A program made the translations under genes and the position numbers. From Deltaproteobacteria bacterium (GTDB lineage: Bacteria; Desulfobacterota; Deferrimicrobia; Deferrimicrobiales; Deferrimicrobiaceae), in assembly GCA_016218975.1 (NCBI GenBank), contig JACRCO010000093.1, positions 1 through 49,647 on the forward strand: a stretch of DNA of 49,647 nt, read 5' to 3'. Shown piece after piece: positions 1-49,647 of this stretch (its first letter is position 1; each line of letters begins with the position of its first letter). Below the pieces are notes generated by a model. The model was not told the origin of the DNA, ran no database searches, and was given only the letters and a program-made list of their open reading frames with translations.

Positions 1-1
1 A

Positions 2-355
2 TCGGGCGGTTCTTGCTACAACGGCAGTTGGCCGGGCGGGAACGGCGGCGGTTGGGTCTTGATCAAGGCGGACGAAGCGGTTGTTGACGGTGTAATAACT
101 TCAAACGGCGGGAGCGGCAGCGGCTACCAGTCGGGCAGCGGTTCGGGCGGCACGATCAGTCTTGATGTCGGGATCCTTTCAGGCGCAGGGACGGTACGCG
201 CGAACGGTGGAGCGTACGAAGTGGGCGGCGGCGGCGGACGGATCGCCGTCCGGTATGACACCCTGAACATGACACAGGACCGCATCCAGGCGCTTGGCGG
301 ACAGGGAGGAAACGCCCAGGGAGGCGCAGGAACGGTCAACCTGACATCGCAATAG
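2..355 (+). CDS. C-terminal end of a glycine-rich surface protein (partial)
   Basis: The reading frame is open at the left edge and ends with TAG at 353-355, so only the last 117 residues are present. They are dominated by Gly, Ser and Asn, with the repeated pattern of a hydrophobic beta-strand, a GAGTVRANGG-like turn, a glycine run and GRIAVRYD. This pattern is common in large secreted, probably beta-helical proteins of Deltaproteobacteria. The TTG at 59 lies inside the repeat and has no ribosome binding site, so it is unlikely to be the start. The upstream part and any signal peptide are outside the window. The molecular role is unknown. Confidence 0.6.
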   Translation, partial: SGGSCYNGSWPGGNGGGWVLIKADEAVVDGVITSNGGSGSGYQSGSGSGGTISLDVGILSGAGTVRANGGAYEVGGGGGRIAVRYDTLNMTQDRIQALGGQGGNAQGGAGTVNLTSQ

Positions 356-395
356 GAACGTTTGGATAATCCGGGGACAACTTGGGAAATTAACG

Positions 396-422
396 CGGGG
401 GCCGGCAATCAGGCGGCCCCCG
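396..422 (+). terminator. Possible terminator hairpin after the glycine-rich gene
   Basis: CGGGGGCC at 396-403 pairs perfectly with GGCCCCCG at 415-422 across an 11-base loop, and TTGTCTT follows. The stem is strong but the T-tract is poor, so it is a plausible but unproven terminator 40 bases past the stop codon. The rest of 423-700 is AT-richer than its surroundings and shows no gene. Confidence 0.4.
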
Positions 423-710
423 TTGTCTTCGTCAACGAAATATAATCTGCGGATCCCTCCTGCAGTTTCATTGTAACAAACACCCCAATGCCTCAATCAA
501 ACTGGCATGATTCATGAAGTTATTATGAACATTCCAGGTATATGGCAGATATATCAAGTAATTCCGGGACATTTGCAATTAATACAGGGGAAGGAAATTA
601 CGATATCGCAAAAGGCGGTTCCAATTCGTGATGCATCCGCTTGCAGATAGTCCATAAGCTCCTCACCCGAATAATTTCCAAGTTAAAACCGGGAGTAAAA
701 GGAGGTACGC

Positions 711-1568
711 ATGAACCGGGTCATATTCAAAAACCAATATAGAAAATTGAGGGTAATGCTTGCGAAATTTTTCGGCTACTGGTTTTTCATCGCTTTCGCC
801 ACCATCGCTACGGCGTTCGCCATCATCGAGAGGTTCATGGAGTATTTCCATTCGGAACATATCACTCATGTGATGATCCTGATCCTTGTTTATTCGCTGC
901 TTGTATATATCGTCACCGAAAGGGCGAAGGTCCTTGACGATATCCACGACAGCATAAAGGGTCCAAAATCTTCGATATACCCGACGAGGGAATCCGTATA
1001 CACGACGATCCCCATGATCATCGCGAAGGCCTCCGCGAACGGCAATGGCCGGAGACGGATATTCCATGCCGCGCTTCATGGACATTCCGGGAAGAGGATC
1101 GCGAAGATGGCGCATCCGGACCCGTTGTTCGAACTGTTCGAACACGAAATCGACAAGTGCGTCGCCTCCAAGGGGACAGGGATGTGGCACGTATACGAAA
1201 TCTATAACATCATCGACGAAGAGCGGCTGGACAGCATCGTGGAATTGCTGGAAAGGAGGATGGACGCGGAAGGGTACGAGGTGCGCGCGTTTTCCGTGAA
1301 CGATGCGCTTCCGCATCTCTGCCCGCTGGTCATCGGGGACGAGGACCTCCTCGTTTCGGTGGACGATCCCCGTTACTATCGGGCGCGCGCCGCGGCGCAC
1401 CTGCAGGGACGCGATCACGTGCGTCTGGCGACGGAGTATTTCTACTCCCTGTGGAACGACCCGCGCATCCGCGTTCTGAAATCGGAGACCTGCGTGGAGT
1501 GGGATGAGATCGGGAAACTCCGGGAAAAGCTCCGTGCCGAGAGCGAGGTCCGCGCGAAGGCGGGATAA
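711..1568 (+). CDS. Hypothetical membrane protein with two transmembrane helices and a soluble C-terminal domain
   Basis: The 285-residue product starts at ATG 711, with a strong GGAGGT at 701-706. Two hydrophobic segments (about residues 17-38 and 50-68) form an N-terminal hairpin in the membrane, followed by about 215 hydrophilic residues rich in charged amino acids. The soluble part has conserved-looking stretches such as FHAALHGHSGKR and IRVLKSETCVEWDEIGKL, but I cannot tie it to a named family. It stands alone upstream of ruvA, 76 bases away, in the same direction. The rare-looking AT-rich leader before it suggests its own promoter, although no clear -10/-35 pair stands out. Confidence 0.75.
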   Translation: MNRVIFKNQYRKLRVMLAKFFGYWFFIAFATIATAFAIIERFMEYFHSEHITHVMILILVYSLLVYIVTERAKVLDDIHDSIKGPKSSIYPTRESVYTTIPMIIAKASANGNGRRRIFHAALHGHSGKRIAKMAHPDPLFELFEHEIDKCVASKGTGMWHVYEIYNIIDEERLDSIVELLERRMDAEGYEVRAFSVNDALPHLCPLVIGDEDLLVSVDDPRYYRARAAAHLQGRDHVRLATEYFYSLWNDPRIRVLKSETCVEWDEIGKLREKLRAESEVRAKAG

Positions 1569-1644
1569 CACGCAGAGGTCTTCCCCCGGAGCCCTGCTTT
1601 CCCCGCGGGAAAACGGCGGCGGGGACGTGGTATGATTCACGATC

Positions 1645-2268
1645 ATGATAGACCATCTGCGCGGCCGGATCGCGGGAGGCGGGAAGGATTTCGTGGTCGT
1701 GGAGTGCGCCGGAATCGGGTTCCGAGTGCACGTCTCCGCGGCCACGCGCAAGGAACTCCCGCCGGAAGGGGAGAGCTGCCTCGTCCGGACGCACCTGCAC
1801 TTCCGCGAGGGCGGGGGCGACCTCTACGGATTTTCTTCGGAAGCCGAACGCGAACTTTTCCTTGCGATAGTCGGCGTGAGCGGCGTGGGACCGAAGTCGG
1901 CGATCTCTGTCCTTTCGGTGATGGGGGTTTCCGGCGTGCTCGCCGCCTGCGCCCGTGAGGATGCAGTGGCTTTCACGCGGGTGCCGGGCATCGGCAAAAA
2001 ACTTGCGCAGCGCATCGCCCTTGAGTTGCCCGACAGGTTGAAAAAGGTCGCGGTCGAATTCGCTTCCATGGGGCTCGGAGAGGGAGAGGCACCGCCTTCG
2101 GCGCCGGAGTCCGAAGCCGTGCAGGCGCTGGTTTCCCTCGGATTTCCACGCGCGGAGGCGCAAGCAGCCGTTTCGGCCGTCCGCAGGGAAAGCGGAAGCG
2201 AGGGCACGGCCGAAATTCTCATACGGGAGTCCTTGAAGCGGCTATCCGCCCGCGCCGGGCTGAAATAG
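1645..2268 (+). CDS. ruvA: Holliday junction branch migration protein RuvA
   Basis: RuvA tetramers bind four-way DNA junctions and load RuvB motors on opposite arms for branch migration in recombinational repair. The 207-residue protein has the expected order: an N-terminal OB-fold starting MIDHLRGRI, a central pair of helix-hairpin-helix motifs (VSGVGPKSA and [16 protein letters not shown]), and a C-terminal domain ([20 protein letters not shown]) that contacts RuvB. Length is normal for the family. ATG 1645 is chosen because it gives the canonical N-terminus, though the ribosome binding site is weak. ruvB follows 46 bases downstream. ruvC, often the third member, is not in the window. Confidence 0.97.
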
Positions 2269-2314
2269 GCGCAGGAACGGCGGGGAGAATACCGGGAGAT
2301 CTCGGGGAGGCGGG

Positions 2315-3346
2315 TTGGAAGGACGCATCGTGGATCCGGGGTTCGGCAACGAAGACAGTGCGCTCGATCTTTCCCTGAGGCCGAAGCGGCTTCCCGATTT
2401 CATCGGACAGCGGCAGGTCGTCTCCAACCTGAAGACCTTCATCGACGCCGCAAGGAGCCGCAAGGAGCCGCTCGACCACGTGCTTCTTTCAGGCCCGCCG
2501 GGTCTTGGCAAGACGACTCTTGCGCATATCGTCGCGAACGAGCTGGGCGTCGGAATCCGCACGACCTCGGGTCCCGCCATCGAGCGGAAGGGAGATATCG
2601 CGGCCATTCTCACCGCGCTGGAACCCGGCGATGTACTGTTCATCGACGAGATCCACCGATTGACCCGCATTGTCGAGGAACTGCTCTATTCGGCGATGGA
2701 AGACTTCGCTCTTGACATCATCCTCGGTCAGGGACCGTCGGCCAAGTCCATCAGGCTGCCTCTGCAACGGTTCACACTGGTCGGGGCGACAACACGCACC
2801 GGCCTGCTGACGTCTCCGCTGCGAGACAGGTTCGGCGTGTCTTTCCGCCTCGAGTTCTACCGGCCGGAGGAGCTGGAGGAGGTAATCCGCCGTTCGGCGA
2901 AGGCCCTCTCGATCCCGATCGACGGGGAAGGAGCAAAAGAAATCGCCCGGCGTTCGCGGGGCACGCCTCGCATCGCAAACCGCCTGTTGAGAAGGGTCCG
3001 GGACTTCGCGCAGGTCGACGGAGACGGAAAGATAGACCGGAAGATCGCCGACCATGCGCTCCTCAGAATGGAAGTCGACCGCGAAGGGCTGGATATAATG
3101 GACCGAAAGATCCTGAGCGTGATCGTGGAGAAGTTCCAGGGCGGGCCGGTCGGGGTCGATACGATTTCCGCGTCGGTCAGCGAGGAGCGGGACACGATAG
3201 AGGACGTCTACGAACCGTATCTCCTCCAGCAAGGGTACATCAAGCGGACTCCGCGGGGACGGGTCGCCACTCCGTTGGCGTACAAGCACCTGGGGGTCGC
3301 GGCTCCGAAGTCCGCCGTCCAGGACGCATTGTTCGAAAGGGAATAG
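2315..3346 (+). CDS. ruvB: Holliday junction branch migration ATPase RuvB
   Basis: RuvB is the hexameric AAA+ motor that, with RuvA, drives branch migration of Holliday junctions. The 343-residue product shows Walker [10 protein letters not shown] (residues 60-68), Walker B with DEIHR, the sensor motif GATTRTG and a C-terminal winged helix ([28 protein letters not shown]). The start is TTG 2315, placed 4 bases after GGGGAGG (2304-2310). GTG 2330 is possible but has poorer spacing. Cotranscription with ruvA is likely, and the DUF2905 gene begins 17 bases after the stop. Confidence 0.97.
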
Positions 3347-3363
3347 GAAAGAGGCGCGCCGCG

Positions 3364-3576
3364 ATGAACCCGATCGCGAAACTTCTCATCGTCGCGGGCC
3401 TGATCCTGATTGCAGTCGGACTCTTCTTCCTCATATCCGACAAGATTCCCTGGCTCGGAAAGCTCCCCGGTGACTTCACCATCAAGCGGGATAACTTCAC
3501 CTTCTATTTTCCCCTTGCCACGTGCATCATAATCAGCGTGATCGTTTCGCTGATCCTCTGGCTGCTCAGGAAGTAA
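3364..3576 (+). CDS. DUF2905 family small membrane protein
   Basis: This 70-residue protein has two transmembrane segments (about residues 5-26 and 46-67) joined by a short loop containing IPWLGKLPGDF, the signature of the DUF2905 family. Genes of this family often sit beside ruvB, as here. Its function is not known. It probably ends the ruvAB transcript, since about 220 noncoding bases follow before lpxC. Confidence 0.88.
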   Translation: MNPIAKLLIVAGLILIAVGLFFLISDKIPWLGKLPGDFTIKRDNFTFYFPLATCIIISVIVSLILWLLRK

Positions 3577-3794
3577 TGTAGCCCATACCCGTCTCCACCG
3601 CCTCGCGACGAACCATTGTGAGAAGTGCGGGCTTTGCTGTGGTAGATCAACAACGGCTGTTGCAATAACGCAACACCTGCTGGCGCCTTCTTTAGGGCGA
3701 TTGCGCTATCTGTCTGATTTTACTGAATATTTATATTCATCCAATTGGTATGTGGATTGCTTGTTTGCAGGGTAGGAACAACAGGGGTGACACT
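3577..3794. other. Intergenic region upstream of lpxC with an AT-rich palindrome
   Basis: No gene is seen here. It holds a short hairpin, TGTTGC (3658-3663) against GCAACA (3670-3675), and a perfect 7-2-7 palindrome, TGAATAT-TT-ATATTCA, at 3724-3739. The palindrome sits about 55 bases before the lpxC start, where a promoter or operator would be expected. The final part, AGGGGTGA at 3782-3789, is the likely ribosome binding site of lpxC. Confidence 0.5.
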
Positions 3795-4685
3795 TTGAAA
3801 ATCTACCAGCAGACGATCTCGACATGGGTTCAGTTTTCGGGAATTGGGTTGCACACCGGGCTTCCGTCGTTCGCACGGATCCTCCCGGCGGAGCCGGATA
3901 CCGGCATAGTATTCCGGCGCACGGATACGGGCGCCGAGGTCAAGGCGTGCGTGGAAAACGTGGTCGAAACGGCGTACGCGACCGTGCTCGGCTCCGGAAA
4001 TGCGCGGATTTCCACCGTCGAACACTTCCTGGCGGCTCTCTACGGAATGGGGGTGGATAACGCCGTCGTCGAAGTCGACGGCCCCGAGCTGCCGATCCTG
4101 GACGGAAGCGCGCAACAGATCGCCGAGGCGATCGACTTCGTCGGAACGGTGGAGTCGGTCGTCCGCCGTCGTTTCGTTTGGGTCGCGGGGGAGGAGAAGC
4201 TCCAGCGGAACGGCTCCATGGTGGCCGTAGCCCCGTCGGATGGGCTTGAGATCCTGATCACGGTCGATTTCCCCGGGACTCTCATAGGAAAACAGTGGAT
4301 GAAGTTCTCCCTTACGCCTGAAAGCTTCATGAAGGAGATTTCTCCGGCAAGGACTTTCGTTCTGCGGGAGCAGATCGACGCGTTGTGGAAGGCCGGGCTG
4401 GCCAAGGGAGGCTCGCTGGAAAACGCCATCGTAGTGGAAGGAAAGAAGCTTCACAACCCGGAAGGCCTGCGCTTCCCGGATGAATTCGTTCGGCATAAGC
4501 TGCTCGACCTCATTGGAGACCTGGCGCTTCTCGGCCGCCCCGTAAGAGGGTTTTTCCTTGCGGTGCGCCCCGGCCATACCGTAAACCGCAGCCTTGTGGA
4601 ATTCCTCTCCGGCATCGCCGACCCGGGGGCTGTCCCGTCGGCCCCGGAACGCCCCGAACCGGTAGAACTTCTGATAACTGCTTAG
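3795..4685 (+). CDS. lpxC: UDP-3-O-acyl-N-acetylglucosamine deacetylase LpxC
   Basis: LpxC is the zinc-dependent cytosolic enzyme that removes acetate from UDP-3-O-acyl-GlcNAc, the committed step of lipid A synthesis, so the cell has an LPS outer membrane. The start at TTG 3795 gives the family's usual N-terminus (MKIYQQTI...FSGIGLHTG) and lies 5 bases after AGGGGTGA. An in-frame ATG at 3750 would add 15 unusual residues. With the 296-residue product, the zinc ligands are H77 (STVEHFLAA), H234 and D238 (RHKLLDLIGD), and the catalytic histidine is H261 (RPGHTVN). The gene appears monocistronic or the first of a unit continuing into 4750. Confidence 0.96.
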   Translation: MKIYQQTISTWVQFSGIGLHTGLPSFARILPAEPDTGIVFRRTDTGAEVKACVENVVETAYATVLGSGNARISTVEHFLAALYGMGVDNAVVEVDGPELPILDGSAQQIAEAIDFVGTVESVVRRRFVWVAGEEKLQRNGSMVAVAPSDGLEILITVDFPGTLIGKQWMKFSLTPESFMKEISPARTFVLREQIDALWKAGLAKGGSLENAIVVEGKKLHNPEGLRFPDEFVRHKLLDLIGDLALLGRPVRGFFLAVRPGHTVNRSLVEFLSGIADPGAVPSAPERPEPVELLITA

Positions 4686-4705
4686 CCTTAAAGCATTTTC
4701 CACTG

Positions 4706-4733
4706 TTGCAGAATTGCCTCAGCCGGCTATAAT
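4706..4733 (+). promoter_or_regulatory. Sigma-70-type promoter for the DUF4390-ntrYX unit
   Basis: TTGCAG at 4706-4711 and a perfect TATAAT at 4728-4733 are separated by 16 bases. Transcription would begin near 4740. The -10 box covers the ATG at 4732, so a message from this promoter could not use that ATG. This supports the downstream TTG start at 4750. Confidence 0.65.
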
Positions 4734-4749
4734 GTCCGGGGAGGCACTT

Positions 4750-5301
4750 TTGCGCCGGATTGCCGTTTCTTCATTTATTTTAGCCGTTCTTTTAGCCGCG
4801 AGCGTTTCCGCTGCCTCCCCCAAACCGGAAATCGTCGGAATCGGCGGGCAGGTTCGCGGGAGGGAAGCCCGCGTAAAATTCACCCTTCAAAACGCCTTTA
4901 CCCCCGAAATGGTGGAAGCGCTGAAAAGCGGGATCGAGATCTCGTTCAAGACCGTCGTTCGCGTGGAGAGGGTTCACCACGGGTGGTTCAATACGACACT
5001 GGGCGAAATCAAATTTTCCCGCTCGGTTAAATACGACGTGCTCGCCCGGGTATACCGCCTGAACCGGGAGGGTCAGGAGGACCTGCTTCCCGATATACAC
5101 GCCGCCCTTGCCGGGATGACCAGGTATGAGGTCGCAGTTCCGGTATTCATCGACGCGGAATCCGGGAAAACCTACCGCGCCTACGTTCGGATCCGGCTGG
5201 ACAGGGTCGGGCTTTCGGAACCGCTTCGATCCATCTTTTTCATCTCCTCTCTATGGGACGTCGAGACCGACTGGGCGAGAGGGTATCTCACGGCGCCATG
5301 A
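4750..5301 (+). CDS. DUF4390 domain-containing exported protein
   Basis: This 183-residue protein has a signal peptide (MRRIAVSSFILAVLLAASVSA, likely cut before ASPKPE) and a body that fits DUF4390, with VKFTLQNAFTPEMVEALKSGIEISF and a terminal SLWDVETDWARGYL. The family is periplasmic, of unknown function, and typically encoded just before an NtrY-like kinase, as here. The start is TTG 4750, 5 bases after GGGGAGG (4738-4744). The in-frame ATG 4732 and TTG 4714 lie in or before the -10 box. Its stop codon overlaps the kinase ATG (ATGA, 5298-5301), implying translational coupling and a shared job in envelope sensing. The functional link is inference. Confidence 0.88.
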   Translation: MRRIAVSSFILAVLLAASVSAASPKPEIVGIGGQVRGREARVKFTLQNAFTPEMVEALKSGIEISFKTVVRVERVHHGWFNTTLGEIKFSRSVKYDVLARVYRLNREGQEDLLPDIHAALAGMTRYEVAVPVFIDAESGKTYRAYVRIRLDRVGLSEPLRSIFFISSLWDVETDWARGYLTAP

Positions 5302-7499
5302 GCCCCCTTATGACCCAGTCCTCCGAGACCCTGCTGGAAAAGGAACGCGCGAAGCGGCGCAGGGAACGGTTCGCCATAGGCATCGTGGCCGTTCTTATCG
5401 CCGGACTGACCTTCCTGGAGGCCAACCTTGCGGCACTCGGCGGATCGGTCGCATTCACAAGCAACATCGTCATCTTCGCTCTCATAAACATCAATGTCGT
5501 CCTCATCGTCCTGCTGATCTACCTGGTCACCCGGAATGTCTTCAAACTCATCCTCGACAGAAAACGGAACATCCTCGGAGCGAAGATCCGGTCGCGCCTT
5601 GTCCTCATATTCATAGGGTTTTCCCTCGTTCCCACCATTCTCCTGTTCGTCGCCGCCGCGAACATCACGACCACCAGCATCAAGTCATGGATTGGGGGAA
5701 GAGTGGGGGTTGCGCTGACAGGCGCCCTTGAAATGGCGCGAGGGAAACTGGAACAGGAGGCGAACCGGCTTACTGGTATCGCGGGTGATGCCGCGCTCCG
5801 GTTTCCCCGCGGAGCCTCTATCGGGGAGGCGGTCGAGATCCTCGGAACCGCGCGGGAGAAACTGCCGGCGGGAACCGTGTTGATGCTCGCTGATGCCAAA
5901 GGGATCATCGCTTCGAGCGGTGAAACCCCCCAAGGTGTGCCCGCGGAGATCCTGTCGCGCCTGAAAGGGATGAAATTCACGGAGAAGGACGACGTTTCCG
6001 CGACCCTGGTCGGCGACATCTTCGCCTCCTCCGTCCGGAAACTTCCGGACGGGCGCCTGCTGATCGCCGTGAAGACGCTGCCTTCCGGCGAGGCTAACAG
6101 TATCCGGGAAATCGCCAAGGCGTACGACGAATACCACCAGGTGCGGCTCCTCGACGACCCGATCCGCGCCAGCTACATCGCCGTGCTGATCCTGATCACT
6201 CTGCTGATCGTTTTCGCCGCGTCGTGGATGGGGATCTACCTTGCCAAGCAGATCACGGTGCCCGTCCAACTGTTAGCCGAGGGAACGGAGAAGGTGGCCC
6301 GGGGGGACCTGGACGTCCGCCTCGATTACCGGTCCGACGACGAGTTCGGGCACCTGGTGTCCTCATTCAACAGGATGACCGGGGACCTCAAGGAAATGAA
6401 GCGGAACCTCGAGGAAGCCAACGTCTCGCTTTCGAGCACCTTCGAGGAATTGCGCCGGAGGACCCAGTTCATCGAGGCGATCCTCACCAACATATCAACC
6501 GGCGTCATTGTCATCGACCGCCACAACCGCATCGCGATGATCAACAAGGTGGCTGAAAAATTGCTGTCGATCAAGACGGAAAAGGTGCTGGGGAAGCCCT
6601 ACAAGGAGGTTATCCGCGAGGAGCATTTCGAAGCCATCCGGGCGCTCTCCCGCGAGGTCGGGGAAGGGGCGGGACGGCAGGTGGAACGGCAGATCGACCT
6701 GCCGCTTGGAGGCAAGAAGATCTCGCTCCGCGTGAGCGTCACCGTGCTGAACGGAGGCGCCGGGGAGTACCTGGGGCTGGTCGTGGCGTTCGACGATCTT
6801 TCACAGGCCATGCGCCTCCAGAAAGTGCTCGCATGGAGGGAGGTGGCCCGCCGCATCGCCCACGAAATCCGGAACCCGCTGACGCCGATCCAGCTCTCAA
6901 CGGAGCGGATGCAGAAGAAATACTCGGCAGCCCACGAGGGAGACGCCGCCTTCGCGGAGTGCACGCAGACGATCCTGTCCGAAGTGGCGACGCTGAAGCA
7001 TCTGGTCGAGGAGTTCACACGGTTCGCCCGGATGCCGGCGCCCGTATTCAAGGAAGGAGACCTTTCCGAGGAACTGCGTTCAGTGGTGGAAACGTACCGT
7101 GCGGCGCATCCGGGCGTTTCATGGGAAATCGAGACGGAAGCGATCCCGCACGCGTGGTTCGATCCGTTCCAGCTACGGCGGGCGTTGACCAACCTGCTGG
7201 AGAACGCCGCCGCCGCGCTCGGAGGGAAAGGGGCAGTACGGGTCGGATGCGTTCACGAGCCGGAACTCGGACGGGTCCGCATCTCCGTCGCCGACGACGG
7301 TCCCGGGATTCACCCGGAAGACCGGGAACGCCTGTTCGAGCCGTACTTCTCCCGCAAGGCGGGCGGAACGGGTTTGGGGCTGGCTATAGTCAGCGCCGTC
7401 GCAAGCGACCACGGCGGGACGGTCCGGGCGAGAGACAACGAGCCGCGCGGCGCGGTCTTCGAAATGGAATTCCCGATCGGTCCGAAGGGAAGGGGGTAG
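5298..7499 (+). CDS. NtrY-like membrane sensor histidine kinase
   Basis: This 733-residue kinase has an N-terminal membrane region with several helices (from about residue 20, including RSRLVLIFIGFSLVPTILLF), an extracytoplasmic domain, a further helix near residue 295 (YIAVLILITLLIVFAASW), then HAMP, PAS (FIEAILTNISTGVIVID), HisKA and HATPase domains. The phosphorylated histidine is in ARRIAHEIRNPLTPIQL. The N box is NLLENAAAAL, and the G boxes are DDGPGI and GTGLGLAIV. ATG 5298 overlaps the previous stop. An in-frame ATG at 5253 would extend it without a better ribosome site. Family members sense envelope, nitrogen or redox states, but the stimulus cannot be told from sequence. Its partner is the regulator at 7508. 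Confidence 0.93.
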   Translation: MSPLMTQSSETLLEKERAKRRRERFAIGIVAVLIAGLTFLEANLAALGGSVAFTSNIVIFALININVVLIVLLIYLVTRNVFKLILDRKRNILGAKIRSRLVLIFIGFSLVPTILLFVAAANITTTSIKSWIGGRVGVALTGALEMARGKLEQEANRLTGIAGDAALRFPRGASIGEAVEILGTAREKLPAGTVLMLADAKGIIASSGETPQGVPAEILSRLKGMKFTEKDDVSATLVGDIFASSVRKLPDGRLLIAVKTLPSGEANSIREIAKAYDEYHQVRLLDDPIRASYIAVLILITLLIVFAASWMGIYLAKQITVPVQLLAEGTEKVARGDLDVRLDYRSDDEFGHLVSSFNRMTGDLKEMKRNLEEANVSLSSTFEELRRRTQFIEAILTNISTGVIVIDRHNRIAMINKVAEKLLSIKTEKVLGKPYKEVIREEHFEAIRALSREVGEGAGRQVERQIDLPLGGKKISLRVSVTVLNGGAGEYLGLVVAFDDLSQAMRLQKVLAWREVARRIAHEIRNPLTPIQLSTERMQKKYSAAHEGDAAFAECTQTILSEVATLKHLVEEFTRFARMPAPVFKEGDLSEELRSVVETYRAAHPGVSWEIETEAIPHAWFDPFQLRRALTNLLENAAAALGGKGAVRVGCVHEPELGRVRISVADDGPGIHPEDRERLFEPYFSRKAGGTGLGLAIVSAVASDHGGTVRARDNEPRGAVFEMEFPIGPKGRG

Positions 7500-7507
7500 A
7501 CGGGGCG

Positions 7508-8884
7508 ATGGCCTACTCTGTGCTTGTCGTCGACGACGAGGTCAATATCCGGAAAACCCTCGAAGGCGTTCTGTCTGACGAAGGATACCGGGTGATATCG
7601 GCCGAGACCGGCGAGAATGCGCTGGACGCAGTATCCCGGTCCCTTGTCGACGCGGTCCTGCTCGACGTCTGGCTGCCGGGGATGGACGGCCTTGAGGTCC
7701 TGCGCCGGATCCGTGAAATGTACCCCCTGCTGCCGGTCATCATGATTTCCGGGCACGGAACGATCGACATGGCGGTCAAGGCGGTCAAAAGCGGCGCGTT
7801 CGATTTCATAGAGAAGCCGATCTCTCTCGACAAATTGCTGATCACGCTTTCAAGAGCCATAGAGCGTGAGGCGTTGCGATCGGAAAACGTGGAGCTGAAA
7901 GAGAGGGTGGAGCGCAAGTTCCGCCTCGTTGGAGACTCCCCAGCCATGGGGAAACTGCGGGCGGAAATCGCGGCGGCGGGACCGACCAACGCCTCCGTGC
8001 TCGTCAGCGGAGAGAACGGTTCCGGTAAAGAGATCGTGGCAAGGGAGATCCACCGCCATAGCCGCAGGGCGGAGAAATCCTTCATCGCGGTGAACTGCGC
8101 CGCCATCCCCGAGGAACTGATCGAATCGGAGCTTTTCGGCCACGAGCGCGGGGCTTTCACCGGGGCCTTCGGGAAGCGGCGCGGCAGGTTCGAACTTGCG
8201 GACGGCGGCACGCTTTTCATGGACGAGGTGGGGGATATGAGCCCCCGGACGCAGTCCAAGATCCTGCGCGTACTGGAAGAACGAGCGTTCGAGCGCATCG
8301 GGGGCGGGGATAAGATACGCGCCGACGTCCGGATCATCGCCGCCACCAACCGGAACCTTCCGAAAGAGGTGGCGGGGGGGCGGTTCCGGGAGGACCTCTA
8401 CTTTCGGTTGAACGTATTCCCGATTTTCGTGCCGCCCTTGCGGGGCCGGAAAGAGGACATTCCTCACATCGCAGCCTACTTCGTCGAAGAGATATGCGCG
8501 GAGCAGGGGAAGGAAAAAAAATCCTTTTCCGGCGAGGCGATGCAGCGCCTGCTCGTGCATCCCTGGCCGGGAAACGTCCGCGAGCTGCGCAACGTGGTTG
8601 AGCGCCTGGTCATCCTTTCGATGGGACCGCGGATAGAGGAGGACACCGTGCGGCAGGTGCTCGCCGTGGAATTGCCCCAGGCGGAACTGCCGTTCCTCCA
8701 GGCGTTCGACGAACGGAATTTCCGGGATGCTACGCTGGCTTTCGAGAAATCGTACCTGGAGCGCAAGCTGCGGGAGAACGACTTCAACATAAGCCGCACC
8801 GCCGAAAAGCTTGGACTCGACCGTACCAGCATCCACCGGAAGATGAAGCAGCTCGGGATCGCCCCCGAGGGCGGGCGGCGTTGA
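7508..8884 (+). CDS. NtrX-like sigma-54-dependent response regulator
   Basis: The 458-residue product begins at ATG 7508, 8 bases after the kinase stop. It has a receiver domain (acidic pocket VVDDE, phospho-acceptor D53 in LLDVWLPGMDG), an AAA+ sigma-54 interaction domain (Walker A GENGSGKE, GAFTGA loop, Walker B GTLFMDEVGD) and a C-terminal Fis-type helix-turn-helix (NISRTAEKLGLDRTSIHRKMKQL). It would be phosphorylated by the adjacent kinase and activate RNA polymerase carrying sigma-54. Its targets are not evident here. An open frame extends upstream into the kinase gene but is only a shadow of it. Confidence 0.95.
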   Translation: MAYSVLVVDDEVNIRKTLEGVLSDEGYRVISAETGENALDAVSRSLVDAVLLDVWLPGMDGLEVLRRIREMYPLLPVIMISGHGTIDMAVKAVKSGAFDFIEKPISLDKLLITLSRAIEREALRSENVELKERVERKFRLVGDSPAMGKLRAEIAAAGPTNASVLVSGENGSGKEIVAREIHRHSRRAEKSFIAVNCAAIPEELIESELFGHERGAFTGAFGKRRGRFELADGGTLFMDEVGDMSPRTQSKILRVLEERAFERIGGGDKIRADVRIIAATNRNLPKEVAGGRFREDLYFRLNVFPIFVPPLRGRKEDIPHIAAYFVEEICAEQGKEKKSFSGEAMQRLLVHPWPGNVRELRNVVERLVILSMGPRIEEDTVRQVLAVELPQAELPFLQAFDERNFRDATLAFEKSYLERKLRENDFNISRTAEKLGLDRTSIHRKMKQLGIAPEGGRR

Positions 8885-8924
8885 TACGCAGGCCAGGTAC
8901 GGAAATCTGATCGAAAACCCGAAC

Positions 8925-10646
8925 ATGCACCCGGCACGGATCGGCAAATATGCCGTCATTCGGAAGATCGCCTCCGGAGGGATGGCGGAGATCTATCTTT
9001 GCCGTCTTCGCGGCGAGGAGGGGTTTCAGAAGAAAGTCGCCGTCAAGGTGATCCATCCCCGCCTGTCGGAAACTCCCCGGTTCCGGGATCTCTTCGCCCG
9101 CGAAGCGCGAATCGCCGCCTCCCTGTCCCATCCCAACCTGATCCAGGTGTTCGACTTCGGCAAGGAAGGACAGTCCCTGTTCCTGGCAATGGAATTCATC
9201 GACGGATGGAACCTGGCCCACGCGGTATCGCGGTCCCGCTTGCGGAACGTTCCGTTTCCGCTGCCCGTCTGGCGGTACTGGATGGAGGGGATTCTCGCAG
9301 CTCTCGGCTACCTGCACAAGCGGGGGATTGTCCATCGCGATGTAAGTCCGTCCAACGTGCTGCTATCCCGCGGAGGGGCCGTCAAGATCGCGGATTTCGG
9401 CATTTCCCGCGCCGCCTTCGGGGGGGCGGATCCGAGCGCGGGATGGGAAGGAAAGTTTTCCTATATGTCGCCGGAGCAGGCGCGGGGCGAGGATGCGGAC
9501 GAATCCTCGGACCTGTTTGCGGCGGCGGCGATCGCCGCGGAGCTTTATCTCCCGGGGCGCATTATCGACGGGGATTCTCCGGAACATATCTTGTCCATCA
9601 TGAGGCAGTACGACGTTCGGTCGCTCGATCTCGGTTGCCTTCCTTCCGGGATTGCCGATGTGGTGAGGAAAGGGCTGTCGACGTCGAAGGAGGATCGTTA
9701 CGCCGACGCGGATGCGTTCGGCCGCGCGGTCTGCAACGCGGTTACGTCCGCAGCGGGACGCTCGGAACTGGAGTCCTGTTGGAACGGCCTTTTTCCGGAG
9801 GAGCCAGGCGAAGAGGACACGGTTGTTGCGGCGCCGGCGCAGGACAAGGACATCGCCATGGTGCGCGAACGCCGGAGCGCATACGGGAAAAAGAGTATGC
9901 GCTTTCTGAAAACCGGGATCGCCGCCGCAGTGGCTGCCGTTTCCGTCGGAGGCTGGCTTGCATTGAAGGAGGCGGGGAGGCCGCATACGCACGGCGGGCA
10001 GCGGCAGGAAGTTGCGTCCCCGGCTTCGCGGAATCCCGATGACGCACCGCCGGCGGCCGTTCTTCCGGCCGTACCGCCGGCGAAAAAAAAACCACTAGCG
10101 GAAACGGCGGCCAGGGATGCGATAAGTCCGTCCGCGCCGTCAGGGAATGTACCGGCGGCTCCTTCCGCAACGGTTCAGGCGTCTCGTGCCCCGGAATCTC
10201 CTTCGCGGGAAGTACTTGTCGAAACCATACCACCAGGGGTCGTGTTAACGCTTGACGACGGAACGCCGCTCGGGAGGACGCCTCTACGGCTCGATCCCGC
10301 ACCGTTGAAAGGCAGGAAAATCGTATTTCAGAAAGAAGGGTACGACGCCATAAGCGTGCATGCCGAGGTGCTGGCCGGATTCAGGACGACGCCCTTCAGC
10401 CTCGATATGGAGCGACAGATGGGAACGGTCAAGTTCGTCCAGGCCATCCCTTGGGCGAAGGTTTTCGAGGGGAACCGTCTCCTCGGCTTTACCCCGATAT
10501 ACAATCTGAAACTCCCCGTCGGATCGTACCGTCTCCGGTTCGTCAACGAGCCTCTCGGGATAGAGCATGTCCAGGAGGTCACGGTGCGGCGCGGCTCCAA
10601 CGATCCCCTGATAGTGACCTTGGTGGGGAAACGTAAAACGGAGTAG
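8925..10646 (+). CDS. Serine/threonine protein kinase with a transmembrane segment and PEGA-like repeats
   Basis: The 573-residue protein starts with a Hanks-type kinase domain (about residues 7-270): a glycine-rich loop (IASGGMAEIYLC), the lysine in VAVKVI, the catalytic loop HRDVSPSN, ADFG and MSPEQ. A linker leads to one membrane helix (about 329-346), then a Pro/Ala-rich stretch and two PEGA-like surface domains (VETIPPGVVLTLDDGTPLG and QAIPWAKVFEGNRLLGFTP). The kinase is therefore cytosolic and the repeats extracytoplasmic, a layout common in Deltaproteobacteria and Myxococcales. It lies 40 bases after the NtrX-like gene and may share its transcript, which would link the two phosphorylation systems. 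Substrates are unknown. Confidence 0.92.
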   Translation: MHPARIGKYAVIRKIASGGMAEIYLCRLRGEEGFQKKVAVKVIHPRLSETPRFRDLFAREARIAASLSHPNLIQVFDFGKEGQSLFLAMEFIDGWNLAHAVSRSRLRNVPFPLPVWRYWMEGILAALGYLHKRGIVHRDVSPSNVLLSRGGAVKIADFGISRAAFGGADPSAGWEGKFSYMSPEQARGEDADESSDLFAAAAIAAELYLPGRIIDGDSPEHILSIMRQYDVRSLDLGCLPSGIADVVRKGLSTSKEDRYADADAFGRAVCNAVTSAAGRSELESCWNGLFPEEPGEEDTVVAAPAQDKDIAMVRERRSAYGKKSMRFLKTGIAAAVAAVSVGGWLALKEAGRPHTHGGQRQEVASPASRNPDDAPPAAVLPAVPPAKKKPLAETAARDAISPSAPSGNVPAAPSATVQASRAPESPSREVLVETIPPGVVLTLDDGTPLGRTPLRLDPAPLKGRKIVFQKEGYDAISVHAEVLAGFRTTPFSLDMERQMGTVKFVQAIPWAKVFEGNRLLGFTPIYNLKLPVGSYRLRFVNEPLGIEHVQEVTVRRGSNDPLIVTLVGKRKTE

Positions 10647-10659
10647 CCGCCCCATCGCG

Positions 10660-10914
10660 CTACATGTTCGGAATGCCGCGTCCGCCCGCCTTGACGGTCT
10701 TCTGTTGTCTCGCCACGCTCCTGTAGTAGCGGACGGACGACTTTTTCTTTTTCGCCTCCGATATGCGGATCTGCAGACGAATTTTTCCGGCGGGTTTTTG
10801 GGAATGGCTGATATTGCGTCGTAGTTCGCTCGCCGCCGCAAGGGATACGAAAAAAGCGGATACAAGCATTACAAGCAGCGCAGAGCAAATTTTCCGGCAA
10901 GCGGCGGTGTTCAT
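10660..10914 (-). CDS. Small basic exported protein at the end of the Tad operon
   Basis: This 84-residue protein has a signal peptide (hydrophobic stretch about residues 9-28, likely cut after SLAAA) and a very basic mature part containing KIRLQIRISEAKKKKSSVRYY. ATG 10914 is 7 bases after AAGGAGA, and the gene begins 4 bases after the tadC stop, so it is the last gene of the pilus operon. I recognise no family. A periplasmic accessory role in pilus assembly is a guess from position only. Confidence 0.7.
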   Translation of the reverse strand: MNTAACRKICSALLVMLVSAFFVSLAAASELRRNISHSQKPAGKIRLQIRISEAKKKKSSVRYYRSVARQQKTVKAGGRGIPNM

Positions 10915-10918
10915 CGCG

Positions 10919-11737
10919 TTATCTCCTTAACATGTCAAAAAGATTGAGAATAACAGGCGACAGGATGACTATGAAGACCGAAGGGAAAATGAAGATAACG
11001 AGTGGGAAAAGGAGCTTGACGGCGGCTTTCTGCGCGATGGTTTCCGCTCGATGGGCCTGGCTCTCCATCATGCGGGAAGATAATTCCCGCAACCCCTGCG
11101 ACAACGCGATGCCGAGCCTCTCTCCCTGCTGGACGAGGTTAAGGAACGCACGATAATCGTCGAGAGGCACCCGGGAGCGCGATCTTTCGATGGCATCGGC
11201 ACGAGACATGCCGAGGAGCCTGGCACGCGCCAATTCGTCCAATTCGGCCGCGAGAGGGCCGCGCGGAAGCGCGCGCACGACTTCCTGCAAGGCGGCGGAA
11301 GACCCCATGCCCGCTTCCAGCATAAGGGACATGAGAAAGGCCGCCACCGGCAAGGCGGCGCGTATGGCGTCGATCCGCCTCCGGGCTTCCTCTCTGAAGG
11401 ACAGGTAGACGGCGGCTGCCGCGGAGATCGATCCGAGGAACATGACGAATGCGGCTTCGGAAAAGGAATATTTCCCGCCGATGGAAAGGGCTGCCGCAGC
11501 GAGGAGCACCGATTCGCCGCAGAACCAGCCGCGTGGAGAGGTTACCAGGTGAGCCCCCGGAAATCGAAACACTCCCTTTTTCAATAACCATCCGGTCGAC
11601 CCTTCATGGAAACTTTCGACGCCTTCGGCGATCCATCGGATCCGTCCGGGAATCATCGCGCGTTTCCCGAACCGCAGGAGAATCACCGAGCCGGGAAATA
11701 GAAGCAGGCCGACCGGAATGAAGTCCGCCGCGTTCAT
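10919..11737 (-). CDS. tadC: Tad pilus inner-membrane protein TadC
   Basis: TadC and TadB form the inner-membrane platform on which the TadA ATPase works. The 272-residue product has the type II secretion F-domain pattern: an N-terminal helix, two helices near residues 70-110, a cytosolic helical bundle (AALQEVVRALPRGPLAAELDEL...GERLGIALSQ, broken here by a spacer) and a C-terminal helix (LLFPLVIFIFPSVFIVILSPVI). The ATG at 11737 overlaps the tadB stop (ATGA), and upstream in-frame codons fall inside tadB, so this start is preferred. Confidence 0.9.
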   Translation of the reverse strand: MNAADFIPVGLLLFPGSVILLRFGKRAMIPGRIRWIAEGVESFHEGSTGWLLKKGVFRFPGAHLVTSPRGWFCGESVLLAAAALSIGGKYSFSEAAFVMFLGSISAAAAVYLSFREEARRRIDAIRAALPVAAFLMSLMLEAGMGSSAALQEVVRALPRGPLAAELDELARARLLGMSRADAIERSRSRVPLDDYRAFLNLVQQGERLGIALSQGLRELSSRMMESQAHRAETIAQKAAVKLLFPLVIFIFPSVFIVILSPVILNLFDMLRR

Positions 11738-12579
11738 GGCTTCACCGAAAGGATTTTCCTGATGGTCAACCATCCGAAAATCTGCAGGACCGCGGCGACC
11801 GACAGGATGGCGATTCCCTGGGGGGTCCCGAAGCACCTGGGGAGGAATCCCGGGTCGATTTTCGAAAGGACGACGGTGAAAGCGGGCGGAAGGAGTGTCA
11901 ATACCACGGCCTGCAATCGGCCCTGCGCCGTCAGGCTCCGGAGTTTTTCCCGCATCCGGTGCCTTGCGCGGAGAATGTCACGGGAGCGGCAAAGAAGCTC
12001 AACGAGGTTTCCTCCGGAAGGAAGCGCCACGCGCAACGGTCGAACCACCAGTGAGATCTCTTCGCACGGCATCCTTTTCTCCCATTGCAAAAAGGCCTCC
12101 GATAGGGGAGTTCCAAGCCGGCAGAGACGGAAGACCCAGGATATCTCCAGCCGGATATCGCGGGGGAGCAGGGGGATCGTTTGGGACAGGGCTTCCTGCA
12201 TGCTGTGCCCTGCCTTGATCTGCCCGGCGAGGACATCAAGAAACCCGGGAAGCTCGGAGATGACCTTCCTGCGCCTTCGGACCCGGTAAGATCTTACGGC
12301 GAATCCCGAAAACACCACGGGAGAGATCCCCGCGACGGCGGCAGGCGCCGTGCTTCCGGTCAGCGTGAAGGCAACGGCCGCGCACAGGGATCCCGCGGCC
12401 AGCATGCCGGCCAGGAGCCTTCCGGCGGGAAAAAGGAAAAATTCCTCCCGCAGGTCCTCGGCGCGCCGTTGCGCCGTATCTTCGAGCCGCCTCTTCATGT
12501 AAGGTGCGAATGAACGAGTAAGGAACCAGGCTATGAGGGAAAAGCCCGATGCAAGGAGAGCAAGTTCGAGCGCTTTCAT
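11734..12579 (-). CDS. tadB: Tad pilus inner-membrane protein TadB
   Basis: The 281-residue product carries a membrane helix at its start, a second pair near residues 60-100, a type II secretion F domain (FLDVLAGQIKAGHSMQEALSQ) and two C-terminal helices. It pairs with TadC as the platform for pilin extrusion. ATG 12579 overlaps the stop of the tadA ATPase gene (ATGA). ATG 12585, two codons upstream, is an equally good candidate because GGAGGAAGG precedes it. Chain order tadA-tadB-tadC is standard. Confidence 0.9.
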   Translation of the reverse strand: MKALELALLASGFSLIAWFLTRSFAPYMKRRLEDTAQRRAEDLREEFFLFPAGRLLAGMLAAGSLCAAVAFTLTGSTAPAAVAGISPVVFSGFAVRSYRVRRRRKVISELPGFLDVLAGQIKAGHSMQEALSQTIPLLPRDIRLEISWVFRLCRLGTPLSEAFLQWEKRMPCEEISLVVRPLRVALPSGGNLVELLCRSRDILRARHRMREKLRSLTAQGRLQAVVLTLLPPAFTVVLSKIDPGFLPRCFGTPQGIAILSVAAVLQIFGWLTIRKILSVKP

Positions 12580-13793
12580 GCCCATTCCTTTCCTTCCTCC
12601 AGGTAAAACTTGGAAGGGACGCCGGTTGGGACCAGGCGCAACCTGCCTTCCGCCCCTTCGCTTTTCGCCGATCGATAGGTTTCCTGCAGCAGGATCTGCG
12701 TTTCCCCCATTCCGGTGACCTCGCAGATTGAAGTGACGGCCCTCCTGCCGTCCCCCAACCTGCCGGTGTGCACGATGATGTCGATCGCGGATGCGACCTG
12801 CTCGCGGATCGCCCTGACCGGGATCTCCATCCCCGAGAGGAGGACCATGGTTTCCAGGCGGCGCAGCATGTCCCGCGGTGAATTCGCATGTCCCGTGGTG
12901 ATCGACCCGTCGTGGCCGGTGTTCATCGCCTGCAGCATGTCCAGCGCTTCTCCGCCGCGGCATTCCCCGACCACAATGCGGTCGGGGCGCATGCGGAGGG
13001 AATTCTTAACAAGGTCACGGATCGTTACCGCACCGGTTCCCTCGACGTTGGGCGGTCGCGCTTCCAACCGCACCACGTGCGGTTTCAGCAGGCGGATTTC
13101 GGCCGCGTCCTCGATGGTGACGATACGGTCCGTTTCCGGTATGAACTGGGAAAGGGCGTTCAGCAGCGTGGTTTTTCCGGATCCGGTGCCTCCGGAGATG
13201 ATCACGTTCATTCGCATGAGGACCGCTTCGCGAAGGTAGGCAGCGGCCTCTTCGTTGAGCGTGCCGATACGTATCAACTCGTCCAGGGAGAACGGTTCCT
13301 TGCGGAATTTCCGGATAGTCAGGCAGGGCCCTGAAAGCGATACGGGCGGTATGATCGCGTTGACCCGCGAGCCGTCCGGAAGGCGGGCATCCACAAAGGG
13401 AGAGGATTCGTCCAGGCGGCGGTTCACCCTGGACACCATCCGGTCGATCGTCGAGCGCAGGGTATCGTCGCTTAAGAATGAAATTCCGGAGGGGGATATC
13501 CTTCCTTCGCGCTCGACATAGATGGAATCCTTGCCGTTGGCCATGATTTCGGAGACGGAAGGGTCCTGGAGCAGCCGTGTCAAAGGACCGTAGGCGAAAA
13601 TTTCATCAAGTACCTCATCGCGAAGGAGTCCCTTCTCCTGCTCGGGCAGTTCCAGTTGCTTCATCTCGGCTCGAAGGTGTTCTTCCGCGCGAGCCCGCAA
13701 TTTTTCCTCGCTGCCGGCGGATAATCCGGTATTCCGTGTGTCGAGATGAGTGACGACCGTATGGTGCAAGGATCGACGCAGGTCTGCATGCAT
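12576..13793 (-). CDS. cpaF: Tad pilus assembly ATPase TadA/CpaF
   Basis: This 405-residue secretion ATPase of the GspE/PilB superfamily powers Flp pilus extension. It has an N-terminal helical region, the conserved ILxxGPLTRLLQD-type entry (DEIFAYGPLTRLLQDPSVSE), Walker A SGGTGSGKTT, an Asp box (IVTIEDAAEIRL), Walker B (RPDRIVVGECRGGEALDML) and the His box region (TGHDGSITTGHANS). ATG 13793 lies 7 bases after AGGAGG. It is preceded by cpaC and followed by tadB with a 4-base overlap. Confidence 0.96.
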   Translation of the reverse strand: MHADLRRSLHHTVVTHLDTRNTGLSAGSEEKLRARAEEHLRAEMKQLELPEQEKGLLRDEVLDEIFAYGPLTRLLQDPSVSEIMANGKDSIYVEREGRISPSGISFLSDDTLRSTIDRMVSRVNRRLDESSPFVDARLPDGSRVNAIIPPVSLSGPCLTIRKFRKEPFSLDELIRIGTLNEEAAAYLREAVLMRMNVIISGGTGSGKTTLLNALSQFIPETDRIVTIEDAAEIRLLKPHVVRLEARPPNVEGTGAVTIRDLVKNSLRMRPDRIVVGECRGGEALDMLQAMNTGHDGSITTGHANSPRDMLRRLETMVLLSGMEIPVRAIREQVASAIDIIVHTGRLGDGRRAVTSICEVTGMGETQILLQETYRSAKSEGAEGRLRLVPTGVPSKFYLEEGKEWA

Positions 13794-13806
13794 GTGAAGT
13801 CCTCCT

Positions 13807-15039
13807 TTAGTCTATGAGCCTGAATCTCATGTTTTCCTTGGCTTCTTTGGCCTTTGTGTCCCATGCGGCCGCTTCTCCTCGCGAGTCTTCCTTCGCCTCG
13901 GAGGGAGTTATGAAGATCGCCAGTTCCGACTGGTTTTCACGGAAGCTGCGCGACTTGAAGAGCTCTCCCAGGATGGGGATCTGGCCGAGGACCGGTACCT
14001 TGGAGACGTCTTTCGCCATGTCGCTTTTTATCAGGCCGGACAGCATGACCGTACCTCCGGAAAGACTGGAAAAGTTGGTGGTGACGCGCCGTGTGAGGAA
14101 CGCGGGAACCTGTGAGCTGCCGCTTCCGTGATCCACGGAGCTGATTTCAGCCGTTATCCGGGTGCGGATCCTGTTCCCCGCGTCCAGCTTTGATTGCAGC
14201 TTGAGAATGATTCCGTAGATCTTCCATTCGACCTTCCTCGTTTCCGGGGTGGCGATGACTATCGGGATTTCCCCTCCCGCAAGAAAATCGGCGCTTTCGC
14301 CGGTTTCGCAAACAAGGCGCGGGTTGGCGAGTATCCGCGCCCGTCCGTCGGCAAGGAGGAGGTTCAGGCGGGTCTCGAAGTCCGAGGAGACCGAAAAAGC
14401 CGCGCCGCCGGTTTTCTCCGCGGACAATGAGCCGTTGACGGGAACGTAATCCGGCCATTTGATGCCCAGTTGCGCGTTCGACCCCTTGCTTACCTCGATT
14501 ATTTTGAGATCGTAGGAGAGAAGCGTTTTTCTCTCTTCCGGCAGCGAGAGCCGGAGGTGGACGTTCGGTCTCGACCTGGAAAAGTCTTCGAGGAGTTTCT
14601 TGTCCGCCGGAGTGGATACCGTTCCCGATACGATTGTCGAGTTTCCGCTCTCCGTGACGACGAGCCCGGGGAACGAAGAGATGAATGCCCGCGTTTCCTC
14701 GATGTAGGCATTTCTCCCCTGTACGGATACTTCCCACGAGGTCCTTTGGTCCTTTTCCCAGATCACGAGATCCGTTTCACCCTCCTTCTTTCCGACCACG
14801 AGCACGCCGTCGCTCTTCGGAAGCGGGCGAGCCTCGATGATTTCCGGGTTGCCGATGGAAATCCGCGTGACGCTTCCGTGTTCGAGTATCCGCTGGAATC
14901 CGGGTCGGATCTGCAACGTCTGGGCGTATGAGGCGGGGGTAACGGCAAAAACCGACATGGCCGCAACGGCTGCCATGGCTGCCAGGGCCGTTGTGACCGC
15001 CGGCAGGGGCGCATGCAATGACTTGTCGATGGATTTCAT
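13807..15039 (-). CDS. cpaC: Tad outer-membrane secretin CpaC/RcpA
   Basis: The 410-residue secretin forms the outer-membrane channel of the Flp pilus. It has an N-terminal signal region (helix about residues 14-37, cleavage near ASYAQ), a pilus-assembly N-terminal domain (ITRISIGNPEIIEARPL, KKEGETDLVIWEKD), a BON-like stretch and the type II/III secretin domain (RILANPRLVCETGESADFL...LLSGLIKSD type motifs). ATG 15039 overlaps the cpaB stop (ATGA). Compared with gspD in this window it lacks a proline-rich linker and repeated N1-N3 domains, so it serves the pilus, not type II secretion. Confidence 0.93.
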   Translation of the reverse strand: MKSIDKSLHAPLPAVTTALAAMAAVAAMSVFAVTPASYAQTLQIRPGFQRILEHGSVTRISIGNPEIIEARPLPKSDGVLVVGKKEGETDLVIWEKDQRTSWEVSVQGRNAYIEETRAFISSFPGLVVTESGNSTIVSGTVSTPADKKLLEDFSRSRPNVHLRLSLPEERKTLLSYDLKIIEVSKGSNAQLGIKWPDYVPVNGSLSAEKTGGAAFSVSSDFETRLNLLLADGRARILANPRLVCETGESADFLAGGEIPIVIATPETRKVEWKIYGIILKLQSKLDAGNRIRTRITAEISSVDHGSGSSQVPAFLTRRVTTNFSSLSGGTVMLSGLIKSDMAKDVSKVPVLGQIPILGELFKSRSFRENQSELAIFITPSEAKEDSRGEAAAWDTKAKEAKENMRFRLID

Positions 15040-15860
15040 CCGGGTTCCCCGTAAGTGGATGTAAACGAATTTTCCTGGACGCCTGCCTTCCATACTTCGA
15101 TCTTTCCTGTCGCCGGTCTATTCCGCGCCGGCGGGACTGATGCCGATTTCGAAGGCTCTTCGGGATTCCTCAAGAACCAATGGATGCGTCCTTCGCGGCT
15201 TGCGGCGGCGAGGAGCCTTCCTTCCTCGGAAGTTACGGAAACCGTCACGGTGGAAACATCCCGTTCTTCTTCCTTCGAGGGAGCCTTCACGAAGTGCCGG
15301 TCCACGGAAATGACCGGAATCCCCCTGATCCAGGATCGGGAAGGCTTGCCGTCACCCCCTTCGCAAAGCAGATCCACGACGTCGCCCGGCCGGATCATGC
15401 CTGCGAACGAGGAAGTTGAGTTCACTTCCATGGTGAAGGCGCGGCGGCCCGCGGGGATCGTCTGTGAGAACTTCTCCGCGTCGAACGGTTCCTCCACGTC
15501 CGTCCACAGGATCGGTTCCCCGGGTGCGAGGTTTCCCTTCGCGTGAGCGCCGAGAAGCAGCTCGAATTCGGCGGCAGGCACATTGCGGCTGCCGGCTCCG
15601 GATCCCGGGACGGACTTCTTTGCGAGGTTCTGCTCCGTGAAGGCTTCGCCCGCCTGGATCGGAACCGACGGGACGACTATCTCGACGGGAGCGATCTTTT
15701 GCCGGACTTCTCTTTCGGCGGCGACGATCCGCTGCCGGGCCAGGAAAATCGCGGCCAGCGTCAGGACGACTCCCGCCAGCAGCAGGAGCAGCTCCTTCGA
15801 CCGGTTACTCCATCCTTCGGATTTGGAGGAACTTTCCTTCTTTTTCGTCCAGAAGAACAA
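15036..15860 (-). CDS. cpaB: Tad pilus protein CpaB/RcpC (SAF domain)
   Basis: The 274-residue product has one N-terminal helix (LLLLLAGVVLTLAAIFLA), a SAF domain (VEIVVPSVPIQAGEAFTEQ, GNLAPGEPILWTDV) and an RcpC/CpaB region (AFTMEVNSTSSFAGMIRPGD), matching the periplasmic protein that works beside the secretin. The start is TTG 15860, with AGAGAGG 6 bases before it. This makes a 56-base overlap with the gene before it, unusually long for this operon. No later ATG, GTG or TTG precedes the membrane helix. Confidence 0.9.
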   Translation of the reverse strand: MFFWTKKKESSSKSEGWSNRSKELLLLLAGVVLTLAAIFLARQRIVAAEREVRQKIAPVEIVVPSVPIQAGEAFTEQNLAKKSVPGSGAGSRNVPAAEFELLLGAHAKGNLAPGEPILWTDVEEPFDAEKFSQTIPAGRRAFTMEVNSTSSFAGMIRPGDVVDLLCEGGDGKPSRSWIRGIPVISVDRHFVKAPSKEEERDVSTVTVSVTSEEGRLLAAASREGRIHWFLRNPEEPSKSASVPPARNRPATGKIEVWKAGVQENSFTSTYGEPG

Positions 15861-16347
15861 TGGCGGCCTCTCTTCGATCGTTTTTCACTGCCACTGACGT
15901 CTTGCCCGGGACGGGTTCCATGCATCGCCATCCCGAATCGGACAACCGGCGCCTGATTTCCGGGCCGCGGCTCTCCAGGGAGCCGAAGGCCAGTTCCACC
16001 CGGCCGGTTCCGGTTTCAGTCTCAAGGATATGTTCCATGCGTAATCCATGCGGGATGGATGGTTTCCGCGTGGAGAACGCCACCGGAGCTTCCCGAAGCC
16101 CTTCTTCGAAAATACGATTCGTCGGCGTTGCGATTCCCAGGTCGGGAACGTCCAATCCCTGACGTTTCAATTCATTCCGGATATGGGAGACACAGTCGTG
16201 TGACTGCCGATCGGGCAGGAACCTTTTCCCGTCGATCGAGAACGACTTGACGGCGGACAATGCGGCGCGCCGAACCGCGGTGGATGCCGGTAATGCGAGA
16301 AGCAAGGCGGGAATCGCGATTGCGCATATCCACGGTATCTTTTTCAA
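15805..16347 (-). CDS. Hypothetical exported or anchored protein in the Tad operon
   Basis: The 180-residue product starts with a basic, hydrophobic segment (LKKIPWICAIAIPALLLALP), followed by a soluble part with no recognised domain. The start is TTG 16347, whose last bases overlap the previous stop (TTGA), as in several junctions here. Its 3' end overlaps cpaB by 56 bases. Position between a TadE-like gene and cpaB suggests a periplasmic pilus accessory role. This is inference only. Confidence 0.65.
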   Translation of the reverse strand: MKKIPWICAIAIPALLLALPASTAVRRAALSAVKSFSIDGKRFLPDRQSHDCVSHIRNELKRQGLDVPDLGIATPTNRIFEEGLREAPVAFSTRKPSIPHGLRMEHILETETGTGRVELAFGSLESRGPEIRRRLSDSGWRCMEPVPGKTSVAVKNDRREAAIVLLDEKEGKFLQIRRME

Positions 16348-16820
16348 CGAAGTATCCCCGTTGCGACGATTCCGCGGACGAACCCGTTGACCTTTTTTCC
16401 CGATGCGGAACCCTTGTCCCAGCAATCCACGCTTGCTTCGACAGCGCGGACCGCCTGAAGCTCCGGAAGGTTAGACGCGAAACCTGCTTCCGTCCATGGC
16501 TTGCGGATTTCGACGATCCCCTTTGTCCTGCCTGTCATCGAGGGGAATGGGGACGGAAGCAGGCGGCTCCTGTCGCTGTCCTCAGGCCTGATCGTTATTC
16601 CATCGCCACCGGCCATGATCGAATCGGACATCATTTTTTCGATGCCAGGCTGCCTGCGCCCCGAACGGAGCGCCTCGGTGCGCGCCGCCGTCTCCGCCGC
16701 CGAAACCAGGAACGCGGAACGGCAGCAGACGTATCCTCCGGCGAGAAGAAGGAGCAGCACGGGAAGCAATATCGCGACCTCCACCAGGCTCTGTCCCTTG
16801 TTTTGACTGTATCGGGTCAT
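16344..16820 (-). CDS. TadE-like pseudopilin
   Basis: This 158-residue protein has the TadE layout: a short basic leader ending KGQS, then LVEVAILLPVLLLLLAGGY with glutamate at the fifth position of the hydrophobic stretch, followed by a periplasmic domain. TadE and TadF are minor pseudopilins processed by the prepilin peptidase and needed for Flp pilus assembly. Start and stop codons overlap both neighbours by 4 bases. It is the second TadE-like gene of the operon. Confidence 0.8.
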   Translation of the reverse strand: MTRYSQNKGQSLVEVAILLPVLLLLLAGGYVCCRSAFLVSAAETAARTEALRSGRRQPGIEKMMSDSIMAGGDGITIRPEDSDRSRLLPSPFPSMTGRTKGIVEIRKPWTEAGFASNLPELQAVRAVEASVDCWDKGSASGKKVNGFVRGIVATGILR

Positions 16821-17734
16821 TTATCCGTTTTCTCCGTAAGGCGGGACTTCCAGGTCATTTCCGCCGTGCCGCCGCCATACGGTTCCGCAACGGCCGTCAT
16901 GGGGAACCTCGGCGTCCCTTGATTGCCGAGATAGGGGATGGGCAATGGAGAAACCCGCTTGTATCCTGCGAATCGAACGTTTTGCCGTGCGGGAAAATCC
17001 TCCTCCGGCTCCAGCATTCGTATCGGCGTGCCGTCGGTTCCTGAAAGAATGGAGCGGACCGCCCCGTCGATGATCGAGGTAATCGTGCGCGCGATCTTCT
17101 TCGCCCATTTCCATCTTCCGATCTGCCCGGGAACGTTCGTAATGGGGGACATCGCATCCGCAAGCGTAAGCGGTGCGCCCGGCTTCAGATGAAGCTCAAG
17201 CGTGTTCTCGCCGTCGTGCGGCCCTTTCGGGTTGAACGGCGTCAATACCCCGGTCGCTTTGAGCTTTTGGGATAGGCTTGCGGTTTCCACAAGGACGAGA
17301 TAGGGAGTCATGTCCTTCACCTTCGCCGCCCATGCTTCCAGTTGTTTTGCCGTTTTCCAGTAGGAACGGATAAGTTTCGGCGCTTCCCTGGTGTATGCGA
17401 CGAAGGCCGGCATACCTCCGAATACGGCGGCGATCGCCAGAGTTGCCCAGATTATGCAGATCCACCGGATGACGCGGAAGCATTGCAGGATTCCATCGTT
17501 CAACGAGGCGATGATGTTGAGGCCGCGCGCTTCCCAGGTGGCTGCGGACAGCGCAATGGCGTCGATGGAATTGGAGGTTGCGACTTTTTCCGCTCCGAGG
17601 TGCGAGGTGTAAACGGTATATAAGGCGAGCGAAAGGATCGACGCCAGGACTGTGATGAAAAGGACCGCGGCCTGCCCGGAACGGCCGCGCCGGTTATGTT
17701 CGACCTGTCGGGTGTAAAAGGAGATCATGCTCAT
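16817..17734 (-). CDS. Tad-type (TadG-like) membrane-anchored pilus protein
   Basis: The 305-residue product has an N-terminal helix preceded by RRGRSGQAAVLFITVLAS, the signature of Tad/TadG-like proteins (RRGQAAVLF type), and a second hydrophobic stretch (WICIIWATLAIAAVFGGMPAF). The remainder is probably periplasmic. ATG 17734 overlaps the preceding stop (ATGA), and the stop overlaps the next ATG the same way. The family is usually at the end of tad operons. Here it sits between two TadE-like genes, which is less usual. Confidence 0.72.
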   Translation of the reverse strand: MSMISFYTRQVEHNRRGRSGQAAVLFITVLASILSLALYTVYTSHLGAEKVATSNSIDAIALSAATWEARGLNIIASLNDGILQCFRVIRWICIIWATLAIAAVFGGMPAFVAYTREAPKLIRSYWKTAKQLEAWAAKVKDMTPYLVLVETASLSQKLKATGVLTPFNPKGPHDGENTLELHLKPGAPLTLADAMSPITNVPGQIGRWKWAKKIARTITSIIDGAVRSILSGTDGTPIRMLEPEEDFPARQNVRFAGYKRVSPLPIPYLGNQGTPRFPMTAVAEPYGGGTAEMTWKSRLTEKTDK

Positions 17735-18243
17735 TCCACCGTCGCCCAGCGCGTGGCGTTGAGAAGGAGATAGTACTTGCCGCCGATCTGCGTTTTTGGA
17801 ACGGGGGCGATGGAGTAGAGCACACGGTCTACCCACGGCACGATCAGTTCGACACCGTGCGTCAGGCGGATTTTGTATGCTTCACCGGGCGCGGCGGCGG
17901 AAGGTAAGGTGGATGCGGAGGCCGATGCGGATGAAGCTGCGGGTGCGTTGTTGCCGTCCCTCGCGATGTCCAGCGACGTAAGAGCTGCACTCTGCAAATT
18001 CCCCCCGATGCGGTGCCGGCAGAGAGAAGCGGCTTCGGCAAGCGCTGCCGTCCTGGCCTTCCGGTAATCCGCCCGGGCGTTGATCGCGAATTTCCTCGCC
18101 GCGAAATGGGCCGCCGTTTCGACGGCCCCCTGGCACGACCATAAAAACAGGAGCTGGATGATGCCGAAAATGGCCGTCAACAGGACGGTTGCTCCTATGA
18201 GGAAGCCGACCATCGCCGTTCCCCGGTTACTTCGAAGCCGCAT
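17731..18243 (-). CDS. TadE/TadG-like pilus protein
   Basis: The 170-residue product has a short basic leader (RLRSNRGTA), a hydrophobic segment (MVGFLIGATVLLTAIFGIIQL) and a periplasmic part with an Ala/Ser-rich tract. It resembles TadE-type pseudopilins but lacks the usual glutamate after the cleavage site. ATG 18243 gives the basic leader and overlaps flp by 17 bases. ATG 18213 has a better ribosome site (GGGGA) but would remove the leader. The start is therefore uncertain. Confidence 0.65.
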   Translation of the reverse strand: MRLRSNRGTAMVGFLIGATVLLTAIFGIIQLLFLWSCQGAVETAAHFAARKFAINARADYRKARTAALAEAASLCRHRIGGNLQSAALTSLDIARDGNNAPAASSASASASTLPSAAAPGEAYKIRLTHGVELIVPWVDRVLYSIAPVPKTQIGGKYYLLLNATRWATVE

Positions 18244-18481
18244 AGGTGGAAAGGTTTTTCTGGTTGGCTTCTTTTTCCGCATTGCCTGCAAGCGATTTCA
18301 CATTCGCATCCTCGATACCTGACATCGCCTTGACGATTGTGTAAAACTGGTTGCGGAGCTGGTTCCCGAAGATGTTGACGACCCCGATCGCCGCGATTGC
18401 AACAAGCGCCACGATGATGATGTACTCCGTGAGGCCCTGTCCCTTGCGATTACGAGCCTTCCTTCTTTTTGCCGTTTCCAT
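18227..18481 (-). CDS. flp: Flp-type major pilin
   Basis: The 84-residue pilin starts at ATG 18481, about 6 bases after AAAGGAGC. It has the basic leader KRRKARNRKGQG, predicted cleavage after that glycine, and the mature N-terminus LTEYIIIVALVAIAAIGVV with the Glu-Tyr pair typical of Flp pilins. The C-terminal extension (about 40 residues, Lys/Asn/Ala-rich) is longer than in many Flp pilins. It is first in the tad operon and lies just downstream of a sigma-54-type promoter at 18519-18533. Confidence 0.93.
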   Translation of the reverse strand: METAKRRKARNRKGQGLTEYIIIVALVAIAAIGVVNIFGNQLRNQFYTIVKAMSGIEDANVKSLAGNAEKEANQKNLSTYAASK

Positions 18482-18518
18482 GCCTTGCTCCTTTCTGTGG
18501 AATGTTGGCGGGAAGGTG

Positions 18519-18533
18519 AGCAAGGAACATTCC
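18519..18533 (-). promoter_or_regulatory. Sigma-54-type promoter for the tad operon
   Basis: Read on the minus strand, GG (18533-18532), ten bases, then GC (18521-18520) with TTGCT at the -12 element (18523-18519) and GGAATG at -24. Transcription would start near 18508, leaving a 27-base leader before flp that holds the ribosome binding site. The -24 half deviates from TGGCAC at three positions. The gene just upstream encodes a sigma-54 activator, which supports the call. Confidence 0.6.
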
Positions 18534-18549
18534 GGTCCGCCGCGAGGGT

Positions 18550-18584
18550 CGGACAAATAAAAACTCCCCAAGATGCGGGGAGTT
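18550..18584 (-). terminator. Rho-independent terminator after the FHA sigma-54 activator gene
   Basis: On the minus strand AACTCCCC (18584-18577) pairs perfectly with GGGGAGTT (18569-18562) around a 7-base loop, followed by TTTTATTTGT. It lies 70 bases after the activator stop and before the flp promoter, so the activator and the pilus operon are separate transcription units. Confidence 0.85.
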
Positions 18585-18638
18585 GGAGGGGTGCGATCGG
18601 GTGAAGGGGAATTAACTGGTAATGGGAAGTCTGATTAT

Positions 18639-18667
18639 CGGACCATCGGTCCGGTTACCGGTCGGAC
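18639..18667. promoter_or_regulatory. Inverted-repeat cluster, candidate activator site for the tad promoter
   Basis: CGGACC (18639-18644), three bases, GGTCCG (18648-18653), nine bases, then CGGACC again from 18663. The middle copy forms an inverted repeat with each neighbour. It overlaps the last codons of the activator gene and lies about 110-130 bases upstream of the sigma-54 -24 box, the usual distance for an enhancer site. Binding by the adjacent activator is inference. Confidence 0.45.
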
Positions 18668-20016
18668 CCTGGAGAGCGTATCCCGTACTTTTTCAGCTTC
18701 TCGAACATGGTGGATTTCGCGATTCCCAGCTCCTTCGCGGTGCGGGTCTTGTTCCAGTTCTGGCGCGAAAGCTCCGCGAGGATGTTGCCCCTTTCCGATC
18801 GCTCCCAGCGCGTGAGTGCATCGTCCGAGGCGTCCGGACGATCCGATGCCGTTTCCTTTTCCAGCAGGAATGAGAAATCATCCGGATGGAGAGAGGTCCC
18901 GTCGCTCATGACGACCGCCCTCTGCACGGCGTTGCGGAGTTCGCGGACGTTTCCCGGCCAGGCGTGCGCCTGCAGGAGTTCCGAGGTCGCTCCGGAGATA
19001 TCCGGAATCGGCTTGTCGGTCCTGGCCGCAATTTCCGAGAGGAAATGGAGGGCGATAGGCAGGATGTCCTCCCTGCGGTCGCGAAGCGGTGGGACTGTGA
19101 TCGTTATGGCGCCGATCCGGAAGTAAAGATCGTCTCGAAAAGCCTTTCGGGAGATCTCCTCCCGCAGGCTCCGGTTCGTGGCTGCTATGATGCGCACGTC
19201 GACCAGGATCGTCTCGTTCCCGCCGACGCGCTTTATTTCCTTCTGCTCCAGCGCCCGCAGGAGTTTCGGCTGAAGCGCGAGCGGCAGTTCGCCGATTTCG
19301 TCGAGGAAAATCGTGCCTCCGTGCGCCGTCTCGAACGCCCCTCTCCGCTGCGCCGTGGCCCCCGTGAACGATCCCTTCTCGTGGCCGAACAATTCGCTTT
19401 CGATGAGTTCCGGCGATATCGCGCCGCAGTTAACTACCACAAAGGGACGGTCCTTTCGGCAGGAAGAATCGTGGATCCCCCGGGACACGAGCTCTTTCCC
19501 GCTTCCCGTTTCTCCCTCGATAAGCACGGGAAAATCGGAAGCACCCACGCGGCGGATATTTTCGAAAAGCTTAGCAATAATAGGTGAATTGCCGATCAAG
19601 CCAAATGTAGAAGATGAGGTTTCACGTTTGACTCCGCCACGCCTGGTCGAAACCTCTGGTTGCTGATTTTGCCCCTGGGATACGGTCGGCGGCTCCGCCC
19701 CCGAATTCGGGAAATCCTCCCGGGAGAAGTGAATCTGGTAGGGTCCCACGCCGAAGACGTGCCCGTTTTCCAGGAGGAGCTGGGTTATGCGTTTTCCCGA
19801 ATGGAAAGTTCCGTTCCTGCTGGTATCCGAAAGGAAGTATTGATCGCCGACCCTGAATATGCGGGCATGAAGCCGGGAAACCGAAGGATCCGGGAGTTGG
19901 AGATCCGCCTCCCTTCCCCTGCCGATCTTCACTTCCTTGACGCCCAAACGGATTTCGACGCTCATCCCGTTCGAAATCGAAACGGAGATTTTGGCGGGTT
20001 TGTCTGCGGATATCAT
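18655..20016 (-). CDS. FHA-domain sigma-54-dependent transcriptional activator
   Basis: The 453-residue protein has an N-terminal FHA domain (about residues 20-98: KIGRGREADLQLPDPSVSRLHA split here, then DTSRNGTFHSGKRI), which binds phosphothreonine, in place of a receiver domain. Next come an AAA+ sigma-54 domain (Walker A GETGSGKE, Walker B GTIFLDEIGE) and a Fis-type helix-turn-helix. The loop that contacts sigma-54 reads GSFTGA, not the usual GAFTGA. ATG 20016 follows GGAGGA by 7 bases. An FHA input suggests control by a Ser/Thr kinase such as the one at 8925. The tad operon just downstream is its likely target. Both links are inference. Confidence 0.94.
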   Translation of the reverse strand: MISADKPAKISVSISNGMSVEIRLGVKEVKIGRGREADLQLPDPSVSRLHARIFRVGDQYFLSDTSRNGTFHSGKRITQLLLENGHVFGVGPYQIHFSREDFPNSGAEPPTVSQGQNQQPEVSTRRGGVKRETSSSTFGLIGNSPIIAKLFENIRRVGASDFPVLIEGETGSGKELVSRGIHDSSCRKDRPFVVVNCGAISPELIESELFGHEKGSFTGATAQRRGAFETAHGGTIFLDEIGELPLALQPKLLRALEQKEIKRVGGNETILVDVRIIAATNRSLREEISRKAFRDDLYFRIGAITITVPPLRDRREDILPIALHFLSEIAARTDKPIPDISGATSELLQAHAWPGNVRELRNAVQRAVVMSDGTSLHPDDFSFLLEKETASDRPDASDDALTRWERSERGNILAELSRQNWNKTRTAKELGIAKSTMFEKLKKYGIRSPGSDR

Positions 20017-20153
20017 TTCCGTCCTCCGGGGTTTTCCATCGGGTAAAGCAAACCGGATGCCGGAAGTTTACCTCATTTTTCTCCGGATTTGCCCCGGGAT
20101 TCCGCTTTCAGGCATCAAAGAAATGAATAACGCTCCCTCAAGGAGGGGATGAT

Positions 20154-20600
20154 ATGGCCGGACAGACGCACTCCTGGCTCTGCAGGGCGATAGTGGACAG
20201 CACGCCGGATGCGATGATCTTCGCGGACCGGGACGGGATCATCAGGTTATGGAACCAGGCGGCTGAATCCCTTTTCGGCTACACGTCGAAGGAGGCTATC
20301 GGGAAATCGCTCGATATCATCGTCCCCGAAAACTTAAGGCCCAGGCACTGGGAGGGATACCGCCGAGTCATGGCCACGGGGGAGACGAAGTACGGGAAGG
20401 ACATGCTGGCTGTTCCGGGTATCCGGAAGGACGGGACGCGGGTATCCCTGGAGTTCAGCGTCGCCATATTGCGCGATACCGGCGGTCAGCTGCTTGGCGT
20501 CGCCGCGGTCCTGCGCGACGTTACCACCCGGTGGAAAAAGGAAAAGGATCTTCTTGCCCGCCTGGCCGCCCTCGAGGCGGAACGGAAGGAAGCCGGATAA
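20154..20600 (+). CDS. Stand-alone PAS domain protein
   Basis: The 148-residue protein is one PAS domain (about residues 10-125) with the usual core WNQAAESLFGYTSKEAIGKS and a short coiled tail (KEKDLLARLAALEAERKE). There is no kinase, cyclase or DNA-binding part. ATG 20154 follows AAGGAGGGG. It is divergent from the FHA activator gene with about 137 bases between them. It may be a small ligand or redox sensor acting on another protein through the tail. Cofactor and partner are unknown. Confidence 0.87.
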   Translation: MAGQTHSWLCRAIVDSTPDAMIFADRDGIIRLWNQAAESLFGYTSKEAIGKSLDIIVPENLRPRHWEGYRRVMATGETKYGKDMLAVPGIRKDGTRVSLEFSVAILRDTGGQLLGVAAVLRDVTTRWKKEKDLLARLAALEAERKEAG

Positions 20601-20649
20601 TAGCTCCTGCCGATCGAGCGGTTTTACACTTGCACCGCCGCCGCGAGCT

Positions 20650-22752
20650 TCAGCGAATCACGTGCCGACGGCCCCTCCTCAGCAACGCGATAACCCCAAG
20701 AGGGAAGAGAAGGGCAAGAACCGCGCACAGTTCGGAAAGATCCACATCCGCGGCGCTGTCGCCATGACGATTCGAAATTGCGCAACCGCCTCCACCACCT
20801 CCTCCGCCTGAAGGAGTCGAGGGTGAGGAAGAAGTCGCGGCCGATGCTTCGCTTGAATAGGAGCCGTCGGAGCCGCTGGTCGCCTTCACCCTGTAAAAGT
20901 AGGTGCTGCTCGCAGCCAGCCCTGTGTTATCGATATATGAGGTGGAATTCTGGCTGAGCGCGGCGATCTCGGCAAAGTCGCCTGCAGGATACAGACGCCT
21001 TTCCACAGTGTATCCGGTTTCATTGTCGGAGTCAGGCCAGATCAAATCGACCCGGCTGGAGGATACGGTGGTGGCGGTAAGGCCTGTCGGGGCGGTTACG
21101 GCGGAGGGGCGGAACCGCCCCCACCAGGTCCCCCACATGGAAGTGCTGCCTGATTTGGGCTTGGCGTACTCCTGAATTGTCCAGAATGAGACGTTGTCCG
21201 CCGGGTCAACGGTCGTCCCGCTGTAATCACCCCAGCGGTTGTCTGCTCCGCTTAGAGTCTTGTAGTAGTCCGTTTCCCCGGTTTTAAGGAGGGTCACCGG
21301 TTGCATCGTTTCTGAAGCGTCGCTGCTTCTCCTGGCGGTGTAGTAGGCGCCTATGTACTCGGTAGATGAAGAACCGCTGAATCCTATTCCGACATCGCCG
21401 TCCTGGTTCACCGCAATGGATGGGTAGATGTACCACCGGGAAGCGTGATTGATCCTTCCCTGGTCAGTCGCGGTTAGGGTAAGCGGATTGATCTGGTACC
21501 ACGCCACCTCTATTTTTCCGCCGCTCTGCACGTGATGTGAGGTCCAGACGTAGTCGTTCCTGTAGACGGCGTTTAGAACCCGGGTGTCGCCCGCATCGAT
21601 GGTGTTCGAATTGCCGAGTTGCGGGACACCAGGCAGGAATGAAGTGGAGGTGAATGAATTCACGGAAACCGGCCCCACGTTCTCCCAGGTAGGAACTCCA
21701 CCCGGAAACGTGATTTTAGCGAGGTGCAAGTTGTTGATTCCTTCGTAAGCTATATATTCCGCCCCCGGCGTGCCGAATGTGTGCGCAGGTTGCATCGAGG
21801 AGTCGGATCCTGCCGGATCCCGGAATTCGTAATATTCGAGTTGACTCGGGGCCGAGCCGCCCAGCAATTGGGTTTTCGGGATCGCCCAAGCCTTGCTGTA
21901 CTGGTAAAAATTCAACGTGTTGAACATGTTGGCGGCGATATAAATGTTCACGTTGTCGATGCCGAGGCCCGGGAAATCCGCGGAATTGCTTCGGACCACA
22001 TTGTCCGCGTCCGCGTCCGCGTCTATGGCAACCTTGACCCAGTTACCCTCCGGATCGGATGTTTGCGATACGGCAATCATGATCCAGGAATTCGGCGCGC
22101 TTTCCCCCGCTGCGGATGAGACGATGAATCGTCCGCTGTTCTGATCGAAAAGGACTTTCGGGTCAAAAGTGTTAACTCCGGGAGAATCGGTGAATGTCCA
22201 AAAGTCGTTCAGTGTGACGCGCGATAGGAGATTCCCCGCCTTGTCGAATACCGCGAAGTCGCTGTTGAGTGCGCTGACAAGATGATTCGGCCCCGCGGCT
22301 CCCATCGTGTCAGGGGGAACAATGTCCGGGCCGGGGGGCGGGTTATCTGATCCCGCGAAGCTGTTGTCGAGCGCGGGGGCCATCGATGCGGGGGCGAATA
22401 GAGAGGTCACCACCGCGGAAAGGCTTAACGAGAGCCTCGGGGTGAATATCGGGGTATCGCCGGGTTTTTGGATTCTCCGGAACGGAATTGCGCGATCCCG
22501 CTTCACCGGTTGCGGCCGTGCCGCCGCCCTTGTCTTGACGTCGTGAAGCGATTCCACTGCAGTTGGAACCGGGCGGGTAACTTTGACGCCGACAGTCGTT
22601 TTTCCATCCGACGTGCCCGCGACGGCCGTGCCGCCGATCACGATACCCGCATTTCCTCGCTTTGAGGATTGAAATACGGAAACCTCCGCAAACCCGGTGA
22701 TGAGCAGCACGACGATTGCAGCCAGCATCAGGACGATACGTTTTCGAGACAA
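20650..22752 (-). CDS. Large exported protein with fibronectin type III domain and cysteine-containing C-terminal sorting-type tail
   Basis: The 700-residue product starts at TTG 22752 (GGGAGA 6 bases before) with a signal or anchor helix (IVLMLAAIVVLLITGFAEV). A long region beginning PPDTMGAAGPNHLVSALN resembles secreted beta-propeller proteins. A fibronectin type III domain lies near residues 575-660. The tail is a serine stretch, eight glycines, one cysteine (GGGGCAISN), a hydrophobic helix (LCAVLALLFPLGVIALL) and RRGRR, the layout of cysteine-type C-terminal sorting signals. It is the last gene of the type II secretion unit, after gspM. Likely a secreted or surface-held substrate. Confidence 0.82.
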   Translation of the reverse strand: MSRKRIVLMLAAIVVLLITGFAEVSVFQSSKRGNAGIVIGGTAVAGTSDGKTTVGVKVTRPVPTAVESLHDVKTRAAARPQPVKRDRAIPFRRIQKPGDTPIFTPRLSLSLSAVVTSLFAPASMAPALDNSFAGSDNPPPGPDIVPPDTMGAAGPNHLVSALNSDFAVFDKAGNLLSRVTLNDFWTFTDSPGVNTFDPKVLFDQNSGRFIVSSAAGESAPNSWIMIAVSQTSDPEGNWVKVAIDADADADNVVRSNSADFPGLGIDNVNIYIAANMFNTLNFYQYSKAWAIPKTQLLGGSAPSQLEYYEFRDPAGSDSSMQPAHTFGTPGAEYIAYEGINNLHLAKITFPGGVPTWENVGPVSVNSFTSTSFLPGVPQLGNSNTIDAGDTRVLNAVYRNDYVWTSHHVQSGGKIEVAWYQINPLTLTATDQGRINHASRWYIYPSIAVNQDGDVGIGFSGSSSTEYIGAYYTARRSSDASETMQPVTLLKTGETDYYKTLSGADNRWGDYSGTTVDPADNVSFWTIQEYAKPKSGSTSMWGTWWGRFRPSAVTAPTGLTATTVSSSRVDLIWPDSDNETGYTVERRLYPAGDFAEIAALSQNSTSYIDNTGLAASSTYFYRVKATSGSDGSYSSEASAATSSSPSTPSGGGGGGGGCAISNRHGDSAADVDLSELCAVLALLFPLGVIALLRRGRRHVIR

Positions 22753-22866
22753 CTGTTTCTCCCTACTTGATGTTGTTGTCGATCTTGCCCGGCGCCGGTG
22801 CGTTGTTATCGCAGTTCCATGGAATCCATTGAGAATGTATCGCAGATCGCGCGAAGGGCACTCGGG

Positions 22867-23418
22867 TCACTTCGCAGGGGGAAGCAGGTATCCGATCCGG
22901 AAGGTTCCGTCCACGTACTTGGGATCGTCGTACCTGCTTTTCATCTGGGCGGATCGTATGACGACGGGCAGCGGGCCGTTTTCGAGCCGGACGGCCAGGC
23001 GCACCGCCTCAAGGTAGGTGAGGTTTTCGATCTTCAGGTCGAACGATTCTTCCCGCTGGAATTCCCCGTCCTTCACTCCACCGGACTTGAGGCTGAACGC
23101 GGATGACGGAAATCCGGCCTCCCCGAGCGTGGACGTCAGGCGGGCAAGCGGGGATTCGGCGGCGTTGGCCGCCCCTGCGATACGCCCGGTCTTCTGGCGC
23201 ACTTCCCTGTCGGCCCTCTCAAGCTCCGGACGTATCTGCCTTAGTTCCGCAAGATCCTTCCCCGCCTGTGCATACTGGCGTGACAGACTTTTGATTTTCG
23301 CCCCGCCGGGAATGACGACGAATGACGCCAGCAGGATCAGCGCGGCGGCGATCCCGCCGAAGAAGAGGACCGCTTTTTCACGATCACGAAGCACGGCCCG
23401 TGGTTCCTTTCTCGACAA
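22867..23418 (-). CDS. gspM: Type II secretion protein GspM
   Basis: This 183-residue protein has a short cytosolic start, one helix (AVLFFGGIAAALILLASFVVI), a coiled-coil (QYAQAGKDLAELRQIRPELER) and a periplasmic ferredoxin-like domain. This is the GspM layout, and it follows gspL as expected. GspM stabilises GspL in the inner-membrane platform. The TTG start at 23418 overlaps gspL by 35 bases. GTG 23394 is an alternative giving an 8-residue shorter protein. Confidence 0.82.
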   Translation of the reverse strand: MSRKEPRAVLRDREKAVLFFGGIAAALILLASFVVIPGGAKIKSLSRQYAQAGKDLAELRQIRPELERADREVRQKTGRIAGAANAAESPLARLTSTLGEAGFPSSAFSLKSGGVKDGEFQREESFDLKIENLTYLEAVRLAVRLENGPLPVVIRSAQMKSRYDDPKYVDGTFRIGYLLPPAK

Positions 23419-24760
23419 GGATGGTGAACCGGATCGATCCGCCCCTCGCCGTGCCCTGCGATTCCTGCACCGTGACGTTCATCTCCCGGCCGAAGGAGGA
23501 CGCAAGCGCCGTTCGGAACTTTTCCACCTGCTGCGTGCCGCCTGCTTCGCCCGAAATCCGCATCCGCCCCGACTCATACGAGACTTCCTTCATGACGATG
23601 TTCTCTTTCAGGGGAAGCGACTGTGAGATCTTCCCGAGAGACACCGAAAGCCCCGCGGAGTCGATCCCCATTTCCTTCTGCTGGCGGCGGAGCGACTGGA
23701 CCTTGGCGCGGATCTGGGCAGGTTCAAGTGCGGTCGCTTTTGCGCCGGGGACGGCTTCCGTGAATTCCTTCCGGATCTGTGCCCGCACGGCGGCGATCCT
23801 CCGGGTTTCAGCCCACTGGGCGATCTCAAGCGAGGCAACCGCGGATAGAAGGGCTACCCCCGCCGCGATGCAGGCGATTCGAACGCGCCGCTGTTGCCGT
23901 TTCCGTTCCGATTCCCCCTCGGCGGAGGTACGCAGGGAAAATCCCCCAAGTTCCTTTGCGTGAGAGAAGACCCTGGCGGCGCCATAGGCCAGTGGCGCGG
24001 CATCCCCCGCGCCGTCCGGAAGACGGAACCGCACCGAGCCCGCCAGTTCCTGGGCGAGGCCTGTGGGGGCCTCGCCTATCAACGTCACAGGCAGAAGCAT
24101 ATTCGACGGGGCATCGACCGCCATGCATTCGCGAAGCTCCTTCGCCAGGCTGCCGTCGGAGTCGGCCATCGCGGAGGGAAACTGGCGCGCCCATCGGACG
24201 GCCCCTCCTTCGGTGCGAAGTATCACGATGTCGGAAAGCGTCGAAACGATGAGCCCGTCAGGCAGCGCGTTCCCGGAGAGGAAAGCCGAAAGGATCGACA
24301 CGTGGTCGGTGACGACACGGTCCACGCGGAACCCCGCGCCTGCGAAAAGCGAAACTGTTTTTTCCACGCCTTCCCTGCGTGCGGCCACCGCAAGGTACTT
24401 GCCGGGGTGAGCCGGCGGGGAGGGGAGGAGATCGGAAAGGATAGCCTCGTCCTCGAGCGGAAGGCTCCCCTCGAGTTCCGCGACGTGGATCTTCTTCGCG
24501 AGCGGGAGATCTTTAGCGGGCAGCTCCACCTGGCGCAGGTAGGTCCAGGAGGGCGGCAGGGACAGGACGGCGGGCGGCAGCGTAGCCGACCCTGTACCCT
24601 TGCGAATCTCCTCAGCGAGTTTTCCCGCGTCTTCCGGTCCCCCGTGCGCCTCCCGGCAGGGTACCGTACAGGCGAAAGCAACCCTCGAGGAAAACAGGGT
24701 GGATTCCCACAACACCGCTGAAAGGTTGTTTCGGGTTATCGAAATGCCTAAGACGCTCAT
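23384..24760 (-). CDS. gspL: Type II secretion protein GspL
   Basis: GspL links the cytosolic ATPase GspE to the membrane platform. The 458-residue product has an actin-like PilM/GspL cytosolic domain (about 1-270, starting MSVLGISITRNNLSAVLWE), one membrane helix near residues 295-315 (IACIAAGVALLSAVASLEIA) and a periplasmic domain with a PilN-like helix and ferredoxin-like fold (LSVSLGKISQSLPLKENIV). ATG 24760 lies 9 bases after the gspN stop. Confidence 0.88.
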   Translation of the reverse strand: MSVLGISITRNNLSAVLWESTLFSSRVAFACTVPCREAHGGPEDAGKLAEEIRKGTGSATLPPAVLSLPPSWTYLRQVELPAKDLPLAKKIHVAELEGSLPLEDEAILSDLLPSPPAHPGKYLAVAARREGVEKTVSLFAGAGFRVDRVVTDHVSILSAFLSGNALPDGLIVSTLSDIVILRTEGGAVRWARQFPSAMADSDGSLAKELRECMAVDAPSNMLLPVTLIGEAPTGLAQELAGSVRFRLPDGAGDAAPLAYGAARVFSHAKELGGFSLRTSAEGESERKRQQRRVRIACIAAGVALLSAVASLEIAQWAETRRIAAVRAQIRKEFTEAVPGAKATALEPAQIRAKVQSLRRQQKEMGIDSAGLSVSLGKISQSLPLKENIVMKEVSYESGRMRISGEAGGTQQVEKFRTALASSFGREMNVTVQESQGTARGGSIRFTILVEKGTTGRAS

Positions 24761-24769
24761 TCCCCGTTC

Positions 24770-25630
24770 CTAAAAGAACTGGAACTCTCCCGTCGGCGAC
24801 AGGAGGGTGCCCTTGATCCTCAGATTAGCATTCTTGACGTTTTTCGCCACCAGGTCAAATAGGGCCGCGATCTTGCCCTCAAGCGGATTCTGTATCCGCA
24901 GATGGAAAGTGATCGCCGCGGCGGCGGGGTTGGAAAATCGCACGATCTCTCCCGTCCCGTCGACGGCGGACCCTTCGTAAGTTCCCGTGAAGGACGAAAC
25001 ATGGATGGTCCCTTCCCTGACGACGAACTTCATCCGAACGTCCTTCAAAAGCGCCTCGCGGACGGGAGATTCCTTCGCGGGAATCGGCATGCGCAGCCAC
25101 TGGACGGACCCGTCCCCCGTTCCGGAGACCCGCCCGCCGCCGCTCCGTTTCAATTGAAGGTCTACGGAATCGATCAGGAAACCGACACCGGACGCGGGAG
25201 GGTAAAAGGCGGCCAGGTCGTCCGAACCGATTCGGGAAACGCGAAGTCGAACCTTCCCGGGGTCCGATACCATGGGGGAAGTGCGTATATCGACCGAAGC
25301 CGTTCCACGGGTCGCCCTTAGATGAAACGGAAGCCATCGAAACAGCCCCGTCCATTCGAATGCGGCGAGGACGGAATCGAAGGATACGGCGGCTCCCCCG
25401 CGCGGTGAGAGGACAGCGTTCCGGCATTCGACCCCCAGCGGGAATACGATGCGGGCGTTTTCGTATGTCAGGTCGTATCCCGCCCGGGAGAGCGCCGAAC
25501 GCAGCGGCGAAAGAAAGGCATCGCCGGGAAGGGTGTACAGGAACGTGAAAAGAAAGATCAGGGCGAAAAGAAGGATGCCCAGGGCCGCGAAAATCCGGCG
25601 GCCCCGGGCCAAACCGTTAATGTGCCGCAC
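24770..25630 (-). CDS. gspN: Type II secretion protein GspN
   Basis: The 286-residue protein has one N-terminal helix (IFAALGILLFALIFLFTFLY) followed by LPGDAFLSPLRSALSRAGY, typical of GspN, and a long periplasmic beta-rich domain in the AsmA-like style ending with LRIKGTLLSPTGEFQF. GspN is an accessory type II secretion protein of uncertain role, common in Deltaproteobacteria. The start is GTG 25630, 10 bases after the stop of the exported protein gene before it, with GGTGAG just upstream. Confidence 0.83.
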   Translation of the reverse strand: MRHINGLARGRRIFAALGILLFALIFLFTFLYTLPGDAFLSPLRSALSRAGYDLTYENARIVFPLGVECRNAVLSPRGGAAVSFDSVLAAFEWTGLFRWLPFHLRATRGTASVDIRTSPMVSDPGKVRLRVSRIGSDDLAAFYPPASGVGFLIDSVDLQLKRSGGGRVSGTGDGSVQWLRMPIPAKESPVREALLKDVRMKFVVREGTIHVSSFTGTYEGSAVDGTGEIVRFSNPAAAAITFHLRIQNPLEGKIAALFDLVAKNVKNANLRIKGTLLSPTGEFQFF

Positions 25631-25640
25631 TTCTCACCAT

Positions 25641-27206
25641 CTATACGACGTCCCTCCCGCGCGCCATCCGGGAACGGCGGGAGATCCGGCGGACGCCGAG
25701 CACAACTGCGGGCAGGAAAAGTATCGCGGCCCCGGCCATACGGCCGTTTTCACCGGAACCGGGATAGGCGACCATCGAACACCCCGATTCCTGGGCTGGC
25801 GTGACGATCGAAGATGTCTTGGCCGTCGTAACGTCGAGGTTCCGGTTTGTCCCGATCTCACCCGACCAGAAAATGACCACCTTCCCGGCCGACGGCATGT
25901 AGACGAATGCCGCCCTTGTATAGTCGCCGGAGAGCTCTTTCGGGTATTCTGTCGTACCTCCACCCCAGGACACCATCGAAGGTTGAAAATCGTAATAAGG
26001 CGATGAAGTGGTCAGGATAATCGCCCCGTAATCGCCGAATACGTTATCTATACCGTAGCCGGCAAGGTGAATTTTCCCGGCCGAATCCAGAAATGCGTCG
26101 GGGTGATACAGCCTGATTCCATCGGCGATGATGGCTTCGCCCAGGGGAGAAAGGAAGAATGTCCTCGCATCCGCCGTGAACGCCGGGTCGCCGTCCTGGT
26201 CGTCGGCATCGGGATTGATATTGACGATGCCCAAGTTCCCCGCCTGGCCCGACACCGTTTCGTCAGCCGCGAGAATGACGACCGAACTGGGGCTGTAAAC
26301 GAGCGTGATCGGAAACCCCCAGCGGATTCCCGGCGTCGCGATCACCTGGGTTGCCTGGATGACGTTGTTGTCGGGATTTCCCGCCGGTTGTTCTTTGACC
26401 AGCGCATAGTAAACAGGGCTGGTGACCGGAGTGGAGTTGTTCGCGACCCAGGCGATATGGGCACGGTTGGAAGAATCGAGTTTCAGGCTTGGGAGCGGAC
26501 GAAGCCCCCCGGTGTTGGTAATCGAAGAAAGCAGCACCGGTGTGCCGGTGACCGTCGCGTCGCCGAGCAAAACCCTGGCGAAGTAGACCTGGAACGATTC
26601 CGACGCGCCGATCGCCGATTTCGTGCAGAAAGCGATATGCGCGACATTATCGGTCGTGACGATCCCGAAGGAGATGTCTTCGATGTCGCTGGTGCTCAGG
26701 TCGACGGGCGAGGTCGGGAATCCCGTGATCTTTTTTACCGATATCGTGGTGATCGTGCTTCCCGTCAGGGCCACCCTGGCGAGGTAGGGCCGGTAGACGG
26801 TGGCCCCGGAGGACTCCTTTGCCTGGAAGAGGATCACGGCCTCGTGAGTAGATGTCCTCATGAGAATTTTCGGATGCCTCGCGTCGTAATACGCGTCATT
26901 GGGCGACGTGGAGTTGTCGACGGCGGTTGCATTGGTCAACCGGTAGGCATTGTCGGACGGAAACGTCGTTCTCACGAAATCGAAATTCCCGTCTACCGAA
27001 GCGATATAGACCTTGTAGACGCCGGAACCGGATGCATCGCCTATGAAAGCGACACGGACCGCCGTGTCGTCCAGCACCGCCGACGGCTGGTCGAAGATGC
27101 CGGTATTGTTGTCGTTGACCGGCAGGGTGATTTCCGCGGCGGCAGGTCCCGCAAAGGCGGCGGCAAGCAGCAAGGCAGCGAGGACGGCTCCGGCATATCG
27201 AGTCAT
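25641..27206 (-). CDS. Exported protein with cysteine-containing C-terminal sorting-type tail, inside the type II secretion operon
   Basis: The 521-residue product has a clear signal peptide (AGAVLAALLLAAAFAGPAAA). The central part is rich in repeats with aspartate and glycine turns and reads like a beta-propeller (VAFIGDASGSGVYKVYIAS, AHIAWVANNSTPVTS). The end has GCSMVAYPGS, a hydrophobic helix (AGAAILFLPAVVLGV) and RRISRRSR, similar in layout to the tail of the protein at 20650-22752. It sits between gspK and gspN, so it is probably made together with the secretion machine and may be a substrate. Function unknown. Confidence 0.82.
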   Translation of the reverse strand: MTRYAGAVLAALLLAAAFAGPAAAEITLPVNDNNTGIFDQPSAVLDDTAVRVAFIGDASGSGVYKVYIASVDGNFDFVRTTFPSDNAYRLTNATAVDNSTSPNDAYYDARHPKILMRTSTHEAVILFQAKESSGATVYRPYLARVALTGSTITTISVKKITGFPTSPVDLSTSDIEDISFGIVTTDNVAHIAFCTKSAIGASESFQVYFARVLLGDATVTGTPVLLSSITNTGGLRPLPSLKLDSSNRAHIAWVANNSTPVTSPVYYALVKEQPAGNPDNNVIQATQVIATPGIRWGFPITLVYSPSSVVILAADETVSGQAGNLGIVNINPDADDQDGDPAFTADARTFFLSPLGEAIIADGIRLYHPDAFLDSAGKIHLAGYGIDNVFGDYGAIILTTSSPYYDFQPSMVSWGGGTTEYPKELSGDYTRAAFVYMPSAGKVVIFWSGEIGTNRNLDVTTAKTSSIVTPAQESGCSMVAYPGSGENGRMAGAAILFLPAVVLGVRRISRRSRMARGRDVV

Positions 27207-27237
27207 CGAACACCCCGTGAATTGAATTGGATACGGA

Positions 27238-28227
27238 CTATTCTAATCGCCAGTACCGCCATTGTATATCATTTCCCGACCGCAACCCCACGGCCTCCAC
27301 CGTGCGGACGGTCCCTCCGTGGTCGCCCAGCGAGCGGACGCGGAAGACGGCGCTTTTAGCGTCGATCAGGTCCCGGAAACGTGTCTTGTCATATAGGTCT
27401 TTCAACTGTGTGCTGACGTTCGATATGTCGCGGGCTTTCTGGAACGGATTGTCCTTCCGGTAATCGACGATCTGGGCGGCCATGGCCTCGCTGATTTCCA
27501 CCGCATCGGAGGCGTCCTTGCCCGCCGAAAGCGACATCAGGATCTCTTTCGGTGCGGTGTTTATGTTTACAGTTCCCCCGGAATATATCGTCACAAACGG
27601 CTTCAGCTTTTCGAAATCCTCCTTCGTCACTCCACGGACAAGCCGAAACTCGTCCAGCGTGTCGAACAGGTCGTTTTTCGCACGGTAGGGGACCGGAAGC
27701 GACATGTAATAGGAGCTTTCCGCCCCTCCGGAGCGGGTCGTGTCGTCGTTGTCGAGCCAATCGACAGTCGCTTCCGCTACGAGGGGATCGATTCCGAGGA
27801 CCGTGAGGAGTTTCCTGAAGACGGCGAGCCGCTGCTCATCGGGCGCATTCCCGTTCGGAAGGACGAGCTTGTTCAGGTTGAACTTCCTGTCTTCGTCCTC
27901 CACGACCACCGTTACGATGCCGTCTCCCAGTTCTATGGGCGGGGCCGGCCGCGACCAGATTTCGTCCAGGGTATCGTAATCGTTGTTCCTCGAATCCTCG
28001 CGAAGCGCCACGCGCGCCGCCGCGAGGCCCCCTTCGGCGACCAGGGTGGAGCGGATGGAATCCCGGCCGTAGGCACCGGTCTGCGCCGCCCGCGCGCCGA
28101 TGCGGAAAATCTCGATGGCCATCACGACGATCATAACGAGGATCAGGAGCGTGACGAGGAGCGCGACTCCCGCTCTGTTACCGGGCAGGGGTTTCTCGCC
28201 TGGGTTATTCGCGATACTGTGCTTCAT
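27238..28227 (-). CDS. gspK: Type II secretion minor pseudopilin GspK
   Basis: GspK caps the pseudopilus tip. The 329-residue product has a basic leader ending PGNRAG, a hydrophobic stretch (VALLVTLLILVMIVVMAIEI) without the glutamate found in other pseudopilins, as is normal for GspK, and the large helical domain with LDNDD and VNINTAPKEILMSL, a helix-hairpin-helix-like signature of the family. Its ATG overlaps the gspJ stop by 4 bases. Confidence 0.94.
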   Translation of the reverse strand: MKHSIANNPGEKPLPGNRAGVALLVTLLILVMIVVMAIEIFRIGARAAQTGAYGRDSIRSTLVAEGGLAAARVALREDSRNNDYDTLDEIWSRPAPPIELGDGIVTVVVEDEDRKFNLNKLVLPNGNAPDEQRLAVFRKLLTVLGIDPLVAEATVDWLDNDDTTRSGGAESSYYMSLPVPYRAKNDLFDTLDEFRLVRGVTKEDFEKLKPFVTIYSGGTVNINTAPKEILMSLSAGKDASDAVEISEAMAAQIVDYRKDNPFQKARDISNVSTQLKDLYDKTRFRDLIDAKSAVFRVRSLGDHGGTVRTVEAVGLRSGNDIQWRYWRLE

Positions 28228-28937
28228 TTCGTCGCCGGCCGCTTCCCCGAGAAGAGGATCGAGGATTCCTGCCCCGCCAGAGGGAGCGTGATAGTTCGCT
28301 TGAACTCCCTGCCTTGCGAATCGGCAAGCATGAACGAAACCCTTTTCGGGAGTTTCCCCTTCGAAGCCCCGGCGTCACCGGACGGCCAATCGGCCGTCCA
28401 TTTTTCGCCCGAGGACAGTTCGACGCGAAAACCGGAGAGCCCCGAGGCGATGCGGGATTCGCTCGTGGGTATCTTGTTCTCGATCAATGGGAGGTCGGAC
28501 TGCTCGCGATACAGGTCGATCGATTTTCCGTCGCCGCCGACCTTGGCGAAATACCGGATCTTTACGATATCCGTCGCAGGGCGCGCGCTCGATGTGTCGG
28601 GCAGGGCGAAGGCGGTGAAAACGAGAGTGGATGCCGGTTTCCCGGAGAACGTGTCGGGCCGGCAGGTGAACGCCGTGGTTTCGACGGCGGGAGAAGAGAT
28701 CGCGCCGGGCAGGTCGGCTCCCAGGCGGTCCATGGCTATACGGATCTGCCGGAATCGGCTCGACCGTTCCGTGAGGATCTCGAGCCCGCGGCTTGCGCCG
28801 GTGAAGGTGGAAAGCAGAAGGACCAGGACGGTTGCGAGGATGGCAAGCGCGAGCAATACCTCGACGAGCGTGAAGCCGCCCCCTCGAAACGCACGTTTCG
28901 CCTGATCTGCAGGCGGAAGGGAATGGAGGCCTTCCAT
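28224..28937 (-). CDS. gspJ: Type II secretion minor pseudopilin GspJ
   Basis: The 237-residue product has a prepilin cleavage site in GGGFTLVEVLLALAIL with glutamate at the fifth mature position, followed by a periplasmic domain with ESRIASGLSGFRVEL near its end. It forms the tip complex with GspI and GspK. The gene lies one base after the gspI stop and overlaps gspK. The leader (about 21 residues) is longer than usual. Confidence 0.92.
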   Translation of the reverse strand: MEGLHSLPPADQAKRAFRGGGFTLVEVLLALAILATVLVLLLSTFTGASRGLEILTERSSRFRQIRIAMDRLGADLPGAISSPAVETTAFTCRPDTFSGKPASTLVFTAFALPDTSSARPATDIVKIRYFAKVGGDGKSIDLYREQSDLPLIENKIPTSESRIASGLSGFRVELSSGEKWTADWPSGDAGASKGKLPKRVSFMLADSQGREFKRTITLPLAGQESSILFSGKRPATK

Positions 28938-28938
28938 C

Positions 28939-29340
28939 TTATTTTGCCGCGATGCCGGCGAGCTCCACCTTTTCCTCGCGGCCCCCTTCGCTCCATTTGA
29001 CGGTCACGTGAACCTCGACGGCGTCTGCGTGCGGCGCCTGCCGGACAGCCCGTACCCATGAGTAGGCATCGTCGGGAGGAGCGAATCGCCCCGTGGTCTC
29101 GCCGACGTCGGGAAATGTGGATGTCGCCTCGCGCATGAGGGCCTCGCCGAGGTAGGACGCCGTGGTCCAATGTTCCGAGCGCGCCTCCGCGGCGATCGCA
29201 TCGGTCATCACCCGGTAGGCGATCACGAGCACCGACGAAAGGATCGCCAGCGCGACGAGCACCTCGAGGAGCGTGAAACCCCCTGCCAACTTCCTTGACC
29301 GGGGGACAAGTCCGTTGCGGCGATTGATGCCGTTACGCAT
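28939..29340 (-). CDS. gspI: Type II secretion minor pseudopilin GspI
   Basis: The 133-residue product has the prepilin motif GGFTLLEVLVALAIL after a basic leader and the GspI-type domain with EALMREATSTFPDVGE and VEVHVTVKWSEGGREEKVEL. The usual length is about 120-130 residues. It overlaps gspH by 8 bases. GspI starts the minor pseudopilin tip complex. Confidence 0.92.
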   Translation of the reverse strand: MRNGINRRNGLVPRSRKLAGGFTLLEVLVALAILSSVLVIAYRVMTDAIAAEARSEHWTTASYLGEALMREATSTFPDVGETTGRFAPPDDAYSWVRAVRQAPHADAVEVHVTVKWSEGGREEKVELAGIAAK

Positions 29341-29878
29341 CCTTGACCACCGTCCCTTCGAGCACTTCCATGGAGCCGTCGAAGGGATTTATCCGGAGCG
29401 TCCAGTCCGAAGCGTCTCCCCCGGCTTCCTTATCGCGGAAGAAGATCCGCGCGGCGGGCACCTTCCCGCCCGGCAGGTAGCGGATTTCGGTGACAAGGTC
29501 CAGCGGACGGTCTTCGTTCTCGATGCGGATGCCGGTGATCGTCAGCCTGCTGCCCAGCGGTTTCGCGGAGGGAGTGAAGCTCCTGCCGTCGGCAGTCTGG
29601 AACAGGTAGGTGCCTGCCTTGGGGTCAAGCACCAGGCGCGCCTCGCGTTTTTCGAACAGCGAAAGGTCGAACGCTTCCTCGGAGCCTGCCGCAAGCTCGC
29701 GGAAGACCGAACCGCGGTCGGGCTCGCCGACGCCGGCGAGGTGGGGCATGGCCAGCCAGAAGACGAGCCCGAGAACGAACAGGACGACCGAAAGCTCGAT
29801 AAGCGTGAATCCCCGGCGGTCCCGGGCGCGGCAGTCTCCGATGCGGCTACTTATCGTCCCAGCTGTTGATGTCCGCAT
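29333..29878 (-). CDS. gspH: Type II secretion minor pseudopilin GspH
   Basis: The 181-residue product shows RRGFTLIELSVVLFVLG, with cleavage after the glycine, and a periplasmic beta-rich domain. Its role is in linking the pseudopilus shaft and tip. ATG 29878 makes a 32-base overlap with gspG. No other start codon lies before the prepilin motif, so the overlap appears real. Confidence 0.88.
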   Translation of the reverse strand: MRTSTAGTISSRIGDCRARDRRGFTLIELSVVLFVLGLVFWLAMPHLAGVGEPDRGSVFRELAAGSEEAFDLSLFEKREARLVLDPKAGTYLFQTADGRSFTPSAKPLGSRLTITGIRIENEDRPLDLVTEIRYLPGGKVPAARIFFRDKEAGGDASDWTLRINPFDGSMEVLEGTVVKDA

Positions 29879-30302
29879 CTTCGCCTTCTCCGCCCTGCAC
29901 GCCGTCGGCGCCGTACGAGCTGATGTCGTAATCCGAGCGCTGCCCCGGAGACGCGTATACGTAGGGATTATTCCACGGATCCTTCGGCACCCGATCGATG
30001 TAGCCGCCCTTCCGGTAGTTCTTCGGGATCCTGCCCCCTTCGGGCTGCCGCACGAGCGCGTCGAGCCCCTGGTCGGTGGCGGGGTAGAAGCCGTTGTCCA
30101 GCTTGAACAGCTCCAGCGCCTGCTGGAGGCTCTTGATCTGGACGCGGGACTGCGTCTTCTTCGCTTCCTCCGTGCGGCCGACGAGCTTCGGCACCACGAG
30201 GGCTGCGAGCAGCCCCAGGATGACGATGACGACCATGATCTCGATGAGGGTAAAGCCGGCGCGGTCGCGCAGACGGTACGTTTCCTTTTTCCCTTTTCGC
30301 AT
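29847..30302 (-). CDS. gspG: Type II secretion major pseudopilin GspG
   Basis: The 151-residue product has the motif RAGFTLIEIMVVIVILGLL, then the family's typical sequence (VVPKLVGRTEEAKKTQSR, NGFYPATDQGLDALV, KDPWNNPYVYASPG) including the calcium-loop region near the C-terminus (DISSYGADGVQGGEGEDADI). GspG polymerises into the shaft of the periplasmic pseudopilus. ATG 30302 follows AAGGAGGA. Confidence 0.97.
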   Translation of the reverse strand: MRKGKKETYRLRDRAGFTLIEIMVVIVILGLLAALVVPKLVGRTEEAKKTQSRVQIKSLQQALELFKLDNGFYPATDQGLDALVRQPEGGRIPKNYRKGGYIDRVPKDPWNNPYVYASPGQRSDYDISSYGADGVQGGEGEDADINSWDDK

Positions 30303-30318
30303 CGAGCGATCCTCCTTC

Positions 30319-31524
30319 TTACCGAACGATCTGTGAGATTTCCAGCAGCGGCAGCAGGACGGAGATGACTATGCCGGCGACCACCATTCCCATCAACAGG
30401 ATGATGATGGGCTCCAGCAGCGAAAGGAGGCGGGAAAGCCTCGTCTCGATCTCTCCGTCGATGGCGTCCGCCATCTTCGACAGGATAAAGTCCAGTTTAC
30501 CGCTCTCTTCGCCGACCGCGACCATCTGTACGAGCGTGGGCGGGATTTCGGCGTGGACCCTCAAGGCCTCGGAAAGGGGAGCCCCCTCAACCACGCGGTC
30601 CGCCGCCGCGGCTATCCGCTCCGAGATAACCATGTTCCCCACAACCGGCGCGACGATCCGCAAACCCTTGTCCACGGGGATTGCCCCTGCAACAAGCGTG
30701 GACAGGGTGCGGCAGAAGCGGGAAAGGGCCGAAAGGTGCGCGAGCCGCCCTATAAGGGGGAACCGCAGGATCAGGTTATCGCGGCGGCGCTTCCCCCGTT
30801 CGGTCGCGAGATGTCTCCTCGCCGCCAGTATCCCCGCAGCGGCCAGGATCAGCATGGCCCACCAGCCTGCGGAAAAAACGTCGGTGACGAAAATAAGGAT
30901 GCGGGTCGGAAGGGGAAGCGCCCGGCCGAGGTGTGAGAACACCCCGACGATCTTCGGAACGACCACGGTCAGGAGGAATATGACCACCAGCGTGGCGACG
31001 ACCGCCATGAGAATGGGGTAGGTGAGCGCCGCCCGCACACGGTTCTTCGTCTTCGCCATTCCCTCCAGGTGGTCCGCCAGCCGGGAGAGCGAAAGGGAAA
31101 GCATCCCGCTTTCCTCGCCCGCCCGCACCATGCTCGCATACAGCTCCGGGAACATGTCCGGATGCGCCTCGATCGCGCGGCCGAACGGCATTCCGCCGCG
31201 CACCGCCTCCTGCATCTCGACCACCACCCGGCGGCCTTCGGAGTCCTCCATCTGCGAGGATACGGATTGCAGGGCCGAGACCACGGGAACTCCCGCGCCC
31301 ACAAGCGTGGCGAGCTGGCGGGTCAGCAGCGGCAGGAATTCCTGGCGCCCCAGCAGGGAAAACGTGGGGAACAGCTTCTCCTTCCCGGCGCTCTCCGCAA
31401 GCGTTACGGGATATGCCCCTTCGGCATGCAGCTTCCTTCGGGCGGCGGAAAGGTTGTCGGCGTCGACATTCCCTTTCCGCTCTTCTCCCGTTTTGGTGAT
31501 TGCCGTGTAATTGTAGGTGGGCAC
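30319..31524 (-). CDS. gspF: Type II secretion inner-membrane platform protein GspF
   Basis: The 401-residue product has two tandem F domains (about residues 65-190 and 270-390) and three membrane helices (ALTYPILMAVVATLVVIFLL; AMLILAAAGILAA; PIIILLMGMVVAGIVISVL). It starts at GTG 31524 with MPTYNYTAITKTGEE, the normal GspF N-terminus. It forms the core of the platform turned by GspE. Confidence 0.96.
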   Translation of the reverse strand: MPTYNYTAITKTGEERKGNVDADNLSAARRKLHAEGAYPVTLAESAGKEKLFPTFSLLGRQEFLPLLTRQLATLVGAGVPVVSALQSVSSQMEDSEGRRVVVEMQEAVRGGMPFGRAIEAHPDMFPELYASMVRAGEESGMLSLSLSRLADHLEGMAKTKNRVRAALTYPILMAVVATLVVIFLLTVVVPKIVGVFSHLGRALPLPTRILIFVTDVFSAGWWAMLILAAAGILAARRHLATERGKRRRDNLILRFPLIGRLAHLSALSRFCRTLSTLVAGAIPVDKGLRIVAPVVGNMVISERIAAAADRVVEGAPLSEALRVHAEIPPTLVQMVAVGEESGKLDFILSKMADAIDGEIETRLSRLLSLLEPIIILLMGMVVAGIVISVLLPLLEISQIVR

Positions 31525-31533
31525 GGGTAACCC

Positions 31534-33063
31534 TTAGTCTTCCTGGGTCACGCGAAGGACTTCCTCCGCGGAGGTGGTCCCGTCGCAGACCTTCTGCGCC
31601 CCCCCGGCGAGAATCGTCTTCATTCCGCGGGAAACGGCGAACGATTTGATTCCGTCCGCGTCGGCCCGCGTAAGTACCAGCGAGCGCACCTTTTCGTCCG
31701 CGGGGAGGACCTCGAAGATTCCGATCCGGCCGAGATACCCGGTATTCATGCAGCCCGGGCAACCCGCGGCGGTGTAAAAAGGCCCAGAGGGAGCGGCGGA
31801 GAGCCCCAATTTCCCCCACTGCGCCGGCGTCGGATCGTAGGGGACGCGGCAGGCGGGGCACAGCCTGCGGATGAGTCGCTGGGCGACGACCGCCGAGAGG
31901 GAGGAAGCGACCAGGAAGGGTTCGATTCCCATGTCGACGAGGCGCGTCACGGCGCTCGCGGAGTCGTTTGTGTGCAGCGTCGAGAGCACCAGGTGGCCGG
32001 TAAGCGACGCCTGTATGGCGATCTCGGCTGTTTCCGCGTCGCGGATTTCACCCACCATGATGATGTCGGGATCCTGCCGCAGGATGGAGCGCAAACCGTT
32101 GGCGAAGGTAAGCTGGATCTTCGGATTGACCTGTATCTGGCCGATCCCCTGGATCTGGTACTCGATCGGGTCTTCGATGGTGATGATGTTCTTCGTCCCC
32201 GAATCGAGACGGCGCAGCGCGGCGTAGAGGGTCGTGGTCTTCCCCGACCCGGTGGGGCCGGTCACCAGCACGATCCCGTTTGCGCGGGAAAGGAACCTCT
32301 CGAACTGCAAAAGGTCCTCCGGCGCCAGCCCGATGTCCTCGAGCCCCACCAGGATGCTCGAACGGTCGAGAAGCCGCAGGACCGCCCGCTCCCCGAAGGC
32401 GGTGGGTACGATCGATACGCGGATGTCGATCTCCTTCCCCCCGATCCGGATCTTGATCCGGCCGTCCTGGGGAAGACGGCGCTCCGCGATATCCAGCCCC
32501 GCCATGACCTTTATGCGCGACACGACAGGCGCGTGCCATTTCCGCGGAGCGGTCACCATCGGATAGAGGATGCCGTCGATGCGGTTGCGCACCGAAAGCT
32601 CCTTTTCGTAGGGTTCCACGTGGATGTCGCTCGATCGCTCCTTGATGGCCCGGAAGAGAAGGGAGTGGACGAACTTGATGACCGGCGCCTCGTCGGGCGT
32701 TTCCAACAGGTCCCGCGTTTCCTCGATCGCGGCCTCGACGTCCAGGTTCCACTCCCCGGAGAGCCCGTCGACAAGCTCCCTTTCCGGCGCGTGGATCTTC
32801 TCGTATGCGGCGTCGATTTTTTTGAGGATCGCGTCACCCGGGGCGGGAAGGACACGGATCGGTCCCACGAGGAACCTGACCTCGTCTATGGTCTCCGGGA
32901 CGTCGGGCCTGCCCGACAGCAGGACCAGCGACCCGTCCGCGTCACGGCAAGGTAGCAGAAGGTGTTTCCTTGCGTAACCGATCGGGAGTTTCCCCAGGAG
33001 GTCGGTCTCCGGCGCGAGAGCGTCCAGGTCCTGGATCGCTTCCTGTCGAGGATTTCCGCTCAA
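31534..33063 (-). CDS. gspE: Type II secretion ATPase GspE
   Basis: The 509-residue ATPase drives pseudopilus assembly. It contains an N-terminal N1E-type domain (LLGKLPIGYARKHLLLP), Walker A GPTGSGKTTTLYAAL, the Walker B region (RQDPDIIMVGEIRDAETAE), the His box TGHLVLSTLHTNDSASA and a tetracysteine zinc site (CPAC and CPGC). The start is TTG 33063 whose last bases are shared with the gspD stop (TTGA), indicating translational coupling. Confidence 0.97.
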   Translation of the reverse strand: MSGNPRQEAIQDLDALAPETDLLGKLPIGYARKHLLLPCRDADGSLVLLSGRPDVPETIDEVRFLVGPIRVLPAPGDAILKKIDAAYEKIHAPERELVDGLSGEWNLDVEAAIEETRDLLETPDEAPVIKFVHSLLFRAIKERSSDIHVEPYEKELSVRNRIDGILYPMVTAPRKWHAPVVSRIKVMAGLDIAERRLPQDGRIKIRIGGKEIDIRVSIVPTAFGERAVLRLLDRSSILVGLEDIGLAPEDLLQFERFLSRANGIVLVTGPTGSGKTTTLYAALRRLDSGTKNIITIEDPIEYQIQGIGQIQVNPKIQLTFANGLRSILRQDPDIIMVGEIRDAETAEIAIQASLTGHLVLSTLHTNDSASAVTRLVDMGIEPFLVASSLSAVVAQRLIRRLCPACRVPYDPTPAQWGKLGLSAAPSGPFYTAAGCPGCMNTGYLGRIGIFEVLPADEKVRSLVLTRADADGIKSFAVSRGMKTILAGGAQKVCDGTTSAEEVLRVTQED

Positions 33064-35336
33064 GGATTCGCCAGGGCGCCGGGGCGGGGCATCTTCTGCT
33101 CCGTGAGCCCATCCTTCCGCTTTATGAATTCGTCCATCTGCGCCTGCTTCCTTTCGCCGATCTTCGCCATGTCCGTCGGCTCCTTGATGACGTGGGGCGT
33201 GAGGAAGATGAGCAGGTTCGTCTTGTTCCGCGCGACCGACTTGAACTTGAAAAGGTTCCCAAGGAGCGGGATGTCCCCGAGGAGCGGAACCTGGCTCTCG
33301 CTCACCGTGAGGGAGTCCTGCATCATCCCCCCCATCACCACGGTGTTCCCGTTCTTCACGAGAACGCTTGTCTTGGCCGACCTTTTCGTCGTCGTGGGAC
33401 CTACCTGGTTGGCGTTCAGGAGCTGGGTTCCCAGGATGGCGGAGGATTCCTGGTAGATTTCGAGGTTCACGTACTCGCTCTCGTGGATGTGTGGCGTGAG
33501 ACGTAGCGTTATGCCCACGTCCTTCCGTTCGATCGTGTTTATGGTGTTGGCGAGGTTGGTGCTGTCGCGTGACTGGCTCGTGATGAAAGGCACGTTCTGG
33601 CCTACGATGATCTCGGCCTCCTTGTTGTCCAGGGTAAGGAGGTGCGGAGAGGAAAGGACGTTGATGTTGTCGGACGTCTGTGCCGCCCGCAGGATGGCGG
33701 TGACGGCCGGAATCTGTGTCCCGTCCGGAAGCGTGACGTTGCCCAGGATGCCGCCCGCGATCAGCCCGGTGCCGCTGAAGACCAGCGGGTTGCCGGAGGC
33801 AAGCGCCGAGAACAATTCGTTGACGTTTCCCTGGAAATCGAAGTTCGTTCCCGAGAGCAGCGCGCCCTTGTTTGCCGCGCTGGCGACGGACCCGCGGAAT
33901 TCCACTCCTACGTCGCGCCCCTTGTCGAGGGTGATCTCCATGATGACCGCTTCCACGTAAACCTGCCGGCGGCGGATGTCGAGCTTCTTTATGACGTCCA
34001 CCAGCGTCAGGTAATCGTTGACCGATGCGATGATGATAAGGGAGTTGGTGGCCTTGTCAGCCGCGATCCGCACCCCTCCCTCCAGTTCCGCGGTAATGAC
34101 CGACTTGACGGTGCCGGCAGGCCCCGCGGCGGCCGGTGCGGTCGGCGTTGTGGGCGCTCTCCCCGACAGGTTGGCGAGAACCTTTGCGACCTCCTCGGCG
34201 TCGGAGTGCTCCAGGTAGTAGACGTTGATCTTGCCGGTGTTCTCCGGCGATGGGATGTCGAGCTTCTTTATCAGGTCCTCGATGTCCGACATCAGGTCCG
34301 CGCCGGCAAGGACGATCAGGCTGTTTGTCCGCACGTCCGGGATGAACCGGATCGCGCCGCCGCGTCCCTTGCCGCGGCGGACCGCCCTGGCTCCGGCGCC
34401 CGCCTGGCCGGGAGCCGCAGGAGCCGTTCCCGCGCCCGTGTAGAGCGAATCGAGCGTCCTGGCGATTTCGGTGACCGATGCATACTTGAAAGGAAAGATC
34501 CTGAGAATGCCCGAAGTGCCCTCCACGTCAAGTTCGGCCAGTATCTTCATGACACGGTCGATGTTGGAGCGCGAATCGATGAGGATCAGCATGTTCGACG
34601 CCGGGAAGGCGGTGAGCAGGCCGTCCTTTGAAACGATGGGAGAGAGCACGGGAACGATTTCGGCGGTGTCCGTGTATTGAAGCGGGATCAGGCGGGTGAT
34701 GAATTCCGAGGCGGAGGCCGGTTCTCCGGCCCGCGCCGTGGGGAGGCTGTCCTGCTTGGCGTCGCGAAGCGCGATGATCTTGATCGCGTTCCCCTGCTCG
34801 ATGGTGGCGAATCCCTTGACCTGGAGGACGGAAAGAAAGACGTTGTAGGCGTCCTCCACGCTGATCTTGCGGGGGGAGATGATCGTGATCTTCCCCTGCA
34901 CACGCTCGTCGAAAATGAAGTTCTTCCGGGTCTGCTCGCTGATGAACTTGATCAGGACGGGGAGGTCGACGTCCGTGAAATCCATGGAAATGTATACCGG
35001 CATCCGTTTCGTTTCGGCCTGCTGGGGAAGCGGCGCCTGGATCGGCGGTTGGGGAGGCGGCGCCTGTACCGGTGCAGGAGGAGGCTCGGCCGGTCGTAGA
35101 ATCCGTTCGGGAGGAGGCTGGACGGGAGGTTGCGGGGGAGCCGCCTGCGGAATTACGGGTTCCTCCCTTATCGGCGGCGCCGTATTGTCCGCGGACGGCG
35201 GGGGAGCGGAAGCCTGGTTGTCGGAAGCCGGGGAAGGGACCGCCTGCGGAGGATCCGCCGCTTGCGCGGTCGCGGCGAGGAGACATATCGCCGCCAGCCA
35301 TGCACCCGTTTTTTTCATCGCGCGCTCCCTCTTCAT
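33060..35336 (-). CDS. gspD: Type II secretion outer-membrane secretin GspD
   Basis: The 758-residue secretin has a signal peptide (MKKTGAWLAAICLLAATAQA), a Pro/Gln/Ala-rich linker of about 75 residues, the N0 domain (ISMDFTDVDLPVLIKFI), N1-N3 repeats and a C-terminal secretin domain (VLSSPHLLTLDNKEAEIIVG). The ATG at 35336 overlaps the gspC stop. ATG 35318 has a good GAGGGAG site 5-7 bases upstream and may be the true start. The long proline-rich linker before N0 is unusual. It may span extra periplasmic distance or contact peptidoglycan. Confidence 0.96.
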   Translation of the reverse strand: MKRERAMKKTGAWLAAICLLAATAQAADPPQAVPSPASDNQASAPPPSADNTAPPIREEPVIPQAAPPQPPVQPPPERILRPAEPPPAPVQAPPPQPPIQAPLPQQAETKRMPVYISMDFTDVDLPVLIKFISEQTRKNFIFDERVQGKITIISPRKISVEDAYNVFLSVLQVKGFATIEQGNAIKIIALRDAKQDSLPTARAGEPASASEFITRLIPLQYTDTAEIVPVLSPIVSKDGLLTAFPASNMLILIDSRSNIDRVMKILAELDVEGTSGILRIFPFKYASVTEIARTLDSLYTGAGTAPAAPGQAGAGARAVRRGKGRGGAIRFIPDVRTNSLIVLAGADLMSDIEDLIKKLDIPSPENTGKINVYYLEHSDAEEVAKVLANLSGRAPTTPTAPAAAGPAGTVKSVITAELEGGVRIAADKATNSLIIIASVNDYLTLVDVIKKLDIRRRQVYVEAVIMEITLDKGRDVGVEFRGSVASAANKGALLSGTNFDFQGNVNELFSALASGNPLVFSGTGLIAGGILGNVTLPDGTQIPAVTAILRAAQTSDNINVLSSPHLLTLDNKEAEIIVGQNVPFITSQSRDSTNLANTINTIERKDVGITLRLTPHIHESEYVNLEIYQESSAILGTQLLNANQVGPTTTKRSAKTSVLVKNGNTVVMGGMMQDSLTVSESQVPLLGDIPLLGNLFKFKSVARNKTNLLIFLTPHVIKEPTDMAKIGERKQAQMDEFIKRKDGLTEQKMPRPGALANP

Positions 35337-36229
35337 CGGATTTCGTACGTGATCGTGCTTTTCTGCCCCTGGCGGAGAATGTTGACGGTTACGCGCTTTT
35401 CATCCTTGAGGTTCTGGAAGATCGTGTACATCTTGTCGGGGGTGCTGAGCTCCACGTTGTTGATTTGCTGGATTACGTCCCCGTTTTTGAATCCCAGCTG
35501 TTCGAAGGCGGATCCCGGCCGAACCGCAGCGACACGGTAACCCGCGGACTTGTTCCCCTCGAAGAACGGGATCAGCCGGACGTTTGTCATGTACTGGTTG
35601 ATATTTCCGGTCAGTTGCCCCGCCGTGGCTTCATCGAGTGCGAACGAACTCTCGCCGAGCTTCGTGACGCGGATTTCCCCGCCCGCCGGAAGGTCGGCGG
35701 CCCTCGGAGCGCTTGCGGACGCGGCAGGCGCTGCAGGTGGCGCGGTGACGCGGGTCCTGGAGCCCACTGGAAGGATGTCCAGCCTCTCCTCGACTTTGCC
35801 GCGGGAGAGGAAGACGTGGTCCCTTTCGATGCGGGATAGCCTCACGCCTGCCTCCAGTTCGGCGCTTTCCCTTTCCATGCGGGGGGTCTTCATACCATCG
35901 GCCCAAAGGATGGCGCGCCGGGCGGACCTTGAGTCCGAGGCGACCGTGCCGAGGAGAACGTATTTCGTCGAGGGTAATTCCTGCGGTTTCGATTTCCCGA
36001 TCAGCCTGGAAGGAAGGTCCATCCCCTGGTCGGGGGCGAAAAGGTTTGTCCACTTCTCGGGGGACAGGGCCTGCGCGCCGGAGGGCTCCGCCGCCGCTCC
36101 GCGGGCGGGAGCGGCAGGGGCGGGAACCGAGTACCGGGCGGAAAGGAAACGGCTTGCGGAAAACCCGAGGGAAACCGCGGTTACGACGATGGACACTCCG
36201 ACAACAGCGAGAAACGCCCTCTTCTGCAT
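35333..36229 (-). CDS. gspC: Type II secretion inner-membrane protein GspC
   Basis: The 298-residue product has one N-terminal helix (AFLAVVGVSIVVTAVSLGF), a homology region (YVLLGTVASDSRSARRAIL) that contacts the secretin N0 domain, and a C-terminal PDZ domain (GYRVAAVRPGSAFEQLGF, GDVIQQINNVEL). It recruits substrates and bridges the two membranes. ATG 36229 is preferred as it starts the basic leader MQKRAF. ATG 36277 and 36247 are possible. It is the first gene of the gsp operon, so its promoter should lie in 36230-36565. Confidence 0.9.
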   Translation of the reverse strand: MQKRAFLAVVGVSIVVTAVSLGFSASRFLSARYSVPAPAAPARGAAAEPSGAQALSPEKWTNLFAPDQGMDLPSRLIGKSKPQELPSTKYVLLGTVASDSRSARRAILWADGMKTPRMERESAELEAGVRLSRIERDHVFLSRGKVEERLDILPVGSRTRVTAPPAAPAASASAPRAADLPAGGEIRVTKLGESSFALDEATAGQLTGNINQYMTNVRLIPFFEGNKSAGYRVAAVRPGSAFEQLGFKNGDVIQQINNVELSTPDKMYTIFQNLKDEKRVTVNILRQGQKSTITYEIR

Positions 36230-36565
36230 TCCGCCCCCGGCATGCATGTGTGAAACGATCAAACGATAGTCAACCATTCATTTTTTACCCTTTCGGGTAT
36301 CCAGTCAACTTACTTGAAGAATGTATCGGCGGAAATGCCTGATTTATTCGGTGTTCCCGCGAAATATTTCAATGCCCCGGTGAAACGCGGGCGGACCCCC
36401 GCATATTCAACATGAGCTGGGTTTCTAACGAGAAATTTTATCAAAAAAGCGGGGTGTACGGCGATACGAACTCCATCGCCGCCGAACGGTACGGAAATTC
36501 CTTTCCCTGCCGACCCGTCTATGTATACTGTATGCACATGGGGTGGTGCGGGACGGTGCGATAGA
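36230..36565. other. Divergent intergenic region between gspC and the haem-sensor kinase
   Basis: No gene is apparent. The stretch is AT-richer than the flanks and should carry divergent promoters. A TATACT near 36525-36530 could be a -10 box for the kinase gene but has no good -35 partner. A short ACCC-TTTC-GGGT hairpin at 36287-36298 has no T-tract on its 3' side in either direction that would make it a terminator. Confidence 0.4.
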
Positions 36566-38161
36566 ATGAGCTGGTATCACAGCATCAGCGTCAAGATCAT
36601 CCTGTGCGTCGTCGGGATGGTCCTGATCGTCAACGGCCTTTTGGCCTATCTGTCCCTCGTCATCCAGAAGGAAAACCTGAACGAAACGGTCCTCCGGAGC
36701 GCCTCGCAGCTAAGCGAGACGATCAAGAAGTCGATCAGGAACGACATGCTCGAAAACCGCAAGGACGCCGCATACAAGATCATGGAGACGATCGGCCAGC
36801 AGGAGGGGATCGAGAGGGTCCGGATCTACAGCAAGGAAGGGCGGATCCTCTTCTCAAGCGACAAGTACGAGATCGGCGGCATGGTCGACAAGCGGGCGGA
36901 AGCGTGCTACGGGTGCCATTCCGAGGCCCGTCCGCTGGAACGGCTGGCGACGTCAAAGAGGAACCGGATCTTCATGTCCGCGGACCACCGCGAGCGTTCC
37001 GACAAGGAGCACCGCGTGCTTGGCGTCATCAATCCCCTGTACAACGAAGCGGAGTGTTCCTCATCGACATGCCATGCGCACCCTCCGTCGAAGAAGGTCC
37101 TGGGCGTGATCGATGTCACCATGTCGCTCAGGGACGTAGATGTCGCGATGGCCCGCGACCGCGGCCGGATTCTCCTCGTCAGCGTGATTTCCATACTTTG
37201 CATCTCCCTCATCGTCGCGATGATCCTTATTCATTTCGTCGAGAGGCCGGTCAAGGACCTCGTCCTCGGCACGAAACGGATCTCCGACGGGGACCTCGAG
37301 CATTTCATCCCCGTGACGTCCAACGACGAGATGGGACACCTGGCCTTTTCGTTCAACCAGATGACACAGGATCTGGCGAAGGCGCGCGAGGAGATCGAGG
37401 AAGGTATCCGCAACCTGGAACACAAGGTCGAAGAGCGGACCACCGAACTAAAAGACGCGCAATCCCAGCTCCTGCAATCGGAAAAACTGGCGGCGGTCGG
37501 GAAGCTGGCGGCCACCGTAGCCCACGAGATCAACAACCCGCTGACCGGCGTCTACACTTACATACGGCTCATGGAGCGGAAAATCGCCCAGGGGCAGCAC
37601 GGCGAGGAGCATGTGGATAAGTACCGTTCCTACCTCGACACGATGCGCAGGGAGGTCGAGCGTACGACGGCGATCGTTCAGAACCTGCTGGACTTCACCA
37701 GGCCGAAAGAGCCGATCCGCAAGCCCCTGGATCTCGAAAAGATGGTGGGCGAATCGATGGTGCTCCTTCAGAATAAATTGCGCCTGAACAATATCGTCGT
37801 GGTGAACGAAATGAAGTCCCTGCCCGAGGTCCTGGCCGATCCGGGCCACATGAAGCAGGTTTTCATCAACCTGATGGTGAACGCCTGCGAGGCCATGGAG
37901 GGGGGCGGGACGCTGACGCTGGGCAGCTGCAGCAACGAGAAGGAGAACACGGCGACGATCTGGTTCCGCGACACCGGCGTGGGGATCGAAAAGGAGAACC
38001 TCGCGCATATCTTCGATCCTTTCTTCTCGACGAAGGAAAAGGGGACCGGGCTGGGGCTTTCGGTCGTAAGCGGTATTGTCGCCCGGCATAACGGCAAACT
38101 CGACATCGACAGCGCCCCGGGCAAGGGAACGTGCATCAGGGTTACGCTCCCCATTACGTAA
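36566..38161 (+). CDS. Sensor histidine kinase with two c-type haem motifs in its periplasmic domain
   Basis: The 531-residue kinase has a membrane helix (about 10-33), a periplasmic sensor (34-200), a second helix (202-225), HAMP, a coiled-coil, HisKA (phospho-histidine in ATVAHEINNPLTG) and HATPase (NLMVNACEAM, DTGVGI, GTGLGLSVV). The sensor contains CYGCH at 114-118 and CSSSTCH at 164-170, matching the CXXCH and CX4CH haem-attachment motifs. Sensors of this type occur in Geobacter and relatives, where they bind covalent haem. The input may be redox state or a gas. ATG 36566 gives a standard N-terminus. The partner is the regulator at 38730. Confidence 0.92.
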   Translation: MSWYHSISVKIILCVVGMVLIVNGLLAYLSLVIQKENLNETVLRSASQLSETIKKSIRNDMLENRKDAAYKIMETIGQQEGIERVRIYSKEGRILFSSDKYEIGGMVDKRAEACYGCHSEARPLERLATSKRNRIFMSADHRERSDKEHRVLGVINPLYNEAECSSSTCHAHPPSKKVLGVIDVTMSLRDVDVAMARDRGRILLVSVISILCISLIVAMILIHFVERPVKDLVLGTKRISDGDLEHFIPVTSNDEMGHLAFSFNQMTQDLAKAREEIEEGIRNLEHKVEERTTELKDAQSQLLQSEKLAAVGKLAATVAHEINNPLTGVYTYIRLMERKIAQGQHGEEHVDKYRSYLDTMRREVERTTAIVQNLLDFTRPKEPIRKPLDLEKMVGESMVLLQNKLRLNNIVVVNEMKSLPEVLADPGHMKQVFINLMVNACEAMEGGGTLTLGSCSNEKENTATIWFRDTGVGIEKENLAHIFDPFFSTKEKGTGLGLSVVSGIVARHNGKLDIDSAPGKGTCIRVTLPIT

Positions 38162-38727
38162 AGGGACCGGGGACCATCGGAAACATAATCTACATAAGGC
38201 CCGTCGGGGCGGTGGATCCTGGAATTCTCCAATGGCTGCGGCAAGAGATGAGCGAATCCCTCTGGGCGACGGTGCGGGTCATGCCTTCGATCCCGGTTCC
38301 ACCCGCAAGCTTCGAGCCGGCCAGGAACCAGTACATATCGACGAAAATCCTCAAGGAAATGCTGAAGGAGGTTCCCGAGAACGCGCTGAAACTGCTCGGG
38401 GTTACCGACAAGGACCTTTGCATACCGATCCTCACGTACGTTTTCGGGGAGGCGCAGCTCGGAGGGACGACGGCGGTCGTCTCGCTTGCCCGGTTGCGCC
38501 AGGAGTATTACGGCGCCCCGCCGGACCAGAAACTGTTCCAGGAACGGATGAGGAAGGAATGTCTCCACGAGCTCGGGCACACATTCGGACTGATCCACTG
38601 CACTTCGAAGGAGTGCGTCATGTACCTGTCGAACACGGTGGTTGACGTGGATACCAAGGGGCGGACGTTCTGCCGGGCCTGCCAGATGACGGTGGCTTCG
38701 AAAACGGGGGCTGGGAAGGAGGAATGA
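38131..38727 (+). CDS. amzA: Archaemetzincin-family zinc metalloprotease
   Basis: The 198-residue product carries the archaemetzincin signature HELGHTFGLIHC (H146, E147, H150 and H156 as zinc site and catalytic base), then C162, M164 (Met-turn) and a CRAC pair at 181-184, which together form the family's second, four-cysteine zinc site. No signal peptide is seen, so it should be cytosolic. The start is GTG 38131, overlapping the kinase by 31 bases. No later start precedes the conserved IIYIRPVG. Its position between kinase and regulator is striking. Substrate and role are unknown. Proteolysis linked to signalling is inference. Confidence 0.92.
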   Translation: MHQGYAPHYVKGPGTIGNIIYIRPVGAVDPGILQWLRQEMSESLWATVRVMPSIPVPPASFEPARNQYISTKILKEMLKEVPENALKLLGVTDKDLCIPILTYVFGEAQLGGTTAVVSLARLRQEYYGAPPDQKLFQERMRKECLHELGHTFGLIHCTSKECVMYLSNTVVDVDTKGRTFCRACQMTVASKTGAGKEE

Positions 38728-38729
38728 CG

Positions 38730-40094
38730 ATGGAAAAGAGCGTAAACATTCTGGTCGTGGACGACGAGGAAATCGTCCGGGACTCTTTGTCGAGCTGGCT
38801 CGAGGAGGACGGCTACGCCGTCGAGGCCGTCGAGAGCGGCAAACGGGCGTTGGAACGGCTTCCCGTCAAGAACTGGGACCTGATGCTCGTCGACCTGAAG
38901 ATGCCGGGCATGGACGGTATCCAGTTGATGGAGGAGGTGCGCAAAACCCACCCCGACATGCTGATCATCATCATGACCGCCTACGCCACGGTCGACACCG
39001 CCGTGAAGGCGATGAAAACGGGCGCCTACGACTATTTCGTCAAACCGTTCAACCCCGACGATATCTCCCTCACGATCCGCAAGATCGTGGACCATCACAA
39101 ACTCGTCCAGGAGAACCTGTTCCTGCGGAAGGAACTCAAAAAACAGTACAAGCTCCGGGACATGATCAGCAAGAACGAGAAGATGCTGGAGATCTTCGAG
39201 CTGGCGCGGACCGTCGCGAAGAGCAGCTCGACGGTCCTCATCCAGGGGGAAAGCGGAACGGGCAAGGAGCTTCTTGCGCGCGCTATCCACGACGAGAGCC
39301 CGCGCAGCGATTCGCCCTTCATCTCCGTGTCCTGCGTGTCCCTGACGGAAACACTGCTGGAAAGCGAATTGTTCGGCCACGAAAAGGGAGCGTTCACCGG
39401 CGCCACCGCGATCAAGCGGGGGAAACTGGAGCTTGCGCAGGACGGGACGCTCTTCCTGGACGAAATCGGCGACATCAGCCTGAAACTGCAAATGGACCTG
39501 CTCCGTGTGCTGGAGCAGAAGGACTTCCGGCGCGTCGGAGGATCCGACGTGATCGCGATCAACTCGCGAATCATCGCGGCGACGAACAGGGACCTGAAGG
39601 CCGCCATCGACGAGGACCGGTTCCGCGCGGACCTCTACTATCGGCTGAATGTCATTTCCATCCACATTCCCCCGCTGAGGGAACGGAGGGAAGACATACC
39701 GCTGCTGGTCGACCACTTCATTGAAAAATTCAACATCGAGATGGGGAAGCAGATCCGCGGCGTAAGCGAGGGAGCGATGCGGATCCTGATGGACAACGAA
39801 TGGCCCGGAAACGCGCGTGAACTGCGGAACGTTGTAGAGCGGGCAATGGTGGTGGCCAAGGGGAATATCATTACGGATTCCGATGTCAGCAGGCCGACCG
39901 CGACATCTACGCCAACAAACCACTGGACGAAATCCCTGGACGAGGTCGAGAAGGAGCACATTCGCGCGGTATTGGCGGAAAACCAGTGGAATATCGTGCG
40001 TTCCGCCCAGACATTGGGGATAGACCGGGTGACGCTCTACAACAAGATAAAAAAATATGAACTCAAGAGGGATGGCATCGCTCCGAAAGAGTGA
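38730..40094 (+). CDS. NtrC-family sigma-54-dependent response regulator
   Basis: The 454-residue product has a receiver (VVDDEE, phospho-acceptor D55 in MLVDLKMPGMDG), AAA+ domain (Walker A GESGTGKE, GAFTGA loop, Walker B GTLFLDEIGD) and Fis-type helix-turn-helix (NIVRSAQTLGIDRVTLYNKIK). ATG 38730 lies 7 bases after AAGGAGG. ATG 38724, two codons upstream, is too close to that site. It is the natural partner of the haem-sensor kinase. The two inverted repeats 5 and 25 bases after its stop, and the sigma-54 promoter at 40298, make the 40363-44824 operon its likely target. Confidence 0.95.
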   Translation: MEKSVNILVVDDEEIVRDSLSSWLEEDGYAVEAVESGKRALERLPVKNWDLMLVDLKMPGMDGIQLMEEVRKTHPDMLIIIMTAYATVDTAVKAMKTGAYDYFVKPFNPDDISLTIRKIVDHHKLVQENLFLRKELKKQYKLRDMISKNEKMLEIFELARTVAKSSSTVLIQGESGTGKELLARAIHDESPRSDSPFISVSCVSLTETLLESELFGHEKGAFTGATAIKRGKLELAQDGTLFLDEIGDISLKLQMDLLRVLEQKDFRRVGGSDVIAINSRIIAATNRDLKAAIDEDRFRADLYYRLNVISIHIPPLRERREDIPLLVDHFIEKFNIEMGKQIRGVSEGAMRILMDNEWPGNARELRNVVERAMVVAKGNIITDSDVSRPTATSTPTNHWTKSLDEVEKEHIRAVLAENQWNIVRSAQTLGIDRVTLYNKIKKYELKRDGIAPKE

Positions 40095-40098
40095 GAGT

Positions 40099-40133
40099 GT
40101 TGAGTATTTCAATTTGCTGTTGAATTTTTCAAC
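40099..40133. promoter_or_regulatory. Tandem inverted repeats, candidate enhancer sites for the sigma-54 regulator
   Basis: A perfect 6-3-6 palindrome, GTTGAA-TTT-TTCAAC (40119-40133), is preceded exactly 20 bases upstream by a matching copy, GTTGAG-TAT-TTCAAT (40099-40113). Two full helical turns place both sites on the same DNA face. They lie about 190-225 bases before the predicted start of transcription at 40324. Binding by the regulator encoded immediately upstream is inference. Confidence 0.6.
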
Positions 40134-40174
40134 TGGGCAAGCCACCGGAAAACAAGATCATTCCTTTTCGCCCC

Positions 40175-40204
40175 AGGAAGTGTAGAGAATGTATACACCT
40201 TCCT
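40175..40204. other. Imperfect hairpin between regulator gene and sigma-54 promoter
   Basis: AGGAAGTGTA (40175-40184) pairs with TACAC-C-TTCCT (40194-40204) apart from one bulged C, around a 9-base loop. No T-tract follows, so it is a weak terminator candidate. It could also be a protein site between the enhancer and the promoter. Confidence 0.3.
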
Positions 40205-40297
40205 GAAATTCAATAACCGCGTCTCTATTCGGAACACCCTCCTCCTTCTGTTTTAAAATCCGTAAGTTATCGACTTATAAAATGTCCTCCGATCGGT

Positions 40298-40312
40298 TGG
40301 CACGGGCATTGC
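40298..40312 (+). promoter_or_regulatory. Near-perfect sigma-54 promoter of the H-like/NrfD operon
   Basis: TGGCACG (40298-40304), four bases, TTGC (40309-40312) matches the sigma-54 consensus at every fixed position, with GG and GC correctly spaced by ten bases. Transcription should begin near 40324, 39 bases before the first small gene. Confidence 0.88.
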
Positions 40313-40362
40313 GCTATACATGGGCGCGGGAAAGGCAACCCCGCTGAAGGGAGGTGGGAACG

Positions 40363-40452
40363 ATGGGATTCATACTGATCGGCATAGCCTACATCGTTCT
40401 GGGTATCGTCTCGGCGGCGAGAATGATCGCGGAGCACGCGGGGCACGCGTGA
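40363..40452 (+). CDS. 29-residue membrane peptide leading the sigma-54 operon
   Basis: ATG 40363 follows GGGAGGTG with good spacing and encodes MGFILIGIAYIVLGIVSAAR followed by MIAEHAGHA, then TGA. A single hydrophobic helix of about 18 residues with a short, histidine-containing tail suggests a small membrane subunit, like those found with cytochrome bd or other respiratory complexes. Its place as first gene after the sigma-54 promoter and its ribosome binding site support translation. No homologue is known to me. Confidence 0.6.
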   Translation: MGFILIGIAYIVLGIVSAARMIAEHAGHA

Positions 40453-40512
40453 AAGGTGCGTTGACGCAGTGATCGTAAGCAGCGGAAAAGCTGGAAGAAA
40501 AGGGGTGCGGCG

Positions 40513-41223
40513 ATGAAGGAACGGAAGTGCCCTTTTCTCGAAACCCAAACGGTAACTTTCTGCAAGGCGTTCCCGGTGAAAATGATCCCGGTGGACAGGA
40601 TGTCGAATGCGAAGGGTATCTGTAATACGACCAATTACCAGGAATGTTCCCTCTATTGCGAGGTCAGCCACACCGGAAAGGACCTGGACAACATCCGCGG
40701 ATTCCAGCTGAAGCCGGAATACTACTATCATCCCAAACATCTTTGGGTCGCCGTGTCTCCTGACGACGAAACCGAAGCCCGCGTGGGAATCGACGATTTT
40801 TCGGCAAGGCTGATCGGCAGGATCCACCGCGTATCGTCTCCCGGCCCCAACATGCCGGTGAAGGAGAACAGCGTGTGCTTCCTCCTTCATTCCGGCGACC
40901 GGACCGTCCGCATGGTGGCGCCTGCTACCGGGACGATCAAGGCGGTCAATCCGAAAATAACGACCGACCCCGCCATTATCAATACCGATCCGTACAACGA
41001 GGGGTGGATCTATTCGATGAAGTTGCGGAACGAAGCGGTGAACGGCCTGTTCCACGAAAACGTCGCCAGGAAATGGATGGAATGCGAAGTCGAAAGGCTT
41101 CAGAAGCTGTTCGCGTCCGACTTGGGGATGACCGCAACCGACGGAGGCGAAGCCCTCACCGATATCAGCAGCCGGTTGAACGACGCGCAGTGGGGAAAGA
41201 TCGTCAGCCAGTTCTTGGGGTAA
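40513..41223 (+). CDS. Cysteine-rich N-terminal domain fused to an H-protein-like domain lacking lipoyl-lysine
   Basis: The 236-residue protein has five cysteines in its first 50 residues (C6, C17, C37, C45, C49), which could hold a metal or iron-sulphur cluster. A domain similar to glycine-cleavage H-protein follows (about 70-180: HPKHLWVAVSP, VGIDDFSARLIGRI, VAPATGTIKAVN, DPYNEGWIYSMKL). The segment that holds the lipoylated lysine in true H-protein is shortened (HSGDRTVRMVAP) and has no lysine, so lipoyl transfer is unlikely. No signal or membrane helix is seen, so it should be cytosolic. ATG 40513 follows AAGGGGTG. It is the first of three related genes in this operon. Confidence 0.85.
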   Translation: MKERKCPFLETQTVTFCKAFPVKMIPVDRMSNAKGICNTTNYQECSLYCEVSHTGKDLDNIRGFQLKPEYYYHPKHLWVAVSPDDETEARVGIDDFSARLIGRIHRVSSPGPNMPVKENSVCFLLHSGDRTVRMVAPATGTIKAVNPKITTDPAIINTDPYNEGWIYSMKLRNEAVNGLFHENVARKWMECEVERLQKLFASDLGMTATDGGEALTDISSRLNDAQWGKIVSQFLG

Positions 41224-41239
41224 TGCCGGGAGGTGCGCC

Positions 41240-41920
41240 ATGGTAGTCCTGCTCGTCCTGCTCACGGTTCTCTGCTTCATCACGGTGGAATTGGCCATCC
41301 GCTGGAGCAACAAGCGGCGGGCCGCGGAGTCCGGCATCCTGGATCCGGCCGCGCTGTTCCCTGCGTCCTTCCGGCCGGCTTACGAGATGCCCGGCGGGCT
41401 TTTCATCCACAACGGGCACACCTGGGCGAGGCTGGAAGCCTCCGGTGAGGTTAAGGTGGGCCTGGACGGGTTCGCCCGGGAAATCATCGGAAGGGTGGAC
41501 CGGTTCGAGCTTCCCGCGAAGGGGAAGCTGGTCCGGCAGGGAGAGCCGGCGTTCGCCGTCCTCCAGGACGGGAAGAGGATAGAGCTCGTGGCGCCCGTCG
41601 ACGGCGAGGTTTGCGCGGTGAACGAGATCCTGAACGCCGATGCGGTGGGGTCGATGGAAAGGCCGTACGAGAAAGGGTGGGCGTTCGCGATCCGTCCGAC
41701 GAACCTGGGCGCCAACATGAAAAAGCTCCGGGTCGGCGTGGAAGCCTCCGTATGGCTGGGCAAGGAAGTCCGGAGGTTCACCGAGTTTCTCACGCTCTAT
41801 CGGGCAGTTCCCCAGGAAGTCGGAGTCACGATGCCCGACGGAGGGGTGCACACCGAGGGAGTCATGGAGACCATGGACGGCGAGATCCTTCAGATCGCGG
41901 TCCGGAAGTTCTTCCGCTAA
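41240..41920 (+). CDS. Membrane-anchored H-protein-like protein (second copy)
   Basis: The 226-residue protein has an N-terminal helix (VVLLVLLTVLCFITVELAI) followed by an H-protein-like domain (HNGHTWARLEASGEVKVGLDGF; a spacer; GRVDRFELPAKGKLV; APVDGEVCAVNEIL; RPYEKGWAFAI). The lipoyl site region reads QDGKRIELVAP. By eye, arginine takes the modified-lysine position and two residues are missing. The positive RWSNKRR after the helix places the domain in the cytosol. ATG 41240 follows GGGAGGTG, 16 bases after the previous stop. Confidence 0.84.
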   Translation: MVVLLVLLTVLCFITVELAIRWSNKRRAAESGILDPAALFPASFRPAYEMPGGLFIHNGHTWARLEASGEVKVGLDGFAREIIGRVDRFELPAKGKLVRQGEPAFAVLQDGKRIELVAPVDGEVCAVNEILNADAVGSMERPYEKGWAFAIRPTNLGANMKKLRVGVEASVWLGKEVRRFTEFLTLYRAVPQEVGVTMPDGGVHTEGVMETMDGEILQIAVRKFFR

Positions 41921-41953
41921 GTCAAGACGGCAACCGACAGGAGGGATTGTTCA

Positions 41954-42868
41954 ATGACCATCACACGAAGAGGTTTCCTGAAGTTTGCGGGGCTGACCGG
42001 CAGCGCCTTGCTGGCTGCCGGCGCCAGGGCCCCCGCAAAAGCCGCCACGGCGGCGGCGGGTGCGGCGGCCGACAAGGAGTTTTTCGGCATGCTCGTCGAC
42101 ACGACGAAGTGCATCGGGTGCCGGAGCTGCGAGGAGGCGTGCAACGCCAGGAACCGCCTTCCGGAGCCGAAAGAATCCTTCTCGACCGACTCCGTGTTCG
42201 AGCGGCAACGGGACACGACCCCGGAGGCGTTCACCGTCGTGAACAGGTTCCCCAACGAGAAGGAGCCGGACAAGCCGGTCTTCGTCCGGAAGGAGTGCAA
42301 CCATTGCAACCAGCCGGCGTGCGCGACGGCCTGCCTGGTGAAGGCCCTGGAGAAGACGCCGGAAGGCCCGGTGATCTACAACAAGGACAGGTGCATGGGT
42401 TGCCGGTACTGCATGCTTTCATGCCCCTTCGACGCTCCGAAGTACCAGTACAACAGCCCCAGCCCGTACGTCATGAAGTGCGTCTTCTGCCACGACCGGA
42501 TCGTCAAGGGCGAGCAGCCGGCCTGTTCGGAGGCTTGTCCGGAGGGAGCGTCCCTGTTCGGGAAGCGGCGGGACCTTATCGAGATCGCGCGGGAACGGAT
42601 CTACAAGGAACCGGGCAAGTATTATCCGCACATCTACGGGGAGCACGAAGCGGGCGGCACGGAGTGGCTCTTCATCGGCAGCGCGGCCCCCGAGAAGCTT
42701 GGTCTGCGGGACCGGGAAAACGTGGGGACGAGCTCCTACCCGGAGAAGACCGCCGGTTTCCTGTACGCGGTTCCGCACATCTTCATCCTGTGGCCCACTT
42801 TTTTGTTCGGGCTTAGCTACCTGACGTCCCAGAAAAACGGGAAGGAGAACGAACATGGAGAGGAATAA
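41954..42868 (+). CDS. Tat-exported ferredoxin-type protein with four iron-sulphur clusters (HmcB/HybA-like)
   Basis: The 304-residue protein starts with a twin-arginine signal (TRRGFLKFAGLTGSALL). Four ferredoxin-type cysteine groups follow (CIGCRSCEEAC; CNHCNQPACATAC; CMGCRYCMLSC; CVFC...CSEAC), enough for four [4Fe-4S] clusters, as in the electron-transfer subunits of HybA, HmcB and DmsB type. A C-terminal helix (AVPHIFILWPTFLFGLSYL) would anchor it on the periplasmic side, as in HybA. Its 3' end overlaps the NrfD-like gene by 14 bases, so the two surely work together, passing electrons to or from quinone. Confidence 0.93.
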   Translation: MTITRRGFLKFAGLTGSALLAAGARAPAKAATAAAGAAADKEFFGMLVDTTKCIGCRSCEEACNARNRLPEPKESFSTDSVFERQRDTTPEAFTVVNRFPNEKEPDKPVFVRKECNHCNQPACATACLVKALEKTPEGPVIYNKDRCMGCRYCMLSCPFDAPKYQYNSPSPYVMKCVFCHDRIVKGEQPACSEACPEGASLFGKRRDLIEIARERIYKEPGKYYPHIYGEHEAGGTEWLFIGSAAPEKLGLRDRENVGTSSYPEKTAGFLYAVPHIFILWPTFLFGLSYLTSQKNGKENEHGEE

Positions 42869-44153
42869 CACGATCCCCTTGCATGCGGCAAAGTCCCCCA
42901 CGGGAGCGGACACCCTCAAGGGGTTCCTCCGGTTCGTTTTGAGCGAGCTGAAACCCAAGGGGAAGATCATTACGCCGTTCAACGTGATCAGCGGGATCAT
43001 CATCGCGGTGGGGTTGGCGCTGATCGTGATCCGGTTCGCCTTCGGGCTGGCTTCGGTTACGAACCTCTCCCAGGAATACCCCTGGGGGATCTGGATCGGG
43101 TTCGACGTCGTGACGGGGGTGGCATTCGCGGGCGGGGCCTACACGCTGTGTTTCGTTGTGCACATACTGAACTTCAAGAAGTACGAACCGATCCTGAAGG
43201 CCACGGTGCTGAACGGGTTCCTGGCGTACTGCTTCTATGCGGGCGCGCTCTTGCTGGACCTTGGGCGTCCGTGGAACGTGGTCAACCCGATCATCGGCAA
43301 TGCCTTCGGGTACAGCTCGGTGCTCTTCCTGGTGGCGTGGCACTTCCTTTTGTACACGGTCTGCCAGTTCGTCGAAGTGTTCCCGGCGGTGGCCGAGTGG
43401 CTTTACTGGCCGAAGGTGCGCAAGTACGCCAAACTTTGCACTACGGGCGCGGTGATCTTCGGCATAACGCTTTCGACCCTGCACCAGTCGGGGCTGGGCG
43501 CTCTGTTCCTGATGGCGTCCAACAAGATCCACCCGCTGTGGTACTCGGGGAACATCCCGATCCTGTTCTTCGTTTCGAGCGTATTCGCGGGGCTGTCCAT
43601 GGTGATCGCAGAGAGCACTATCAGCCACCGGGTCTTCCGGGACCAGATCGACCCGCACCACCATGCATCCTTCGACGACATCCTGATCGGGCTGGCAAAG
43701 GGGGCGTTGGGCGCGCTCTTCGCCTACTTCTTCCTCAAGGTGATCGACTTTGTTCACGGACATCAGTGGACGCAGCTCAACACCCCGATGGGGTACTGGT
43801 GGATGGTCGAGATGATCGGCGGGATCATAATCCCGATCGTCCTCTTCACTTACGCGATACTCAAGAACAACAGGAAGCTCGTGCAGGTCACCGCGGTCAT
43901 CACGGCGCTGGGCGTCATCCTGAACCGTCTGAACATCTCGGTGATCGCGTTCAAGTGGTATGCGGCGAACCGGTACTATCCCTCCTGGATGGAGATCTGG
44001 GTCACCGCCGCCGTCATCTGCATGGAGATATGGGCGTTCCGGTGGATAGTGGGCCGGATGCCGATCCTGCGAGAGCACCCGGACTTCCCGGAAGAAGAGC
44101 ATGCACATCCTGAAGAAGCGGAGGTCGTGAAATGGAAAGCTTCAGCTATGTAG
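42855..44153 (+). CDS. NrfD/HybB/HmcC-type membrane quinone-interacting protein
   Basis: The 432-residue protein has about ten membrane helices and the family entry SVTNLSQEYPWGIWIGFDVVTG (split in reading: TNLSQEYPWGIWIGFD), as in HybB and HmcC. Such proteins hold no cofactor themselves and exchange electrons between quinone and a periplasmic iron-sulphur partner, here the preceding gene. ATG 42855 follows AAGGAG and overlaps the previous gene. The C-terminus is a soluble tail rich in Glu and His. No hydrogenase, molybdenum enzyme or multihaem cytochrome gene lies beside it. Confidence 0.92.
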   Translation: MERNNTIPLHAAKSPTGADTLKGFLRFVLSELKPKGKIITPFNVISGIIIAVGLALIVIRFAFGLASVTNLSQEYPWGIWIGFDVVTGVAFAGGAYTLCFVVHILNFKKYEPILKATVLNGFLAYCFYAGALLLDLGRPWNVVNPIIGNAFGYSSVLFLVAWHFLLYTVCQFVEVFPAVAEWLYWPKVRKYAKLCTTGAVIFGITLSTLHQSGLGALFLMASNKIHPLWYSGNIPILFFVSSVFAGLSMVIAESTISHRVFRDQIDPHHHASFDDILIGLAKGALGALFAYFFLKVIDFVHGHQWTQLNTPMGYWWMVEMIGGIIIPIVLFTYAILKNNRKLVQVTAVITALGVILNRLNISVIAFKWYAANRYYPSWMEIWVTAAVICMEIWAFRWIVGRMPILREHPDFPEEEHAHPEEAEVVKWKASAM

Positions 44154-44824
44154 ACATCTTCGCGACGAAAGGCATCGAGTACATCATAGTCATGGCGTTC
44201 CTCGGCGGCTTCATATACTTCTCCCGCTATCTTGCGCACAGGGGGAAGGAGGCAGCGGCGGAGGGAAGGAACCTGGGCGTGATCGACTACTTCCGCGTCC
44301 CCGACGGGTACCTGTTCCACCAGGGGCACGGCTGGCTCCGCACCGAGCCCGGTTCCGTCGCCATCGTCGGGATGGACGACTTCGCGCAGAAGCTGATCGG
44401 CAAGGTGGATTCCATCGAGCTGCCCGAAGTCGGTTTCCGCCTCTCGCAGGGAGAGCCCGGCTGGAGCCTGATCTCCGAGTCCCGCCGTGTCCCGATGCTG
44501 TCTCCGGTGGAAGGCGTCGTCGTGGCCGTGAACCACGATGTCCTTCGTTCTCCCGACCTCCTGAAGCAGGACCCGTACGGAAGAGGGTGGCTGTTCCGGG
44601 TGCGCGCCGGGAAGTTGTCCAGGGATTCGAGCAACCTCCTTTCCGGAAAGCTTGCAAGGTCATGGATGAAGAACGCGCTGGACAGGCTGCAGCCGGCATC
44701 GACAGAAAACATCGGTCCCGTCCTGGCGGACGGCGGTACCCCCATCGAGGGGATCGCCAAGGCGTTCGGCGGAGAACGGTGGGATGAACTTGCAAGGAAG
44801 CACCTGCTGACGAACGGCGAATAA
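44132..44824 (+). CDS. Membrane-anchored H-protein-like protein (third copy)
   Basis: The 230-residue protein has an N-terminal helix (YIIVMAFLGGFIYFSRYL) and the H-protein-like domain closest to true H-protein: HQGHGWLRTE, VGMDDFAQKLIGKVDSIELP, EVGFRLSQGEPG, SPVEGVVVAVNHDVL, DPYGRGWLFRV. The lipoyl site reads ESRRVPMLSP where true H-protein has ESVKAVSDLYSP, so arginine replaces the lysine and two residues are lost. It overlaps the NrfD-like gene by 22 bases and ends the operon. Three copies with the same loss argue for a structural role. Confidence 0.86.
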   Translation: MESFSYVDIFATKGIEYIIVMAFLGGFIYFSRYLAHRGKEAAAEGRNLGVIDYFRVPDGYLFHQGHGWLRTEPGSVAIVGMDDFAQKLIGKVDSIELPEVGFRLSQGEPGWSLISESRRVPMLSPVEGVVVAVNHDVLRSPDLLKQDPYGRGWLFRVRAGKLSRDSSNLLSGKLARSWMKNALDRLQPASTENIGPVLADGGTPIEGIAKAFGGERWDELARKHLLTNGE

Positions 44825-44833
44825 AGTTGGGGT

Positions 44834-44874
44834 GGGCCTGGAACCGCGGGTTGCCGCCGGCGGGATCCAGGCCC
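44834..44874. terminator. Strong hairpin after the H-like/NrfD operon
   Basis: GGGCCTGGA (44834-44842) pairs with TCCAGGCCC (44866-44874). Inside, CCGC (44844-44847) can pair with GCGG (44860-44863). It starts 10 bases after the operon stop and lies before a convergent gene. There is no T-tract, so it may act as a Rho-assisted end or as mRNA protection. Confidence 0.45.
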
Positions 44875-44906
44875 ATGCTCCTCCGTCATCCGACGGGATC
44901 GGGCTT

Positions 44907-45587
44907 CTATCCGGCAGGCGGAATGAGTTCCGGCACGCCGGATCGGCGAAAAGGTTTCAAACGCATGGACAGGCCGAATAACATCAGCGTCTCTCCCAGC
45001 ATTTCCAGCCCTTCCTCGAAAAATATTTCCATCTGCTTCATCTTGGGCAACTGCGGCATATAGATTCCGATCGCCTCGGAAGCCATCCCTCCGAGCACGA
45101 AAACCGCGGCTCCGGCGACGAACAAGTTCCGGCCTTCCGGAATTTCCAGGAATACGACGATCTCTTTTCTGAATAACAGGACCAGCAAAAGAGCTGCGAG
45201 AAGGTACACCAGGATCCAGATCCCCCTCAAATCGATTAACCCGTGGCGCCTCAACAGGAGCCCCAGGGTTCTCCCGACCGATTCGTGGATCTCAGCGGTT
45301 TCGTCGAGGGAAAAAAACAGGAAGACGGCCGCCAACAGGCGATAGCCCCGGCGCAGTGCCTTGCTTTCGGCGCCCCGGGCACAGGCAAAGGAGATGAGAA
45401 ACACGAGGAAAAGCTGCATCGTGGAGAACCAGGTGGGGATGTTGTATTCCTGGTCCAGATCGAAAAGGTGCTTCACTCTCCAGGACGGAGATTGAAATAT
45501 CACGTTGGTGACGAGGTACATGGCCAACAGCAGCAGGTTGGTCGCAAGCAGGATTTTGAGAAGGTTTTTCCGGTCGGATGGATCCAC
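44907..45587 (-). CDS. Hypothetical multi-pass membrane protein
   Basis: The start at GTG 45587 gives 226 residues (VDPSDRKNLLKILLATNLLL); GAGGTGG lies 5 bases upstream, and a promoter at 45633-45662 would start transcription near 45626. Upstream ATG 45752 is in frame but lies before that promoter. About six membrane helices are seen, with FLFFSLDETAEIHESVG between two of them and LGGMASEAIGIY near the end. The acidic loop (LDETAEIHE) resembles metal-binding motifs of alkaline ceramidase-like or other uncharacterised integral membrane families, but the match is not firm. Function unknown. Confidence 0.75.
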   Translation of the reverse strand: MDPSDRKNLLKILLATNLLLLAMYLVTNVIFQSPSWRVKHLFDLDQEYNIPTWFSTMQLFLVFLISFACARGAESKALRRGYRLLAAVFLFFSLDETAEIHESVGRTLGLLLRRHGLIDLRGIWILVYLLAALLLVLLFRKEIVVFLEIPEGRNLFVAGAAVFVLGGMASEAIGIYMPQLPKMKQMEIFFEEGLEMLGETLMLFGLSMRLKPFRRSGVPELIPPAG

Positions 45588-45632
45588 GCATTCCACCTCT
45601 GGAAAGCGGCGTTTTTCGAATAGCGCGACCGT

Positions 45633-45662
45633 ATTATATACCGCACACGGCGCAAAGCGTAA
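45633..45662 (-). promoter_or_regulatory. Sigma-70-type promoter for the membrane protein gene
   Basis: On the minus strand TTACGC (45662-45657), 18 bases, then a perfect TATAAT (45638-45633). Transcription would begin near 45626 and leave a leader of about 40 bases before GTG 45587. Confidence 0.5.
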
Positions 45663-45699
45663 CCGCCGTGCCGCGGGAAAATCATGATATCCTGGTTTT

Positions 45700-45846
45700 A
45701 TGAACGGACCGTTGCTTATAAGCCTTCTTCCGCCGGAGCGTGCAAGCGACACCGTCGCGGCCGTTTCCGGTTCCGTTCCCGTTGTCGCTATCCTGCTGCT
45801 GGCAGGCCTGTTTTTGTCTCTCTTCCTCCGTCAGCCTGAGAGGTAA
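45700..45846 (+). CDS. Possible 48-residue membrane peptide
   Basis: ATG 45700 to TAA 45846 encodes a small protein with one hydrophobic helix (VPVVAILLLAGLFLSLFL) and a basic end (RQPER). There is no clear ribosome binding site or promoter, so translation is doubtful. It fills the only gap between a divergent membrane protein gene and the NmrA-like gene, with which it is convergent. Confidence 0.3.
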   Translation: MNGPLLISLLPPERASDTVAAVSGSVPVVAILLLAGLFLSLFLRQPER

Positions 45847-45849
45847 CGT

Positions 45850-46716
45850 TCAAGCCGCTTTCCGAAATGCGACGGAACGGCGCAGATATTCCTTAAACTG
45901 CGTCAAGGTTATACCGTAATGCTTGTGTAGTCCCTCTATGTCCACGCCGGGTCCCCCGGTGTTGAACCAACGGTACATGAGGGACATGTCGCTGCCGACC
46001 GCTTCCTCCGCCTCGTCTTCCGGTATCTGCCTGTACCTTACCTCATGGCCGAGTGCTTCCGAAAGGCTCCAGGCGATATCGTCCATCGTCATTTCGTCGC
46101 CCGTCAGGTCGATCTCCTGCCCCGCAAATTCCGCGGCGCGCAGGATCGCCGCCGAAGCGAACTCGCCTATATCGCTCACGTCGATCATCTGAAGTTTCCG
46201 GTTGAGCAGAATCGGCGTGCTCAGCACCCCTTTCTGAATGAACGGCAGCAGCCATTGCGACTCGAAGTTCTGCATGAACCAGACGGGGCGCAGGATCGTG
46301 TAGACCTGGATGTTGTCCTTCAGGAACTTTTCGATCCGCATTTTGCTCTCGAAGTGTGGAATCCCCGTTTTCCGGTTCGCACCGCAGACCGAAGAGTACA
46401 CGATGTGCGGACTTCCCAGCCGCCTGCACACGGAAATGACGGATTCCGCGTTCGCGACTTCCGCCTTCACCCCTTTTTCGATGTGCGTGGCCATGAGGAA
46501 AACCGCATCCGCTCCGCGGATCGCCTTCTGAAGGCTGTCCCTTTCTTCAAAGTCACCCCTGATAACTTCCGCGCCAAGGGCCGAAATGTCCTGAGCCTTC
46601 TGGGGAAAACGCGTCAGTACGCGGACGTTTACCTCTTTCGAGAGAAGTGTGCGTGCGACCGTTCCTCCCTGAAGTCCCGTGGCGCCGGTAACCAATATCG
46701 TCATCCTTTTTGCCAT
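45850..46716 (-). CDS. NmrA-like NAD(P)-binding oxidoreductase (atypical SDR)
   Basis: The 288-residue protein has an N-terminal Rossmann fold with the atypical SDR/NmrA nucleotide motif (VTGATGLQGGTVA; GX2GX2G), then GDFEERDSLQKAIRGADAVF and SSVCGANRKTGIPHFESKMRIEKFL split across strands 5 and 6. The usual Tyr-X3-Lys pair is not evident, in line with NmrA/HSCARG-type proteins that sense NADP or act on quinones. ATG 46716 follows GGGAGGG and gives the standard start. Upstream in-frame codons are unsupported. Divergent from the NUDIX gene. Confidence 0.85.
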   Translation of the reverse strand: MAKRMTILVTGATGLQGGTVARTLLSKEVNVRVLTRFPQKAQDISALGAEVIRGDFEERDSLQKAIRGADAVFLMATHIEKGVKAEVANAESVISVCRRLGSPHIVYSSVCGANRKTGIPHFESKMRIEKFLKDNIQVYTILRPVWFMQNFESQWLLPFIQKGVLSTPILLNRKLQMIDVSDIGEFASAAILRAAEFAGQEIDLTGDEMTMDDIAWSLSEALGHEVRYRQIPEDEAEEAVGSDMSLMYRWFNTGGPGVDIEGLHKHYGITLTQFKEYLRRSVAFRKAA

Positions 46717-46878
46717 TGCAACGTCCCTCCCGTGTAAAACCGTGCGGCCATTCCGCATCCATCCACGCGATAGCGGGAAAGCGCAGCGTCGCCCGGTAAT
46801 AATGAATTAGATGTACGGGACTCGCCGAAGAATCGCCCGGTGCAAGGTGATACACTTCCTCCCTGGGAGGGATATGCG

Positions 46879-47424
46879 ATGGCGCTGAAGACATGGAAAA
46901 AAATATCCGAATCGATCCTGTTCAGAAACCCTTGGTGGACGTACAAGCTGGACTCCATCGAACTTCCTTCGGGGAAGCCCGGCGAATACCACTATCTCCA
47001 CACGAACGGCGCCTCCATGGTCATTCCGGTGCTTGAGGACGGGACTATCGTGCTTGTGAACCAGTACCGCTACCTGCTGAGAAAAGAGAGCCTCGAGTTT
47101 CCTTGCGGGAGCATGAAGGACGGGTCGAACTACGATGAAACGGCGCGCCATGAGCTGCAGGAAGAGACCGGCTATTCGGCGAAGACACTGGCATCCGTCG
47201 GAGAATTCAATCCGTACAACGGGGTGACGGTCGAAATGTGCCGCGTCTACATCGCCCGGGACCTGGAATTTGTCGGGGGCACTCCCGACGAAACGGAGGA
47301 ATTCGAGGTGCTGCGGCTTACGCCGTCCGAAATAGACGACGGGATCCGGTCCGGCGTCATCTGGGACGGAATGTCCATTGCCGCATGGGCGATCGCGAAA
47401 GACCGGATTCAGGAAGCGGAATAA
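46879..47424 (+). CDS. NUDIX hydrolase, ADP-ribose pyrophosphatase-like
   Basis: The 181-residue protein starts at ATG 46879, after GGGAGGGA. The fold markers of ADP-ribose pyrophosphatases are present: WTYKLDSIELPSGKPGEYHY, VNQYRYLLRKESLEFPCG and HELQEETGYSA. The NUDIX box differs from the consensus at two places: serine where the first glutamate is expected and histidine in place of the arginine (HELQEE). The catalytic EE pair is kept. Activity is probable, but the substrate could differ from ADP-ribose. Confidence 0.85.
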   Translation: MALKTWKKISESILFRNPWWTYKLDSIELPSGKPGEYHYLHTNGASMVIPVLEDGTIVLVNQYRYLLRKESLEFPCGSMKDGSNYDETARHELQEETGYSAKTLASVGEFNPYNGVTVEMCRVYIARDLEFVGGTPDETEEFEVLRLTPSEIDDGIRSGVIWDGMSIAAWAIAKDRIQEAE

Positions 47425-47468
47425 TCCTTTTCACGTTTCCTCATTTCACCGATTCATTGCTCCCTGCG

Positions 47469-48182
47469 TTAATTGCTGCGCCAGGGAAATAAAGCCATTG
47501 CAGCCTCCCAATCCATTTGCGCGGCAGCAGCCTCCTTTTCATTCTGGATGTGCCATTCTTTCAAATACGCCGAGCGAGCTTCCGCGGCTATGTCGGCGCG
47601 CGACGACACCTTCTCCCGAAACCTGGCATCGGATTCCATTGCTTTCCGCCATGCCGCTTCAGATTGGACATGCGCGCCCAGTTTGCGATTGGCTGCTTTG
47701 CGTTTTTCGGTGTTCTTCATGGCGATGTAGGTTCCGAATTTGCCCTTTAAACCGCCAAGACCGCCTGCCTGGCCTTTTCCCGCGGCTTCCCGATACCACG
47801 CCCAGAACTTTTCACCCGCCAGGCGATACGTGCTGCGTGATTCCGCTTTTCCAAGACGCCTCTTCATTTCGCCGAAGGGCACAAGGGCTTTCCGTTTCTC
47901 ATGGAATTTCAAGGCCAGAAGCACAAGGCGGTCGGCGTTTGTGAGCGGACCAGGGCCATCTACGGAGGTACCCAGGCCAGGAAGCCTCAATGTGATCGTG
48001 TTCTCGGCGATGACCGCGTTGGCCATTTTCAAGTCTTCTTGAGACAAACCGACATCCGCTTGGGCCGCGGTTGGCGGGACATTGATAATAAGATCCGCGA
48101 ATGCGATGACAATATATAGAGAGAGAACGGCAAAACGAGTTATTTTTTCTTTCCAAATGGTGCATGATTTTTTTTCTTTCAT
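47469..48182 (-). CDS. Hypothetical exported protein
   Basis: The 237-residue product starts at ATG 48182, 6 bases after AAGGGA. A hydrophobic segment (FAVLSLYIVIAFADLIINV) ends near PPTAAQA, a plausible signal peptidase site. The mature part is Ala/Lys/Glu-rich and largely helical (SEAAWRKAMESDARFREKVS). I recognise no family. Codon use and base composition are closer to AT than the core genes, as in the accessory genes that follow. Confidence 0.65.
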   Translation of the reverse strand: MKEKKSCTIWKEKITRFAVLSLYIVIAFADLIINVPPTAAQADVGLSQEDLKMANAVIAENTITLRLPGLGTSVDGPGPLTNADRLVLLALKFHEKRKALVPFGEMKRRLGKAESRSTYRLAGEKFWAWYREAAGKGQAGGLGGLKGKFGTYIAMKNTEKRKAANRKLGAHVQSEAAWRKAMESDARFREKVSSRADIAAEARSAYLKEWHIQNEKEAAAAQMDWEAAMALFPWRSN

Positions 48183-48241
48183 TTTCGGTCCCTTCACAGG
48201 GAAGCGATCAGCTCAAAGCGGTAATTATGTGCCAAATATAT

Positions 48242-48652
48242 TTAAGTGCCAGATTCCCCACGCGCCATATTCCAGAAATTGCGAGGGGTCATAATCGGAA
48301 TCGGAGCCTGTGAAGCAACCTCTAATAAATCTTTGTCGCCTGTAACAAGGACATCGGCACGTCCAGCGATCGCAGACGCCAAGACCCATTTGTCGTCGGG
48401 ATCTTTAATGACCAGTGGATGAGGTTCCGAAGGGGTTGGAATAACTTCATGCTCTCTTAGGAGGTTTTCGATGATTTTTATATCAGTAGGAGAAACGCCA
48501 ATACGATCTTTCAAGACGCGGCGGAGTTCATGAATGATCACTTCGCCCGTAAACAATTCGTGCTCATTCAGAATATACTCGTATAATTCATTGCATAACC
48601 CGCGCGCCGAGAATGCGCTTACAAGTACGTTCGTATCGAGGAATACCCTCAC
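48242..48652 (-). CDS. PIN-domain toxin of a toxin-antitoxin pair
   Basis: The 136-residue PIN-domain ribonuclease has the acidic catalytic set: D6 in FLDTNVLVSAF, the glutamate of IIHELRRVL, and aspartates in KDPDDKWVLASAI and VTGDKDLL. Toxins of this family cleave RNA and are held in check by the partner protein. ATG 48652 overlaps the antitoxin stop by 4 bases (ATGA), so translation is coupled. Confidence 0.9.
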   Translation of the reverse strand: MRVFLDTNVLVSAFSARGLCNELYEYILNEHELFTGEVIIHELRRVLKDRIGVSPTDIKIIENLLREHEVIPTPSEPHPLVIKDPDDKWVLASAIAGRADVLVTGDKDLLEVASQAPIPIMTPRNFWNMARGESGT

Positions 48653-48870
48653 GAAACGTCTCGGAACACATCCTCGTCTGTGATATATCCTCGGGCTTCT
48701 GCCAACGGCAGGACCTTGCGCCGTATTTGCCGGAAGCGAATGATTGCAAACTGGCGCTTGAGAGCGTCGCGGACAATCTCACTCTGCGTGCGTCCAGTTT
48801 GCTTGCACAGCTTGTTGAGCTGGCGCTTGAGGTCCGTGTCCATACGAATTGTGACGGCTGATGTTTTCAT
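48649..48870 (-). CDS. Ribbon-helix-helix (CopG/Arc-type) antitoxin
   Basis: The 73-residue protein has an N-terminal ribbon-helix-helix (AVTIRMDTDLKRQLNKLCKQ and TGRTQSEIVRDALKRQF), which binds the operator, and a C-terminal tail likely to wrap the PIN toxin. ATG 48870 has no ribosome binding site. The promoter at 48878-48906 would place the first transcribed base at or next to this ATG, so the message may be leaderless. Confidence 0.88.
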   Translation of the reverse strand: MKTSAVTIRMDTDLKRQLNKLCKQTGRTQSEIVRDALKRQFAIIRFRQIRRKVLPLAEARGYITDEDVFRDVS

Positions 48871-48877
48871 GTATTAC

Positions 48878-48906
48878 ATTGTACAGCGCATGCTCGGCGC
48901 ACGCAA
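48878..48906 (-). promoter_or_regulatory. Promoter of the PIN toxin-antitoxin pair
   Basis: On the minus strand TTGCGT (48906-48901), 17 bases, then TACAAT (48883-48878). The -10 region overlaps TGTACAATGTAATACA, an imperfect inverted repeat suitable for ribbon-helix-helix autoregulation. The antitoxin ATG begins 7 bases after the -10 box. Confidence 0.55.
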
Positions 48907-48919
48907 TGTCTTTCTGGAA

Positions 48920-48990
48920 GATGCCTCTATGCTTTTATATCTCGATGCCTTCGTGCCTCTATGCCCGATGCCTTCATGTCTGATGCCTTA
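48920..48990. repeat. Degenerate GATGCCT direct repeats
   Basis: GATGCCT occurs at 48920, 48944, 48967 and 48982, with further partial copies (GTGCCTCTATGCC, TATGCCTTT) between them. Spacing is irregular (24, 23, 15). The region lies upstream of the toxin-antitoxin promoter and before the attC-like site and has no gene. Confidence 0.5.
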
Positions 48991-49013
48991 TATGCCTTTC
49001 GTATAAATTGTGC

Positions 49014-49089
49014 ACATAACGTTCGGGCTAAGCCGCGGGGCCACTGGGCGAAGGGCAGGGCAGCCTTCGGCTTCAACCGCTTGTTAGGC
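49014..49089 (-). other. attC-like integron recombination site
   Basis: On the minus strand the site opens with GCCTAAC (49089-49083) and closes with GTTATGT (49020-49014), one base off the RYYYAAC...GTTRRRY core pair. Inside, GAAGCCG and CGGCTT can pair, giving the imperfect stem that attC single strands form. Length is 76 bases. It follows the brnA stop by 9 bases in the same orientation, the arrangement of a gene cassette with its own attC. Confidence 0.6.
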
Positions 49090-49098
49090 GCCAATTAT

Positions 49099-49317
49099 TT
49101 ATGCGGCGGGATCCCACTTGATAGATAGACGTCTTCCCGCCCCAGCACAGTCGCGTAAATAAAGATTAATAAGCGTCTGATAGGGCATTCCCAAGTCAGC
49201 AGCCATTTTCTTAAAATAGTTGATTGTATTTTCGTCAAGGCGGATCGTAACCTGCCTCTTGAAATGCTTCGCGTACGGGTTCCTCTTCGCCTTGGAAAAA
49301 TCGTATTCCTTTCTCAT
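49099..49317 (-). CDS. brnA: BrnA-like antitoxin
   Basis: The 72-residue protein has a charged start (RKEYDFSKAKRNPYAKHFKR) and a ribbon-helix-helix domain (QVTIRLDENTINYFKKMAAD), ending in LYLRDCAGAGRRLSIKW, as in BrnA/CopG-type antitoxins of the BrnTA system. ATG 49317 overlaps the stop of the brnT remnant (ATGA) and has GGAGGTGG upstream. GTG 49326 is less likely. Its toxin gene is broken, so it is an orphan antitoxin. Confidence 0.82.
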   Translation of the reverse strand: MRKEYDFSKAKRNPYAKHFKRQVTIRLDENTINYFKKMAADLGMPYQTLINLYLRDCAGAGRRLSIKWDPAA

Positions 49318-49520
49318 TTTCTCCACCTCCGCGTGTAATCCGCATGCTCGGATTTGATTGCCTTTCGTGCTGAGAAAATTCGGATGATCTCATCCTGACG
49401 TCGATAACAATGGCAAACAACCAGGATGCGCAATGAAGCGCTGAACCCCATCAGCACGATGAATTCTAATCACCACAGTCTCCCCTTGCTCTGTTTTAAG
49501 ACAAACGCTATAGAAGGATC
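49314..49520 (-). pseudogene. brnT: brnT toxin remnant, truncated by the IS3 element
   Basis: The frame ending at TGA 49316-49314 encodes VLMGFSASLRILVVCHCYR and DEIIRIFSARKAIKSEHADY, the C-terminal half of a BrnT ribonuclease toxin. Upstream in the same frame are a stop codon (TGA, near 49470) and DPSIAFVLKQ, which resembles an earlier BrnT strand. The frame then ends at 49520, where the insertion sequence begins. The N-terminal catalytic region is missing, so no toxin can be made. Confidence 0.75.
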
Positions 49521-49647
49521 TGAAGTGGAGTTGACCCGCTTTCGTGGACACTATAATCCTTTGAGGAGGAGGTGTCCGTCATGCCGAAATCACGCCCGCC
49601 GTATCCCCCGGAATTCAAGCGTCGGATGGTCGAATTGGTCCGCGCCG
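49521..49647 (+). mobile_element. Left end of an IS3-family insertion sequence (runs off the window)
   Basis: From 49521 the sequence reads TGAAGTGGAGTTGACCCG, a terminal sequence of the kind seen in IS3-family elements, followed by a promoter-like TTGACC (49531-49536) and TATAAT (49552-49557), a purine-rich ribosome site and the orfA start. The right end and target duplication lie outside the window. The junction coincides with the point where the brnT remnant stops. Confidence 0.7.
49581..49647 (+). CDS. IS3-family transposase OrfA, N-terminal part
   Basis: ATG 49581 follows GAGGAGGAGGTG. The 22 complete codons present read PPYPPEFKRRMVELVRA after MPKSR, the usual start of IS3-family OrfA helix-turn-helix proteins, which bind the terminal repeats. 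The gene continues beyond the window. Confidence 0.85.
   Translation, partial: MPKSRPPYPPEFKRRMVELVRA

Follow-up and report, generated by a model that had tools for sequence, protein, structure and literature searches.

The window, i.e. the whole stretch of 49,647 nucleotides analysed here, raises the question of whether the DNA target of a two-component regulator, and the genes that it controls, can be read from the sequence that follows the regulator gene. A first-pass annotation had reported twin palindromes and a TGGCACG-N4-TTGC promoter after this gene, a description that proved correct to the base. Indeed, the stop codon of the regulator is found at 40092-40094 and a first enhancer site, S1 (GTTGAGTATTTCAAT, 40099-40113, unstranded), starts 5 bases later. 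The second site, S2 (GTTGAATTTTTCAAC, 40119-40133, unstranded), is a conserved 15-bp palindrome with perfect 6-bp arms, and the distance from the start of S1 to the start of S2 is exactly 20 bp. The annotation had placed the near copy "exactly two helical turns" upstream; the 20-bp spacing stands but 20 bp represent about 1.9 turns. Likewise, it had written the consensus as GTTGAN(A/G)-N3-TTCAA: the palindrome holds, GTWGA-N5-TCWAC being the better form of the motif. A third and weaker site, S3 (GTAGAGAATGTATAC, 40182-40196, unstranded), lies 63 bp after S2; it is degenerate in the window, and its consensus in relatives is GTAGAGAATCTCTAC. On the + strand, a sigma-54 -24/-12 promoter (TTGGCACG-GGCA-TTGC, that is TTGGCACGGGCATTGC) occupies 40297-40312 with a predicted start at ~40324. 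Its TGG at 40298, where TGGCACG-N4-TTGC is matched with no mismatch, stands 179 bp from the start of S2, the gap between site and promoter being 164 bases. The third site, the fixed distance and the second target described below were absent from the first-pass annotation.

Specificity of the motif within the genome

By pattern search, S2 is the sole exact match to GTTGAANNNTTCAAC in the 2.95 Mb draft genome. The twin-site pattern was scanned over the whole genome, including the sigma-54-like matches left out of the locus comparison, and it occurs with 0 mismatches only in the window and with 2 mismatches only at position 94542 of contig C71 (C71:94542), while the reversed control pattern gave 0 matches in the whole-genome scan. 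Other sites in the genome, with 1 mismatch to the palindrome or 3 to the twin pattern, are mostly without a good downstream sigma-54 promoter; the best promoter score behind such palindrome-like sites is 16.0 (locus L066) and the others are at most 15. Furthermore, among 30 fetched sigma-54-like loci (18 further listed matches left out), paired sites were observed only at the window. A match to PF04552 (204.5 bits, contig C80) shows that sigma-54 itself is encoded in the genome.

A near-perfect palindrome, ATTGAAAAATTCAAC, is also present at 39720-39734 within the coding sequence of the regulator; as a regulatory site it was set aside, since it is probably dictated by the protein sequence. No RNA families were found in 36000-45000. 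A possible site for the bend protein IHF between S3 and the promoter was assessed by visual inspection alone, and we make no claim for it.

Genes surrounding the control region

All genes described here lie on the + strand. The regulator (38724..40094), predicted to bind the palindromes, belongs to the NtrC family by Pfam and alignment and consists of a receiver domain with D57, a sigma-54 AAA+ domain carrying GAFTGA and a Fis-type HTH; the solved structures nearest to its profile, 4l4u and 1ny5, are of NtrC-family proteins. Upstream is found a sensor histidine kinase of HAMP-HisKA-HATPase architecture (36521..38161, Pfam), which neighbours the regulator in nearly all loci and is likely its partner kinase. 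Its periplasmic region displays two c-type heme motifs, CYGCH (CX2CH) and the unusual CSSSTCH (CX4CH). Of 20 kinases inspected, that of the window among them, 19 carry both motifs and one carries a single motif; the kinase is likely a diheme sensor. Between the two genes lies a conserved archaemetzincin-family metalloprotease gene (38131..38727, Pfam/NCBIfam), the true start of which may be slightly downstream.

The first gene after the promoter is a small ORF (40363..40452) with a ribosome-binding site, encoding a 29-aa hydrophobic peptide. Similar short peptides (M-x-Y-[IL]-x-L-[GA]-I-x-Y-L-V...) occupy the corresponding position in most related operons, and the peptide is possibly a small subunit of a membrane complex. 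The first large target gene (40513..41223; Pfam, alignment) encodes a GcvH-like protein in which four N-terminal cysteines (C6, C17, C37 and C45) are invariant in the alignment, a possible iron-sulfur site. It is followed by four genes that are conserved in the operon: a GcvH-like protein with an N-terminal membrane segment (41240..41920; Pfam, sequence), an HmcB/HybA-like 4Fe-4S protein (41954..42868) and an HmcC/HybB-like membrane protein of the NrfD family (42855..44153), both by Pfam and NCBIfam, and another GcvH-like protein with an N-terminal membrane segment (44132..44824; Pfam, sequence). By eye, the GcvH-like proteins of the operon appear to have lost the lipoyl-lysine position.

The window very probably contains a control region through which the adjacent 38724 regulator activates a two-component, sigma-54-dependent operon. 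The diheme membrane kinase (36521) would phosphorylate the NtrC-family regulator (38724), presumably upon a redox signal, and dimers of the latter would occupy S1 and S2 cooperatively as well as the weaker S3. Once bound, the regulator would assemble into an ATPase ring and, by DNA looping, would be brought to the sigma-54 polymerase at 40297-40312 and activate it. Transcription is expected to start near 40324, and the predicted transcript would encode the short membrane peptide, the GcvH-like proteins and the HmcB/HmcC-like electron-transfer pair. The lone GcvH-like gene found on contig C71 would also be driven by the 38724 regulator.

Conservation and geometry of the control region in relatives

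In order to compare the control region among relatives, 99 of them were searched and longer stretches around the matches were then examined. In most genomes of the family the gene order is kinase, protease, regulator, control region, gcvH-like, gcvH-like, hmcB, nrfD and gcvH-like. Besides the window, the comparison set comprises 19 further operons, from one bacterial family and one other family, and the second, unlinked gene of the window genome. These 21 control regions were aligned on the promoter, S2 and S3 being placed by match and S1 being fixed at -20. With S1 20 bp upstream, S2 stands at 177-182 bp from the TGG (sd 1.4) and S3 lies 63-64 bp after S2 in most of the regions; the distance from the promoter to the first large gene spans 50-241 bp (sd 42). 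In terms of helical turns, the 63-64 bp represent 6.0 turns, and the enhancer-promoter distance can be given as 179 +/- 2 bp. The -24/-12 promoter is kept in nearly all loci. The mean match of S1 gives z = 18.9 against shuffles over the 21 regions, an unbiased value as S1 was not placed by match, whereas the score of S2 is biased by the choice of its positions. Mean pairwise identity is 63-71% in the sites compared to 32-38%, near random, in the spacers, S1 (63%) being the only unbiased comparison. Common ancestry links the family loci, which therefore do not count as independent. The S1 sites are poor in two family members, L046 and L048.

A combined search for paired sites and a sigma-54 promoter over 610 kb of related loci returned 16 modules, all of them at these gene clusters or at the second target, while neither the reversed sequence nor any of 20 shuffles gave a module in the same search. 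One draft genome, G001 (JAENIX010000139/201), holds two copies of the operon, L004 and L034; its public record is labelled Actinomycetota though it is of the genus of the window, and this label looks wrong.

Textbook sigma-54 enhancers work over a variable distance. It is conceivable, though we regard it as rather unlikely, that S1-S3 assemble with the promoter into a stereospecific nucleoprotein complex in which the distances are set; function would demand that geometry, which would explain why it is kept at unlinked promoters with unrelated spacers. The near constancy of the enhancer-promoter distance may have a functional cause, or it may come from common ancestry together with a constrained length. 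A distance that varies so little makes this system a natural case in which to ask whether sigma-54 enhancers really tolerate changes of position in their native context.

Second target and modules apart from the regulator gene

At C71:94542 (L033), S1, S2 and S3 are observed together with TTGGCACGAACGATGC at the same 20 and 179 bp spacings as in the window, although the spacers of the two loci are unrelated (26-33% identity). This module precedes a lone gene for a GcvH-like membrane protein (L033 9716-10378). The gene stands where a nif-type cluster ends, beside homocitrate-synthase-like/nifV-like and nifB-like genes as named from their translations; this position suggests a connection to nitrogen fixation, unless it is due to chance. 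The module is also found away from the regulator gene elsewhere. Both L047 and L051 keep the sites with the gcvH-like operon even though the regulator gene has moved away from it. In G003, a draft genome of the same genus (97% complete), the module precedes gcvB-/gcvC-like genes, and no regulator ortholog was found there at E<=1e-120; its absence could be due to a gap in the draft.

Recognition helix and alternative explanations

The recognition helix of the window regulator is IDRVTLYNKI. Beyond the family, in loci with regulator orthologs of ~50-64% identity, near-consensus palindromes are found 22-23 bp apart before sigma-54 promoters (L157, L159 and L166), in the same gene clusters as the orthologs, and looser versions of the palindrome occur in L156 and L160. 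Since the geometry differs in these other families, the motif predates the fixed spacing. The helix IDR[V/A/T/G]TLY[N/A]KI is common to the regulators that have the motif, while the motif is absent or weak beside the helices ISRLTLYNKI, INRTTLHHKI, LNRTTLHAKI, INRSTLYEKI, IDRSTLSRKM and VNRVTLHKMI, a covariation of helix and motif that spans a few lineages only.

These data bear on the identity of the protein that binds the sites. The genome is rich in NtrC-type regulators (88 first-look candidates) and the module persists in G003, where no ortholog of the regulator was detected, as would be the case if this were a true sigma-54 control region bound by another enhancer-binding protein of the genome. 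We consider this improbable, given that in other families the motif is found in the regulator's own gene cluster and tracks its recognition helix; moreover, the C76 paralog, 48% identical, carries a different helix, ISLRTLQYRI. Palindromes of this kind, with a length of 15 bp and a spacing of one helical turn between 5-bp half-sites, are a typical feature of repressor operators as well, and those found here might be bound by a repressor or another DNA-binding protein unrelated to sigma-54 activation. This is very improbable, since the sites keep a constant distance from the -24 element, 180-200 bp upstream of it and clear of the promoter, a -24/-12 element follows wherever they recur in related loci, and no other regulator gene is consistently adjacent.

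The position of the repeats directly after the regulator stop codon, where small hairpins are possible, would also suit a transcription terminator of the regulator gene with an accidental resemblance to an enhancer. However, no terminator-like site was detected there, RNA folding is no better than that of shuffles (z 0.01), and the same array occurs in L033, L047, L051 and L153 with no regulator gene preceding it. The presence of the sites at unlinked promoters refutes this explanation, and we attach a negligible probability to it. Activation by the adjacent regulator is the explanation we retain. The NtrC-type enhancer and promoter layout that the first-pass annotation had proposed is supported by the domains of the regulator, the encoded sigma-54 and the conservation with fixed spacing in ~20 genomes, and further by its recurrence at a second gene and by its co-occurrence, in other families, with the regulator and its recognition helix. 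The annotation had also held that motif and target could be read from the sequence; the comparative loci bear this out, and we would predict with good confidence both the regulator's DNA target and the respiratory genes under its control.

Comparison with known systems

Like modules of the NtrC/AtoC/ZraR group, the system has a receiver-AAA+-Fis HTH regulator beside a kinase gene and a target operon, and like NtrC-type modules it has paired palindromic upstream sites and a -24/-12 promoter. It differs from them by the motif GTWGA-N5-TCWAC, the third site and the near-invariant 179-bp distance within the family. The regulator is below the equivalog cut-offs for AtoC (481.8 vs 714), NtrC (421.7 vs 558.6) and ZraR (408.9 vs 760). 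The general type of module is thus already known, and the fixed enhancer-promoter geometry is its sole unusual feature.

The text of a comparative genomics study of Desulfovibrio vulgaris (PMC4641369) describes many small sigma-54 regulons of one to four operons, with regulators co-localised with their own sigma-54 promoters, some of which serve electron-transfer complexes, e.g. Ohc. As described there, these regulons resemble the present system in their small size and in the co-localisation of regulator and promoter. In the passages compared, neither this motif nor a diheme kinase nor a GcvH-like/HmcBC operon is described. In the literature, we found no description of an archaemetzincin-linked two-component system, of a heme-c kinase with NtrC, or of GcvH-like proteins with NrfD/HmcB.

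Regarding the target operon, the HmcB-like iron-sulfur and HmcC-like NrfD proteins recall complexes of the Hmc/HybAB type, with NCBIfam scores below the equivalog cut-offs for both HmcB (344.6 bits vs 420) and HmcC (399.3 vs 550). Unlike Hmc, the operon is without a high-molecular-mass cytochrome and adds three GcvH-like proteins and the short membrane peptide. A motif, a recognition helix and a small regulon can now be assigned to a previously uncharacterised heme-linked two-component system, and this diheme-sensor system is tied to a conserved GcvH-like and HmcBC-like cluster in uncultured relatives of Deltaproteobacteria. The archaemetzincin-family protease gene adjoins kinase and regulator genes in many families.
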